A stretch of 64,000 bases of DNA, taken from NCBI GenBank assembly GCA_012728315.1, contig JAAYFI010000065.1, forward strand, positions 81,112 through 145,111. The letters are read 5' to 3'. The notes under the pieces were generated by a model. The model ran no database searches, was not told the DNA's origin, and saw nothing but the letters and a program-made list of their open reading frames with translations. This stretch comes from Gammaproteobacteria bacterium. Lineage in GTDB: Bacteria; Pseudomonadota; Gammaproteobacteria; Pseudomonadales; Pseudomonadaceae. Shown piece by piece: positions 1 to 64,000 of this stretch; the first letter of the stretch is position 1, and each line of letters opens with the position of its first letter. The position numbers and the translations under genes were made by a program.

Positions 1-106
1 GCGACTGCTTAAAACCTGCAGTGCCCGCGTTGGCAATGTTGTTACCGGTGACATTAAGGTCTTTAGTTGCCGCCCGTAAGCCGCTGAGGCCAATATTAAA
101 TGACAT
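1..106 (-). CDS. flgE: Flagellar hook protein FlgE, N-terminal fragment (runs off window start)
   Basis: Reverse-strand translation MSFNIGLSGLRAATKDLNVTGNNIANAGTAGFKQS, the conserved FlgE/rod N-terminal motif; follows flgD. Confidence 0.9.
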   Translation of the reverse strand, partial: MSFNIGLSGLRAATKDLNVTGNNIANAGTAGFKQS

Positions 107-150
107 GTTATTCTCCTTGCCGGTCGTCCGACCGTTGGCAAATTGCTAAT

Positions 151-867
151 TCACTGACCAATAATCTGTACTTGAGACAGGGGCACTGAACCCAATCCCG
201 CTAAATTCAACAATAGTTCACCATTACCCTGCCCCAAAGTGACGCTATCAACGTTGGCCGGCAATAAGGTGTACAAGCCCTTGGTTTCCCCATCGATACT
301 GGCTTGCGCTTCAAACTTATAGGTGCCGGGCGACATCACCTCGCCCTCGCTATTCTTACCGTCCCACATAAAGCTGACGCTACCGGCTTCTTGCGCCCCC
401 AAATTCAGGCGCGTCGCCAAGGTGCCACCGGCGCTATACACATTGACATAGACGTTGCTACTGCTCTGCGGCAATACCAAGCTGGCCTTAAAGGTTTCCG
501 CCGTATCCACCACAGCTGTTTCGCTGGGCACAATCACTTTGCGTCCCACTAAAGAGGAGGCCTGCAATGCTTGGGAAGACTGATAACCCGACAAAATGGT
601 CTGCATGCTGCCATTGAGTTTCTCAACCCCTTCGACCGTACTGAACTGCGCCAACTGGGCAATAAAGTCACCGTTACTTTGCGGCTCTAATGGGTTCTGG
701 TTATTGAGCTGTGCCACCAGCAACTCCAGAAACTCATTCTTGCCTAATTCTTCTTTGCCGGCGGCTTTGGTTGCATGTTGATATTGATCCAACACCGCAC
801 CGGCTGCACTCACTCCTGCTGCACTCATTGCTGTCTCCTCGGGCTTACTGGCCCAATGTGAGTACAC
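151..867 (-). CDS. flgD: Flagellar hook assembly scaffold FlgD (true start probably internal, MSAAGVS..., about 831)
   Basis: ORF contains GKNEFLELLVAQLNNQNPLEPQSNGDFIAQLAQFSTVEG, the FlgD signature; in a flgBCDE cluster. Confidence 0.95.
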   Translation of the reverse strand: MYSHWASKPEETAMSAAGVSAAGAVLDQYQHATKAAGKEELGKNEFLELLVAQLNNQNPLEPQSNGDFIAQLAQFSTVEGVEKLNGSMQTILSGYQSSQALQASSLVGRKVIVPSETAVVDTAETFKASLVLPQSSSNVYVNVYSAGGTLATRLNLGAQEAGSVSFMWDGKNSEGEVMSPGTYKFEAQASIDGETKGLYTLLPANVDSVTLGQGNGELLLNLAGLGSVPLSQVQIIGQ

Positions 868-1294
868 GCTGCATCATCTGCTTGGCGGTATTCATCATTT
901 CAACGTTGGTTTGAAATGCGCGGCTGGCGGAAATCATGTCAGCCATTTCCTCCACCACATTCACATTCGGATAAAAAACATAACCATCAGCATTGGCCGA
1001 TGGATGATTGGGCTCATAACGCGGCTGCAGATCACTTTGATCCTCGACAATGCCCAGCACCTGCACGCCTGCACCGGCCTGATCTTGCTCAGCAAATAAA
1101 GAGCCTTGCCCCAAACCACCGTTTAAGCTGTCTTGAAACACAGTGGCAAAAACAGGGTGTCGCGCACGATAGGTTTGATCGATACTCGACGACACCGTTT
1201 CGGCATTGGCGATATTGCTAGAAATCGTATTTAAGCGCGTGCTTTGCGCGCTCATACCGCTACCGGCAATGTTAAAAACGCTGGAAAGAGACAT
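845..1294 (-). CDS. flgC: Flagellar basal-body rod protein FlgC
   Basis: MSLSSVFNIAGSGMSAQSTRLNTISSNIANAET and C-terminal MISASRAFQTNVEMMNTAKQMMQRVLTLGQ. Confidence 0.96.
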   Translation of the reverse strand: MSLSSVFNIAGSGMSAQSTRLNTISSNIANAETVSSSIDQTYRARHPVFATVFQDSLNGGLGQGSLFAEQDQAGAGVQVLGIVEDQSDLQPRYEPNHPSANADGYVFYPNVNVVEEMADMISASRAFQTNVEMMNTAKQMMQRVLTLGQ

Positions 1295-1308
1295 AAGTGG
1301 GTACTCCT

Positions 1309-1716
1309 TTAGTCGCCGCGCAGGGCTGTTATCAACCCTTTAAACTTGTTATTCAGCAGCGTAAAACTGGCTTGAAACTGCACCGCATTTTCTGCATAAG
1401 TGGACTGTTCAACCTGTAAGTCAACGCTATTTTGATCAATGGACGCATGATGCACATTGCGAAAACGCAGCGCCGGGTCAGCCAATTGCAAAGGCTCTAC
1501 GTCAAAATGCTGACGATTAGTGCGCTGCATCAATGGCTGCTTTTGTGCTTGCTGCTCGGCTTGCGCCGACAGCACACTGGCAAAATCTAAATCACGCGCC
1601 TTGTAGTGCGGGGTATCAGCATTGGCGATATTATTGGCCAGCACTTCAGCACGCTGAGCGCGAAAGCCAAGTGCCTTTTCGTGTATACCCAAGGCTTTAT
1701 CGAAATTGATGCTCAT
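1309..1716 (-). CDS. flgB: Flagellar basal-body rod protein FlgB
   Basis: MSINFDKALGIHEKALGFRAQRAEVLANNIANADTPHYKARDLDF; internal Met chosen over the ORF-track start at 1794. Confidence 0.95.
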   Translation of the reverse strand: MSINFDKALGIHEKALGFRAQRAEVLANNIANADTPHYKARDLDFASVLSAQAEQQAQKQPLMQRTNRQHFDVEPLQLADPALRFRNVHHASIDQNSVDLQVEQSTYAENAVQFQASFTLLNNKFKGLITALRGD

Positions 1717-1754
1717 AACGCCACACCTACTATTAATGATCTTGCCTATTACAA

Positions 1755-1770
1755 AGCAATACTTATGCCA
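1755..1770 (-). promoter_or_regulatory. Sigma-54 (RpoN) -24/-12 promoter for flgBCDE
   Basis: Reverse strand reads TGGCATAAGTATTGCT, a full match to TGGCAYRNNNNTTGCW, about 40 nt upstream of the flgB ATG. Confidence 0.8.
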
Positions 1771-1917
1771 ACAGGCAAGATCCATATAAATCAATAGGTT
1801 AGGAGATGCAGACTGTCAAATATCTGACTGATCGGCGGGTCATTGCCGTTTTCAAGCACCCTTTAGATCAGGAAAAAGAACAGGCGGCAAAAACTGACCG
1901 CCTGGCACAACAAAAAC

Positions 1918-2358
1918 TTAGGCCTGCGTGGTGTAACGCAAAATCTCGACAACCTGTGCGGGTGTGGTCGCCCAAGCCATAGCAGCAGCATCCACTTCTT
2001 TGAGTGGGTGAATAATATCTTGCCCATGCAAAGTCACATAAGGCTTACCCAGCGCAGCGCAGTAACCTGCATCAAACGCAGCATTCCACTGTTTGTACTT
2101 ATCACCAAAACGCACAACAACAAGATCGCTTTGCTCAATCAAGGTTTTAGTCCGAATCGCATTGACTTTCGCCGACTGATGATCGCGCCAAAAACTATTC
2201 TCTTGTGCGCCTAAATGATCACCCGCGGCATCGCTAGCATCATGATCGGTCACCGCTGAAGTAAAGGTAATATCTAAACCTAAAGCCTCTGCACCCTGCT
2301 GAATCTCTTCACGCCATGGGGTGTGGATTTCTCCGGAAAGATACACGGTAAAACTCAT
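1918..2358 (-). CDS. YtoQ family protein
   Basis: MSFTVYLSGEIHTPWREEIQQGAEALGLDITFTSAVTDHDASD is typical of the YtoQ family; internal Met start chosen. Confidence 0.8.
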   Translation of the reverse strand: MSFTVYLSGEIHTPWREEIQQGAEALGLDITFTSAVTDHDASDAAGDHLGAQENSFWRDHQSAKVNAIRTKTLIEQSDLVVVRFGDKYKQWNAAFDAGYCAALGKPYVTLHGQDIIHPLKEVDAAAMAWATTPAQVVEILRYTTQA

Positions 2359-2423
2359 TTTCAACTCCTTAATCAAGCAAAGGCGCTGGCTGAGCAACGC
2401 CTTAAACATTTGCACTTAAGTGC

Positions 2424-3518
2424 TTAGTCCTCACTGATTTCAATGTTTGGCATGGCTACACTTTCACGGTTAAGCACACTAATACGTGCAGCAACGGTAC
2501 GGGCTAACTGCTGATAAATCATCGCAATCTGACTTTCAGGATCAGCACTGGCGGTTGGCTCACCACCATCGCACTGCAAACGAATCGCCATCGACAAAGG
2601 CAAAGAAGCCAATAACTCCGCACCATAATTTGCCGCCAGACGCTCACCACCGCCTTCACCAAACAAGTGCTCGGCATGGCCGCAGTTTGAGCAAATATGC
2701 ACCGCCATATTTTCGACGACGCCAAGAATAGGGATATTGACCTTACGGAACATCTCAATTCCTTTGCGCGCATCCAGCAAAGCAATATCTTGTGGCGTAG
2801 TCACTATCACAGCACCCGCCACTGGAACTTTTTGTGCCAAGGTCAACTGAATATCACCGGTACCCGGCGGCATATCAACCACTAAGTAATCTAGGTTATC
2901 CCAAGCCGTTTGCGTGATCATCTGCAGCAAGGCACCAGAGGCCATAGGCCCGCGCCACACCATAGGGGTGTTGTCGGTCGCCAGAAACGCCATCGACATC
3001 ACGGCAATGCCGTGCGCCTGAATCGGCACAAAGTATTTTTGATCGCGGATGACAGGCTGCGTCCCGCTGGGCACTCCCAGCATAATGCCTTGGCTCGGGC
3101 CATAAATATCAGCATCAAGGATACCCACTCGGGCACCCTCACGCGCCAAAGCTAAAGCCAAATTAGCTGCTGTAGTTGATTTACCGACACCACCCTTGCC
3201 TGACGCAACAGCAATGACATTTTTCACGCCCATCAAAGTTGGGACATCAGCCTGACCTTTAGCGGCCTGAATAACTGTCTTAATCTTAACCTCAGCATGG
3301 GCCACACCCGGTATTTGCTGCAAACTCATCTGCAGCATTTGCGCCCAGCCCGTTTTAAACTGGTCCGCTGGATAACCCAACTCAAGGTCGACTGAAACTC
3401 GATCACCTTGAATATCAATAGCGCGCACACAACCTGCGCTGACGGGGTCTGTATTTAAATTGGGATCAATCAGACCACTTAAGGTCGCTTCAACTGCGGC
3501 GCGGGTTACTGTACTCAT
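2424..3518 (-). CDS. mrp: Iron-sulfur cluster carrier protein ApbC / Mrp-type P-loop ATPase
   Basis: VIAVASGKGGVGKSTTAANLALAL deviant Walker A, CSNCGH CxxC motif, VVDMPPGTGD; divergent from metG. Confidence 0.95.
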   Translation of the reverse strand: MSTVTRAAVEATLSGLIDPNLNTDPVSAGCVRAIDIQGDRVSVDLELGYPADQFKTGWAQMLQMSLQQIPGVAHAEVKIKTVIQAAKGQADVPTLMGVKNVIAVASGKGGVGKSTTAANLALALAREGARVGILDADIYGPSQGIMLGVPSGTQPVIRDQKYFVPIQAHGIAVMSMAFLATDNTPMVWRGPMASGALLQMITQTAWDNLDYLVVDMPPGTGDIQLTLAQKVPVAGAVIVTTPQDIALLDARKGIEMFRKVNIPILGVVENMAVHICSNCGHAEHLFGEGGGERLAANYGAELLASLPLSMAIRLQCDGGEPTASADPESQIAMIYQQLARTVAARISVLNRESVAMPNIEISED

Positions 3519-3686
3519 AAGGCTCTCCACTGCGACAAATAAACTAAACAATAAACATTCTAACCTAACCTGACCATTAAGACCTTAATCGCCCGCAAGC
3601 TCAGATTGGACAAGGGATGAAAAAAACACGCATTGCCTATATAGTAGCTGACTTATTTCTATTCACTTTTAGTAGTTAGGAAAACC

Positions 3687-5735
3687 ATGAGCCAAGCCCG
3701 CAAAATTTTAGTGACCAGCGCCCTGCCCTATGCCAACGGCTCCATCCACCTTGGCCATATGCTTGAATACATTCAGACCGATATGTGGGTTCGCTTTCAA
3801 AAAATGCGCGGCAATCAATGCATCTACGTCTGCGCTGACGACGCCCATGGCTCCGCCATTATGTTACGTGCAGAGCATGAAGGCATTACACCTGAACAAC
3901 TCATTGATAATGTACATGCTGAGCACAGTGCTGACTTTGCAGATTTCTTAGTTGATTTTGATAATTTTTACAGCACCCACAGTGAAGAAAATCGCGAGCT
4001 CTCCGAAGAGATTTACAAACGCTTGCAAGCCGCTGGCCATATCGCCACACGTTCGGTGACGCAGTATTTTGATCCTGAAAAAGGCATGTTTCTCGCTGAT
4101 CGCTTTATTAAAGGCACATGCCCAAAATGTACAACACCGGACCAATACGGTGACAACTGTGAAAAATGCGGCGCCACTTACCACCCCACTGAGCTGAAAG
4201 ATCCACGCTCAGCCATTTCTGGCGCAACACCGGTCTTAAAAGACTCAGAACACTACTTCTTTAAGCTGCCTAACTTCCAAACGATGCTGCAAGAGTGGAC
4301 CCGTAGCGGCACCCTGCAAGAGTCGGTCGCCAACAAACTGGCAGAATGGCTCGACAGCGGCCTGCAAGAGTGGGATATCTCTCGTGATGCGCCTTACTTT
4401 GGTTTTGAAATCCCAGGTGCGCCGGGTAAATATTTTTATGTATGGCTGGATGCACCCATTGGCTATATGGCCAGCTTTAAAAACCTCTGCGCACGTCGCC
4501 CGGATTTAGATTTTGATGCATTTTGGAGTAAAGACTCAACAGCCGAGCTGTACCATTTTATTGGCAAAGACATCATTAACTTCCACGCCTTATTTTGGCC
4601 AGCCATGCTCGACGGCGCCGATTTCCGCAAGCCAACAGGCGTCAATGTGCATGGTTACCTGACGGTAAATGGCGCCAAAATGTCTAAATCACGCGGTACT
4701 TTTATTAAGGCACGCACTTATTTAGATCATTTAAACCCTGAGTACTTACGCTACTACTATGCTTCGAAACTGGGTCGTGGTGTTGAAGATCTAGATTTAA
4801 ACCTTGAAGACTTTATTCATAAAGTTAACTCTGATCTCGTTGGTAAAGTGGTAAATATTGCCAGCCGCTGCGCCGGTTTTATTCAAAAAGGTAACAACGG
4901 GATGCTGGTCGCAGACATGCCGAACCCTGATCTGTGGCAAAAATTCCAAGACGCGATGCCATCCATTGCCAAAGCCTACGAGGCTCGCGACTTTGCCCGC
5001 GCCATGCGCGAAATTATGGCGCTAGCCGATGCAGCCAATGCTTGGATCGCGGAGCAAGCACCTTGGGCAATGAATAAAATTGAAGGCCAACAAGCGCAAG
5101 TTCAGGCAATTTGCTCGCAAGCCATCAACCTGTTTAAACAGCTGGTTATTCTTTTAAAACCTGTGCTGCCGAAACTGGCCAGCGATGCTGAGCAATTCCT
5201 CAATGTAGCCCCACTGAACTGGGACAACCTAGGCACTGCACTCGGCGCACATCAACTCAATCCATTCACTGCTTTATTGACCCGCGTTGACGCTAAGCAT
5301 GTGCAAGCCATGATTGAATCCTCAAAAGAAGACTTATTAGAAATGGACACAAATAACACTACCGCAACAACCAGCAATGGTGAGCTCGAAAAAGAACCCC
5401 TCGCCAAAGAAATTGATTTCAATAGCTTTGCCGCTGTGGATTTACGTATTGCTTTAATTGAAAAAGCCAGCTTAGTAGAAGGCGCCGATAAATTACTGCA
5501 ACTGACCCTCGATCTTGGTGGCGTCAAACGTAATGTATTCTCAGGCATTAAAAGCGCCTACCCTGATCCTTCTAAACTCGAAGGCCGCCTCACCTTATAT
5601 GTAGCTAACCTTGCTGCACGTAAAATGAAATTTGGTGTTTCCGAAGGCATGGTGCTGGCTGCCGGCCCAGGCGGTGAAGAAATCTACCTGCTGAGCCCAG
5701 ATCATGGCGCACGCCCAGGACAGCGGGTGATGTAA
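3687..5735 (+). CDS. metG: Methionyl-tRNA synthetase with C-terminal tRNA-binding domain
   Basis: HLGHMLE (HIGH), KMSKSRG (KMSKS), zinc-finger cysteines, C-terminal EMAP-like domain. Confidence 0.98.
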
Positions 5736-5743
5736 ACAACTCA

Positions 5744-5773
5744 AGCATAGCCGATACACCCATCGGCTATGCT
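5744..5773. other. Perfect 12-bp stem hairpin downstream of metG
   Basis: AGCATAGCCGAT-acaccc-ATCGGCTATGCT; no clear U-tract, so terminator status is uncertain. Confidence 0.6.
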
Positions 5774-5870
5774 GTTACAGACGTATGTGTATGGCAACAC
5801 TGCTAAATAGCACCTATGCTGCCCTCTCCTCCAAAGCACTACTGCCCCTGAGGCACAACGAGATATTGTT

Positions 5871-7205
5871 ATGCTTAAACGCTCGCTAACTTTTTTATAT
5901 CTAGTGCTGGGCTTAGCCTGCGTATGGCCTAGTGCCGCACAAGCTAAACAGGTTCCATCCACCTATGCATTTCCAGTGACCAATCCGTTTGAAGCGACGA
6001 TTGCAGGAACACCCAGCGCTTTGCGCCCGCCTCTGCCTAAGGATGCAGATATCAAACAAAAGGACTACAGCTTACGCCTACGTCCAGAACGCGAATACAC
6101 CTTGCCCAGTAACTTCTGGCCCGTTAAAACGTTTAGCTATCGCTTAGCTAAACAAAGCAAAGCCGCGCCTCTGATTTTTGTGATCGCCGGCACCGGCGCT
6201 TACTACTCAAGCAGCACCATGGAGTATCTAAAAAAACTTTTTTACGGTGCAGGCTTTCATGTTGCTCTTATTTCGTCACCCACCGCCTATGACTTTATGG
6301 TGGGCGCATCGCCCTATGCGACCCCAGGCTACTCACCACAAGACGCTAAAGATTTATATAACGTGATGCGCGCCATTAAAAAGCAGCACCCACAGCTTGC
6401 AGTCAGTGAATGGCATTTAACCGGTTACAGCCTCGGCGCTTTACAGGCTGCATTTGTCAGCCATTTGGATGAGCAAGAACAAGCGTTTAACTTTAAGCGC
6501 GTGCTGCTCTTAAACCCACCCGTCAACCTGTACACCTCGGTTAGCAATCTCAATCGTTTAACGCATGTGCAGGCAGTGAACTCAACAGAAACACGCACCT
6601 TTTACCAGTTAATGCTCGATAAATTAACCCGCTTTTTCCATGACAAAGGCCGTTTCGACTTTAATGAAGCGGTGCTCTTAGACTTCCAAAACTCATCAGA
6701 AAAACTCAGTGATAATGAGCTCGCCATGCTGATTGGTAGCGTATTTCGCTTTACCGCTGCAGATATAAACTTCACTTCAGATTTAATCAATCGCCGAGGC
6801 ATTATCACTCCGCCACAAAAGAAAATATACGACAGCACCAGCTTAACGCCTTTCTTTAAGGCCGCATTGCTATGTGATTTCGAGTGTTATATCCAAGAAC
6901 AACTGCTACCTTTTTGGCGCGTCCACGTTAAAAAACAATTGAACGCACCGCGCACGAATAACCCAGCAGATCTGGAAGAGCTGACCCATGCCAGCAGCCT
7001 ATATGCCCTCGCTGACTATCTGCGCACCACAGCTAAAATAGGCGTGATGCACAATGCCGATGACATCATTTTAGGTGCAGGTGATATAGAGTTTTTACGC
7101 AAACATTTTGCTGATCGTCTCACCCTATACCCCTATGGCGGGCATCTGGGCAATTTGGATTACCGTGATAATGCAGCCGATATATTGGAGTTTTTCCATG
7201 ACTAG
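5871..7205 (+). CDS. Exported alpha/beta-hydrolase-like protein of unknown function, coupled to mlaA
   Basis: N-terminal signal peptide (LVLGLACVWPSAAQA), nucleophile elbow GYSLG, C-terminal Asp (HNADD) and His (GGHLGN) candidates. Confidence 0.75.
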   Translation: MLKRSLTFLYLVLGLACVWPSAAQAKQVPSTYAFPVTNPFEATIAGTPSALRPPLPKDADIKQKDYSLRLRPEREYTLPSNFWPVKTFSYRLAKQSKAAPLIFVIAGTGAYYSSSTMEYLKKLFYGAGFHVALISSPTAYDFMVGASPYATPGYSPQDAKDLYNVMRAIKKQHPQLAVSEWHLTGYSLGALQAAFVSHLDEQEQAFNFKRVLLLNPPVNLYTSVSNLNRLTHVQAVNSTETRTFYQLMLDKLTRFFHDKGRFDFNEAVLLDFQNSSEKLSDNELAMLIGSVFRFTAADINFTSDLINRRGIITPPQKKIYDSTSLTPFFKAALLCDFECYIQEQLLPFWRVHVKKQLNAPRTNNPADLEELTHASSLYALADYLRTTAKIGVMHNADDIILGAGDIEFLRKHFADRLTLYPYGGHLGNLDYRDNAADILEFFHD

Positions 7206-7983
7206 AACTCAGGCCTTGCGCCCCTATTGGCTCCCTGCATTACTCTTTTTAGGCTTATCGCACACCTACGCGGCAGAAAAAATCGATGCGGACGGCTTTA
7301 AAAACCCTTTGCAAAACCTAGAGTTTTCCACAGACCCAGGCCAACATGAGTTTGAGCGCGCCACTTTAGAAGCGCTAAATATCAGCGATCCACTGGAAGC
7401 ATGGAACCGTAACGTCTATCACTTTAATTACCGCTTTGATCAATGGGTATTCTTACCTGTAGTCAAAGGCTACAGCACAGTCACTCCACATTTTGTGCGT
7501 ACCGGTGTGAGCAACTTCTTTAGCAATCTAGGCGAGATTCCAACACTGGCCAATAGTATCTTGCAGCTCAAGGGCCAGCGCGCCATGGAAACCACTGCGC
7601 GTATTTTATTTAATACGATTTTCGGCGTTGCCGGTCTTTGGGATCCTGCGACGAAAATGGGTTTAGCTAAAAACCATGAAGACTTTGGCCAGACTCTAGG
7701 CTATTACGGCGTACCCCACGGCCCGTACTTAATGCTGCCTTTTCTAGGCCCATCCAACCTACGTGATACCAGCGGTATTGTGGCTGACTTTAGTTTAGAC
7801 AGCAGCGTGAACTGGCTCAATATGGCCAAAGAGAGTCAACGTAATCCAGAGATTTTCGCCCTCAAGATTATTGATCAACGCTATATCACTGAACTGCGCT
7901 ACGGCCAGCTAAATACCCCGTTTGAGTACGAAAAGATTCGCTACGCCTACACCAAGGCCCGCGAGCTTAAAATTGCTGAGTAG
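7198..7983 (+). CDS. mlaA: MlaA (VacJ) family phospholipid-transport lipoprotein
   Basis: DPLEAWNRNVYHFNYRFDQWVFLPVVKGY, NFFSNLGEIPTLANSILQ; start ATG overlaps the upstream stop (ATGACTAG). Confidence 0.93.
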   Translation: MTRTQALRPYWLPALLFLGLSHTYAAEKIDADGFKNPLQNLEFSTDPGQHEFERATLEALNISDPLEAWNRNVYHFNYRFDQWVFLPVVKGYSTVTPHFVRTGVSNFFSNLGEIPTLANSILQLKGQRAMETTARILFNTIFGVAGLWDPATKMGLAKNHEDFGQTLGYYGVPHGPYLMLPFLGPSNLRDTSGIVADFSLDSSVNWLNMAKESQRNPEIFALKIIDQRYITELRYGQLNTPFEYEKIRYAYTKARELKIAE

Positions 7984-8081
7984 TTAAACATTAGGGTAGC
8001 GAGCCGGCATTCACTGATCATGCATTCGGCAATCAGGCCCCGCAGCTCAGGCGCAACAGCAGCGCCTTGGCTACATAGCCG

Positions 8082-8135
8082 ATTGACATCCTCACCGCCC
8101 AAAATCCACCCTCGCAACTAAAATTACGGGGGGCT
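8082..8135. mobile_element. Possible relic of an IS200/IS605-type end (no tnpA/tnpB present)
   Basis: ATTGACATCCTCACCGCCC followed by CTAAAATTACGGGGGGCTTT resembles the conserved TTGACATCCTCnCCGCCC-TAAA-ACGGGGcTTT end sequence. Confidence 0.35.
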
Positions 8136-8212
8136 TTCGCGCAAAACTGATAAGCACAGTCCAGCAGCCGCCATCAAAGGCAAAGACGGATAACAGCTAG
8201 ACCAAGGCGGGA

Positions 8213-8821
8213 TTAGTTATTTTCAAAAAACCGTCGTACAGGGCCAAAAGAGCGACGGTAAATCGGCGTTGGCCCGAGCTCTTGCAAAGCCTTGAGGTGC
8301 GCTGGCGTCGGATAGCCTTTGTGCTTGGCAATCCCGTAACCGGGATATTGTTGATCCAAAATCGCCATTTCTCGATCTCGACTGACCTTGGCCAAAATAG
8401 ATGCGGCAGAGATTTCCGCCACCAAGCCATCCCCCTGCACAACAGCTTCGCTGGGTATACTCAACTGCGGACAACGATTACCATCAATCAAAGCCAAATC
8501 AGGCTTAATCGACAAACCCTGCACCGCACGCTGCATGGCAAGCATAGTAGCCTGCAAAATATTCAATCGATCAATTTCTTCAACTTCAGCACGGGCAATA
8601 CACCAAGCCAAAGCTTTTGTTTGGATCTCGACAAATAATGCCTCACGTTTTTTTTCAGTGAGCTTCTTAGAATCATTTAAGCCTGCGATAGGATTGTTGG
8701 GATCTAAGATAACCGCAGCCGTCACTACAGGTCCACATAATGGTCCACGCCCGACTTCGTCAACACCAGCAATCCGCTTACCGACCCACGCCTGCTGCAG
8801 CAATTCAAGTTGCATCGGCAT
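8213..8821 (-). CDS. rnhB: Ribonuclease HII
   Basis: [36 protein letters not shown]; next to lpxB. Confidence 0.97.
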
Positions 8822-9962
8822 AGCCTAAAAGCTGCAAAATACCTTGTGCTGCTCGCTGCGAGGCATTACAACGCAATGATTGATGCAGCTCGGTAAAACG
8901 CTGAGTTTGCTGCGAGCCATCGCGCAGCTGGGCTAAAACTGCATCCCCTAAGGCTTCTGCTGTCGCTGCATCTTGAATAAACTCGGGCACCAACATCTGT
9001 GCTGCAAGCAAATTAGGCAAAGAGACATAGGGACTTTTGACCATTCGTTTTAACAGCCAATAACTGACTGGCGCCAACTTGTAGGCCACCACCATCGGCT
9101 TTTTAAACAATAAGGCTTCAAGCGTCGCCGTACCGGAGGCAATTAATACCGCATCACAGGCCTGCAAGGCGGTTTGTGACTGCCCATCTAAAATCTCAAT
9201 AGGCAGGTTTGGCATGCCTGCTAACATGGCTTCGAGCTGCTCACGGCGTGCTTGATTGGCCGCTGGAAGAATAAAACGCAAATGAGGTTTTTCGGCTAAT
9301 AAGTAGCGTGCCGTATCGATAAACAAAGGGCCAAGTTTAGCCACTTCGCCGCCGCGACTGCCCGGCAATAATGCCACCACTTGCGCATCAGCAGGCAAAC
9401 CTAACAGCTCTCGCGCTGGCTGAGCGTCATTATGTAAAGCCACACTGTCGGCCAATGGATGACCGACAAAGAGTACCGGCACTTGGTGCTCTCGATAAAA
9501 CTGCGCCTCAAAGGGCAGCAAAGTGAGCATCAAATCACAGCCTTTGCGTATTTTAAGCACGCGCTTTTGCCGCCACGCCCACACCGAGGGGCTGACATAG
9601 TGCACGGTTTTAATCCCGGCAGCACGCAATTGCAATTCAATGGTCAAATTAAAGTCAGGCGCATCAATCCCAATAAATACATCAGGACGCTGTTCTTTAA
9701 AGGTCGCAATTAAGCGTTTTCGACGTGCTAACAGCTCTGGCAAACGCCCTAACACTTCCACCAAGCCCATAATAGCTAGACGCTCCATGGGAAAGTACGA
9801 CTGTAAGCCTTGCGCTTGCATTAAAGGCCCGCCCACTCCAATAAACTCAATATTGGCATGCTGGGCGCGTAAAGCCTGCATCAAGCCAGCACCTAAGATA
9901 TCACCTGAGGCCTCACCGGCCACTAAAGCAACTTTGAGCGGGGCCTGCTGTTGCTCAGCCAT
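8805..9962 (-). CDS. lpxB: Lipid-A-disaccharide synthase
   Basis: [48 protein letters not shown]. Confidence 0.97.
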
Positions 9963-10738
9963 TAGCGGGTGATACCTCTGGAAGACTGGCGAATGGACTC
10001 ACAGAACAGGGCAACTTCCGAGTACTCAGCAGCACTCTCATTAAGCGCCTGCAACGCTTCATCAATAGTTAAGCCTTGACGGTAGACCGTTTTATAAGCG
10101 CGACGTAGAGCCTGAATTGCTTGATCGGAGAAGCCACGGCGACGCATTCCCTCAAAGTTCATACTACGCGCTTCAGCAGGATTCCCTGCCACAGTGACAA
10201 ACGCTGGGATATCTTTACCGACAGCGCTGCCCATAGCAGTAAAACTATGTGCACCAATATGGCAGTACTGATGCACTAAAGTATAGCCGGACAAGATGGC
10301 CCAATCATCAATATGCACATGCCCTGCCAGAGCGGTGTTATTGACTAAAATACAGTGATTACCAATAACACTGTCATGGCCAATATGCGCATAGGCCATA
10401 ATTAAGTTATGGCTACCTATAGTGGTTTCAGAACGGTCTTGCACAGTACCCCGGTGAATTGTGACACCTTCACGAATCACATTATGATCGCCAATCACTA
10501 AGCGGGTGGCTTCACCTTGATACTTTAAGTCTGGGGTGTCTTCACCCACCGAAGAAAACTGATAAATATGGTTATGGCAACCAATCCGTGTAGGACCTTT
10601 CAGCACCACATGGGATGCGATAATTGATCCAGCGCCAACTTCAACATCGGGACCAATAATCGTCCATGGCCCAACGCTAACATCATCCGCAAGTTTAGCT
10701 GACGGATCAATAATGGCACGAGGATCAATCAAACTCAT
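9962..10738 (-). CDS. lpxA: UDP-N-acetylglucosamine acyltransferase
   Basis: Left-handed beta-helix hexapeptides, [22 protein letters not shown]; overlaps lpxB and fabZ. Confidence 0.97.
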
Positions 10739-11175
10739 AGTTTACGTTCCGCACAAATAATTTCAGCTGAGCAGACGATGACACCACCCACGCTCGCTTG
10801 GCAATTAAACTTCCAGATTCCCCGCTTAGCACTGATAAAGCTGGCTTGCAAATCGAGGCGGTCACCCGGCACAACAGGCTGACGAAAACGCAGTTTGTCG
10901 GAGCCCACAAAATAGTACAGCGTGCCATCCTCAGGCGAAGCATCCATCATTTTGAAGCCCAGAACACCTGCCGCTTGGGCCATGGCTTCAATAATTAAAA
11001 CACCCGGCATAATCGGGTGCTGCGGAAAATGGCCGTTGAAAAAAGGCTCATTGATGCTTACATTTTTATAAGCATTGATTGTCTTCTGCTCTAAATCAAT
11101 CGCCGCAACACGATCCACTAATAAGAAAGGGTAGCGGTGTGGAAGCAGTTGACGAATTTCATTAATGTCCATCAT
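10735..11175 (-). CDS. fabZ: 3-hydroxyacyl-ACP dehydratase FabZ
   Basis: [39 protein letters not shown]. Confidence 0.97.
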
Positions 11176-11323
11176 ATATAAAAGCCTTGATCAAATAAGT
11201 GAGGCCGTGAATACCATATACACAGACCTACCACCTTTAACTGAACGGCACTTAATGCGCTAAATTAAAGCTGATTAGCTAAAAAGGTCGATAAAATTTT
11301 AGATGATATATCCATAGTGTTGG

Positions 11324-12349
11324 TCACTTCTGAGTATTCTTTTCCAAGCTGCGAACACGTTTAACTAAATCATCTAATTGACGAAAACGTACTGCATTTT
11401 TTTTCCACTCAGCAGCAGGCTGCATAGCAGTACCCGATGAATAGGCACCCGGCTCAGTAATAGAATGAGTCACCATCGTCATACCCGTGACAAGCACATC
11501 ATCACAAATATCAATATGGCCAACCAGCCCTACACCACCCGCTAGCATGCAGTTGCGACCAATTTTTGCACTACCGGAAATCCCAACACAGGCAGCAATC
11601 GCAGTATGGTCACCAATTTGCACATTATGTGCAATTTGAATTTGATTATCTAACTTAACGCCATTACCAATCAGGGTATCTGACAGAGCACCACGATCAA
11701 TAGTGGTATTGGCGCCAATTTCGACGTCATCACCAATGGTTACCCCACCGATTTGCGCAATTTTATGCCAAGTGCCTTTATGTTTAGCAAAGCCAAAACC
11801 TTCACCACCAATCACTGCACCGGACTGAATCACCACGCGCTGCCCAATAGTGACATCATGGTAGATCGTCACCCGAGCCAACAAGCGGCCATGATCAGCA
11901 ATACGGCTGCGCGCACCAATAAAACACTGCGCGCCAATCACCACGCCAGCGCCAATAACAGCATGCTCTTCAATCACCACGCCTGGGCCAATGCTCGCCG
12001 TAGAGTCAATTAAAGCGCTGTCGGCAATCACCGCAGAAGGATGAATCCCCGCGGCGCGCTGTGGTGTACGATCGAAATAGTGCGAGAGCTCGGCATAAGC
12101 CAAGTAGGGATCAGGCACGACTAAACAATTGCCCGCATAATCAGCAGCATCGGTAGCCGCCAGCAATATCGCTCCGGCTTGGCTATGCTCAAGCAATTTA
12201 CGGTAATGAGCATTAGCCAAAAAGCTTAGTTGCTCATTGTTGGCATCTTGTAATGTGGCTAAACCGTAAATAACTTTTTCTGCGTCACCGCGCAGCTCAG
12301 CGCCGAGCATCTCGGCTAACTGAGCTAGAGTAAAGTGTAACTGTTTCAT
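11324..12349 (-). CDS. lpxD: UDP-3-O-(3-hydroxymyristoyl)glucosamine N-acyltransferase
   Basis: Hexapeptide repeats, [42 protein letters not shown]. Confidence 0.97.
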
Positions 12350-12350
12350 A

Positions 12351-12854
12351 TCAACGCAACTGATTCATACGCTCAATAACACGCAGCGTAATATCATATT
12401 GCGGCTTAACGTCAACTACCGCACCGCGTTCGAGCACGATATCGTAGTTACCACTTTTCAGTACTTCTTCAACCGCTTTGTCGAGCTTAGGCTTAAGCTT
12501 TTCCAGCATGTCACGATCCGCTAATGCTTTAGCTTCGTTAAGATCTTTAGACTGGGTTTGGAAATCACGGGCCTTTTGCTTGAACTCGAGCTCTAAACGC
12601 TCAAGCTCAGCTTGCTGCATACGCTCGCCATCTTTCATTAAGCGATCTTGAATGCGTTTGGCGTCAGTTTCTAAGTTTTTCAACTTAGTTAATTGCGGTC
12701 CAAACTTTTTCTCTGCATCCACAGCATATTTTTTTGCTGCATCAGACTCCAATAAAGCCATTTGATAGTTCAAAACAGCAATTTTCATTTCTGCTAAAGC
12801 AGGGCCACTGATTAAAGCAGCTGTCAATAAAACAAGTTGAGTCAACTTACGCAC
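12351..12854 (-). CDS. OmpH/Skp family periplasmic chaperone
   Basis: Signal peptide, coiled-coil ORF between lpxD and bam[21 protein letters not shown]. Confidence 0.92.
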
Positions 12855-12899
12855 GATGCACTCCTAAAAAATGCTGTTATTAATAGATTTAAAGCTAAA

Positions 12900-15242
12900 T
12901 TAGAATGTTTGGCCCAGTGAGAACTGGAATACTTGGGTATCAGCATTGTCTGGTTTTTTCACAGGTACACCTAAGCTAAAGCTTAACGGCCCTAGCGCAG
13001 TAATCCATGTTAAACCCACACCCACTGAACTGGCTAAGTTATCGTATTTAATTCCGCAACCTGACTCATCACGTTTCTTTTGTGCTGAGCTGCAATGGGT
13101 ATCAAACACATTACCGACGTCCCAGAACAACACAGTACGCAGCGAGCGCTGATCTTTGACAAAGGGCATTGGGAAGAGTAGCTCAGCCCCGCCTTGAATC
13201 AGGACGTTACCACCGAACGGCAAGTTATCTTTATCTGGATCATTCGCATTTGGTGTACTACGCGGGCCTAGGCTGCTGTCTTTAAAACCACGCACCGAGT
13301 TAAAACCACCGGCATAGTAGTGCTCATAAAAAGGTACTTTAGAGGTCGAGCCGTACTTTTCTAAATAGCCAATGTCGGTATGGAAACGCAGTGTGTAATT
13401 ATTGGTTAACGGCTTAAAGATTTGACCACTGTAATCCAAACGGTAGAAAGATAAATCACTACCAGGAATTGTCGACTCCAGCACTAAACTCTGCGAATAA
13501 CCGCGCGTAGCCATCAAGCCTCGATTTAAGGTGGACTGTGACCAGCCAACGGAGCCTTTAAAGTTAGTGTAATTTTTACCCTCTTCGTCAACAAAATCCA
13601 TAATTTCGTCAACAGTATAACGGCCGGTTTTCAACTTATCCTGCTGTGCACCGAGACCAAAATTTAAACGTGATGTTTCACTGATCGGGTAACCGACATT
13701 GATGCCAGCGCCTAAGCTGTCTACAGAATAGCTGGAAATATCATAATCAAGCTTATCGTAATCAGTGGAGCGGTAGAAGCCATTGTAACCTAGACTCACA
13801 CCATCTACTGTCCAATAAGGATCAACAAAGCTAAAGTTATAATTGCTTTGGTATTCACTGCGCGTTAAGCCTAAGCTCACTTTATTACCGGTACCCAAGA
13901 AGTTGCTCTGACTGATCGAGCCACCCAGAATCAAACCGGCATTCTGGGCAAAACCCACACTAGCAGTAATCGAGCCTGACGGTTGCTCTTCTACACTGTA
14001 GTTCACATCAATCTGGTCATCGGTACCCGGTACTGCCGGAGTTTCAACGTTAACTTCCTTAAAGTAACCTAGACGCTCTAAACGGGTTTTCGACTGATCG
14101 ATTAAGTACGTTGATGCCCAGCCACCTTCCATTTGTCGCATTTCACGGCGCAATACTTCATCGGTTGTTTTGGTATTGCCACGAAAGTTAATACGGTTAA
14201 CGTAGGAACGCTTTCCAGGGTCGACGACAAAGGTCAAAGATACAGTGTTATCTTCATCATGGGTTTGTGGCACACCATTGACGTTAGCGAAAGTGTAGCC
14301 ATCATTACCTAAACGGCGGGTAATCAGCTCGGATGTGGTGGTCATCACTTTACGTGAAAAAACCTGCCCTTCGCGGGACAACAGCAGCGCCTGAATTTCC
14401 TCTTCTGGCACCTTCAAGTCACCCGATAATTTAACATCACGAATAGTGTACTGCTCACCTTCATCCACGTTAACGGTGATATAAACGTGCTTTTTGTCGG
14501 GTGTAATTGATACTTGCGTTGAGGTTATATCCATATTGATATAACCGCGGTCAAAATAGTATGAACGTAAGCGTTCTAAGTCACCGGATAGTTTTTCGCG
14601 CGCATATTTATCATCGTTGCGAAAAAACGAAAGCCAGTTTTTGGTTTTCAGCTCAAATAGATCGGTCAGCTCTTCATCTTTAAAGACTTTATTCCCCACC
14701 ACATTAATATGCTGGATTGAAGCCACTGAGCCTTCGGTAATATCAATTTTCAGCGCGACACGGTTGCGCGGCTGTGGAATAACTTTGGTTTCAATAGTGG
14801 CAGAATAACGACCTTGAGCAACATATTGACGCTGCAGTTCATTACTCACACCCTCTAAAGTCGCTTGTTGGAAAATCTCTCCCTCGGCCAAGCCCGACTG
14901 TTTTAAGCCTTTCAGCAAGTCATCTTTACTGATGGCTTTATTGCCCTCGATTTCCAAGCTCGAAATCGATGGACGCTCAAGCAATGTAATAATCAGTACA
15001 TCGCCATCGCGGCTCAGTTGAATATCTTCAAAGAAACCGGTTTTAAATAACGAACGGGTTGCCTCGGCCAAACGACGCTCGTCGACTGTTTCACCCACAT
15101 TCAAAGGTAAAGCACCAAACACACTGCCAGCCGATACACGCTGTAAACCGTTTACACGGATATCAGAGACAGTAAAAGGCGCAGCGTGAGCTTCAGATAT
15201 TATTAGCGCGGATATCACCGCAGGTAGCAGCAGACGTTTCAT
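12900..15242 (-). CDS. bamA: Outer membrane protein assembly factor BamA
   Basis: POTRA domains (FTVSDIRVNGLQRVSAGSVF), SVRGFKDSSLGPR, C-terminal QFSLGQTF. Confidence 0.98.
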   Translation of the reverse strand: MKRLLLPAVISALIISEAHAAPFTVSDIRVNGLQRVSAGSVFGALPLNVGETVDERRLAEATRSLFKTGFFEDIQLSRDGDVLIITLLERPSISSLEIEGNKAISKDDLLKGLKQSGLAEGEIFQQATLEGVSNELQRQYVAQGRYSATIETKVIPQPRNRVALKIDITEGSVASIQHINVVGNKVFKDEELTDLFELKTKNWLSFFRNDDKYAREKLSGDLERLRSYYFDRGYINMDITSTQVSITPDKKHVYITVNVDEGEQYTIRDVKLSGDLKVPEEEIQALLLSREGQVFSRKVMTTTSELITRRLGNDGYTFANVNGVPQTHDEDNTVSLTFVVDPGKRSYVNRINFRGNTKTTDEVLRREMRQMEGGWASTYLIDQSKTRLERLGYFKEVNVETPAVPGTDDQIDVNYSVEEQPSGSITASVGFAQNAGLILGGSISQSNFLGTGNKVSLGLTRSEYQSNYNFSFVDPYWTVDGVSLGYNGFYRSTDYDKLDYDISSYSVDSLGAGINVGYPISETSRLNFGLGAQQDKLKTGRYTVDEIMDFVDEEGKNYTNFKGSVGWSQSTLNRGLMATRGYSQSLVLESTIPGSDLSFYRLDYSGQIFKPLTNNYTLRFHTDIGYLEKYGSTSKVPFYEHYYAGGFNSVRGFKDSSLGPRSTPNANDPDKDNLPFGGNVLIQGGAELLFPMPFVKDQRSLRTVLFWDVGNVFDTHCSSAQKKRDESGCGIKYDNLASSVGVGLTWITALGPLSFSLGVPVKKPDNADTQVFQFSLGQTF

Positions 15243-15304
15243 GCAAACCTTTCTATTTCAACGATATATATAAAACCCGCTGCCATGCAGCGAATCAGTA
15301 TGTT

Positions 15305-16657
15305 TTACAAGCGCGCTAAATCATTAAAAATCGCGAGTAACATAACGCAAACCACTAAAGCAATACCAATCTGCATCCCGTAACCCTGAATACGTTCCGA
15401 CAAAGGCCGTCCGCGCACCCATTCGACAAGATAAAATAACAGATGCCCGCCATCAAGCACAGGAATAGGCAATAAATTTAATACACCCAAGCTAATACTT
15501 AAATACGCCATAAAGTTTAAAAGGCTGCGCAGGCCGCTTTCAGCAGAAGCGCCCGCCACTTTAGCAATGGTTATCGGCCCACTCAAGTTTTTTACCGAGA
15601 GTTCGCCAAACAACATCTTTTTTAATGACCCTAAAGTCAAAACGCTCATGGTCCAAGTCCGCTGTGCACCGGCCCACAGCGCGTCAATGGGACCAAAACG
15701 CACTTCACGCAACATGGTTTCAGGCCATTGTGCACCCGCCACACCCATGCCTAAATAGCCGCGCTTCTGCGCTGCGCTGCCGAGCGCGCTCAGCCTAACC
15801 TCGATATCGCTAACCTGCCCTGCGCGCTCAACGCTCAACAGTACAGCGGTATCAGGACGCGCTTGCACATAATCCACCACAGCTTGCCAATCGCTCACGC
15901 TATGGCCGTCAATCGCAATAATTTTATCATTCAACTGTAAACCCGCGGCTTGCGCAGGACCTTCTGGATCCAGTTGCGCCACCACAGCAGCAGTTTGCGG
16001 CCGCCAAGGCTCAATACCCAATTCACTGATAGGGTTGGGCTCATCGGCCCCATAGAGCCATTGCTGCAACGTCAGCGTATAAGTATTAGAAATCGTGCTA
16101 CCCGCTGTTTGCGCATCAATACGTAAGCTGCCGCTATCACCAATACGCTGGATCAACTGTAAATTCACATCGGCCCAGCCGGATACGCTCTGCCCGTCAA
16201 CGGCAATCAGTTCTTGCCCGCTGCGCAAACCCGCCTGTTCAGCCAAGCTATCAGCCACTACGCTACCGATAACAGGCTTAACTTGCTGCGTACCGAGCAT
16301 CGCTAAGCACCAAAACAAAACAAAAGCCAAAGCAAAGTTAGCAATCGGCCCTGCAGCAACAATCGCAATCCGCTGCCCTACTGTCTTGCGGTTAAAGGAC
16401 TGGCTTTGCTCAGCCTCACTGACCGGTGCTTCACGCTCATCAAGCATCTTCACATAACCACCGAGCGGAATTAGAGCAATAACAAACTCTGTACCGTGAC
16501 GATCATGCCAACGCACTAAAGGCGTACCAAAACCAATTGAAAAACGTAAAACCTTGACCCCACAGCGTCGCGCTACCCAGAAGTGCCCATACTCGTGGAT
16601 GGTTACTAAAACACCTAAAGTAACCAATGTGCCAAGCAACATGTACAAACCACTCAT
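15305..16657 (-). CDS. rseP: RIP metalloprotease RseP
   Basis: [16 protein letters not shown] (HExxH), two PDZ domains, [13 protein letters not shown]. Confidence 0.96.
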
Positions 16658-17874
16658 GAACTTACACCTACATGTATCTTCTGTTTTGCCAGCCAACTAT
16701 TGGCTTGCTGACGAGCCTGCTGATCCACGGCCAATACCTCTTGTAAACTCTGTACCTGATTGACCACATCGAGGCCCAATATATCCTCAATCAACTGCGG
16801 AATTTGGGTAAAACGAATATCACCGCGCAAAAACGCTGCCACAGCCACTTCATTGGCGGCATTGAGCACTATAGGCGCTGAGCCACCAGCCTGCGCGGCC
16901 TCAATCGCCAAACGCAAACAAGCAAAACGCTGTAAATCAGGTGCAAAAAAATCCATGCGCGCTAAAGCGCATAAATCTAATGGTGCCACCCCCGAGTCAA
17001 TTCGCTCAGGCCATGCCATTGCATGGGCAATGGGTGTACGCATATCAGGATTACCTAACTGCGCAAGCACCGAACCATCCACATAATCAACTAAAGAATG
17101 AATCACACTTTGCGGATGAATCACCACTTCCACTTGCTCAGGGCGTGCAGCAAATAACCAGCATGCCTCGATCAGTTCTAAGCCTTTATTCATCATAGTG
17201 GCCGAGTCTACCGAGATTTTTTGCCCCATCGACCAGTTTGGATGCGCACAGGCTTGCGCAGGTGTGACCCGCTCTAAATCAGCATAACTGCTATTACGAA
17301 ACGGCCCACCTGAGGCAGTTAATAAAATGCGGCGCACGCCAACGGGCGCTAAACCTTCACTATAATTGCACGGTAAACACTGAAAAATCGCATTATGTTC
17401 ACTGTCGATCGGCAACAATTGCGCACCATGCTCATGCACAGCGCGCATAAAGAGCGCACCAGACATCACCAAGGTTTCTTTATTGGCCAACAGTATTTTC
17501 TTGCCTGCAGTGACGGCAGCCATTGCCGAAGGCAAACCTGCAGCCCCCACTATTGCAGCCATCACCGCATCGACATCAGGATGCGCAGCCACATCGCATA
17601 AGGCCTGCGCGCCAGCCAACACCTGTGTGGCAACCCCTGCCAAGCGCAACTCACTTTGCAGGCGCTGCGCAGCCAACGCATCATTGACCACAGCAAAGCG
17701 CGGTTGATGCTCAATACACAAAGCTTTTAGCTCAGCAATACGGGAATGCGCAGTCAGGGCAAAAACCTGATAACGATCAGGATGCTGACGAATAACATCA
17801 AGGGTGCTGCTACCGATGGAGCCTGTTGCTCCGAGCACCGTCACCTGTTGCAGGGAAACCGCAGTAGCATTCAA
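16654..17874 (-). CDS. dxr: 1-deoxy-D-xylulose 5-phosphate reductoisomerase
   Basis: [51 protein letters not shown]. Confidence 0.98.
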
Positions 17875-18686
17875 GGCAAGGTCCAGCCGGTCACGAGAAG
17901 TAATAAGGCAAACACAGGCACAGCGGCAGTTAAGCTATCAATACGATCTAACACACCGCCATGGCCCGGCAATAACTGGCTGCTATCTTTAATGCCCATT
18001 TGGCGCTTAAACATGCTTTCAGTTAAATCACCCACCACTGAGAACAGCACCACCACAGCCGCGGCGACCAGCAGCCAAGGCATCTGCGCACTTGGAACGT
18101 GCAGATAGACCGCTAACGCTGCCGCGATACATAAGCTAGTGAACAAACCACCCAATAGCCCTGCCCAGCTTTTACCTGGACTGACACGCGGCACCATTTT
18201 GCGCTTACCAAAAGCGCGGCCAAAAAAGTAAGCGCCAATATCTGCGCCCCACACTAAAAGCATCACACTTAAAATAAGTAGATTACCTTGAGGCAGATTT
18301 TTCAGCACCAGCAAACCTAAGCCGGCAGGAATGATAATGATCAAACCGATCACACGCTTGCCTAAGTTCCCACCCCAAAAAGCAATACTGTTGGGAAAGC
18401 TAATAACCATAGCTATCGCCGTCAACCACCATAAACCGGCAAGATAGAGCAGTGGCACTAACAGGGCATCCGTGGCATTTAACAATAGCAATGTGACAGC
18501 AACAAAAGCAGCATAGGCCACGCGCTGCGCTTGCGTGTCATACCCTGCCAGACGCGCCCATTCCCAACCTGCCAAAGCCACAATCAGGCCAATAAAAGCG
18601 GTAAAAGCAGCCCCCTGCAACGCAAAGAACCCCATTAACGCCAAAGGCGCTAACCATAAAGCAGTGATTATTCGTTGTTTGAGCAT
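17871..18686 (-). CDS. cdsA: Phosphatidate cytidylyltransferase
   Basis: Polytopic; [68 protein letters not shown]. Confidence 0.96.
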
Positions 18687-19441
18687 GACTGTTGCTCCTC
18701 CGCCGCGACTTGTTCGCACGTTCGACCAAAACGACGTTGTCGCGATGAAAAATCTGCTAACGCATCGCGCATCGCTTGATGCTTAAAGTCAGGCCAAAAT
18801 AAATCCGAGAAATAGAGTTCACTGTAAGCCAACTGCCACAGTAAGAAATTACTAATACGCCGCTCACCGCCGGTGCGAATGCATAAATCAGGCAGTGGCT
18901 GCGGTGATGTACTTAAACAGGCTTGCAAGCGCTCAGCGTTAATATCCTCGGGCTGCAATTGCCCTGCTTGCACATCGCGCGCTAATTGCTGCGCAGCTTG
19001 GACAATATCCCACTGCCCGCCATAGTTCGCAGCAACCTGTAAAACAAACTTAGAATGGTGTGCCGTGCGCTGCTCTGCCTCTTGCATTGCAGCTTGCAGC
19101 TCAGGGTGAAAACGTGAACGGTCACCAATGATACGCAAGCGAATCCCGTTCTGGTCGAGCTTTTTTGCTTCCCGCCGTAAAGCAGCTAAAAACAGCTCCA
19201 TTAACGCCCCCACCTCAGCAGCGGGACGCTGCCAATTCTCACTGGAGAAAGCAAACAGCGTCAACACCTCGACGCCGGCTTCGGCACACACTTCTACTAC
19301 TGCACGAACAGCATCAACGCCAGCTTTATGCCCTGCGACACCAGGCAAGAAACGTTTCTTGGCCCAGCGATTATTGCCATCCATGATAATCGCGACATGA
19401 CGCGGAATAGACCGCGTCAGACTTTGCGTTGCTTTGTTCAT
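18668..19441 (-). CDS. uppS: Undecaprenyl pyrophosphate synthase
   Basis: PRHVAIIMDGNNRWAKKR, FAFSSENWQRP, DLCIRTGGERRISNFLLWQLAYSELYF. Confidence 0.97.
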   Translation of the reverse strand: MNKATQSLTRSIPRHVAIIMDGNNRWAKKRFLPGVAGHKAGVDAVRAVVEVCAEAGVEVLTLFAFSSENWQRPAAEVGALMELFLAALRREAKKLDQNGIRLRIIGDRSRFHPELQAAMQEAEQRTAHHSKFVLQVAANYGGQWDIVQAAQQLARDVQAGQLQPEDINAERLQACLSTSPQPLPDLCIRTGGERRISNFLLWQLAYSELYFSDLFWPDFKHQAMRDALADFSSRQRRFGRTCEQVAAEEQQSCSNNE

Positions 19442-19456
19442 TGCAGCAGCCTCTAA

Positions 19457-20014
19457 TCACACCGCCATCAAATCGGTTTCTTTAGCTGATAACAGCTTAT
19501 CCACTTCTTCAACAGCATGATCAGTGACTTTCTGAATATCGTCAGCCGCACGACGCTCTTCATCTTCACTGATTTCTTTTTCTTTGACCAAGTCTTTAAG
19601 CTGAGCCAAGGCATCACGACGGATATTACGTATCGCCACACGTGCGTTTTCTGACTCTTGACGTGCTTGCTTGGTATAGCCTTTACGTGTTTCTTCTGTC
19701 AAAGCGGGCATCGGCACACGAATAGTGGTACCTGAAGTGGCCGGATTTAAACCCAAATCAGACACTAAGATAGCCTTCTCAACCGCCTGAATCATGCTTT
19801 TATCAAAGACCGATAAAGCCAAAGTGCGCGAGTCTTCAACAGTCACATTCGCCACTTGACGCAACGGCGTATCGCTACCGTAATACGACACCATCACTGT
19901 ATCTAAAATACCGGGGTGTGCACGGCCCGTGCGGATTTTTGCAAAGGCAGTCTGTAGCGACTCAATGGATTTTTCCATACGAGTCTGTGCATCTTTTTTG
20001 ATCTCATTGATCAT
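19457..20014 (-). CDS. frr: Ribosome recycling factor
   Basis: [38 protein letters not shown]. Confidence 0.98.
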
Positions 20015-20754
20015 TGCTTATTTTCCTCGATCAAGGTGCCTTCCGCTCCACCTAAAACAACATTTAGCAAAGCGCCTGGCTTATTCATATTAAATACACG
20101 CAATGGCATATTATGGTCACGGCACAAGCAGATCGCCGTCAAATCCATAACTTCTAACTTGCGATCCAACACTTCGTCGTAAGTCAGATAATCAAACTTT
20201 TCTGCATTAGGGTCTTTAAAGGGATCAGCAGTATATACGCCATCAACCTTTGTTGCCTTAAGAACTACATCAGCACTGATTTCAATGCCGCGCAAACAGC
20301 CTGCTGAGTCGGTGGTAAAGAATGGATTACCGGTGCCCGCGGAGAAAATCACCACTTCACCCTTCTTTAAATGCCCCACAGCCTTACGACGATCATAATG
20401 ATCGGTCACGCCCACCATAGAAATGGCCGACATCACCAATGCAGGGATATTCGAACGCTCTAACGCATCACGCATGGCCAAAGAGTTCATCACTGTCGCC
20501 AGCATACCCATATGGTCACCTGTGACACGATCCATACCTGCTGCAGACAATGCCGCACCACGGAAAAGGTTGCCGCCACCAATGACCAAGCCAACTTGCA
20601 CACCAATACCAATCAACTGGCCAATCTCTAAAGCCATGCGGTCCAGCACTTTAGGATCAATACCGAAATCCTCAGAGCCCATTAAGGCCTCTCCGCTGAG
20701 TTTCAGTAAAATTCGTTTATAGCGCGGTTGGCGTCCACCGACTTGTTGGGCCAT
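20011..20754 (-). CDS. pyrH: Uridylate kinase
   Basis: [42 protein letters not shown]. Confidence 0.98.
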
Positions 20755-20874
20755 GTTCTCTACTCCTGCGGATATTATTTAACGTCTGCGGCATCTTCTA
20801 ACCACAGCTAAAGCAAAAACTGCTGTCTATAGTGCGCACATATTACAAGACACTCATATAAAGCACAGTGTCTT

Positions 20875-20917
20875 TTTTAAAAAAAAGGCCGCGCGCAATT
20901 GCGGGCAGCCTTTTATT
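20875..20917 (-). terminator. Intrinsic terminator downstream of tsf
   Basis: Reverse strand AAGGCTGCCCGCAATTGCGCGCGGCCTTTTTTT: GC-rich stem followed by a T-tract. Confidence 0.75.
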
Positions 20918-20932
20918 TAAGCAAGCAGATGC

Positions 20933-21805
20933 TTATTTTTTTGAAGCAGCAACCTGAGCGGCAACTTCAGAGGCGAAATCAACCTCTTCACCACGGTCAA
21001 TGCCTTCACCCACTTCAAAACGTACAAATGAAACGATTGAAGCGCCGGCTTGTTGAACCAATTTACCCACTGTAACTTCTGGGTTCTTAATGAATGCTTG
21101 CTCAACCAAGCTTGCTTCAGCCAAGAACTTCTTGATACGGCCAGCTACCATGTTCTCCACGATATTGTCTGGCTTACCTTTAATCTTGTCTTCGTTCAAC
21201 GCCATAAAGATTTCTTTTTCTTTGGCGATGGCTTCTTCAGAAACCTGAGTTGGATCCAAGAACTGTGGGTTGCTTGCAGCAACATGCATCGCAACATCAC
21301 GTGCCAGCTCAGTATCGCCGCCATTCAGAACAACAACTACACCAATGCGGTTGCCGTGCAGGTAAGCACCCAGCACATCACCTTCAGCGCGTGCAATACG
21401 GCGAATGTTGACGTTTTCACCACACTTAGCAACTAAAGCTTCACGCGCAGGCTCTTGCTTAGCGATCAAGGCTTCAACATCAAGAGTCTTATCAGCAAAA
21501 GCCACATCTAGAGACTCAGCCACAAAGCCTTTAAAGTCATCTTGTAAAGCCAAGAAGTCTGTTTGTGAGTTCACTTCAATGATCGCAGCGCTTTTGTTGT
21601 CATCAGCGACTTTAACTGCAATAGCACCTTCGGCAGCAATGTTACCGGCTTTTTTAGCAGCCTTAATTGCACCAGCAGAACGCATATCATCAATGGCTTT
21701 CTCAATATCGCCACCCGCAGCTTCTAGGGCTTTTTTGCAATCCATCATGCCTTGGCCGGTACGCTCACGCAGTTCTTTTACCAAAGCAGCAGTGATCTGA
21801 GTCAT
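20933..21805 (-). CDS. tsf: Elongation factor Ts
   Basis: MTQITAALVKELRERTGQGMMDCKKALEAAGGDIEKAIDDMR. Confidence 0.98.
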   Translation of the reverse strand: MTQITAALVKELRERTGQGMMDCKKALEAAGGDIEKAIDDMRSAGAIKAAKKAGNIAAEGAIAVKVADDNKSAAIIEVNSQTDFLALQDDFKGFVAESLDVAFADKTLDVEALIAKQEPAREALVAKCGENVNIRRIARAEGDVLGAYLHGNRIGVVVVLNGGDTELARDVAMHVAASNPQFLDPTQVSEEAIAKEKEIFMALNEDKIKGKPDNIVENMVAGRIKKFLAEASLVEQAFIKNPEVTVGKLVQQAGASIVSFVRFEVGEGIDRGEEVDFASEVAAQVAASKK

Positions 21806-21865
21806 CTTCACAATCCTCTTTAATTCAGTTTATACAGCAGTTGTAAACTGCCTCTTAAATCAGGC

Positions 21866-21893
21866 AAAAAGGGGGCCGCAAGCCCCCTTTTCT
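21866..21893 (-). terminator. Hairpin in the rpsB-tsf intergenic region (terminator/attenuator)
   Basis: AAGGGGGC-cgcaa-GCCCCCTT stem with T-rich flank on the reverse strand. Confidence 0.6.
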
Positions 21894-21916
21894 TGTCACT
21901 GGCGGACTTTCAGGGC

Positions 21917-22645
21917 TTAACCTTCAACCACTTCGACAAATTCTTCAGCAGTTGTTGCACTGCCTTGACGCGCACGCAGAATGCAGTCAGCCGCTGTACC
22001 AAGGTACAGTTGGATTGCACGAATGGCATCATCATTACCTGGGATAATGTAATCAACACCTTCTGGGCTGCTGTTGGTATCAACAACACCAATCACCGGA
22101 ATACCTAGCTTGTTCGCTTCTTGAATAGCAATACGCTCGTGCTCAACGTCAACTACAAACATAGCATCAGGCAAGCCGCCCATATCTTTGATACCACCGA
22201 TGCTGCGCTCGAGTTTTTCTAAATCACGCGTGCGCATTAACGCTTCTTTTTTGGTCAGCTTATCAAAGGTGCCATCTTGTGACTGTGTTTCTAGCTCACG
22301 CAGACGACGGATCGACTCACGGATAGTTTTGTAGTTGGTTAACATACCGCCCAACCAGCGATGGTTCACGTAAGGCATGTTGCAACGCGTTGCTTGCTCG
22401 CTGATGATCTTGGCTGCAGAACGCTTAGTACCAACAAATAGAATTTTGTTTTTACCTGCTGCTAACTTTTCGATAACCGCCATCGCTTCGTTAAACATTG
22501 GCAAGGTTTTTTCTAAGTTAACAATATGAATCTTGTTGCGCGCGCCAAAAATGTATTTGCCCATTTTTGGGTTCCAGTAGCGAGTTTGGTGTCCAAAGTG
22601 AACACCCGCTTGTAACATATCGCGCATAGTGACTTGTTGAGTCAT
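21917..22645 (-). CDS. rpsB: 30S ribosomal protein S2
   Basis: [47 protein letters not shown]; internal Met start. Confidence 0.98.
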
Positions 22646-22664
22646 GATCATTCCTAAAATAATA

Positions 22665-22740
22665 AAACGGGTTAAGCCTCCACATATCCCGACTTTCAAC
22701 CCGAAGGCACCCAGAAACTCGTGTCGATATGTGTGTGGAT
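22665..22740 (-). promoter_or_regulatory. Structured rpsB 5' leader (candidate S2 autoregulatory RNA)
   Basis: CACATATC (22681-22688) pairs with GATATGTG (22726-22733); CGGGTT (22668-22673) can pair with AACCCG (22698-22703), an interlocking, pseudoknot-like arrangement just upstream of rpsB. Confidence 0.6.
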
Positions 22741-22895
22741 TTTAATGCTCACTCGAACAACTCAAGTGGAGCGGCGCGTTTTATATCATATCTAGCGCCA
22801 ATAGCCAAATTAAAAGTTACCGGCAGCGCCCTAACACCGCACCCCAGTACTGGCAAGTCTCGCATATCAACTGCGCTTGCTTTACTATAAACCCC

Positions 22896-24263
22896 ATGTA
22901 TATAGATCCATTTCAACGCTTAGGCCTTGATCGTGAAGTACTGACTGTTAGCCAGCTGAATCAGCGCGCACGCTTGCTGCTCGAAGATGTTTTTCCACAG
23001 GTTTGGGTTGAAGGAGAGCTGTCCAACATCGCCAAACCCGCTTCGGGTCATGTCTACTTCACTTTAAAAGACCGTAACGCCCAAGTCCGTTGTGCACTCT
23101 TCCGCCAGCAAGCCAGCCGGGTTCGAGAGCTGTTGCGCGATGGCCTACAGGTGCGTGTACGCGGTCGCGTGTCGTTATATGAAGGTCGCGGCGACTACCA
23201 AATGATCCTCGATAGCGTTGAGGCTGCCGGTGACGGCGCGTTACGCCTAGCATTTGAGGCGCTGAAAGCGACATTGCAAGCGCAAGGCTTATTTGCCCAA
23301 GAGCGTAAGCAGGCTTTGCCCAAATACCCACAACGCATCGGCATTATCACCTCGCCCACAGGTGCAGTGTTGCATGATATTGTCAGCGTTTTTGCGCGGC
23401 GCGCACCGCATGTGCAGCTCACGCTCATTCCCACCGCAGTGCAAGGCCGCGAAGCCACAGGGCAAATTGTCAATGCCATTACGCTGGCTGATCGCGCGCA
23501 CTATGATGCACTTATTTTGGCCCGTGGCGGTGGCTCATTGGAAGACTTATGGTGCTTTAACGAAGAAGCCGTAGCCCGCGCGGTGGCGGACTGCCGAACC
23601 CCTATTGTTAGCGCCATTGGTCATGAAACAGATGTATCCATGAGCGACTTTGTTGCGGATGTACGCGCACCTACGCCATCCGCTGCAGCGGAACTGCTTG
23701 CCCCTGATCGTGCTGAATTACTCGCACAGTTAAACAGCAGCGAACGCCAGCTCAATGTACGCTTAAATGCAATCATCACGCGCAAACGCACACAACTGCA
23801 GCATTTACGGCAGCGTTTACGCCATCCTCGCGAGCGCTTGCAGCAGCATAATCAACGCTTAGATGACCTAAGCTTGCGCTTACAGCGCGCCATACAGAGT
23901 GTTTTGCAACAACGTCAGCAACGCTATGCTTATCAACAGGCACGCTTAACTGCACAGCACCCTAAAGATGCTTTGCCTCTTTTTCAGCAGCAGCTCAATG
24001 CCTTACAGCAGCGTTTGTTACGCGCCAACCAGCTCAACCTCAGCCTAGCTAAGCAGCGTTTGCACAACCTCTTGCAAACCTTGCATGTGGTCAGCCCGCT
24101 GGCGACTCTGGAGCGCGGCTACAGTATCCTCAGCAGCGCAGATCAACAGCAAGTCATCAGCAGTATTCACCATGTACAGCCTGAACAAACAGTGCAGGCG
24201 CGCGTCGCTGACGGCCATTTAACTTTGCAAGTGCGCGCCATAACCCCAAATTCCGATCAATAA
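22896..24263 (+). CDS. xseA: Exodeoxyribonuclease VII large subunit
   Basis: LTVSQLNQRARLLLEDVFPQVWVEGELSNIAKPASGHVYFTLKD, RGGGSLEDLWCFNEEAVARA. Confidence 0.97.
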   Translation: MYIDPFQRLGLDREVLTVSQLNQRARLLLEDVFPQVWVEGELSNIAKPASGHVYFTLKDRNAQVRCALFRQQASRVRELLRDGLQVRVRGRVSLYEGRGDYQMILDSVEAAGDGALRLAFEALKATLQAQGLFAQERKQALPKYPQRIGIITSPTGAVLHDIVSVFARRAPHVQLTLIPTAVQGREATGQIVNAITLADRAHYDALILARGGGSLEDLWCFNEEAVARAVADCRTPIVSAIGHETDVSMSDFVADVRAPTPSAAAELLAPDRAELLAQLNSSERQLNVRLNAIITRKRTQLQHLRQRLRHPRERLQQHNQRLDDLSLRLQRAIQSVLQQRQQRYAYQQARLTAQHPKDALPLFQQQLNALQQRLLRANQLNLSLAKQRLHNLLQTLHVVSPLATLERGYSILSSADQQQVISSIHHVQPEQTVQARVADGHLTLQVRAITPNSDQ

Positions 24264-24330
24264 TTCACCACAAGCCAGCGACTGCCCAGCCTGCGCGGGC
24301 GTTGTTGTTTGGCCGATCAAGGAGCACAGT

Positions 24331-25623
24331 ATGAAAACAAGCCCTGAAGGAAAACTCCAAGAGAGCATACAAGAAGGCGCCTTTTCTTGGTTAGATAAAC
24401 TCAGCGAATACCCCCAATTAGAAACATTAACCGCGCTTGCCATTTTATTTACTGTGGCCGCGCTAGCCAATTGGCTGGTTAAATATATTTTGGTCGGCGG
24501 CTTCTATCGTTTTGTAAAACGTTTTGGCGGCGCAAATAATAACGACTTTGGCGTGGTGAAACGCCTATCTCATATTGTCCCTGCGCTCTTCATATCATCC
24601 AGTATTGGTTTGGTCCCCGGCCTTCCGGAAGCCGCGATTACTGTGGTCAGGAATGTCGCCAGCGGCTTTATTATCTTGACCATTGCCTTGGCCTTGGGCG
24701 CTATTTTACAAATCGTCAACATGCTCTATATGCGCCGCCGCGATGCCAATCTAAAGCCCATTAAAGGCTATTTGCAAATTGTTAAAATCATCATTTATGG
24801 CATTGCGACGATACTTATCATCGCCACCTTAATTGACCGCTCGCCTCTAATCCTACTTTCAGGGTTAGGAGCTATGGCTGCGGTACTGATGTTAATCTTT
24901 CAAGACACCCTACTGTCATTGGTTGCCAGCGTGCAAATCTCAACTGGCGATATGATTCGTGTGGGTGACTGGATTGAAATGCCGCAACTCAATGCCGATG
25001 GCGATGTGATTGATATTGCCCTGCACACGGTAAAAATTCAGAACTGGGATAAAACCATCACGACCATCCCAACTAAGCGTTTTATCAGTGATTCATTTAA
25101 AAACTGGCGCGGCATGCAAGAAAGCGGTGGCCGCCGGATTAAACGTAGCCTATTTATTGATCAACACAGCATTCACTTCCTGACTAAAGAAGAGCTAGAG
25201 CATGTTAAGCAATTCAGCTTACTTGATGGTTATTTCGATAATAAAATCAATGAGCTCAACGTCTGGAATGAACGCCATGTTAAGTCCAGCTCCGGCACCA
25301 CCTTAGACTCACGCAAACTCACCAATATAGGCACCTTCCGCGCCTATATTGAGCGCTATCTGCGCAACAACCCAGGGATTCACCAGCAGGGAATGACTTT
25401 AATGGTGCGCCAGCTTAGCCCCACCCCTGAAGGCTTGCCCATTGAGATTTACTGCTTTACCAACACCACCGCTTGGACCGAATACGAAGCCATTCAGTCG
25501 GATATTTTCGACCATTTACTGGCGATCGCACCGGAGTTTAATCTGCGGGTTTACCAAGCGCCCAGCGGTCATGATATGCGCGCACTGGGCCTCTCAACAC
25601 AGCAATCGCTGTCAAAACAATAA
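24331..25623 (+). CDS. MscS/YbdG-family mechanosensitive ion channel
   Basis: Multiple TM segments, LSGLGAMAAVLMLIFQDTLLSLVASVQISTGDMIRVGDWIEMP. Confidence 0.88.
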   Translation: MKTSPEGKLQESIQEGAFSWLDKLSEYPQLETLTALAILFTVAALANWLVKYILVGGFYRFVKRFGGANNNDFGVVKRLSHIVPALFISSSIGLVPGLPEAAITVVRNVASGFIILTIALALGAILQIVNMLYMRRRDANLKPIKGYLQIVKIIIYGIATILIIATLIDRSPLILLSGLGAMAAVLMLIFQDTLLSLVASVQISTGDMIRVGDWIEMPQLNADGDVIDIALHTVKIQNWDKTITTIPTKRFISDSFKNWRGMQESGGRRIKRSLFIDQHSIHFLTKEELEHVKQFSLLDGYFDNKINELNVWNERHVKSSSGTTLDSRKLTNIGTFRAYIERYLRNNPGIHQQGMTLMVRQLSPTPEGLPIEIYCFTNTTAWTEYEAIQSDIFDHLLAIAPEFNLRVYQAPSGHDMRALGLSTQQSLSKQ

Positions 25624-25721
25624 TTGCCTGAAACAACGCGCCAAGGACGGCACGACAGCAACAAAAACAGGTACACTTAGCGCAATTAATGCGCGACTTG
25701 CGTGCTCATAGGAGTTACAGG

Positions 25722-25952
25722 ATGGGTTTACCACGATTGATCCTAATTGCCATTATTATTGGCGGCGGGATTTGGCTATGGCGTCGCTTGAACAGCCGCC
25801 CACTTTCTTCCAAACATCCAGCGCAAACACAAACCATGGTGCGCTGTGCTAACTGCCATGTGCACTTACCACAAGATCGTGCAGTTTTTAAACAGCCACA
25901 CTGGTACTGCAACTCAGAGCACCTGCAACAAGGGCCGAAAACCCGTGACTAA
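25722..25952 (+). CDS. PP0621-like small membrane-anchored protein with Cys pair
   Basis: One TM helix then VRCANCHVHLPQDRAVFKQPHWYCNSEH; conserved immediately upstream of pilS. Confidence 0.7.
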   Translation: MGLPRLILIAIIIGGGIWLWRRLNSRPLSSKHPAQTQTMVRCANCHVHLPQDRAVFKQPHWYCNSEHLQQGPKTRD

Positions 25953-27540
25953 AGATCATCTTGCTGTCTCAGGACATCAAGGTCAGCGAATCCTGCGCCT
26001 CTACCATCTGTATCGTCTACTGATTGGCTTTGCGTTAGTACTCTTGATCTCCAGTAATTTGGACGGTCATTTACTCGATATCACTCACGCCCAACTGTTT
26101 CACTACAGCAGCTGGACCTATTTAATTGTCAATATTATCGCGACAGCGAGCATGCATCGCACCGATCGCCTGCTACCTATATTCGCCTTAGCATTATTTG
26201 ATGTGACACAACTGAGCTTACTGTTCTATGCCGCCGGCGGCACACCCAGTGGCATTGGCAACCTTATAATTGTCGCTGTTGCGGTGGCCAATATTCTATT
26301 GCGTGGGCGCATTGGCCTTTTAATCGCTGCAGTGGCGGCCGCAGGCATCATTTATCTGACATTTTATTTAAGCATCTCTAATACAGCAGCCAGCAATCAA
26401 TATATGCAAGCTGGCATTTTAGGCTCGCTCTGCTTTGCTGCTGCATTATTTGTGCAAGGTGTTAGCCGTCGCTTACGCGCCAGTGAACACTTAGCAGAAC
26501 AGCGCGCGGGCGATGTGGCAAATTTAGAAGAGCTCAATGCTGCGGTGATTCAGCGGATGCGTACCGGCATTCTTGTCTTGGATGCAGAGCACCGTGTGTT
26601 GCAAGCTAACCAAGCGGCCCTGACCATGCTCGGCTGTGAAAAACTACTGGGGCGCATCTTAAACCCACATGCGCCGGCGCTGATCAAAAGTTTAGAGCAG
26701 TGGTACAGCAATCCAGCGCTGCGCACAACGCCTATTGAACCCATAGTCAGCGCAGTTCAGTTGCAAGCCAGCTTTGTCAAACTACAACACAATCACAGTT
26801 TACAAATTTTAATTTTCCTCGAAGACACCTCAGAGCTGAATCAACACGCCCAGCAACTTAAATTGGCCTCGCTCGGCCGCCTGACGGCAGGTATTGCTCA
26901 CGAAATACGCAACCCCTTAGGTGCCATCAGCCATGCTGCACAGCTGCTGCATGAGTCCCCACACCTCGACACTGCAGACCTGCGCCTGACTCAGATTATT
27001 CAAGACCAATCACGGCGCATGAACACAGTCATTGAAAACGTACTGCAGCTCTCTCGACAACGCCAAGCTGAGCCGCAGTTACTGGATTTAAAGTATTGGC
27101 TGCACCGTTTTGCCAGCGAGTTTCGCAGTAACAGTACACCCAATCGTTTACTGCATCTCAGCACCAAGGGACGGAGCTTACAAACCCGTATGGATCCCCA
27201 CCAGCTTGATCAAGTGCTCAGCAATTTGGTGGAAAACGGCATGCGTTATAGCAGCAAAAAACATGCGCTAAGCCAAGTCTGGCTACACTTATACCGCCAC
27301 CCAAAAACTGATTTACCAACGCTTGAAATCCGGGATGATGGCCCAGGCATACCCATTGAGGATCAGCATCATATTTTTGAGCCATTCTTCACCACAGAGA
27401 ACAAAGGCACGGGGCTGGGCTTGTACATCTCGCGCGAACTCTGTGAAAGTAATCAAGCACGCTTAGACTACGTCCCGCAGGACAATGGCGGCAGCTGCTT
27501 TAGAATCACCTTTGCACACCCGCATAAATTGAGCACCTAA
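25945..27540 (+). CDS. pilS: Type IV pilus two-component sensor kinase PilS (GTG start overlapping upstream stop)
   Basis: N-terminal TM helices, GRLTAGIAHEIRNPLGAISHAAQLL H-box, NLVENGMRYS N-box, GTGLGLYISREL G-box; followed by pilR. Confidence 0.92.
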   Translation: MTKDHLAVSGHQGQRILRLYHLYRLLIGFALVLLISSNLDGHLLDITHAQLFHYSSWTYLIVNIIATASMHRTDRLLPIFALALFDVTQLSLLFYAAGGTPSGIGNLIIVAVAVANILLRGRIGLLIAAVAAAGIIYLTFYLSISNTAASNQYMQAGILGSLCFAAALFVQGVSRRLRASEHLAEQRAGDVANLEELNAAVIQRMRTGILVLDAEHRVLQANQAALTMLGCEKLLGRILNPHAPALIKSLEQWYSNPALRTTPIEPIVSAVQLQASFVKLQHNHSLQILIFLEDTSELNQHAQQLKLASLGRLTAGIAHEIRNPLGAISHAAQLLHESPHLDTADLRLTQIIQDQSRRMNTVIENVLQLSRQRQAEPQLLDLKYWLHRFASEFRSNSTPNRLLHLSTKGRSLQTRMDPHQLDQVLSNLVENGMRYSSKKHALSQVWLHLYRHPKTDLPTLEIRDDGPGIPIEDQHHIFEPFFTTENKGTGLGLYISRELCESNQARLDYVPQDNGGSCFRITFAHPHKLST

Positions 27541-27543
27541 ACT

Positions 27544-28977
27544 ATGAGTCGACAAACTGCCCTGATCATTGATGACGAACCGGATATTCGTGAGTTACTG
27601 GAGATCACGCTTGGTCGTATGAATCTACAGACTCGGAGCGCCTGCAATGCTAAAGAAGCCTATCAGTGGCTGGCCCGCGAACACTTTGATCTGTGCTTAA
27701 CTGACATGCGTCTGCCCGACGGTACCGGCTTAGATATCATTCGATTTGTACAAAAAAACCATAGCCAGACGCCTATTGCGATGATTACCGCTTATGGTTG
27801 TGTAGAAACGGCAACTGAAGCGCTTAAAGCCGGAGCTTTTGACTTTATTACCAAGCCCGTTGATTTAGTGCGCCTGCGTGAGCTGGTGAAGAGTGCATTA
27901 TATTTACGCGAGCCTTATACCCCAGTGCAAATGACAGAAAGCCCGCTCTTGGGGCAGTCGCAACCTATGCAAAAACTGCGCAACCAAATTGCTAAGCTGG
28001 CGCGCAGTCAAGCGCCTGTGTATATCAGCGGTGAATCGGGCAGCGGTAAAGAATTAGTGGCACGCCAAATTCATCTGCAAGGTGCGCGGGCTAAACACCC
28101 CTTTATCCCAGTGAACTGCGGCGCCATTCCTGCTGAGCTGATGGAAAGTGAATTTTTCGGTCATAAAAAAGGCAGCTTTACCGGCGCCACTGATGATAAA
28201 CCCGGGCTTTTTCAAGCCGCGCAGGGTGGCACCTTGTTTTTAGATGAGGTCGCGGATTTACCGCTCTCGATGCAGGTTAAGCTCTTGCGTGCTCTACAAG
28301 AAAAAGCAATTCGCCCGGTCGGCAGCCAACAAGAGCATCAGGTCGATGTGCGTATTCTAAGTGCTACCCATAAAGATCTTGCGCAAGAAGTCGCTGCGGA
28401 ACGCTTTCGCCAAGACTTATATTACCGCCTGAATGTCATTGAGCTTGCAGTGCCGCCGCTACGCGAACGCATTGAAGATATTGAGCAACTGAGCCTATCC
28501 ATTTTAAAGCGTTTAAGCGGTGATGGACCTGCTGTGCGTTTGCATCCTGAGGCCTTATTTAAACTACAAAACCATGTTTTTTCTGGCAATGTGCGCGAAC
28601 TGGAAAATATTCTAGAGCGTGCCTACACCTTGGCCGAAGGGGAATTTATTCTCCCCAACGACTTGCACATCAGCCCGGTAAAAACACCCAGTACACCCGC
28701 ACAGCAACCCGTACAGAGTGCAAGTGCTGGTGCTGGTGCTGGTGCTGGTGCTGGTGCTGGTGCTGGTGCACAGCACGTTAAGACAGCGGCCAACACTGCG
28801 GATCTGCACAGCCTTGAGCATATCGATAACTTAGAAGCCCACTTAGAAGACGTCGAGCGTACACTGATCACTCAAGCGCTGGAGGAAACACGCTGGAATC
28901 GCACCGCGGCAGCAGAACGCTTAGGTTTAAGCTTTCGTTCGCTGCGCTATCGTTTGAAAAAACTTGGCATTGATTAA
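27544..28977 (+). CDS. pilR: Sigma-54-dependent response regulator PilR
   Basis: REC domain, GESGSGKELVARQIH, ESEFFGHKKGSFTGAT (GAFTGA), Fis-type HTH C-terminus. Confidence 0.95.
   Translation: MSRQTALIIDDEPDIRELLEITLGRMNLQTRSACNAKEAYQWLAREHFDLCLTDMRLPDGTGLDIIRFVQKNHSQTPIAMITAYGCVETATEALKAGAFDFITKPVDLVRLRELVKSALYLREPYTPVQMTESPLLGQSQPMQKLRNQIAKLARSQAPVYISGESGSGKELVARQIHLQGARAKHPFIPVNCGAIPAELMESEFFGHKKGSFTGATDDKPGLFQAAQGGTLFLDEVADLPLSMQVKLLRALQEKAIRPVGSQQEHQVDVRILSATHKDLAQEVAAERFRQDLYYRLNVIELAVPPLRERIEDIEQLSLSILKRLSGDGPAVRLHPEALFKLQNHVFSGNVRELENILERAYTLAEGEFILPNDLHISPVKTPSTPAQQPVQSASAGAGAGAGAGAGAGAQHVKTAANTADLHSLEHIDNLEAHLEDVERTLITQALEETRWNRTAAAERLGLSFRSLRYRLKKLGID
28726..28767 (+). repeat. 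(GCTGGT)7 hexanucleotide microsatellite encoding (Ala-Gly)7 in pilR
   Basis: Seven perfect tandem GCTGGT units counted directly, between AAA+ and HTH domains. Confidence 0.97.
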
Positions 28978-29053
28978 AAACAGCGCTGGATCATAGCGCA
29001 TACGCTCAGTATCAGCTCAGCGTTAATACTCGATTTATTATTTGGAGATCGGC

Positions 29054-29491
29054 ATGGCCGAACACGATTTTCGCTATACCCTGCTGAACCCGCAACACAC
29101 TTTAACCGAGTGCCGCGCACTGAGTCCCGGGCACTATCAAGTCACCGGCCAAGGCGGCTCTATTCAAGTGGGCGATGTGCTGATCGTCAGCCTTAAAGGC
29201 AGCCAATCCCTCAGCATGCGCTTACAGGTTGAGAAAGTACGCCACTTAATTAACCCGCCAGGACAATGGACTGCTGTGGCTCAAGGCCCTGTTTTTAAAG
29301 AATTGGCCATCCATACATGGCAAGTGCAGTGCGATGGCTGTGGTAGCTTGCTCAATTTAGAGTTTGCCGTGGATGCAAGCCTCGGAAAAACCGCACAACA
29401 ACCCGCTGCAGAACAGCGTTTACAAGAACTTGGCTGGGCGAATCGTCACGGTCGCCATTTATGTCGCGCCTGCCAGCAAGCTGAAGCTTAA
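29054..29491 (+). CDS. Uncharacterised protein with CxxC...CxxC zinc-ribbon-like cysteines
   Basis: MAEHDFRYTLLNPQHTLTECRALSPGHYQVTGQGGSIQVGDVLIV ... CDGCGSLL ... LCRACQQ; RBS-like GGAG upstream. Confidence 0.65.
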   Translation: MAEHDFRYTLLNPQHTLTECRALSPGHYQVTGQGGSIQVGDVLIVSLKGSQSLSMRLQVEKVRHLINPPGQWTAVAQGPVFKELAIHTWQVQCDGCGSLLNLEFAVDASLGKTAQQPAAEQRLQELGWANRHGRHLCRACQQAEA

Positions 29492-29614
29492 TCGCCTTAC
29501 TTATTTAGATTTGCAACCATCCGCCGCTCGCGCACTCACAGGTTCCAGCCAGAGGTCGCGATGCTCAGCCAAGAATGCTAAGCTTTTGCGATTGATTTAA
29601 TTGTCGGAGTTATC

Positions 29615-30919
29615 ATGCACAACACGCCCAGTCAGGGTTTATTGGATTTTTTACGACGCTCACCGAGCCCTTTTCATGCCACGCAAAGTATCGCTCAGGC
29701 GTTAGAAGCAGCGGGCTATCAAGCCCTCAATGAGCGCGAGACATGGCAGCTTGATCAGCAAGGGCGTTATTATGTTACACGCAACGACTCTTCGATTATT
29801 GCCTTTCAATTGGGTGAAAACGATCCTGTGGAGCACGGCATCCGCTTGGTGGGTGCGCACACTGACAGCCCCTGCTTAAAAGTCAAACCACAGCCTGAAA
29901 TATCACGCCATGGTTACTGGCAATTGGGTGTTGAAGTCTATGGCGGCGTACTCCTTGCGCCATGGTTTGATCGTGATTTATCACTCGCTGGACGCGTTAC
30001 TTTCAAGCATAACGAGCAACTGCAAAGCCGTTTAATCGACTTTAAACAGGCACTTGCCAGCATTCCAAGCCTTGCGATTCACCTCAACCGTGAAGCCAAT
30101 AACGGCTGGGCCATCAATGCACAAACGGAGTTGCCACCGATTTTGGCACAATTACAGGGTGCAGAGCGTAAAGATTTTCGCGCGCTACTCGCTGAGCAAC
30201 TGCAACGTGAGCATGGCCTCAGCGGTGCTGATATTTTGGATTATGAGCTGTGTTTCTATGACAGCCAACCTGCCGCGATGATCGGTCTTAATCACGACTT
30301 TATCGCCGGTGCGCGTCTCGATAATTTACTGTCCTGCTACGCAGGCTTACAAGCACTGCTCAACTGCGACCGACAGCACACACAGTTTTTGGTCTGCACT
30401 GATCACGAAGAAGTCGGTTCTAACTCATCCTGCGGTGCCGATGGGCCTTTTTTAGAACAGGTGCTGCGCCGCGTTTTATCTGCACGTACTGCAGTTTCAG
30501 AAGAAGCCTTTGTGCGCTGCATTCAGCACTCATTGTTAATTTCTGCGGATAACGCCCACGGCATTCACCCCAACTACGCCGATAAGCATGACGGCAATCA
30601 CGGCCCACTGCTAAACCAGGGTCCGGTGATTAAAGTGAACGCTAACCAGCGCTACGCCACGACAAGCGAAACCTCCAGCTTCTTTAAACTGTTATGTCAG
30701 CAAAAGGATATACCAGTGCAAAGCTTTGTCACCCGCAGCGACCTCGGTTGCGGCTCAACCATTGGCCCTATTACTGCAGGTCAGCTGGGTATTCAGACCA
30801 TTGATATTGGCGTGCCCACCTTTGCCATGCACTCAATACGGGAACTGGCCGGCAGCAAAGACTTAGCCTATCTCATCACAGCTTTACAGGCTTTTTATAA
30901 CAGCCAGCAGATGCCTTAA
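29615..30919 (+). CDS. M18 family aminopeptidase
   Basis: [64 protein letters not shown]. Confidence 0.95.
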
Positions 30920-30926
30920 ACCGTTA

Positions 30927-30960
30927 CTGCTGCGCATGCTCTAGCGTGCATGCGCAGCAG
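30927..30960. terminator. Long hairpin between convergent genes (candidate bidirectional terminator)
   Basis: CTGCTGCGCATGC-8nt-GCATGCGCAGCAG, perfect 13-bp stem; no strong U-tract. Confidence 0.6.
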
Positions 30961-30965
30961 CCTCT

Positions 30966-32063
30966 TTAGACCAAGAGCGCGTGATTATCCCAAAGCCCTG
31001 CTGGCAGATTCAGCGCCTGCATACGGATGCTATCGCTATGGCAATCATAGGCACGGCAACGCCCTACTCCGGTGGTCACCACAAAGCCTTCTGTACTGGC
31101 GACAACACCTGCGCAGTCAGGAAAAGGCGCATCGAGGCGTAACTCGGCACTGTCTAAATCCCAGATAAACAGCCGCCCGCCACGTGGCGCAGTCATCGCC
31201 ACCAAACGCAACTCATTATGAATGGCCACACTGGCGGCGTACTGCTGCATTTTACTGCGCTGGGCTTCAGCCACTGGAAATACTTGCAAGGCTTGCTGCG
31301 GACGCTTGATGGCGAGCAAATCAATGCGCTCAGTTAATGCGCCTTGATATTGCTGCACGGCAATCACAGTCCCGTCATCGGCCACGGCCAAATGACGAAT
31401 GCTGTTCATCGTGTCAGCTAGAAACTCTTTGCTGAGGCATTCACCTTGAGTGTTCATCAGCACCAAACTGGGCTCCATAGCATCAAGATTGAGCTCTTCA
31501 CGACTGCCCGACTCGGTGCGAATCCCACCATTAGCCACCACCAAGGTTTCGCCATCAGGCATCCACAACAGCTGATGCGGCCCGACACCATGGCTGGATA
31601 AATCGTCGACACGTTGTAAGCGTTGCGCAGTATCCAACTGCCAGACGCCAATCACTCCGCGCCCCGGCTCATCGGTATCATTTTCGGTGCTGTACAAGCG
31701 CTCACCACTGTGATCAAACACCGCATGCCCCTGAAAATGTCGATTGCTTGGGGTCACCACTGTTTGCACTAAGCGTCCCGTTTGCAGATCAATTAAATAA
31801 CTTTCAATCGACGGCCTACGCCCAGTAAACACCGCTAAGGGTAACGAAGGATGCACACAAATATCATGGCAACGCTCAGTGACTTGCGTAGCAAACAGCT
31901 GCTCACCGGCCAAGGTATAGCCCACCGCAAAATGCTCACCGCGCTGATTGTCACGCGCTGACAACAACACCGGCTGGCGACCCTGTGGCCACCAGCGCCA
32001 GCCCAACACAGCACTGCCAGCCACAGCGGCCAGACTGGCCGCTAAAAATGTACGACGCTGCAT
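30966..32063 (-). CDS. DUF1513 domain-containing protein (Tat-like signal)
   Basis: MQRRTFLAASLAAVAG signal, beta-propeller-like sequence, downstream of the imelysin/di-haem genes as in pseudomonads. Confidence 0.85.
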   Translation of the reverse strand: MQRRTFLAASLAAVAGSAVLGWRWWPQGRQPVLLSARDNQRGEHFAVGYTLAGEQLFATQVTERCHDICVHPSLPLAVFTGRRPSIESYLIDLQTGRLVQTVVTPSNRHFQGHAVFDHSGERLYSTENDTDEPGRGVIGVWQLDTAQRLQRVDDLSSHGVGPHQLLWMPDGETLVVANGGIRTESGSREELNLDAMEPSLVLMNTQGECLSKEFLADTMNSIRHLAVADDGTVIAVQQYQGALTERIDLLAIKRPQQALQVFPVAEAQRSKMQQYAASVAIHNELRLVAMTAPRGGRLFIWDLDSAELRLDAPFPDCAGVVASTEGFVVTTGVGRCRAYDCHSDSIRMQALNLPAGLWDNHALLV

Positions 32064-32065
32064 AC

Positions 32066-33127
32066 TTAGTCACCATCATGGGCATTAAAGCCGAGCTGCA
32101 CACCCAGTGCGCGCGCCACATCTTTTTCATGCAGACGGTGCAAGCGATCAAAACTGTCATATAAGGCAAACAAGGCTTGGCGCTGCTGCTTATCTTGCAG
32201 CAACAAAGTTAGCGGCTGTTTGAAAGCAACCAGCTCTTGCTGTGCTTGCAAATACGCAGCATCGATTTGCTTAACCAGATCTGCATGCTCAGCCGCTAAC
32301 AGTGCGCGAATGGAATGTTGCTCAGCACCCTGCCAAATCGCTAAGGCACTGTCGATTTCAGCAGACAAATTGCTGAGCGAAGCCTGACTGCGCCATGACT
32401 GCGCTTGATACGGCTGAGCGATATCTTGAATGCTGCGCCCCAATGGTGTGCCGAGTTTTTTCTTCAGGCCATCGAGACTGATGACTTGTGCTTGCAAAAT
32501 AGCTGTTAGTGCTTCCAATGGCTCAGCGTAGCGCTGATTAGGGAATGTGCTGAGCTGCGCCAACATGCCTTGCTCGCCCTGCCACTGCGCGATCACGTCA
32601 TCGGCCAGTTTCTGTTGATGCGCAGCGATGCTTTCTAACAGTGGGCAATAGCGTTGCTTTTGTGCGGCATCAGCCAGATCCAGCTCTGGATCAAACAGCA
32701 CATACTCATACGCACTGAGGCCTTGCACCACTACGCTAGCGCGTTCGAGACTGGACAGATTAGGCTCTGGATTGGCTTTAAGAAACTGCTTGACTTGACG
32801 TGCCACTAAATTTTTCTTATCCGGCCAAAACTGCACCTGCCAAGTACGATTACCTTCGTTCAATGGCCCTATCAATAACGGCTGTAGCGCGGCCCAAGCG
32901 TGCTGCGCTTGCAAGAAATCAGCGCGCGTTTGCGCAAGGTTTTGCTCGCCCTGACAGAACTCGCTCGCACTGCTGAGCAGTTTCTGATTACTGGCTTGCC
33001 AATCTTGGTGCGCTCGGTAAATCACTTGTTCAGCTAAAGCAGCACTGGTTTGCTGGTAAGGATCAGCGCTGTTTGTACAGGCCAATACACTGACAGCGGC
33101 GACTGCATAGACTATTTTTTTAAACAT
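32066..33127 (-). CDS. Imelysin family lipoprotein
   Basis: Lipobox (SVLACT), imelysin-like helical sequence (GPLNEGNRTWQVQFWPDKKNLVARQV). Confidence 0.85.
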   Translation of the reverse strand: MFKKIVYAVAAVSVLACTNSADPYQQTSAALAEQVIYRAHQDWQASNQKLLSSASEFCQGEQNLAQTRADFLQAQHAWAALQPLLIGPLNEGNRTWQVQFWPDKKNLVARQVKQFLKANPEPNLSSLERASVVVQGLSAYEYVLFDPELDLADAAQKQRYCPLLESIAAHQQKLADDVIAQWQGEQGMLAQLSTFPNQRYAEPLEALTAILQAQVISLDGLKKKLGTPLGRSIQDIAQPYQAQSWRSQASLSNLSAEIDSALAIWQGAEQHSIRALLAAEHADLVKQIDAAYLQAQQELVAFKQPLTLLLQDKQQRQALFALYDSFDRLHRLHEKDVARALGVQLGFNAHDGD

Positions 33128-33136
33128 CGTTTATAC

Positions 33137-34546
33137 CTAAAGAGAATTAAGAAAAGCTAACAAAGCGTCGCGCTCAGGCTGCGAGAACTTTAACACCTGC
33201 TGTTTGGATGCTTCTGCTTCGCCAGAATGCCAGAGCACAGCCTCCATTAGATTGCGTGCGCGACCATCATGCAGAAAACGCGTATGACCACTGACCGCCT
33301 CGGTTAAACCAATGCCCCACAACGGCGGTGTGCGCCAATCACGGCCGCTGGCTAAAAACTCAGGACGCTGATCGGCTAAGCCCTCACCCATATCATGCAG
33401 CAGTAAATCGCTGTAAGGGAAAATCACTTGCTCGGCTAACTCAGGTTCAGCAGCATCTTTACGGGTCACAAAGCGTGGCGTGTGACAGCTGTGACAGTTA
33501 GCTTGCTGGAACAACTGCTTACCCTTTAATACCTCAGGACTATCAGGATTACGTCGAGCTGGCACAGCTAGGTTACGTGAATAAAACAGCACCTGCGCTT
33601 CAATTTTTTCATTAACCTCAGGCGCTCCCCCATCAGGTGCGGCGAGACAATCGCTTTGTTGCTCGGTACAGGCACTGCCACTCAGCAGCGGTGTCGATAA
33701 GCCCATATCATTAAAGAACGCATCAGCATTTTGCTGACGCATACTCGGTTGCCCCGCTTTCCAACCAAAACGGCCCAGCGCCAGCGCTTGCGCTTCATGC
33801 GACCAGACTTGATTGGCGCGGCCACGAATACCATCGCCATTGAGATCATCAGGGTCTTGATTGGCTAGAATATCTTCCTCTGCAATGGCTTCCAGTAAGC
33901 CCAAACCAATCATCGGTGGCGCCACCCGCGCCGACATCAGCACATCGGGGTGCATCGGTCCGTAACCTAGATCGCTGATTTGCACCTGCGGTTGTTGTAA
34001 CTCAACCACGCTGCCATCAGCAAAAGTTACCGGAAGCGGCGTGTAACTGACACGCACGCGCCCCTCAGGCGCAACACCAGGGATCGCCATATCCTGAAGC
34101 TGCCCGCCGTAGCTGGGCTCTGGAACAATGCCTTTTTTCGCCAGCAACTTTGCATCAGCGGCGCTTGCTGGAATCGATAAACGTACCAACATCGACACGG
34201 CATTCACAGCATCAGGCGCAGGCGGATGCCCTCGACCATCTTTAATATGGCAATTCTGGCAAGCATTGGTATTGAACAACGGTCCTAAGCCATCACGAGA
34301 CGTGGTGGTTGCTGGAGCGATCACCCACGGGCTGCGAAAGAAACTATTGCCCACGCTAAAATCCAAACGGCGGGTCGGCGCTAAATTAGCCGAAGGTAAA
34401 GAAAAAGCATTGGCATCAAACTTATTAACTGTCGTCGTGCCACCCGGGAAACGCTCTTGTGGATCAAAGCCGCTCAGTTCTGTGGCTGTTTGTGCCATAA
34501 CCAAACTACTCAAACCGAGCAAACTTACTGCTAAAAAGACTTTCAT
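33137..34546 (-). CDS. Di-haem oxidoreductase family protein (putative peroxidase/thiol oxidoreductase)
   Basis: Two haem motifs, ACQNCHIKDGRGHPP and ANCHSCHTPRF; HDMGEGLADQRPE; signal peptide. Confidence 0.9.
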   Translation of the reverse strand: MKVFLAVSLLGLSSLVMAQTATELSGFDPQERFPGGTTTVNKFDANAFSLPSANLAPTRRLDFSVGNSFFRSPWVIAPATTTSRDGLGPLFNTNACQNCHIKDGRGHPPAPDAVNAVSMLVRLSIPASAADAKLLAKKGIVPEPSYGGQLQDMAIPGVAPEGRVRVSYTPLPVTFADGSVVELQQPQVQISDLGYGPMHPDVLMSARVAPPMIGLGLLEAIAEEDILANQDPDDLNGDGIRGRANQVWSHEAQALALGRFGWKAGQPSMRQQNADAFFNDMGLSTPLLSGSACTEQQSDCLAAPDGGAPEVNEKIEAQVLFYSRNLAVPARRNPDSPEVLKGKQLFQQANCHSCHTPRFVTRKDAAEPELAEQVIFPYSDLLLHDMGEGLADQRPEFLASGRDWRTPPLWGIGLTEAVSGHTRFLHDGRARNLMEAVLWHSGEAEASKQQVLKFSQPERDALLAFLNSL

Positions 34547-34632
34547 GCCAACAACCTAAAACATCGATAAAAATGAGAACGCCGACAGTTGTCGGCATTC
34601 ATTGTCTATTGCATTAACAAGACTATTGCGCT

Positions 34633-35970
34633 TTAAAACGCATGATCAGCCGTATCCGGATTTAACTCAGTAATGCCTAAGGCTAATGCTGCTTGTTCAA
34701 TAGCGGTGGTTTGTTCAACCAAGGCAGCAATCGAATCACGCACAATTTTCTGCCCGTCAGCGTTGTCAGGATCAATCATCTGATCAAAGGCCATGCCATT
34801 TTCTGCAGCATCCACCATCACCTGCAAAGTTTTTTCCGTAGCGGCTAACTTGCTTTGTAACAGTTGATCCGCGTTGGCATCAGCCGCTTGCACCAGCTGT
34901 GCAATACTCGGACCTGTCAGCACAGTGCCATCAACTTTCTTATACTCACCCAAATACACATTGCGCACGCCTTTGGCGTTGTAGAAATGCGAGTTATGGG
35001 TGTTATCACTGAAGCAGTCATGCTCGTCTTCAGTAGAACTGGCTTCCAGCGCAACTTTCATCCGCTCGCCGGCCAACTCACCTAAACTCAAACTGCCCAT
35101 GCCAAAAAACGCTTTGCGTAAGCCTTTTTCAGCACTTTCTGCCAGCAATTCAGCACGGTAGTTGTCTGAGTTACCGGTTGCCCACTGAGCCGTCATCTCA
35201 GCGAGATCATTCACCAATAAATCAGTGACAACTTTTAAATACTGACCGCGGCGTTCGCAATTGCCACCGGTGCAGTTTTCATCGGTTAAATAATCCGTGT
35301 AAGAACGCTCACCGGCACCGGGCTGGGTACCATTTAAATCCTGCCCCCAGAGCAAAAACTCAATGGCATGGTAACCGGTGGCAACGTTGGCTTCAGAGCC
35401 GCCGAGTTCATTTAAATCAGCTAATAATTCAGCCGTTAACTCACTGACATCAACTTTCTCTTCACCCACTTGAATGCTCTGGCTGGCAATAATATTAGCG
35501 GTGGCGCCGTCATTGCCTAAAGCGTACTGATAGTCACCATCGACATAATCAATCAAGCCTTCATCCAAAGGCCAAGCGTTAACCTGCCCTTCCCACTCAT
35601 CCACCAAGGGGTTACCAAAACGAAACACTTCAGATTGCATATAAGGGACGCGTGCAGCTAACCAAGCATCTTTGGCCGCTTGTTGAGTTTGTGCACTGGG
35701 CGCTGCGACGAAGGCATTGACCGCAACCTGCAAAGCTTGCGCGGTGCTGTGCGCATCAGCAAAGGTGGCATGAGCGATATCAGCGTAGTGACTGATCACT
35801 TGCTCGCGGGTGATGGCGTGTGCATCTGCCGCTTTAGCTGCTTCTAAGGTTGTCGCAGCAGACGTTGGCATTGCTGCAGCCTTTGCAGTGCTAGGCTCGC
35901 TATCGCCGCAAGCCACTAGATTAATTGCCAAAGCCAACACAGTCAGATGAGCAAATGAAAAAACACGCAT
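34633..35970 (-). CDS. Imelysin family iron-linked lipoprotein (IrpA/IcmP-like)
   Basis: Lipobox (INLVACGD), GYHAIEFLLWGQDLNGTQPGAGERSYTDY (GxHxxE). Confidence 0.92.
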   Translation of the reverse strand: MRVFSFAHLTVLALAINLVACGDSEPSTAKAAAMPTSAATTLEAAKAADAHAITREQVISHYADIAHATFADAHSTAQALQVAVNAFVAAPSAQTQQAAKDAWLAARVPYMQSEVFRFGNPLVDEWEGQVNAWPLDEGLIDYVDGDYQYALGNDGATANIIASQSIQVGEEKVDVSELTAELLADLNELGGSEANVATGYHAIEFLLWGQDLNGTQPGAGERSYTDYLTDENCTGGNCERRGQYLKVVTDLLVNDLAEMTAQWATGNSDNYRAELLAESAEKGLRKAFFGMGSLSLGELAGERMKVALEASSTEDEHDCFSDNTHNSHFYNAKGVRNVYLGEYKKVDGTVLTGPSIAQLVQAADANADQLLQSKLAATEKTLQVMVDAAENGMAFDQMIDPDNADGQKIVRDSIAALVEQTTAIEQAALALGITELNPDTADHAF

Positions 35971-36024
35971 TAGAATATCCTTGCAGAGTTAAAGCAGAGT
36001 TGATAGTGATTAGAACAGGCAAAC

Positions 36025-36046
36025 AATAATGATAAAGATTTGCATT
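36025..36046 (-). promoter_or_regulatory. Putative Fur box upstream of the imelysin operon
   Basis: AATAAT-GATAAA-GATTTG-CATT resembles tandem GATAAT hexamers about 55 nt upstream of the first imelysin start. Confidence 0.5.
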
Positions 36047-36231
36047 TAATGCAAAGGTTTTTTATAAATTCAATGCATTTAACTGAGCGAGCTACCTTTC
36101 CTGCCATACAATACCTGGGTTTTGCTGCGCTCCAGTTTGTCTACAACTCAAGCAATACAGCACAGCAATCTGTCTTGGTGCTTAAACCCCTAAGCCTAGC
36201 TATCAATACTGCATGCGCGTTTTGCAGGCAT

Positions 36232-36260
36232 AAAAAAACCCAGCCGAAGCTGGGTTTTTT
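36232..36260 (-). terminator. Intrinsic terminator downstream of glyA
   Basis: AAAAAAACCCAGC-cgaa-GCTGGGTTTTTT. Confidence 0.9.
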
Positions 36261-36274
36261 AAGCAAAGGTCTAC

Positions 36275-37528
36275 TTAGTTGCCGTATACCGGAAACTTCG
36301 CGCAAACCGCTTGCACTTTGGCACGCACCGCATCAATCACAGACTGATCGCCCATGTTGTCGAGGATGTCGCAAATCCAACCGGCCAACTCGCGGCACTC
36401 TGCTTCTTTAAAGCCGCGCGTTGTCACTGCTGGTGTACCGATACGCAAGCCTGACGTCACAAAAGGTGAACGTGGGTCATTGGGTACAGAGTTTTTGTTG
36501 ACAGTGATAAAGGCTTCGCCTAAAGCGGCATCCGCATCTTTACCGGTGATGTCTTGCTTGATCAGGGATACCAAGAACAAATGGTTGAACGTACCACCAG
36601 AAACCACATCAAAGCCACGCTCAATGAACACATTGGCCATGGTCTGAGCGTTTTTGATCACTTGCTTTTGGTACTCTTTAAACTCAGGCTGCAATGCTTC
36701 TTTAAAGCAGATCGCTTTACCAGCAATCACGTGCTCTAAAGGACCACCTTGACTGCCTGGGAATACTGCAGAGTTCAGTTTCTTTTCAATGTCTGGATTA
36801 GAGCGCGCCAGAATCAAACCACCGCGTGGACCACGTAAAGTTTTGTGCGTTGTTGTTGTTACAACATCAGCGTATGGCACTGGGTTCGGGTAGACACCGG
36901 CGGCAACTAAGCCTGCAACGTGAGCCATATCAACAAACAAATAAGCGCCAACTTTATCCGCGATTTCACGGAAACGTGGGAAATCGAGAACCTGTGAGTA
37001 GGCCGAGAAACCTGCCACGATCATTTTGGGTTTGTGCTCTACAGCCAAACGCTCAACTTCGTCGTAGTCAATTAAACCTGCCTCGTCAATTCCGTACTGC
37101 ACAGCATTATAGAGCTGACCTGAAGAACTGACGCTCGCACCGTGAGTCAAGTGTCCACCGTGCGCCAAGCTCATACCTAAAATGGTGTCACCCGCTTCTA
37201 ATAAGGCTAAGTACACCGCAGAGTTTGCTTGTGAACCAGCGTGCGGCTGAACGTTAGCATAATCAGCGCCGAACAACTCTTTAGCGCGATCAATCGCTAA
37301 CTGCTCGATAATATCAACGTACTCACAGCCACCGTAGTAGCGTTTTCCTGGGTAGCCTTCTGCGTATTTGTTGGTCAGCACAGAACCTTGTGCCTCCATT
37401 ACCGCAGGGCTGGTGTAGTTTTCTGATGCAATCAGCTCAATGTGCTCTTCTTGGCGCTGGGCTTCTTTCTCCATCGCATCAAAAAGTTCAGGATCAAATC
37501 GGGCAATGGTCAAATCACGGCTGAACAT
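36275..37528 (-). CDS. glyA: Serine hydroxymethyltransferase
   Basis: [56 protein letters not shown]. Confidence 0.98.
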
Positions 37529-37751
37529 AGCGGTCCTCATGGAATCAACAAGGCTAATGAAATATATAAGATGGAGATTCTACAGTATCTGAGCGGTCAT
37601 AGCACATGAAAGGCTATCACTCTGACAATAAGTCTTACTCACGCAGATTTTATGACAAAAATAACGACCCAAAACCATTGCTCTGCAATAAATGTAAATC
37701 TGCACAGTTGACTGTTACTGCAATAGTGCAAACACCACCAATGGTCAACGA

Positions 37752-37850
37752 GTACTTCGGGGTGGGTGTGACAAGCGAGCCAAGGATGGCGAGCGCCGGA
37801 GTTGAGCCCAGGATGGGCTCATCGACGGATAAACACCTACCCCGAAGTAC
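37752..37850 (+). repeat. Dispersed palindromic repeat, copy 1 (REP/MITE-like)
   Basis: Ends GTACTTCGGGGTGGGTGT and ACACCTACCCCGAAGTAC are an inverted repeat (17/18); interior shares CAGCCAAGGATGGCG/TCATCGAC/AGTACGGCAT-type blocks with 62372-62452. Confidence 0.85.
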
Positions 37851-38218
37851 GGCATGCCCCAATTATCGCATCCAAATAAAGCAAAGCATCCAGAGCGATT
37901 TGTGCACGCCGTACCTGACTCAGAAATACGATATACCCCCGATTCAGAATCACCGCATGCACCTGTCTCATCAACACCACTGGCACTATAAAACAAACAA
38001 CAAATATGCACATGACACAACGCCCGGCATTCTTTGCGGGCGAGCCGCCCGTGCACAGTCAGCAGACCTCGCCACAATTAAGCCGCTGCAGGCAACACAA
38101 ACACCTGCAACTACTGATTAATTTTCTGTAAAACGCTACAATCTTGGCACTTTTAAGGTCGCTCTTTTAGCAATAGACGCAAGACCCATCATTTACCCAT
38201 TAACTATTTAGGTCGCTC

Positions 38219-39883
38219 ATGTCTCAATACGTTTTCACCATGCACCGTCTCGGCAAAGTTGTGCCACCTAAGCGCGAGATTCTCAAAGATATTTCCTTAT
38301 CCTTTTTCCCAGGCGCAAAAATCGGTGTACTCGGCCTAAACGGCTCAGGTAAATCCACATTGCTGCGCATTATGGCCGGAGTTGACACCGAGTTTAATGG
38401 TGAGGCCCGCCCAATGCCGGGCTTAAATATTGGCTATTTGCCACAAGAACCACAACTCGACCCACAAAAAACCGTACGCGAAACCGTCGAAGAAGCACTC
38501 GGCGAAATTAAAGCTGCACAAGCCCGCCTCGATGAAGTCTATGCCGCTTATGCTGAGCCTGATGCAGACTTTGACGCACTGGCCAGCGAACAAGCCAAGC
38601 TCGAAGCCATTCTCCAAGCAAGCGATGGACACAATATCGAACGCCAGCTGGAAGTTGCTGCTGATGCCCTGCGCTTACCCGCTTGGGACGCTAAAGTTGA
38701 ACACCTATCGGGGGGTGAAAAACGCCGCGTAGCACTATGCCGCCTACTGCTCTCAGCACCAGATATGTTACTACTCGACGAGCCCACCAACCACCTAGAC
38801 GCCGACTCAGTGGCTTGGCTTGAACGCTTCCTACATGATTTCACCGGCACCGTAGTGGCCATCACCCACGACCGTTACTTCTTAGACAACGTCGCCGGCT
38901 GGATTCTGGAATTAGACCGCGGCCAAGGCATTCCATTCGAAGGCAACTACTCACAGTGGCTGGAAGCTAAAGCTGCGCGCTTAAGTCAAGAAGCCAAACA
39001 AGAAGCCTCACACAATAAAGCCATGAAAGCTGAGCTTGAGTGGGTACGCCAAGGCGCGAAAGGCCGTCAATCCAAATCCAAAGCTCGCTTAGCCCGCTTT
39101 GAAGAAATGCAATCACAAGAGTTCCAAAAACGCAGCGAAACCAATGAGATTTATATCCCTGCAGGTGACCGTTTAGGCGATCAAGTCATCGAGGTCAGAG
39201 GTGTGAGCAAGGCCTATGGTGACCGCGTTTTAATTGATAACTTGTCCTTCACTGTACCTAAGGGCGCGATTGTCGGCGTAATCGGTGGTAACGGTGCGGG
39301 TAAGTCCACTCTGTTTCGGATGATCATGGGCACTGAACAACCCGACTCAGGCGAAATCATTATTGGCGAAACGGTAAAGCTCGCCAGTGTCGATCAGCAG
39401 CGTGACAACCTCGATGGTTCAAAAACCGTCTGGGAGCAAATCTCTGATGGCTACGACATGATTAAAGTCGGTAACTATGAAGTGTCTTCGCGTGGTTATG
39501 TTGGACGCTTTAACTTTAAAGGTGCCGACCAACAAAAATTCGTCAAGGACTTATCCGGCGGTGAACGCGGACGCTTGCATTTAGCCTTAACCCTTAAGCA
39601 AGGCGCCAACGTTTTACTGCTCGACGAACCCTCCAACGACCTCGACGTAGAAACCTTACGCGCACTGGAAGAAGCCTTGCTGGACTTCCCAGGCTCTGCC
39701 ATTGTGATCTCCCACGACCGCTGGTTCCTTGACCGTATCGCCACGCACATCTTGTCTTATGAAGATGACTCCAGCGTCGTATTCTTCGAGGGTAACTACA
39801 CAGAATACGAAGCAGATCGCAAGAAGCGCCTAGGGGATGCCGCCGCACAACCCAAGCGCGTACGCTATAAACGCTTAGCCTAA
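38219..39883 (+). CDS. ettA: Energy-dependent translational throttle protein EttA (ABC-F)
   Basis: Two ABC domains (GLNGSGKSTLLR, GGNGAGKSTLFR), LSGGEKRRVALCRLLL, FEGNYSQWLEAKAARL. Confidence 0.97.
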   Translation: MSQYVFTMHRLGKVVPPKREILKDISLSFFPGAKIGVLGLNGSGKSTLLRIMAGVDTEFNGEARPMPGLNIGYLPQEPQLDPQKTVRETVEEALGEIKAAQARLDEVYAAYAEPDADFDALASEQAKLEAILQASDGHNIERQLEVAADALRLPAWDAKVEHLSGGEKRRVALCRLLLSAPDMLLLDEPTNHLDADSVAWLERFLHDFTGTVVAITHDRYFLDNVAGWILELDRGQGIPFEGNYSQWLEAKAARLSQEAKQEASHNKAMKAELEWVRQGAKGRQSKSKARLARFEEMQSQEFQKRSETNEIYIPAGDRLGDQVIEVRGVSKAYGDRVLIDNLSFTVPKGAIVGVIGGNGAGKSTLFRMIMGTEQPDSGEIIIGETVKLASVDQQRDNLDGSKTVWEQISDGYDMIKVGNYEVSSRGYVGRFNFKGADQQKFVKDLSGGERGRLHLALTLKQGANVLLLDEPSNDLDVETLRALEEALLDFPGSAIVISHDRWFLDRIATHILSYEDDSSVVFFEGNYTEYEADRKKRLGDAAAQPKRVRYKRLA

Positions 39884-39893
39884 GCACACTTAT

Positions 39894-39939
39894 TTTTATC
39901 AGCGGCTGCACTTTTTACAGTGCAGTCGGTCTGATAAAA
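39894..39939 (+). other. Two-tier hairpin downstream of ettA
   Basis: TTTTATCAG...CTGATAAAA outer stem (9 bp) and CTGCACT...AGTGCAG inner stem (7 bp). Confidence 0.6.
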
Positions 39940-40041
39940 GACATAGAAAACCACTGGACATCCATACAATCAAGTACAATACTAGTGGTGCTTAAACAGC
40001 CCCCTCCCATTAGGCGCCGATACCGGCAAAGGAGTACAAGC

Positions 40042-40209
40042 ATGAGTCAGCGTGAAAACAAGCGCACCAACAAAGCCAAGTCTATTGTTGCTCAACCGCT
40101 GTTTCGCAGCCGCCAAGAGCAACCTAAAAAAGGCAAAGGCAGCTACCGCCGCAACCAAAAAGCCTCTCGGTTTAATAGCCCAGAGGCTTTTGTTTTTCTA
40201 GCAGCATAA
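40042..40209 (+). CDS. arfA: Alternative ribosome-rescue factor ArfA
   Basis: 55 aa MSQRENKRTNKAKSIVAQPLFRSRQEQPKKGKGSYRRNQKASRFNSPEAFVFLAA carrying the PLFRxRxEx(2-3)KKGKGSYxR ArfA core; RBS GGAG upstream. Confidence 0.85.
   Translation: MSQRENKRTNKAKSIVAQPLFRSRQEQPKKGKGSYRRNQKASRFNSPEAFVFLAA
40158..40197 (+). terminator. Intrinsic terminator/RNase III-type hairpin embedded in the arfA ORF
   Basis: AAAAGCCTCT (40158-40167) pairs perfectly with AGAGGCTTTT (40182-40191), followed by GTTTTT, upstream of the arfA stop codon. Confidence 0.85.
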
Positions 40210-40318
40210 GATATTTTGCATTCTCCAGTTACAGGCCTCTCTATATACTCCCTATGACTGACTTTATAATACGGCTCAGCATGTTAAAGTTGAGTCCTAA
40301 CATATATTGAGATTAGCC

Positions 40319-41602
40319 ATGCCTGCGCGTTTACCTTTATTTTTTGCTGCAATCTGCATCAGCTTATTCACCTATCAAGCTGGAGCCAGCACATCTTCTC
40401 CAGTGGTAACGCCTGCCATCTCAGCTATAACGCAAACCAGCCCCGCACCCCTGACCCAACAAAGCTTTGCGCAGTGGCGTGCAGCTTTACGTATGGAAGC
40501 ACTCAACCAAGGCATTACCCCTTTACTCTTTGAGCAGGCCTTTGCGGGGCTAAGCCCTGACCCACAAGTGCTGGCTGCCGATCAAAGTCAGCCGGAGTTC
40601 AGCCGCCCTGTTTGGGAGTATTTAGACAGCGCGGTATCCTCTTGGCGCGTTGCTCGCGGTAAAGCGCTGCTCGCCGAGCACGCCAAAACCCTACAAGCCA
40701 TTGAAGAGCGTTTTCAAGTTGATCCCAGTGTTTTAGTAGCGGTTTGGGGTATGGAAAGCAGCTTTGGCCGCCAAATTGGCAGCAAAAACGTGATTCGTTC
40801 GCTCGCCACCCTCGCCTACGAAGGTCGCCGCAGCGATTTCTGGCGAGGCCAGCTGATTGCCGCGCTGCATATTTTACAAGAAGGCGATATTGCCATAAAC
40901 GGCATGATTGGCTCGTGGGCCGGCGCCATGGGGCAGACCCAGTTTATGCCCAGCACCTATCGCCAATACGCAATCGACTTTGATGGTGACGGTCGACGAG
41001 ATATTTGGGGATCGAGCGCTGATGCCCTCGCCTCAGCCGCAAACTACCTGCGTTTATCTGGCTGGCAGCATCAACAATCCTGGGGCTTTGAGGTGCAACT
41101 ACCCACCCGTGGTTTTGATTATGCACTGGCCGATGGTGAACACAGCATGAGCCTACAGCAATGGCTTGATTTAGGTGTGATCCCACGCGATAGCAGCGAT
41201 GCGCGCAATATAACGCAAGATGTTGCAACCTTATTTCTGCCCAGCGGCCACCAAGGCCCTGCTTACTTACTGCTGAATAATTTTCGCAGTATCTTAAAGT
41301 ACAACAACTCCACCTCCTATGCGCTGGCCATAGGCTTGCTCGCCAATGCCTTGCAAGGCGATTATCGCGTACCGAGCAACTGGCCAAAGCATGATCGTAT
41401 GCTAAGCCGTCAAGAACGCATTGAATTGCAAACGCTGCTCAACCAGTTGGGTTTTGATAGTGGTAAACCGGATGGAATTATCGGGGTCAACTCACGCCAA
41501 GCTGTGCGTGGTTTTCAAAAAACACAAGGCCTACCCGCCGATGGCTATCCTAACGAAGCCATTCTCAATAGCCTGCGTCGGGTGGCAGCTCAGCGGCCTT
41601 AG
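40319..41602 (+). CDS. Lytic murein transglycosylase (MltB family) with C-terminal peptidoglycan-binding domain
   Basis: AVWGMESSFGRQIGSKNVIRSLATLAYEGRR, MIGSWAGAMGQTQFMPSTYRQYAIDFDGDGRRDIW, C-terminal PG_binding_1. Confidence 0.94.
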   Translation: MPARLPLFFAAICISLFTYQAGASTSSPVVTPAISAITQTSPAPLTQQSFAQWRAALRMEALNQGITPLLFEQAFAGLSPDPQVLAADQSQPEFSRPVWEYLDSAVSSWRVARGKALLAEHAKTLQAIEERFQVDPSVLVAVWGMESSFGRQIGSKNVIRSLATLAYEGRRSDFWRGQLIAALHILQEGDIAINGMIGSWAGAMGQTQFMPSTYRQYAIDFDGDGRRDIWGSSADALASAANYLRLSGWQHQQSWGFEVQLPTRGFDYALADGEHSMSLQQWLDLGVIPRDSSDARNITQDVATLFLPSGHQGPAYLLLNNFRSILKYNNSTSYALAIGLLANALQGDYRVPSNWPKHDRMLSRQERIELQTLLNQLGFDSGKPDGIIGVNSRQAVRGFQKTQGLPADGYPNEAILNSLRRVAAQRP

Positions 41603-43226
41603 TGTATACAGCCACTTGATTGCGCCCTGCATGCTTCGCTGCATATAAAGCCTGATCCGCAAGCGCGGCAAGCTGGGCGCTATCAAGCTGACCATCATAG
41701 AGCACCACGCCCGCACTAAAGGTACAACTCAATTCTTGCCCCTGCTCTGAAAAACGCACCTCTGAAAATCGCTGACGAATCTCATTCATCACTTGCCGCG
41801 CAGAAGACACATCTGTATTAGGTAAAATCACCGCAAACTCTTCACCACCATAACGACCAATATAATCAGTACGGCGTAGGCGTTGCTTCAGAAACAATGC
41901 CAAACTTTTAATCACTTTATCGCCCATGGGATGGCCGTAACTGTCATTGACGTGCTTAAAGTGGTCAATATCAATCATAACAAAACAAAGCGCTGTGCCA
42001 GTCTTTTGCGCTCGGCTACAGGCATCGTCCAGCAGTTGCAGAATATGGGTGTGATTATACAAGCCGGTTAAGCTGTCACAGACAATACGTGCTTTTAAGT
42101 CGCGCGCACGAGCAGCTCGGTTACGTACGGTAGCGACCAAATGCCGAGACTTTACCGGTTTCATTAAAAAGTCATCCGCCCCTTCGCTCATCGCATCAAG
42201 CTGCTTATCTAAATCATCTTCAGCGGATAAGTAAATAATCGGCACACCCACAAAACGATCATTATGGCGAATCACTTTAGCCAGCTCAGGGCCACTACAT
42301 TGCGGCATATACATATCAAGAATAATCAGATCAGGATTAAAATCTAACAACTCTGCTAAAGCTAAAGTAGGATCGGTGATGATACGGGTCACTATGCCTG
42401 CCGCATTTAGCATGCGTTCAGTAAATAGCGCCTGCGCTTTAGAGTCATCTACGACCAGCACTCGATAGGGCTCGGTTTGCGTGACCGAGGTCAAGGCTTC
42501 AATTTTCTCCAACACATTGGCGGCTTCGATATCACCTGTAAAAAAAGCCTGCCCACCAACGCGTACCGCAGCTAAGCGTACTTGTGCCGCAACATCAGCT
42601 TGGCTGTAAAACAAGATTGGCACGCTGCTTTCATATTCAGACTGCAAACGCCTTGCCAGCTCAAGCCCATAGTTTTCTGCAAAAAAATCTATATCTATAA
42701 TATTTAACGCTGGATGGCGCTTGGTCATTGCGGCTAAAAGCCCAGCCCCATCAGTGAACACACATACTTGCAAATAAAATGACTGCAATTGTGCTGCTAA
42801 GTGTTGCGCTTGCTCGGCAGATTGCAAGGCAATATAGATCGGCTTACGCAGCATAGTGGGCAAGAATATCTGACCGATACCCTCCCCTTGGCGCAGGCCT
42901 GTTTGTAAAAGCTGCTGCAACAACTGCGTCATGGTTTCAATGGTGGCACTGCTTAAGCGGTTGCCATTGCCTTCAATCGCCAGCAAAACGTCAAGCAGTT
43001 GCGTAGCAATATCAACATGAACTGGCTGCTCAAAACGTTCGGCATAGCGCAACAAACGTTGCGCAGCCTCGCGCATCTCAACAAGCTCCTGCTGCCCCCA
43101 TTGCGTGCTGCTCAAATTTTGCCACAGCTCAAGCACAAGCCGCGCTTGATTGATCACCCGCTGCGCGAAATGCTGTTTTAAGCGCTGTAGACTTTGCGCT
43201 GGGTTGCCTGTCATATTGTTTGCCAC
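41565..43226 (-). CDS. Diguanylate cyclase with two receiver-like domains (GGEEF, RxxD I-site)
   Basis: RVLVVDDSKAQALF...LIILDMYMP; YGGEEFAVILPNT preceded by RRTD I-site. Confidence 0.92.
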   Translation of the reverse strand: MANNMTGNPAQSLQRLKQHFAQRVINQARLVLELWQNLSSTQWGQQELVEMREAAQRLLRYAERFEQPVHVDIATQLLDVLLAIEGNGNRLSSATIETMTQLLQQLLQTGLRQGEGIGQIFLPTMLRKPIYIALQSAEQAQHLAAQLQSFYLQVCVFTDGAGLLAAMTKRHPALNIIDIDFFAENYGLELARRLQSEYESSVPILFYSQADVAAQVRLAAVRVGGQAFFTGDIEAANVLEKIEALTSVTQTEPYRVLVVDDSKAQALFTERMLNAAGIVTRIITDPTLALAELLDFNPDLIILDMYMPQCSGPELAKVIRHNDRFVGVPIIYLSAEDDLDKQLDAMSEGADDFLMKPVKSRHLVATVRNRAARARDLKARIVCDSLTGLYNHTHILQLLDDACSRAQKTGTALCFVMIDIDHFKHVNDSYGHPMGDKVIKSLALFLKQRLRRTDYIGRYGGEEFAVILPNTDVSSARQVMNEIRQRFSEVRFSEQGQELSCTFSAGVVLYDGQLDSAQLAALADQALYAAKHAGRNQVAVYTKAAELPPDAGY

Positions 43227-43508
43227 TCCACTAGCTCACAAGAAACACTGAACTTCACTGTAACCCCATAGCCAATTGCCATCTCATGCCACAATCAATA
43301 TAACCACCATTTAGATGATTGCAACATATAGATGCCGCAGGCCTTGTTAACAGAGTCACAAACAGATTCATTAGGACTCAATCTAAGCGGAGAGGGTAAA
43401 TTCTTCAGCCATGCGCTGCACAACGGGCATGCCATGCTTTATAGTAGAGCGCAGACATACAGCAATCTGCTGCAGGCTGCTAACGAAACATTATAAAAGG
43501 GCTCAAGC

Positions 43509-44606
43509 ATGCTCAATTGGAAAAAACGCACCCGTGACGCTCGCGACCAAGTCAATGACTCTGTTGATGACGTCAAAAGCTATCTCGGCGGTATTTGGTT
43601 TAACCGCACCATTGTTACTGTAGTTGCCGTTTACTTACTGGTAACTCTTATTATTGGCTGGTATTGGAGCCAAGAGCCTGATTTCTTCTCAGTACAAGAG
43701 CACACCCAACAAGCCGCCGAAGCGGCTCAGCGTCCGCTAGCGACCGGCTATACCACAGTGGAAACCCTAAAGCAGGTGGCCACCACCTTATTGGATAAAC
43801 CCGGTGGTTACTTAACCAATGACATCGCTCCTCCAGGCATTTGGCTCGACAATATGCCGTCTTGGGAATATGGCGTATTAGTGCAAATGCGTGATTTATC
43901 TCGCGCACTGCGTAAAGACTTTGCTCGCTCACAGTCACAATCCACCGAAGATGCAGATCTAGCCAAAGCCGAACCGCGCTTTAATTTCGATAATAAAAGC
44001 TGGGTATTACCGGCCACTGAAGATGAATACCGTTTAGGTATTAAGTCTTTGGATCGTTATTTACAGCGTTTAAGTGACCCAGAAAAGTCCAATACACAGT
44101 TCTATGCACGTGCTGACAACCTTAATAACTGGCTCGGCGATGTGGCAACGCGCCTTGGCTCATTGTCACAACGCTTATCCGCGAGCGTCGGCAAAGCACG
44201 CTTAAATATTGAGAACGATCAGGATGAATCAGGCCTGCCAGCCCCTACAGCCGCATCAGCCGGCACCACCGGCACTAAAGAAGCGGTTGAGGAAATTGTG
44301 AAAACACCTTGGCTGCAAATTGATAACGTTTTCTATGAGGCCCGCGGTCAAGCTTGGGCGTTATCACACTTCTTACGCGCCATTGAAATTGACTTTGCTG
44401 ATGTGATTGCCAAGAAAAACGCCACCGTCAGCGTCCGTCAAATCATTCGTGAACTGGAAGCGGCGCAAGAACCCTTGTGGAGTCCGATGATTCTCAACGG
44501 CGATGGCTACGGTGTTTTGGCTAACCACTCATTGGTGATGGCCAACTATATCTCCCGCGCTAACGCAGCGATCATCGAGCTGCGCCAACTGCTGTCACAA
44601 GGCTAA
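43509..44606 (+). CDS. DUF2333 family protein
   Basis: N-terminal TM, single long ORF matching the remembered DUF2333 pattern (MLNWKKRTRDA...GGIWFNRTIVTVVAVYLLVTLIIGWYWSQEPDFF). Confidence 0.75.
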   Translation: MLNWKKRTRDARDQVNDSVDDVKSYLGGIWFNRTIVTVVAVYLLVTLIIGWYWSQEPDFFSVQEHTQQAAEAAQRPLATGYTTVETLKQVATTLLDKPGGYLTNDIAPPGIWLDNMPSWEYGVLVQMRDLSRALRKDFARSQSQSTEDADLAKAEPRFNFDNKSWVLPATEDEYRLGIKSLDRYLQRLSDPEKSNTQFYARADNLNNWLGDVATRLGSLSQRLSASVGKARLNIENDQDESGLPAPTAASAGTTGTKEAVEEIVKTPWLQIDNVFYEARGQAWALSHFLRAIEIDFADVIAKKNATVSVRQIIRELEAAQEPLWSPMILNGDGYGVLANHSLVMANYISRANAAIIELRQLLSQG

Positions 44607-44613
44607 CGCCAAC

Positions 44614-44651
44614 CAGCCAGCCGTAATACTGCAAGGTGCGACGGCTGGCTG
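44614..44651 (+). other. Perfect 11-bp stem hairpin after the DUF2333 gene
   Basis: CAGCCAGCCGT...ACGGCTGGCTG. Confidence 0.55.
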
Positions 44652-44711
44652 ATGACACGTGACCCGTGCACCTTTTAACACAACCACTCAGCCACTCAAT
44701 AACCAGCACCT

Positions 44712-44773
44712 ATAAAAAAGCCCCAAATAAACCTGCGCAGGTTGCCGCAGGCTGATTTGAGGCTTTTTTTTAT
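44712..44773. terminator. Bidirectional terminator between convergent genes
   Basis: TATAAAAAAGCCcCAAAT ... ATTTGaGGCTTTTTTTTATA. Confidence 0.85.
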
Positions 44774-44787
44774 AGCACGACTGCCGA

Positions 44788-45609
44788 CTAGCAGTTTTTC
44801 CACTGTGCTTTACGCTTCTCTAAAAACGCACTGACCCCTTCAGTGGTATCTTGTGCATCAAATAAATCCACAAAAGCTTCTCGCTCAGCTGGCAGCCAAT
44901 GATCGGGCGCCTGGGTACGCGCCCCTTGAATTAAAGGCTTGATCGTGCGCACCGCAACCGGACTTTGCTGACCGACTTTCCCGGCGAGAGCTAAAGCCGC
45001 GCTCAACGCTTCACCTTTAGCGACAACTTCTTCCACAAGGCCAATACGCTCAGCAGTGCGTGCATCAACACGCTCACCGCATAAAATCATGCGTTTTGCC
45101 CAGCCTTCGCCCACAAGCCAAGAGAGCTTTTGGGTACCGCCAGCACAGGGCAATAAACCCACAGTCGCTTCAGGCAACGCCATTTGCGCCTGCTCTTCTG
45201 CAATACGGATATCACAGGCTAAGGCGCACTCCAAACCACCGCCCATGGCATAGCCATTAATCGCCGCAATAGTGACGCCACGGTAATTACTTAAAGCTTC
45301 AAACGCCTCGCCAAAACGGCGCGCCATAGTCCGCGCTACGGCTTTATCACCACTGGCAAATAGCTTTAGATCAGCGCCAGCACTAAAAAACTTCTCACCC
45401 GCACCGGTCACCACTAAGGCATAAATATCTTTATCTTCATTCAGATGCTCGATCAGCTGCTTAACGCCCTGCAACATATCCGCATCCCAAGTGTTGGCCG
45501 ATGGATTGTTAAGGGTTAATAAAGCGGTATGTCCATGCACTTCCACCACCAGCTTATCGCTCAACTGAAGGTGCTGCGCTTTTTGATACACTTCTACTGC
45601 ATTTGACAT
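44788..45609 (-). CDS. Enoyl-CoA hydratase/isomerase
   Basis: VVTGAGEKFFSAGADLKLF, AAINGYAMGGGLECALACDIRIAEEQAQMALPEATVGLLPCAGGTQKL. Confidence 0.92.
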   Translation of the reverse strand: MSNAVEVYQKAQHLQLSDKLVVEVHGHTALLTLNNPSANTWDADMLQGVKQLIEHLNEDKDIYALVVTGAGEKFFSAGADLKLFASGDKAVARTMARRFGEAFEALSNYRGVTIAAINGYAMGGGLECALACDIRIAEEQAQMALPEATVGLLPCAGGTQKLSWLVGEGWAKRMILCGERVDARTAERIGLVEEVVAKGEALSAALALAGKVGQQSPVAVRTIKPLIQGARTQAPDHWLPAEREAFVDLFDAQDTTEGVSAFLEKRKAQWKNC

Positions 45610-45666
45610 AAGTTCAATTCCTCTAAAATCAATAGGTAAAAGCCTCTTACCCCATTAATAGCTGCG

Positions 45667-46857
45667 TTAGGTGAGCATTTCAATGGCCACTGCGGTTGCT
45701 TCACCACCACCAATACAAATGGCTGCCACGCCAAAACGTTTATTCTTTTGCTGCAAAGCCGACAGCAAAGTCACCAAGATACGCGCTCCCGATGCACCAA
45801 TGGGGTGACCCAAAGCGCATGCGCCACCATGCACATTGACTTTGTCTGCGGGTAAATCCAACTCACGCATGGCAATCATAGTCACCACGGCAAACGCCTC
45901 ATTAATTTCAAATAAGTCCACTTGATCTAAGCTCCAACCTGTACGCGCCAACAGTTTATTGATCGCGCCCACCGGGGCTGTAGTAAACAAATGTGGAGCG
46001 GCGGCATAAGCACTGTGTCCGCGGATCACCGCTAGCGCCGTTAAGCCACGTTGCTGTGCTTCACTTTGGCGCATCAAAACCAATGCCGCGGCACCATCAG
46101 AAATCGAACTGGAGTTGGCCGCAGTCACGGTACCTTCTTTACGAAAGGCCGGACGCAGTTGAGCAATTTTATTAGGGTCAGCTTTAGGCGGTTGCTCATC
46201 TTCACTGACAATCAGGCTACCATGGCGCTGCGCCACCTCAACCGCCACTACTTCTTGATTAAAGTAGCCCGCGGTAATCGCGTGCTGCGCACGCTGCAGT
46301 GATTGCACCGCAAACGCATCTTGCTGTTCACGGGTAAAACCATAAGCTTGAGCACTATCCTCGGCAAAGGTACCCATTAAACGGCCTTTATCGTAGGCAT
46401 CTTCAAGACCATCCATAAACATATGATCAATGACTTTGCCATGCCCCATGCGATAACCCGCACGCGCTTTATCTAACAAATAAGGGGCATTGGACATGCT
46501 TTCCATGCCACCGGCTACCACCACATCCACCGAGCCCGCCAAGAGCGCATCATGAGCCATAATCACCGTCTGCATACCCGAGCCACACATTTTATTCACT
46601 GTGCTGCATACCGTATGCTCAGCCAATCCCGCACCCAGTGCTGCTTGCCGAGCGGGAGCCTGACCTAAACCTGCGGGCAGCACACAACCAAACATCACCT
46701 CTTGCACCGCCTCAGGCTCCAGCTTAGCGCGCACCACTGCGGCTTTAATTGCCGCAGCGCCTAATTCAGGCGCCGTCAACGGCTGCAGCGCGCCCTGAAA
46801 GCCACCCATAGGAGTACGCGCGACACTGACAATCACCACAGGATCATGCTGACTCAT
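45667..46857 (-). CDS. Acetyl-CoA C-acyltransferase (thiolase)
   Basis: VCSTVNKMCGSGMQTV, NVHGGACALGHPIGASGARILVTLL, CIGGGEATA. Confidence 0.95.
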   Translation of the reverse strand: MSQHDPVVIVSVARTPMGGFQGALQPLTAPELGAAAIKAAVVRAKLEPEAVQEVMFGCVLPAGLGQAPARQAALGAGLAEHTVCSTVNKMCGSGMQTVIMAHDALLAGSVDVVVAGGMESMSNAPYLLDKARAGYRMGHGKVIDHMFMDGLEDAYDKGRLMGTFAEDSAQAYGFTREQQDAFAVQSLQRAQHAITAGYFNQEVVAVEVAQRHGSLIVSEDEQPPKADPNKIAQLRPAFRKEGTVTAANSSSISDGAAALVLMRQSEAQQRGLTALAVIRGHSAYAAAPHLFTTAPVGAINKLLARTGWSLDQVDLFEINEAFAVVTMIAMRELDLPADKVNVHGGACALGHPIGASGARILVTLLSALQQKNKRFGVAAICIGGGEATAVAIEMLT

Positions 46858-47625
46858 TTACTTAACTCCCATACGTAAAGCACCATCCAAGCGAATCACC
46901 TCGCCATTTAACATGGTATTTTCAATAATATGCTGAACCAAAGCCGCATACTCATCAGGCTTGCCTAAGCGCGCTGGAAATGGCACATCCGCACACAATC
47001 CCGCGCGCACTTCTTCAGTCATCCCAGCCATCATCGGGGTCTCAAATACACCTGGGGCAATGGTCATCACCCGAATACCATAGCGTGCTAACTCGCGTGC
47101 CGCTGGTAAAGTTAAACTGACAATGGCGCCTTTAGAGGCCGCATAAGCAGCCTGCCCCAGCTGACCATCGTAAGCGGCAATCGAAGCGGTATTGATCACC
47201 ACACCACGCTCACCCTGTTCGTTGGGTTGATTATTAGCCATGATCTGCGCGGTTAAACGCAGCATATTAAAGCTCCCCACCACATTAATTTGCAGTACGC
47301 GAGAAAAGTCCTCTAAAGGATGTGGAGCGTTGCGCCCTAAAATACGTTGCGCCCCGACCACACCAGCACAGTTGATGAGGCCATGTAAGCCACCAAAACG
47401 TTCAACCGCGGCATCCAGTGCATGTTGCACTTGCTCGGCATCACAAATATCGCAGGCAATGCCCAGCGCATGCTTGCCCAACCGCTGCGCCTGCGCCTCA
47501 ACAGCCTCTTGATTGATATCCAGCAACACCACTGAAGCGCCTTGAGTCAGCAAGTGCTGAGCACTGGCAGCGCCCAGCCCAGAGGCGCCACCGGTGATCA
47601 CAAATGTATGTTCTGCTATGTGCAT
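46858..47625 (-). CDS. SDR-family 3-hydroxyacyl-CoA dehydrogenase
   Basis: VITGGASGLGAASAQHLL, YAASKGAIVSLTLPAARELARYGIRVMTIAPGVFETPMM (HSD10-type). Confidence 0.9.
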   Translation of the reverse strand: MHIAEHTFVITGGASGLGAASAQHLLTQGASVVLLDINQEAVEAQAQRLGKHALGIACDICDAEQVQHALDAAVERFGGLHGLINCAGVVGAQRILGRNAPHPLEDFSRVLQINVVGSFNMLRLTAQIMANNQPNEQGERGVVINTASIAAYDGQLGQAAYAASKGAIVSLTLPAARELARYGIRVMTIAPGVFETPMMAGMTEEVRAGLCADVPFPARLGKPDEYAALVQHIIENTMLNGEVIRLDGALRMGVK

Positions 47626-47640
47626 AAAACACCCTTAAAA

Positions 47641-49323
47641 TTAACAGGCGGCTTGTTTAGCCTGCTTTTGCTCATTGTATTTATTGATTTCATTGATGCG
47701 CAAAATAAAGCGTTGCACTTTGCCACTTGGGGTTTTTGGCAACTCATCAGGAAATTCAATCTCGCGGGGATAAGCGTGCGCCGCTAAACGATTACGCACA
47801 TGTATACGCAACTCTTCTGCCAGTTCTGCGGTACCTTGATAACCGTCCTGCAAAATCACAAAGGCTTTAATGATTTCGTTACGTTGCGCATCAGGCTTAC
47901 CCACAACTGCCGCCTCAATCACCGCGGGGTGCTCTAACAAGGCGCTTTCAACATCAAAAGGCCCGACTCGATAACCTGAGGTACTGATCACATCATCTGA
48001 GCGCCCTACAAAGCTGATGCTGCCATCAGTGTTAAGCTCAGCTGTATCTCCAGTTAAATAGTAACGGCCTTTGAATGACGTGGTTTCCATGCCCTTGTAG
48101 CCGTTAAACCAGAACATCGGCGAGCGCTCAACATCAACTGACAAAATACCCGGCACACCGGCAGGCAACTCTTCGAGCGTCTCCTCATCCACGACCACTA
48201 CGCGATGGCCTGGCGAAGCATAACCGGCCGCGCCCATGTGCAATGGGTGTTCTAAATTATGGTGATTACACAGCACCATCCCCATCTCGGTTTGCCCGTA
48301 ATGGTCATTAATAGCCACATCTAAGTGTTCTCTAAACCAGCGAATCACCTCAGGATTAAGCGGCTCGCCGGCACTGCTGACCACGCGCAACTGCCCCTTC
48401 CATTGATCCGCTACTTTGACGCCGGCGGCAATCAACATACGAAACACCGTGGGTGCGCCAGCTAGATTATTAACATTGTATTTTTTCGCGATCTCTAAGC
48501 AACGATCTAGATTAAATAGACCATCCACTGAGAGCACTGGCAGCCCCATTGACATCGGCCCGGTAATTGCAAAGTACAAACCATAGGCCCAGCCCGGATC
48601 TGCCACGTTCCAAAATGAGTCTTCAGCACGCAAACCCACCGCATCAATCATATAACGCTGGAACGCCACTATCGCACGCAAAGGGACCTCTAACGGCTTG
48701 GCTAAACCTGTAGTGCCAGAGGTAAACATCAGCAAAAACGGATCATCACCGCTGCGCATAACAGGCGCGAAATCCGTAGATAAATCAGCAATCGCTGGCC
48801 AAAAATCATGATCTCCGTCTTCTAAGCCTGCGCCTTGAGCATCCGTTACCGTCATAATAGCTGGGCAGTGTTCAACATCCAGCAGCTTGCTACGGTTGGC
48901 GGCATCGCTGACCACCAGCTTGGCGGCTGAAGTCTGCAGTCGATGCTCAATCGCTTTAGGTCCAAAGGCGGTAAACAGAGGCTGATAAATCGCACCGACC
49001 CGCCATGTGCCTAAAATAGTCACCAGCAAAGCATGGCCACGCGGTAATAGACCTGCGACCACATCACCGGCTTGAATGCCTTGCTGGGTTAAATAATGAG
49101 CAAACTGTGCGGCTTGATCGCGCAGCTCAGCATAGCTGTGTTGACTGGAGCTGCCATCGGCATTCTCTTGAATTAATGCCACAGCGTCGCTTGCTGCATG
49201 GCGATCACAGCATTCATAGCACGCATTCATTGCAGCAAAGGTGCCGCTAATGGCTTGGCTCACAGTACTGTCAAAATCAAAGCTCTGTGAGGCTTGAAAA
49301 TAGTCACGTTTTACTGGGTTCAT
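47641..49323 (-). CDS. AMP-dependent acyl-CoA synthetase
   Basis: LLMFTSGTTGLAKPLEVP, YYLTGDTAELNTDGSISFVGRSDDVISTSGYRVGPFDVE, PKTPSGKVQRF. Confidence 0.94.
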   Translation of the reverse strand: MNPVKRDYFQASQSFDFDSTVSQAISGTFAAMNACYECCDRHAASDAVALIQENADGSSSQHSYAELRDQAAQFAHYLTQQGIQAGDVVAGLLPRGHALLVTILGTWRVGAIYQPLFTAFGPKAIEHRLQTSAAKLVVSDAANRSKLLDVEHCPAIMTVTDAQGAGLEDGDHDFWPAIADLSTDFAPVMRSGDDPFLLMFTSGTTGLAKPLEVPLRAIVAFQRYMIDAVGLRAEDSFWNVADPGWAYGLYFAITGPMSMGLPVLSVDGLFNLDRCLEIAKKYNVNNLAGAPTVFRMLIAAGVKVADQWKGQLRVVSSAGEPLNPEVIRWFREHLDVAINDHYGQTEMGMVLCNHHNLEHPLHMGAAGYASPGHRVVVVDEETLEELPAGVPGILSVDVERSPMFWFNGYKGMETTSFKGRYYLTGDTAELNTDGSISFVGRSDDVISTSGYRVGPFDVESALLEHPAVIEAAVVGKPDAQRNEIIKAFVILQDGYQGTAELAEELRIHVRNRLAAHAYPREIEFPDELPKTPSGKVQRFILRINEINKYNEQKQAKQAAC

Positions 49324-49440
49324 GGCACGCTCCAACTTTTATTATTGTTGACATTGCAAGGTACACGCCTTGATAGTCAGCTTGAGCCTACCCCAGAAGC
49401 AATAGCAAAATCTCTCAAACTGCTTGAACGTTTTTGCCAA

Positions 49441-50463
49441 TTATTTATTTTTATCTAACAGGATTGCACGGTAATGACTGGGCTGTGTGCCTGTCCATTT
49501 GCGAAACGCCTTGTAAAAGGTGCTCACATCGGCAAAGCCTAAAGCGGAGGCGATATCGACAAAAGTATAATGTTCATCGGCCAACCATTTAACGGCTAAC
49601 GAACTGCGCACAGCATCCTTAAGCCGCTGATAACTTTGACCTTCTTCATTCAAGCGGCGCCGTAAAGTGGAAACAGACATAAATAAATCAGCAGCCAAGC
49701 CCACAGCGTCAGGCCAGCTTTTTGGATCGCTACGCAAAAGTGTGCGACGAATCTGACTGCTCAAGCTCTGTTCATCCCGGTATTTGACCATGATGTTATC
49801 TGGGGCATGGCGCAAAAAGCGTTGCAAGTCTTCGGCGGAGCGCCGAACCGGCACAGCTAATACATCGGCAGAAAACAATATTTTAGATTGTCGACAATCG
49901 AAGCGTAAGTTGTCTGAAAACATCACGCGATAATCATCAATAAAGTCCGGTGTAGCACTGCGCACATCAACCGACAATAACGGAATCCTTTGATTCGCTA
50001 GCCAGCAGGTTAGACCGTGTACATACATCCAAAAGGTGAAGTAAGTAAATGCACGCGCAGGCTGTGCACTGTCTTCGCGCAACACCACAGCGGCCATACT
50101 CTGCTGGGTACGCAGCACCGCCCGTTTATCAGCAAACACCAAGCCAAGAAACTGCAGCGCCACATCCAAACCCTGCCCTACCGTAGGTTGCTGCGCCGCT
50201 ATACTGCACATAAAAGCAAAACTACCTGGGCGCATCGTGCGCTGATCCATCAGAAAAAACTCATCCTGGATGGTACGGCGCAAGCGCCGCCAAAACCGCG
50301 CATAATGCTTGACGGGCACACGCTCTGCATCCTCACGCATCACCTGCGCATCAAAAGGCGTGCCATTTAATAAATCCTCCAGCGCCCAACCTTGCTGCAA
50401 GGGAGCATAGAGTGCTTCACGCACCATCACTGCCGATACGGTTCCCGAGCGCGACATGCCCAT
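49441..50463 (-). CDS. AraC family transcriptional regulator (Arabinose_bd + HTH_18)
   Basis: Length, C-terminal SVSTLRRRLNEEGQSYQRLKDAVRSSLAVKWL...DIASALGFADVSTFYKAFRKWTGTQPSHYR. Confidence 0.92.
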   Translation of the reverse strand: MGMSRSGTVSAVMVREALYAPLQQGWALEDLLNGTPFDAQVMREDAERVPVKHYARFWRRLRRTIQDEFFLMDQRTMRPGSFAFMCSIAAQQPTVGQGLDVALQFLGLVFADKRAVLRTQQSMAAVVLREDSAQPARAFTYFTFWMYVHGLTCWLANQRIPLLSVDVRSATPDFIDDYRVMFSDNLRFDCRQSKILFSADVLAVPVRRSAEDLQRFLRHAPDNIMVKYRDEQSLSSQIRRTLLRSDPKSWPDAVGLAADLFMSVSTLRRRLNEEGQSYQRLKDAVRSSLAVKWLADEHYTFVDIASALGFADVSTFYKAFRKWTGTQPSHYRAILLDKNK

Positions 50464-50464
50464 C

Positions 50465-51376
50465 TTAAATCTCCTTGGTCTCACGGCTCTGTGGTAAGAG
50501 CACATCCTGTTGTGTGGCTGCCTGTTCACGCAGAAAGTTCCACGCCGTGCGCATACGCGCAATATCCTTAAGCTCTATGGGCATTAACATCCAAAACGTT
50601 CGCGTAAAACTCACTTGATCAGCCAGTACCCGCTGTAAGCGTGGTTCTTTGCAAGCGGCAAAGGCCGGCAAGATCGCTAAACCAGCCCCTGCTGCCACGG
50701 CCTGCTGCTGGGCCAAGATACTGGTACTGCGCAAATTGGCTTGATTGGTTTTAACCAGCTCGTCTAAAAAAACCAACTCTTTACTGAAAAGCAAATCATC
50801 CACATAGGTCACAAAACGATGCTCGGTTAATTGCTCGCGATGAGTAATGGCTGGGTGCTGAGCCAAATAATCAGCACTGGCATACAGATGCAACGCATAG
50901 TCGGTGAGTCGCGTGATAATAAAAGGGCCACGCTCAGGGCGCTCGAGGGTAATAACAATATCCGCCTCGTTACGCGACAACTGCACAGCCCGTGGCAGCG
51001 CCAGTAAATCCACTTTTAAATGCGGATAAAGCTGCCCCAACTCGACCAACTGCTCAGCCAGCAGCAAGGTACTGTAGCCTTCAGTTGCGCCAATGCGCAC
51101 ATGCCCCGACAGCTGTTCACCCAGATGGGGTAAGGAGTCCGAGATACCTACAAAAGCACTTTCCATCGCTTCCACTTGTGGCAGCAAAGCGCGCCCAGCT
51201 TCAGTGAGCTTGTAGCCTTCATGTTCGCGTAAAAACAAAGGTCGCCCTAGGTTTTTCTCCAAAGCCTGCACTTTGCGCGACACTGTCGTGTGATCAACTC
51301 CCATGCGCCGGGCGGCAATCACTAAGCGCCCAGCTCGAGCCAACTCTAAAAAAAACCGTAACTGTTCCCAATCCAT
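50465..51376 (-). CDS. LysR family transcriptional regulator
   Basis: MDWEQLRFFLELARAGRLVIAARRMGVDHTTVSRKVQALEKNLGRPLF; divergent from mmsA. Confidence 0.93.
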   Translation of the reverse strand: MDWEQLRFFLELARAGRLVIAARRMGVDHTTVSRKVQALEKNLGRPLFLREHEGYKLTEAGRALLPQVEAMESAFVGISDSLPHLGEQLSGHVRIGATEGYSTLLLAEQLVELGQLYPHLKVDLLALPRAVQLSRNEADIVITLERPERGPFIITRLTDYALHLYASADYLAQHPAITHREQLTEHRFVTYVDDLLFSKELVFLDELVKTNQANLRSTSILAQQQAVAAGAGLAILPAFAACKEPRLQRVLADQVSFTRTFWMLMPIELKDIARMRTAWNFLREQAATQQDVLLPQSRETKEI

Positions 51377-51413
51377 AGCGTCCTCATTCAGGGTTTTTAT
51401 AGCGGTGTGCATT

Positions 51414-51434
51414 TTTGCAGAGCATATCTGCAAA
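51414..51434. promoter_or_regulatory. Candidate LysR-type operator between lysR and mmsA
   Basis: TTTGCAGA-gcata-TCTGCAAA, perfect 8-bp inverted repeat containing a T-N11-A box. Confidence 0.6.
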
Positions 51435-51528
51435 CCAAAGGGTTGTCGCAAGCAAAAATGCACTGCTAGCATGAAACCACATCGAGAGAGTCAAACACAA
51501 AAATAATTTCAGACTGAGGCGTACCGAT

Positions 51529-53037
51529 ATGACAGCAGTTCAAGTACCAACGATTAAACTGGTTATTGATGGCAAGTTTGTTGAATCAAAAACCGACCAA
51601 TGGCGTGAGGTGATTAACCCAGCCACGCAAGACGTGTTAGCGAAAGTTCCTTTTGCTACCGCCGACGAAATCAATGCCGCGGTCGCTAGCGCTAAAAACG
51701 CCTTTAAAACTTGGCGCAAAACCCCGATCGGTACCCGCGCTCGTATTTTCCTCAAATACCAACAGCTGATTCGCGAAAATATGCAGGAGTTGGCGGCCTT
51801 ATTAACGGCCGAGCAAGGCAAAACCTTAGCGGATGCAGAAGGCGACGTATTCCGCGGCCTTGAGGTGGTTGAGCATGCGGCTGCCATCGGTAACTTGCAA
51901 TTAGGTGAACTGGCTAACAACGTAGCCAATGGCGTGGACACTTATACTCTGCTACAGCCCATCGGTGTCTGCGCAGGTATCACACCCTTTAACTTCCCTG
52001 CGATGATTCCATTGTGGATGTTCCCAATGGCCATTGTGACCGGTAATACCTTTGTTCTGAAACCCTCAGAGCAGGATCCAATGGTTACCATGCGCCTGGT
52101 AGAACTGGCCTTAGAAGCCGGAATTCCAGCCGGCGTACTTAACGTCATCCATGGCGGCCCAGACGCGGTCAATGGTATTTGTGACCATCCAGATATTAAA
52201 GCGGTGTCTTTTGTTGGCTCCACCCATGTTGGTACTCACGTTTATAACCGCTCTTCTCTGGCTGGGAAACGCGTACAGTGCATGATGGGCGCAAAAAATC
52301 ATGCGATTGTGATGCCTGATGCCAATAAAGAACAAACCCTAAACGCTATTGCTGGTGCGGCCTTTGGTGCCGCCGGACAACGCTGCATGGCGCTGCCGGT
52401 GATTGTCTTAGTCGGCGAAGCACAAAGTTGGTTACCGGAATTGGTAGCAAAAGCCAAAACACTTAAAGTGAATGCTGGCTGCCAAGCGGGCACCGATGTG
52501 GGTCCTGTGATCTCCAAGCAAGCCTTAGCACGCATTACGGATTTGATTGACAGCGGCGTCAAGCAAGGAGCGCAATTGGATCTCGACGGTCGCAATCCAA
52601 AAGTGCCAGGCTTTGAACAAGGCAACTTTGTTGGCCCAACCATCTTCTCCGCTGTTGATACTTCAATGCGTATCTACCAAGAAGAAATTTTCGGCCCAGT
52701 GCTCTGTGTGATGCATGCTGACAATATTGAGCAAGCCATTGAGCTGATTAATAGCAATCCCAACGGCAATGGCACCGCCATCTTTACCCGCTCCGGTGCT
52801 ACCGCACGTCGCTTCCAAGAGGATATTGATGTGGGCCAAGTTGGCATTAACGTACCTATTCCAGTACCCGTACCTATATTCTCCTTTACCGGTTCACGGG
52901 CATCAAAACTGGGTGATTTAGGCCCATATGGCAAACAAGTGGTGCAGTTCTACACACAAACTAAAACCGTCACTGCGCGCTGGTTCGATGAAGACGAAGC
53001 AGCCGGGGCACTCAATACCACCATCAGCCTCAAGTAA
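51529..53037 (+). CDS. mmsA: CoA-acylating methylmalonate-semialdehyde dehydrogenase
   Basis: [79 protein letters not shown]. Confidence 0.95.
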
Positions 53038-53044
53038 GCTGAGC

Positions 53045-53075
53045 GCCCCGCCTGCTAACAAAGTTTAGGCGGGGC
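53045..53075 (+). other. Hairpin between mmsA and mmsB
   Basis: GCCCCGCCT...AGGCGGGGC, 9-bp GC-rich stem. Confidence 0.55.
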
Positions 53076-53151
53076 ATGCTGCGTGTAAGAGCAGCAAGAC
53101 AACTTAATGAGCATCATCACGCGCAATAATCATAATAAGCGGAGATCAACC

Positions 53152-54039
53152 ATGCATATCGGATTTTTAGGCCTCGGTAATATGGGCAGCCCAATGGCCA
53201 GCAACCTACTCAAAGCGGGCCATCAACTGAGTGTATTCGACCTTTCCAACACTGCTGTTGCCGAACTCGAGCAAAAAGGCGCACAAGGTTGTGCTTCTGT
53301 AGCCGCCTTAATAGCCAGCGCTCCTGATGTAGTTATTAGCATGTTACCTGCGGCCCCTCACGTAAAAGGGGTCTACCTCGGTGAGGACGGCCTTATTGCA
53401 CAACTGACCAAACCCACCTATTTAATTGACTGCTCCACCATTGATCCACATAGCGCGCGGGAAGTAGCACAAGCTGCGACCGCAGCGGGGCATCGCATGC
53501 TTGATGCCCCGGTATCGGGCGGCACCGCTGGTGCACAAGCGGCAACCTTAACCTTTATGGTCGGCGGTGAAGCGGAAGATTTACAGCATATCCGTCCCAT
53601 TTTGCAGGCCATGGGTAAAAATGTGACCCATTGTGGCGCCAGCGGTAACGGCCAAGTGGCTAAAGTCGCTAACAATATGCTGCTGGGGATTTCTATGATT
53701 GGCGTCGCTGAAGCCATGGCCTTAGGTGTTTCTTTGGGGATGGATGCCAAAACATTAGCCGGCATTATCAATACCTCCAGTGGCCGCTGCTGGAGTTCTG
53801 AAATCAACAACCCGTACCCCGATGTTTTAGACAACACACCTGCCAGTCGCGGCTATAGTGGTGGTTTCGGTAGCGACTTGATGCTTAAAGATTTAGGCTT
53901 AGCCACTGAAGCTGCGCGTTTGGCCAAACAACCCGTCATGATGGGTGCCGCAGCACAACAGCTCTATCAAGCCTTTAGCTTGCAAGGCAATGGCCATCTA
54001 GACTTCTCGGCCATTATTAAACTGTATTTAAAGGAGTGA
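53152..54039 (+). CDS. mmsB: 3-hydroxyisobutyrate dehydrogenase
   Basis: MHIGFLGLGNMGSPMASNLLKAGH, LDAPVSGGTAGAQAATLTFMVGG, KVANNMLLG. Confidence 0.94.
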   Translation: MHIGFLGLGNMGSPMASNLLKAGHQLSVFDLSNTAVAELEQKGAQGCASVAALIASAPDVVISMLPAAPHVKGVYLGEDGLIAQLTKPTYLIDCSTIDPHSAREVAQAATAAGHRMLDAPVSGGTAGAQAATLTFMVGGEAEDLQHIRPILQAMGKNVTHCGASGNGQVAKVANNMLLGISMIGVAEAMALGVSLGMDAKTLAGIINTSSGRCWSSEINNPYPDVLDNTPASRGYSGGFGSDLMLKDLGLATEAARLAKQPVMMGAAAQQLYQAFSLQGNGHLDFSAIIKLYLKE

Positions 54040-54044
54040 TCTCG

Positions 54045-55115
54045 ATGCTCGATAATCCTGCTCTGGTACTGACTGAAGTTCGCAATCGCGTAGGTCACCT
54101 CACCCTGAACCGTGTCTCCGCCTTTAACGCCATCAACCTTGAAATGGTGCGCCTGATTCAAACTCAACTGGATGACTGGGCGGCCGACGACCAAGTGGTT
54201 GCTGTGGTACTGCGCGCCAATGGCGACAAAGCCTTTTGTGCTGGCGGTGATATTCGCGAGTTGTACAACAATGCTAAAGAAGGTAACACAGGCAACGAAA
54301 CCTTCTTTAGCGAAGAATATGCACTGGATCAATGGATTCACGCTTACCCGAAACCTTTTATCGCCTTAATCGACGGCTTAACCTTGGGCGGCGGCATGGG
54401 CTTAGTGCAAGGGGCAAGCTTTCGTATCGTCACCGAAAAAGCCCGCTTAGGTATGCCAGAAGTGAGTATTGGGTTTTTCCCAGATGTGGGCGGTAGCTAT
54501 TTTTTATCACGCTTACCGGGTGAAGTCGGTACTTATATGGGCGTCAGTGGCAACCCAGTTGGCGCAGCGGATGCCTTGCAAGTGGGTCTTGCTGATTGGT
54601 TTTTACATGCCGAGCAAATTTCTGAGCTGGACCGTTGCTTGGACAATATGCAGTGGGGGCACTCATCGCAAGAAGCCATTCGCAGCTTATTAAACACCTT
54701 AGCCAGTAAGCGTGCCAGCGGGGCCAAACTGACCACAGTACGCGCGGCTATCGATCAGCACTTTGCCAAAGATTCAGTCGCTGAAATTATCGCCTCGTTA
54801 AAAAGCGAAACCGATAGCACTATTAAACAGTGGAGCGAAGAATTGCTCGCGACACTGGCAACGCGCTCCCCTATCGCTATGGCCACCACTTTAGCCATGT
54901 TACGCCGTGGTAAAAAGCTGTCACTGGCAGATTGTTTCCGCCTCGAGTACCACTTAGGTAAACAGTGGTTTACCAAAGGTGACTTTATGGAAGGCGTGCG
55001 TGCGCTGATTATTGATAAAGATAAAAACCCACAATGGCAGCCGGCCACCATCGAAGCGCTTGACCCCGCGAAAATCGATGAGTTGTTCGCAGGCTTTCAA
55101 GCGCAATCTGTATAA
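54045..55115 (+). CDS. Enoyl-CoA hydratase/isomerase family, probable 3-hydroxyisobutyryl-CoA hydrolase
   Basis: AFCAGGDIRELYNNAKEG, DGLTLGGGMGLVQGASFRIVTEKARLGMPEVSIGFFPDVGGSYFLSRL. Confidence 0.9.
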   Translation: MLDNPALVLTEVRNRVGHLTLNRVSAFNAINLEMVRLIQTQLDDWAADDQVVAVVLRANGDKAFCAGGDIRELYNNAKEGNTGNETFFSEEYALDQWIHAYPKPFIALIDGLTLGGGMGLVQGASFRIVTEKARLGMPEVSIGFFPDVGGSYFLSRLPGEVGTYMGVSGNPVGAADALQVGLADWFLHAEQISELDRCLDNMQWGHSSQEAIRSLLNTLASKRASGAKLTTVRAAIDQHFAKDSVAEIIASLKSETDSTIKQWSEELLATLATRSPIAMATTLAMLRRGKKLSLADCFRLEYHLGKQWFTKGDFMEGVRALIIDKDKNPQWQPATIEALDPAKIDELFAGFQAQSV

Positions 55116-55144
55116 GCCAATGCGTGTATTAAAGGAATTTCACC

Positions 55145-56296
55145 ATGAATGATATCGAACTCTCCGAAGAGCAACGCATGATCCGTGATATGGCACGGGA
55201 CTTCGCCAAAACTGAATTAGCCCCTCATGCCGAACAATGGGAAAAAGCCGGCTGGCTGGATGACAGTATGCTCAAACAGATGGGCGAGCTGGGTTTTTTA
55301 GGTATGGTTGTACCTGAAGAATGGGGTGGCTCTTATATTGATTACACCTCTTACGTCCTCGCCGTTGAAGAAATCTCAGCGGGTTGTGCGGCAACAGGCG
55401 CGGTGATGAGTATTCATAACTCGGTTGGCTGCACACCCATTCTAAATTGGGGTACAGAAGAGCAAAAACAACAATGGGTGCCTGATCTAGCAGCGGGTAA
55501 AACCCTCGCCTGTTTCTGCTTAACCGAGCCGCAAGCCGGTTCCGAAGCCAATAACCTACGTACTAAAGCAGTTGCAGACGGCGAAGAGTGGGTCCTCAAT
55601 GGCAGTAAACAATTTATCAGCAATGCCAAGCGCGCAGGTTTAGCCATTGTCTTTGCGGTAACCGATCCTGATCTGGGTAAAAAAGGATTATCGGCTTTTC
55701 TAGTGCCGACTGACACTCCAGGTTTTGAAGTGGAGCGCATGGAACAAAAAATGGGCTTACGTGCATCGGATACCTGTGCAGTGAGCTTGATCAACTGTCG
55801 TGTTCCTAAAGAAAACATGTTGGGCCCGCGCGGTAAAGGCTTAGCCCTTGCGCTTTCTGGCTTAGAGGGTGGTCGCTTAGGCATTGCCGCACAAGCCATT
55901 GGTATTGCTCGCGCAGCTTTTGAAGCGGCCCTGCGTTACTCGCGTGAGCGCGTACAGTTTGGCAAGCCGATCGCCGAACACCAAAGCATTGCTAATATGC
56001 TCGCAGATATGCATACACAAATTAATGCTGCACGCCATATGTTGCTCTATGCTGCACGCTTGCGCACAGCGGGCCTGCCCTGCTTATCAGAAGCCTCCCA
56101 AGCGAAACTTTTCGCCTCAGAAATGGCCGAAAAAGTCTGCTCAAATGCTATTCAGATTCATGGTGGTTACGGCTATCTCGAAGATTACGCAGTAGAGCGT
56201 CATTACCGTGATGCGCGTATTACGCAAATTTATGAAGGCACCAGCGAAGTGCAGCGCATACTGATTGCCCGCCAACTCGCTGACTACTCTCTATAA
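55145..56296 (+). CDS. Acyl-CoA dehydrogenase (probably isobutyryl/short-chain)
   Basis: [71 protein letters not shown]. Confidence 0.94.
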
Positions 56297-56323
56297 GTTA
56301 AGCGAGCTTTTATTCCAGCCAAT

Positions 56324-56360
56324 AAAAAACGGCTACCAATCACTTGGTAGCCGTTTTTTT
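56324..56360. terminator. Intrinsic terminator between convergent acyl-CoA dehydrogenase and groL
   Basis: AAAAAACGGCTACC-aatcactt-GGTAGCCGTTTTTTT. Confidence 0.92.
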
Positions 56361-56394
56361 GATGCTTTAGAGCGAAACAGTAAGGTAAAAAACC

Positions 56395-58044
<1,650 letters not shown>

Positions 58045-58077
58045 TCAATTCTGTGTCATTAAACGCAAGGGGATAAA

Positions 58078-58371
58078 TTAAGCTTCAACAACCGCGAGAA
58101 TTTCGCTTTCGCTCATTACCAACAGTTCTTCGCCATCAACTTTAATAGCGTTGCTGCCGGAATAAGGGCCAAAGACTACTTTGTCACCCACTTTTACTGC
58201 GAGTGCGCGTACTTCACCATTGTCTAAAACGCGGCCAGTACCTACGGCTACAATTTCACCTTGATTTGGTTTTTCAGCCGCTGAACCTGGTAGCACGATG
58301 CCGCCTGCGGTTTTAGTTTCTTCTTCGCTGCGGCGAATTACTACACGGTCATGCAGAGGACGAAGCTTCAT
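58078..58371 (-). CDS. groS: Co-chaperonin GroES
   Basis: [44 protein letters not shown]. Confidence 0.99.
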
Positions 58372-58510
58372 TGTCGATCTCTCCCAACGGGTTAGTTACA
58401 TCAGCCGATGACACTCATCGGCACGTTTATTAAGTCCGGCTAGCCGGAGCGCACTGTAACAAGCACAGCACGCAGAATAGTCTGCTAGTGCAGAATCTTT
58501 TGGTGACTTA

Positions 58511-58539
58511 TATATGTGGGCACATACAAGCATTTCAAG
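58511..58539 (-). promoter_or_regulatory. Sigma-32-type heat-shock promoter for groESL
   Basis: Reverse strand CTTGAAA-N12-CCCACATAT, close to CTTGAAA-N(12-15)-CCCCATnTA. Confidence 0.75.
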
Positions 58540-58582
58540 GGCTGTGCCTGAAAATTTTTAACAAAGGCGATGAAAATGCGAT

Positions 58583-59050
58583 TTAAGGGTCTTTACGCTC
58601 AAATTCACCTTCAATAATCTGCGCATGATGGGTCTCTGAGCGCCCTCTGTGTTGGGTATAAGCGCTACTTTGTGCATAAAACCGACCTGATTGCATACCT
58701 TGCGTCATATGCAGGTTAATGCGCTTAATCAACCAATGGCGCACAAAAGGCAGCAAGCACATCAAACCCAACACATCGCTAATAAAACCCGGCAAAAACA
58801 GCAGGCCACCGCCCACGACCAGCAGTAAGCCATTGAGCATATCGTTATTGGGTATTTCACCTAATGCCATGCGCTGACGCACTTTTAACGCTGTAGTCAA
58901 TCCGGCTAAGCGGATACACAACACGCCCAGCACGCCGCTGGCCAGCACCAATAGCAAGGTTGCTGAAGCCCCAATACTTGAGCCAACTCGAATCATGACA
59001 AACAACTCAAGCAGCGGAAACACTAAAAACAATAAGAAAAAAAAGCGCAT
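58583..59050 (-). CDS. fxsA: FxsA family membrane protein
   Basis: MRFFFLLFLVFPLLELFVMIRVGSSIGASATLLLVLASGVLGVLCIRLAG; next to groES as in pseudomonads. Confidence 0.9.
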   Translation of the reverse strand: MRFFFLLFLVFPLLELFVMIRVGSSIGASATLLLVLASGVLGVLCIRLAGLTTALKVRQRMALGEIPNNDMLNGLLLVVGGGLLFLPGFISDVLGLMCLLPFVRHWLIKRINLHMTQGMQSGRFYAQSSAYTQHRGRSETHHAQIIEGEFERKDP

Positions 59051-59143
59051 CAGACACACCCAAACAATGTAGATAAAATATTAATGCGTCCCACAATACT
59101 AAATCTCAAGGGACGCATGCATTGGATCATGTAACAAAATACC

Positions 59144-60691
59144 TCAAGCATTGTTGGCACCGTCATCGAGCTCAGCACTGGCTGATGCTCGACGTCGATC
59201 ACTGCGCCACTGCCAAATAATCAAAATAATGGTAGGTACACCCAGCAAGGCGGTAATTAAAAAGAACTTCTCATAGCCAAATTTATCGACCAAAACACCT
59301 GAATAACCGCCGATTAAGCGTGGCAGTAGCAACATAATTGAGCTGAGCAATGCATATTGGGTGGCCGAGAAGCGTAAATTGGTCAGGCTCGACAAATAAG
59401 CCACAAAAGCCGCTGTTGCTAATCCTGCACTGAAGTTGTCGCACGAAATGGTGACGATCAACATATTCAGATCCGCGCCCATGCCTGCCAACAAGACAAA
59501 CATTAAGTTTGTGCCTGCTGAGGTAATACCACCGACTAACAAAATCGGCATAATGCCAAAGCGCACAATAAGCAAACCACCCACGCCAGCACCGAGCAAT
59601 GTCATAATCAAACCGAAGACTTTACTGACACCGGCAATTTGATCTTTGCTAAAACCTTGATCGATATAAAACACATTAGCCATTACGCCCATCACCGTAT
59701 CTGACATACGATAGGTCGCCACTAAACCAAGTAATAACAAGGCTTGCCAGCGATAGCGCACCACAAAATCGCTAACGGGGGTTAACACCGGCGCCAGCCC
59801 TTTACGCCCAAGTGACGACAAGCAAAATAGCGTCAAGATGGTGTAGAGCAGAGCGCGCAAAAAGGCTCGATCGCTATAAAACAAATCATCCAATCCCGCA
59901 CGCCCAGCCACCAAAGACTGAAAATCAGTCTGATAGAATTGGGTCATCATCGCAGGCACCGACACCAACAAAACCATCAGCACTACGACCGAAATCAATT
60001 GATGGCTAAGCTTATAACGATTAATCGTATCTTCCGTTGCCACCGCAAGCTTAGGCTCTTTCATCCATAAGGTGGTGAGCAGCCCTGGCAGCATTAACAA
60101 AGCAAACAGCAAATAGGTACTGGCCCAAGCGGCATGTCGGTACTGCACACCGGTAGAGCCAAACCATTCAGCAAAATATAAGGCACCGGCGGTAGCTAAG
60201 AGTGCTGCGACCCGATAGCCGGCCATATAGCTTGCAGCTAAGGCCGCTTGCCGGCTGTTATCGAGAATTTCTAAACGGTATGCGTCCACCGCAATATCTT
60301 GTGTAGCCGAAGCAAAGGCCACCAGCACGGCCAAAGCAATCAAAACAGCCAAGTGGCTTTGCGGATTACTCAGCGCCATTCCGGCCAAACCAATGGCCAC
60401 CAAAAGCTGAGAAAGCACCAGCCATGAGCGCCGCCGCCCTAAGCGCCCTAAAAACGGCAAACGCCATTGATCAAGCAGCGGCGACCACACCCATTTAAAA
60501 GCATAAGCCAAGCCTATAAGACTGGCATAACCAATGGTTTCACGGGCTACGCCGGCTTCTCGCAACCACACAGACAGCGTGGAAAAAACCAACATATAAG
60601 GCAGGCCGGCAGCAAACCCCAACAGTAATAAAGCTAAAACAGCCGGATTCGAATAGGCCTGTATGGCGGTACGCCAACTGTTATCGGTCAT
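59144..60691 (-). CDS. ampG: AmpG family muropeptide MFS transporter
   Basis: PAVLALLLLGFAAGLPYMLVFSTLSVWLREAGVARETIGYASLIGLAYAFKWVWSPLLD. Confidence 0.94.
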   Translation of the reverse strand: MTDNSWRTAIQAYSNPAVLALLLLGFAAGLPYMLVFSTLSVWLREAGVARETIGYASLIGLAYAFKWVWSPLLDQWRLPFLGRLGRRRSWLVLSQLLVAIGLAGMALSNPQSHLAVLIALAVLVAFASATQDIAVDAYRLEILDNSRQAALAASYMAGYRVAALLATAGALYFAEWFGSTGVQYRHAAWASTYLLFALLMLPGLLTTLWMKEPKLAVATEDTINRYKLSHQLISVVVLMVLLVSVPAMMTQFYQTDFQSLVAGRAGLDDLFYSDRAFLRALLYTILTLFCLSSLGRKGLAPVLTPVSDFVVRYRWQALLLLGLVATYRMSDTVMGVMANVFYIDQGFSKDQIAGVSKVFGLIMTLLGAGVGGLLIVRFGIMPILLVGGITSAGTNLMFVLLAGMGADLNMLIVTISCDNFSAGLATAAFVAYLSSLTNLRFSATQYALLSSIMLLLPRLIGGYSGVLVDKFGYEKFFLITALLGVPTIILIIWQWRSDRRRASASAELDDGANNA

Positions 60692-60722
60692 GGTGAATTG
60701 TTTTCATTGAAAAAGGCGTACT

Positions 60723-61058
60723 CTACTGGCTGACAGTGTCAGGCTGCCACTGATAATTGGCTAATTTTACACGATCTTGCTCAATCAAGATCCCTTCGAG
60801 ATGTAATCGCTGGCGTTGCTCATCACCTGCGCGACTGTTTGGCGGCAAACTTAAACGCCCACCGGCCGCAACAACACGATGCCAGGGCAATTGTGTATCA
60901 TCGGGTAGTTGACTCAAAACCCGACCCACCCAACGCGCCAAGCCCGGATAGCCTGCCATCTGAGCCAATTGCCCATAGGTGACTAAGCATCCTTGTGGGA
61001 CCTTGGACAACAATGTGTACAAGACGATCCGCATCTGCTGTTTATTTTCTATATCCAT
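60723..61058 (-). CDS. MGMT family / alkyltransferase-like protein (PWHRV in place of PCHRV)
   Basis: VTYGQLAQMAGYPGLARWVGRVLSQ...LPWHRVVAAGGRLS. Confidence 0.9.
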   Translation of the reverse strand: MDIENKQQMRIVLYTLLSKVPQGCLVTYGQLAQMAGYPGLARWVGRVLSQLPDDTQLPWHRVVAAGGRLSLPPNSRAGDEQRQRLHLEGILIEQDRVKLANYQWQPDTVSQ

Positions 61059-61155
61059 GACGGAACCCTATTTTTTGCTATGGGTCTGTTATCAGGTGAC
61101 GTTAAACTGCGCACTGTACAACATTTCTGTTTCTATCTTCCCCTGAGTTTTGATT

Positions 61156-62163
61156 ATGCGTGCTTTTGCGGTATGTAGCTTTGCTATAAGTCTTATATTT
61201 TCAATATCTGCTCACGCAGATACGGTGTGGCTAAAAAATGGTGATCGCTTAACTGGGAGTATTTTACTGCTCGACAGCGGTAAGCTGCTGCTGGAAACAG
61301 ATTATGCCGGCACCATTACGCTAAAGATTAGTAAAGTAGCAACGCTGGAGTCAAAGCAACCGCTGCTGGTTAAGCTGGATCAGTTTACTAGCGAGACCAG
61401 TAAAGAGTTGCGCCCTGCACCTGAAGGTAGCGTGCGCATTGTTAACGGTGGTCCTGAGCAAACGGTAGAGCTCGATGCTATTCAACAGCTGATGGTGCCA
61501 CGCCCTATTATTGAGGATTTACGTTGGAAAGGTAATCTCAGTTTTTCAGCAGACTATAAGCGCAACGAAAATAGCTCCGATGATTACGGCTTAGATATCA
61601 ACACTGAGTTGCGCCACGGTTTATGGCGACATGGGCTGGACACTGAATACGATTATGAAACTAAAAATGGCACTAAGAAAACTGAGAACTTTGAAGCCAG
61701 TTATGCTTTAGACCGTTTTATCACTGAACGCTGGTTCTGGAAAAATAAAGCTAAATATATCAATGATCATGTTGAAGATTTGCGCCGGCAGCATGTCTAC
61801 GGTACCGGGCCGGGCTTTCAGTTCTGGGACAATGAATTAGGGGCTTTCGCGCTATCTGGATTGCTTAATCATAATAAGTTCAAGTTTGTTCACGGTGAAA
61901 AACAAAGCTTTAACTCAGGTAACCTGTCGTGGGATTACAATCGCTATATCAGCGGTAAAAGCTTTGAGCTGTACACCAAAGGTGAGTTCGGCGTACCTTT
62001 TATCAGTGATATTGATTATGTCTTGGATAGTGAAGCGGGTATGCGCTACAAGCTCAATAGCTGGGCAGCAGTCACCTTAAGAGCTGAGTGGGATAAGGTT
62101 TCCAGCAAATACGGCGATCTCAATGATCGACGCTATGTGATTGGTGTCGGCGTGGGTTGGTAG
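61156..62163 (+). CDS. DUF481 domain-containing outer-membrane-like protein
   Basis: Signal peptide, ADTVWLKNGDRLTGSILLLDSGKLLLETDYAGTITL, C-terminal beta-barrel ending RYVIGVGVGW. Confidence 0.9.
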   Translation: MRAFAVCSFAISLIFSISAHADTVWLKNGDRLTGSILLLDSGKLLLETDYAGTITLKISKVATLESKQPLLVKLDQFTSETSKELRPAPEGSVRIVNGGPEQTVELDAIQQLMVPRPIIEDLRWKGNLSFSADYKRNENSSDDYGLDINTELRHGLWRHGLDTEYDYETKNGTKKTENFEASYALDRFITERWFWKNKAKYINDHVEDLRRQHVYGTGPGFQFWDNELGAFALSGLLNHNKFKFVHGEKQSFNSGNLSWDYNRYISGKSFELYTKGEFGVPFISDIDYVLDSEAGMRYKLNSWAAVTLRAEWDKVSSKYGDLNDRRYVIGVGVGW

Positions 62164-62202
62164 GCAGCGCCTGTAAAGCGTATTGAACGCCCACCCAACC
62201 GC

Positions 62203-62357
62203 TCAAGCAGCCTTATCAATCAGGCCGTTGCTGTTGCGATCCCAATCCAGCAAGGCAGCGCCATTGCCGCCCCAATCAGCACGGGTCAGCATGCCATCGC
62301 CGTTGTGGTCGAAGTCAATGTTGAAGGCCGTTGCCGTCCAGAGATCGAGGATGCTGG
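62203..62357 (-). pseudogene. Relic of an RTX/EF-hand calcium-binding protein (frameshifted fragment)
   Basis: Reverse strand encodes ILDL(frameshift)DGNGL...DFDHNGDGMLTRADWGGNGAALLDWDRNSNGLIDKAA*, matching the ILDLDGNG...FDHNGDG...LDxDRNGNGxID pattern of large RTX-type proteins; truncated at both ends. Confidence 0.6.
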
Positions 62358-62371
62358 GGGCGCGGAGCGGT

Positions 62372-62452
62372 GGCCAGCGCAGCCAAGGATGGCGTAGCGC
62401 CCCGAATGGGTTCATCGACAGATTAACCCACCCCAGAGTACGGCATACACCA
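62372..62452 (+). repeat. Dispersed palindromic repeat, copy 2 (degenerate)
   Basis: CCAGCGCAGCCAAGGATGGCGTAGCGCC...TGGGTTCATCGACAGATTAACCCACCCCAGAGTACGGCATACACC aligns with 37770-37860. Confidence 0.8.
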
Positions 62453-62476
62453 TCGCTAGCTGGCTATTGCAGCTTT

Positions 62477-63235
62477 TTACAAGCGCAAGCCACCGTCCAA
62501 CTCAAGAATACGGCCGGTGTAATAATCATTCTCAAAAATATAAGCGACAGAGTGAGCAATTTCTTCAGGTTTACCCATACGTTGCAATGGAATCCCTGCT
62601 GTCATTTTTGCTAACACTTCTGGCTTCATACCTAAGGTCATTTCAGTTTCAATAAAGCCTGGCGCAACACCTGCCACACGAATACCGTAGCGCGCCAGTT
62701 CTTTTGCCCACACCACAGTATCAGCAGCCACACCTGCCTTTGCTGCAGAATAGTTCGCCTGCCCCATATTACCGGCACGTGAAATTGAAGAAATGTTTAC
62801 GATAGCGCCTTGATTCTTCAGCTCAATCATTTTCGCAGCCACTTCTCGGGTACAGAGGAAGACACCGGTCAGGTTGACGTCAATCACTGCCTGCCAATTG
62901 GCCAAGCTCATTTTGCTCATCTCGCCATCTTTCACACGAATCGTCAGGCCATCACGCAAAATACCGGCATTATTGACCAAACCATGGATAGCACCAAAGT
63001 CATCAGCCACTTGCGCCACCATATGCGTCACTTGCTCTTCATTAGCGACATTGCACAGATAGGCACGCGCTTGACTACCAGCACTTGCGCAAGCCGCGAC
63101 CGCAGCATCCAGCTTCTCTTGATCCAAGTCCACCAGCGCCAGCTTCGCACCTTTAGCTGCTAAATACTCAGCCATCGCACGACCCAAGCCCTGGCCTCCA
63201 CCCGTTACAATAATGACTTTATCTTTTAACTGCAT
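62477..63235 (-). CDS. SDR family 3-oxoacyl-ACP reductase-like protein
   Basis: MQLKDKVIIVTGGGQGLGRAMAEYLAAKGAKLALVDLD, NYSAAKAGVAADTVVWAKELARYGIRVAGVAPGFIETEMT. Confidence 0.92.
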   Translation of the reverse strand: MQLKDKVIIVTGGGQGLGRAMAEYLAAKGAKLALVDLDQEKLDAAVAACASAGSQARAYLCNVANEEQVTHMVAQVADDFGAIHGLVNNAGILRDGLTIRVKDGEMSKMSLANWQAVIDVNLTGVFLCTREVAAKMIELKNQGAIVNISSISRAGNMGQANYSAAKAGVAADTVVWAKELARYGIRVAGVAPGFIETEMTLGMKPEVLAKMTAGIPLQRMGKPEEIAHSVAYIFENDYYTGRILELDGGLRL

Positions 63236-63706
63236 ATCCACTCTCTCTCTTATTTTAAATGTACAACAACCGTTAAAAACAGCATCCAATGGCGCAGACT
63301 CGCCTTAAGTAGAGGCCTGCAACTTGTCCACAAAACTGAAGCAGGCGCGAAATAATGTCAGCGAAGCAGTCAAGGTTAAACATAAATGGTGAAAAACGCA
63401 GTTTGCACCGCGTTAATGGGCATTTTATGTGCGATGCTCACCCCAGCAGGGTCGCACTCAAGCGCATTCCATCGACAAGCTATGCGCCATGTGTTAACGC
63501 CGCCCTGACCACGCAGCTCATTATTCAGCGCCTCCTAAACCATTTTATTGATCAACAGCATGCGCCTTAATATGCACTGCCTCGCCGTTACAATACAACG
63601 AAACCTATCAGTCAGAAGTAGATAAAATCATTTATCTGCAGCCAACTGCCCACCCAACGCTGTGCTTTGCTAAACTTAGCCCACTATTAATTCAGAGGGA
63701 TCCAGC

Positions 63707-64000
63707 ATGGTTACTGTAGTGCGCACCGTATTGGCACAATTAAATATGCGCGTCGGCGATATTGACGGCAACCTACAACGCATCTTAGATGCAAGCGTGC
63801 AGGCTGCGCACGATGAAAAAGCTGATCTAATTGTTTTCCCAGAGCTCTCTTTATGCGGCTATAACGCACAAGATTTACTGCTGCGCGATAGTATGCAGAT
63901 ACGTATTGAGCGTGCTTTAAAGCGCCTCTGCACTGCCCTGCCGCACACACTGCACACCTTGGTTGGTTACCCTTGGTCAGAAGACGGCAAACGCTATAAC
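63707..64000 (+). CDS. nadE: Glutamine-dependent NAD+ synthetase, N-terminal nitrilase domain (runs off window end)
   Basis: MVTVVRTVLAQLNMRVGDIDGNLQRILDASVQAAHDEKADLIVFPELSLCGYNAQDLLLRD; not in the supplied ORF track because it is truncated. Confidence 0.88.
   Translation, partial: MVTVVRTVLAQLNMRVGDIDGNLQRILDASVQAAHDEKADLIVFPELSLCGYNAQDLLLRDSMQIRIERALKRLCTALPHTLHTLVGYPWSEDGKRYN

What the first reader, a model, noticed from the sequence alone, without database searches (positions are those of the whole stretch)
40042..40209. arfA with a terminator hairpin inside its own reading frame and a C-terminus ending in LAA
Seen directly: a 55-aa ORF with the ArfA core PLFRSRQEQPKKGKGSYRR contains a perfect 10-bp stem (40158-40167 / 40182-40191) followed by GTTTTT, all upstream of its stop codon. 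In E. coli, arfA mRNA is truncated by RNase III/termination inside the ORF. The non-stop product is normally tmRNA-tagged, and active ArfA accumulates only when trans-translation fails. The layout here suggests the same failsafe circuit. In addition, the read-through product would end in ...EAFVFLAA, which resembles the ssrA tag's LAA degron. If so, even full-length ArfA would be degraded (inference).
Basis: partly seen in the sequence, partly recalled or inferred. Interest (0 to 1): 0.72.

Follow-up and report, generated by a model that had tools for sequence, protein, structure and literature searches.

The report
ArfA gene encoding its own ssrA-like degron
This is the gene for the backup ribosome-rescue factor ArfA; as in E. 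coli it seems built to make a message without a stop codon, and here the rare full-length protein also ends in Ala-Ala, the core of the ssrA destruction tag, an ending that evolution has kept across two bacterial families and that suggests a second, built-in way to destroy the protein.

Summary
Window 40042-40209 encodes a 55-aa ArfA (PF03889, E=3.3e-11). A perfect 10-bp stem (14 bp with one mismatch; MFE -19.2 kcal/mol, z -5.3) and a U-tract lie inside the frame, before the TAA. The hairpin is conserved with covariation across Pseudomonadaceae. The non-stop ArfA circuit is already known in E. coli, and this is a new member of it.

The part worth keeping is the LAA ending. ArfA ends in Ala-Ala in 87/101 Pseudomonadaceae genes (10/10 in the window's genus), in 24/24 genes of a second Pseudomonadales family with unrelated tails, and in 0/30 Enterobacterales; background 8/626 proteins. 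On a tree, the first two bases of the two Ala codons changed 5 times over four sites and the third bases 47 times over two sites, close to the 3' flank's rate. So the peptide is under selection, downstream of the hairpin, which implies that the full-length product is made and that its end matters.

Ala-Ala-COO- is the main ClpXP determinant of the ssrA tag. Best reading: a double lock, in which tmRNA tags the truncated product and the read-through product carries a hard-wired ssrA-like degron. Degradation itself was not tested.

The parts
40042..40209 (+). arfA ORF, 55 aa plus TAA
   Evidence: PF03889 E=3.3e-11; PDB ArfA chains; translation
40028..40034 (+). Shine-Dalgarno-like AAAGGAG, 7 nt before the ATG
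   Evidence: read in the sequence; not tested
40096..40152 (+). conserved ArfA core PLFRSRQEQPKKGKGSYRR, wholly upstream of the hairpin
40158..40191 (+). in-frame hairpin: outer stem 40158-40167/40182-40191, inner stem 40169-40172/40177-40180, loop 40173-40176
   Evidence: fold z -5.33; covariation in 34 relatives
40192..40197 (+). GUUUUU tract; predicted mRNA 3' end about here, giving a non-stop product ending near ...EAFVF (inference)
   Evidence: sequence; no transcript data
40198..40206 (+). codons CTA GCA GCA = Leu-Ala-Ala, present only in read-through transcripts; ssrA-like C-terminal degron candidate
   Evidence: conservation far above background; protein-level selection on Ala-Ala
40207..40209 (+). 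TAA stop codon, beyond hairpin and U-tract

Best explanation
The locus is an arfA gene with two layers of negative control on its product. Layer 1 (known circuit): the in-frame hairpin and U-tract end or truncate the mRNA before the stop codon; ribosomes stall at its 3' end and tmRNA tags the nascent ArfA with ANDENYGAQALAA, so it is degraded. Untagged, active, truncated ArfA appears only when trans-translation fails. Layer 2 (the new point): transcripts that read through encode about three more residues, ending in hydrophobic-Ala-Ala, which imitates the ClpX-binding end of the ssrA tag, so the normally terminated full-length protein is born with a degron and is also removed. Shown here: the anatomy, the covarying hairpin, and protein-level purifying selection on the last two residues. 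Inferred: that the mRNA is truncated in this species, that -AA acts as a degron, and that ClpXP (or another protease that reads C-terminal Ala) is the agent.
For: ArfA identity. Hairpin strength and covariation. tmRNA tag ending ALAA, SspB, RNase III and ClpX present, the ClpX with GYVG, ITRDVSG and GGRKHP motifs. -AA ending in 87/101 Pseudomonadaceae and 24/24 f38 genes against 8/626 background proteins and 0/30 Enterobacterales ArfA. Ala codons: 5 changes at four non-degenerate sites against 47 at two degenerate sites. Tails with in-frame extensions still end in AA, such as GPEKLAA, APPKLAA and ERAA. Literature: terminal Ala-Ala-COO- is the main ClpXP determinant of ssrA (PMC7652416); E. coli full-length ArfA is unstable and two terminal Asp stabilise it (PMC3989581).
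Against: No transcript, protein or half-life data. 14 of 101 Pseudomonadaceae genes do not end in AA; seven are near variants (LAG x4, IAV x2, MVA), others differ (LTS, KLP, RAC). In f38 the Ala codons lie inside the hairpin, so RNA constraint may contribute there. U-tracts are weak in many Pseudomonas genes, so termination may not be the truncation step everywhere.
Confidence: 0.75

Rival explanations
1. The C-terminus is a degron, but for a protease other than ClpXP (for example Tsp, Lon, FtsH or ClpAP), or it is only the general hydrophobic-tail instability described for E. coli.
For: In E. coli the instability was put down to a hydrophobic C-terminus (PMC3989581). A short ALAA end on GFP was degraded in vivo even without ClpX or ClpP (PMC8512704).
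Against: Selection is on Ala-Ala itself and f38 tails are not hydrophobic (HRQAA, HNAA), which a general hydrophobic signal would not require. ClpX contact motifs are conserved.
Confidence: 0.3
2. RNase III, not intrinsic termination, makes the non-stop end; the U-tract is secondary.
For: RNase III is present. E. coli arfA is mainly cut by RNase III. Many Pseudomonas hairpins have weak U-tracts, and f38 hairpins enclose the stop codon without a clear U-tract.
Against: The P. aeruginosa hairpin is reported to be shorter than known RNase III substrates (PMC13159725). In the window's genus a U-rich tail follows the stem.
Confidence: 0.3
3. The GCN GCN codons are kept for a DNA or RNA reason (pairing with the upstream CGCCGC, termination context), and Ala-Ala is a by-product.
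For: GGCGG can pair with CCGCC in some sequences (L213), and in f38 the codons sit within the hairpin.
Against: In Pseudomonadaceae the third bases change at close to the flank's rate (27 and 20 changes, mean 28 for the 3' flank) while bases one and two are nearly frozen; all four Ala codons are used at both positions.
Confidence: 0.05

Closest known systems
E. coli arfA (YhdL), non-stop mRNA circuit
   Same: ArfA core, hairpin inside the 3' coding region, expected tmRNA control; full-length protein expected to be unstable.
   Different: E. coli is cut mainly by RNase III and its full-length instability was put down to a hydrophobic tail; here there is a U-tract and a selected ssrA-like Ala-Ala end. 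None of 30 Enterobacterales genes sampled ends in AA.
B. subtilis brfA
   Same: Rho-independent terminator within the coding region, product tagged by tmRNA (PMC6881298).
   Different: Unrelated protein; no C-terminal degron reported in the passages read, and BrfA-FLAG from terminator-less constructs accumulated.
P. aeruginosa arfA (PA3990)
   Same: Same family; reported hydrophobic C-terminus and upstream hairpin (PMC13159725).
   Different: The review does not mention an ssrA-like end in the passages read. A P. aeruginosa-associated record (L213) encodes an ArfA ending SFVMAA, but it is an unverified phage record.
ssrA-tag-like C-terminal ClpXP degrons ending in Ala-Ala
   Same: C-terminal Ala-Ala-COO-, usually after a hydrophobic residue; natural proteins ending in Ala-Ala are targeted to ClpXP (PMC7652416).
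   Different: Here the signal is encoded just beyond a terminator-like hairpin, in a gene whose truncated product is expected to receive the real ssrA tag; degradation is untested.

Membership tests
ArfA (PF03889) | match to the curated family model | tested here: met
   42.9 bits, cut-off 25.5
ArfA (PF03889) | KGKGSY core and similarity to solved ArfA | tested here: met
ArfA (PF03889) | RF2-dependent release of non-stop ribosomes | not testable with these tools
   biochemical assay needed
arfA non-stop circuit | hairpin in the 3' coding region before the stop, conserved by covariation | tested here: met
arfA non-stop circuit | tmRNA present in the genome | tested here: met
   tag ANDENYGAQALAA
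arfA non-stop circuit | mRNA 3' end before the stop codon; protein rises in tmRNA mutants | not testable with these tools
   Term-seq and blots needed
intrinsic terminator | GC-rich stem followed by a U-tract | tested here: met
   and sequence; not listed by the simple scan
ssrA-like (Ala-Ala) C-degron | C-terminal Ala-Ala, conserved at the protein level above background | tested here: met
ssrA-like (Ala-Ala) C-degron | ClpX with degron-contact residues present | tested here: met
   GYVG, ITRDVSG, GGRKHP; contacts from PMC7652416
ssrA-like (Ala-Ala) C-degron | protease-dependent degradation, lost on AA to DD | not testable with these tools
   half-life experiment needed

The most novel reading that the evidence does not exclude
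Because tagged and read-through ArfA would both be cleared by the same Ala-Ala-recognising protease, ArfA level in Pseudomonadales reports saturation of that protease as well as failure of tmRNA. In species with weak U-tracts the hard-wired degron, not tagging, may be the main brake.
Probability: 0.2. Interest if true: 0.75.

Novelty: new variant of a known kind. Interest (0 to 1): 0.6.

Why it matters
ArfA control is described as tmRNA tagging of a truncated product, with the full-length form treated as a by-product lost through a hydrophobic tail. Strong selection on two residues encoded beyond the hairpin says that the full-length protein is really made in nature and must carry an ssrA-like end. 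That turns a by-product into a likely second lock and names a testable protease signal. It bears on P. aeruginosa, where a 2026 review notes no data on the effect of a hairpin that is short for RNase III (PMC13159725). No held paper found here mentions the Ala-Ala end of ArfA, but the key 2011-2012 papers are not in the library.

Tried and rejected
Chance LAA ending: rejected (8/626 background for AA and 1/626 for LAA, against 87/101 and 24/24). DNA-level constraint: rejected for Pseudomonadaceae by third-base changes. A Gammaproteobacteria-wide trait: rejected, 0/30 Enterobacterales; the few hits read outside these groups (L116-L118) do not end in AA either. NCBIfam gave no match, uninformative. 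The two key arfA papers tried were not held (PMC3436202, PMC3103599). A first 3-sequence DNA alignment used wrong end coordinates and was discarded.

Full report
Observation. The ORF at 40042-40209 is as described. It encodes ArfA (PF03889, E=3.3e-11, over the curated cut-off; solved E. coli ArfA chains at E about 3e-5). The 10-bp stem is exact, is extended by a 4-bp inner stem beyond one mismatch, and folds at -19.2 kcal/mol with z -5.3. GUUUUU follows, and the stop codon begins 9 nt after it. The conserved core ends at 40152, before the hairpin, so a transcript ending at the U-tract still encodes the whole core; in E. coli the truncated protein is active.

Neighbourhood. arfA lies between an ABC-F ATPase gene (38219-39883) and a lytic-transglycosylase-like gene (about 40319-41602); both names are read from the translations, not tested. 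It holds tmRNA with tag ANDENYGAQALAA, SspB, ClpX and RNase III. The ClpX carries GYVG, ITRDVSG and GGRKHP. By residue counting from my memory of the E. coli sequence, these hold the residues Y153/V154, T199/V202 and R228/H230 that contact the ssrA Ala-Ala-COO- (PMC7652416).

Hairpin conservation. In 34 Pseudomonadaceae sequences, 90.5% of the cells of the 14-bp stem form standard pairs. Eight pairs have two-sided changes, and the covariation score of 0.246 exceeds all 500 shuffles and all slid controls. The window's genus has U-rich tails. Many other genera have strong stems but poor U-tracts. In family f38 (Halomonadaceae-like, unnamed) the hairpin encloses the stop codon. Truncation may therefore be by termination in some lineages and by RNase III in others.

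The LAA ending. I collected 101 Pseudomonadaceae ArfA genes from 17 genera, 24 from f38 and 30 from the order of G931 (Enterobacterales by my reading). Ala-Ala ends 87/101, 24/24 and 0/30 respectively. Among 626 ORFs of at least 150 aa from the window and four related genomes, 8 end in AA and 1 in LAA (a simple ORF caller). The f38 tails are unrelated to the Pseudomonadaceae tails and vary among themselves. Pseudomonadaceae genes with in-frame extensions (g125, part of g3, L037) mostly still end in AA, though some longer tails do not (L013, L017, L027, L034, L067, L108).

Selection test. On a tree built from 93 nt upstream of the tail, over 90 genes with short tails, the first and second bases of the two Ala codons changed 1, 2, 0 and 2 times and their third bases 27 and 20 times. 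The two codons just after the stem and the sequence after the stop change freely apart from a TT in the U-tract (mean 28 for +6 to +17). This is peptide-level purifying selection on residues encoded after the hairpin. The tree is short and weak and the counts are parsimony counts, but the contrast is about 19-fold per site.

Mechanism. In E. coli the truncated ArfA is tagged and degraded; the full-length form is unstable, and two terminal Asp residues stabilise it (PMC3989581). Ala-Ala-COO- is the most important element of ssrA for ClpXP (PMC7652416), and LVA and AAV variants are in use as degrons (PMC9382460). I therefore read the -AA end as a hard-wired degron that closes the read-through loophole. 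Short-tailed exceptions such as IAV and MVA resemble those variants. Which protease acts is open: a short ALAA on GFP was degraded in vivo without ClpX or ClpP (PMC8512704).

Known or new. The non-stop circuit is known for E. coli ArfA and, by convergence, BrfA (PMC6881298). For P. aeruginosa a 2026 review reports a hydrophobic end, a short hairpin and no data on it (PMC13159725). I recall that Schaub et al. 2012 surveyed arfA hairpins and found intrinsic termination in Neisseria (from memory; paper not held). The conserved ssrA-like end and the selection on it were not found in the held literature. I rate this a new variant of a known kind.

Noticed in passing
L211:353-496 (Pseudomonas phage pf16, KU873925.1): An unannotated 47-aa phage ORF matches ArfA (PF03889 E=1.9e-20). 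It stops right after the core with no long tail, so it may escape the host's tmRNA control (inference); a weak 9-bp hairpin overlaps its stop.
   Followed up: partly
L212:281-505 (Salmonella phage Arash, OQ632216.1): gp99c, annotated 'ribosomal protein L2', is an ArfA (PF03889 E=5.6e-19) with a short tail ending VKAYL.
   Followed up: partly
L213:395-547 (Pseudomonas phage Y3, OQ572405.1, unverified): Holds a bacterial-type ArfA ending SFVMAA with the hairpin; probably host DNA in the record.
   Followed up: partly
genera g124 and g127 of the window's family: None of their listed genomes has an ArfA match although most of the family has one; lineage-specific loss or divergence.
   Followed up: no
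family f38 loci, e.g. L010, L175, L179: The arfA stop codon lies inside a very stable hairpin (z down to -9.9), so cleavage in the stem, not termination after it, would be needed to make a non-stop message.
   Followed up: partly
window 22671-22755 (-): t44 RNA (RF00127, 72.1 bits), the only Rfam match in the window at gathering threshold.
   Followed up: no
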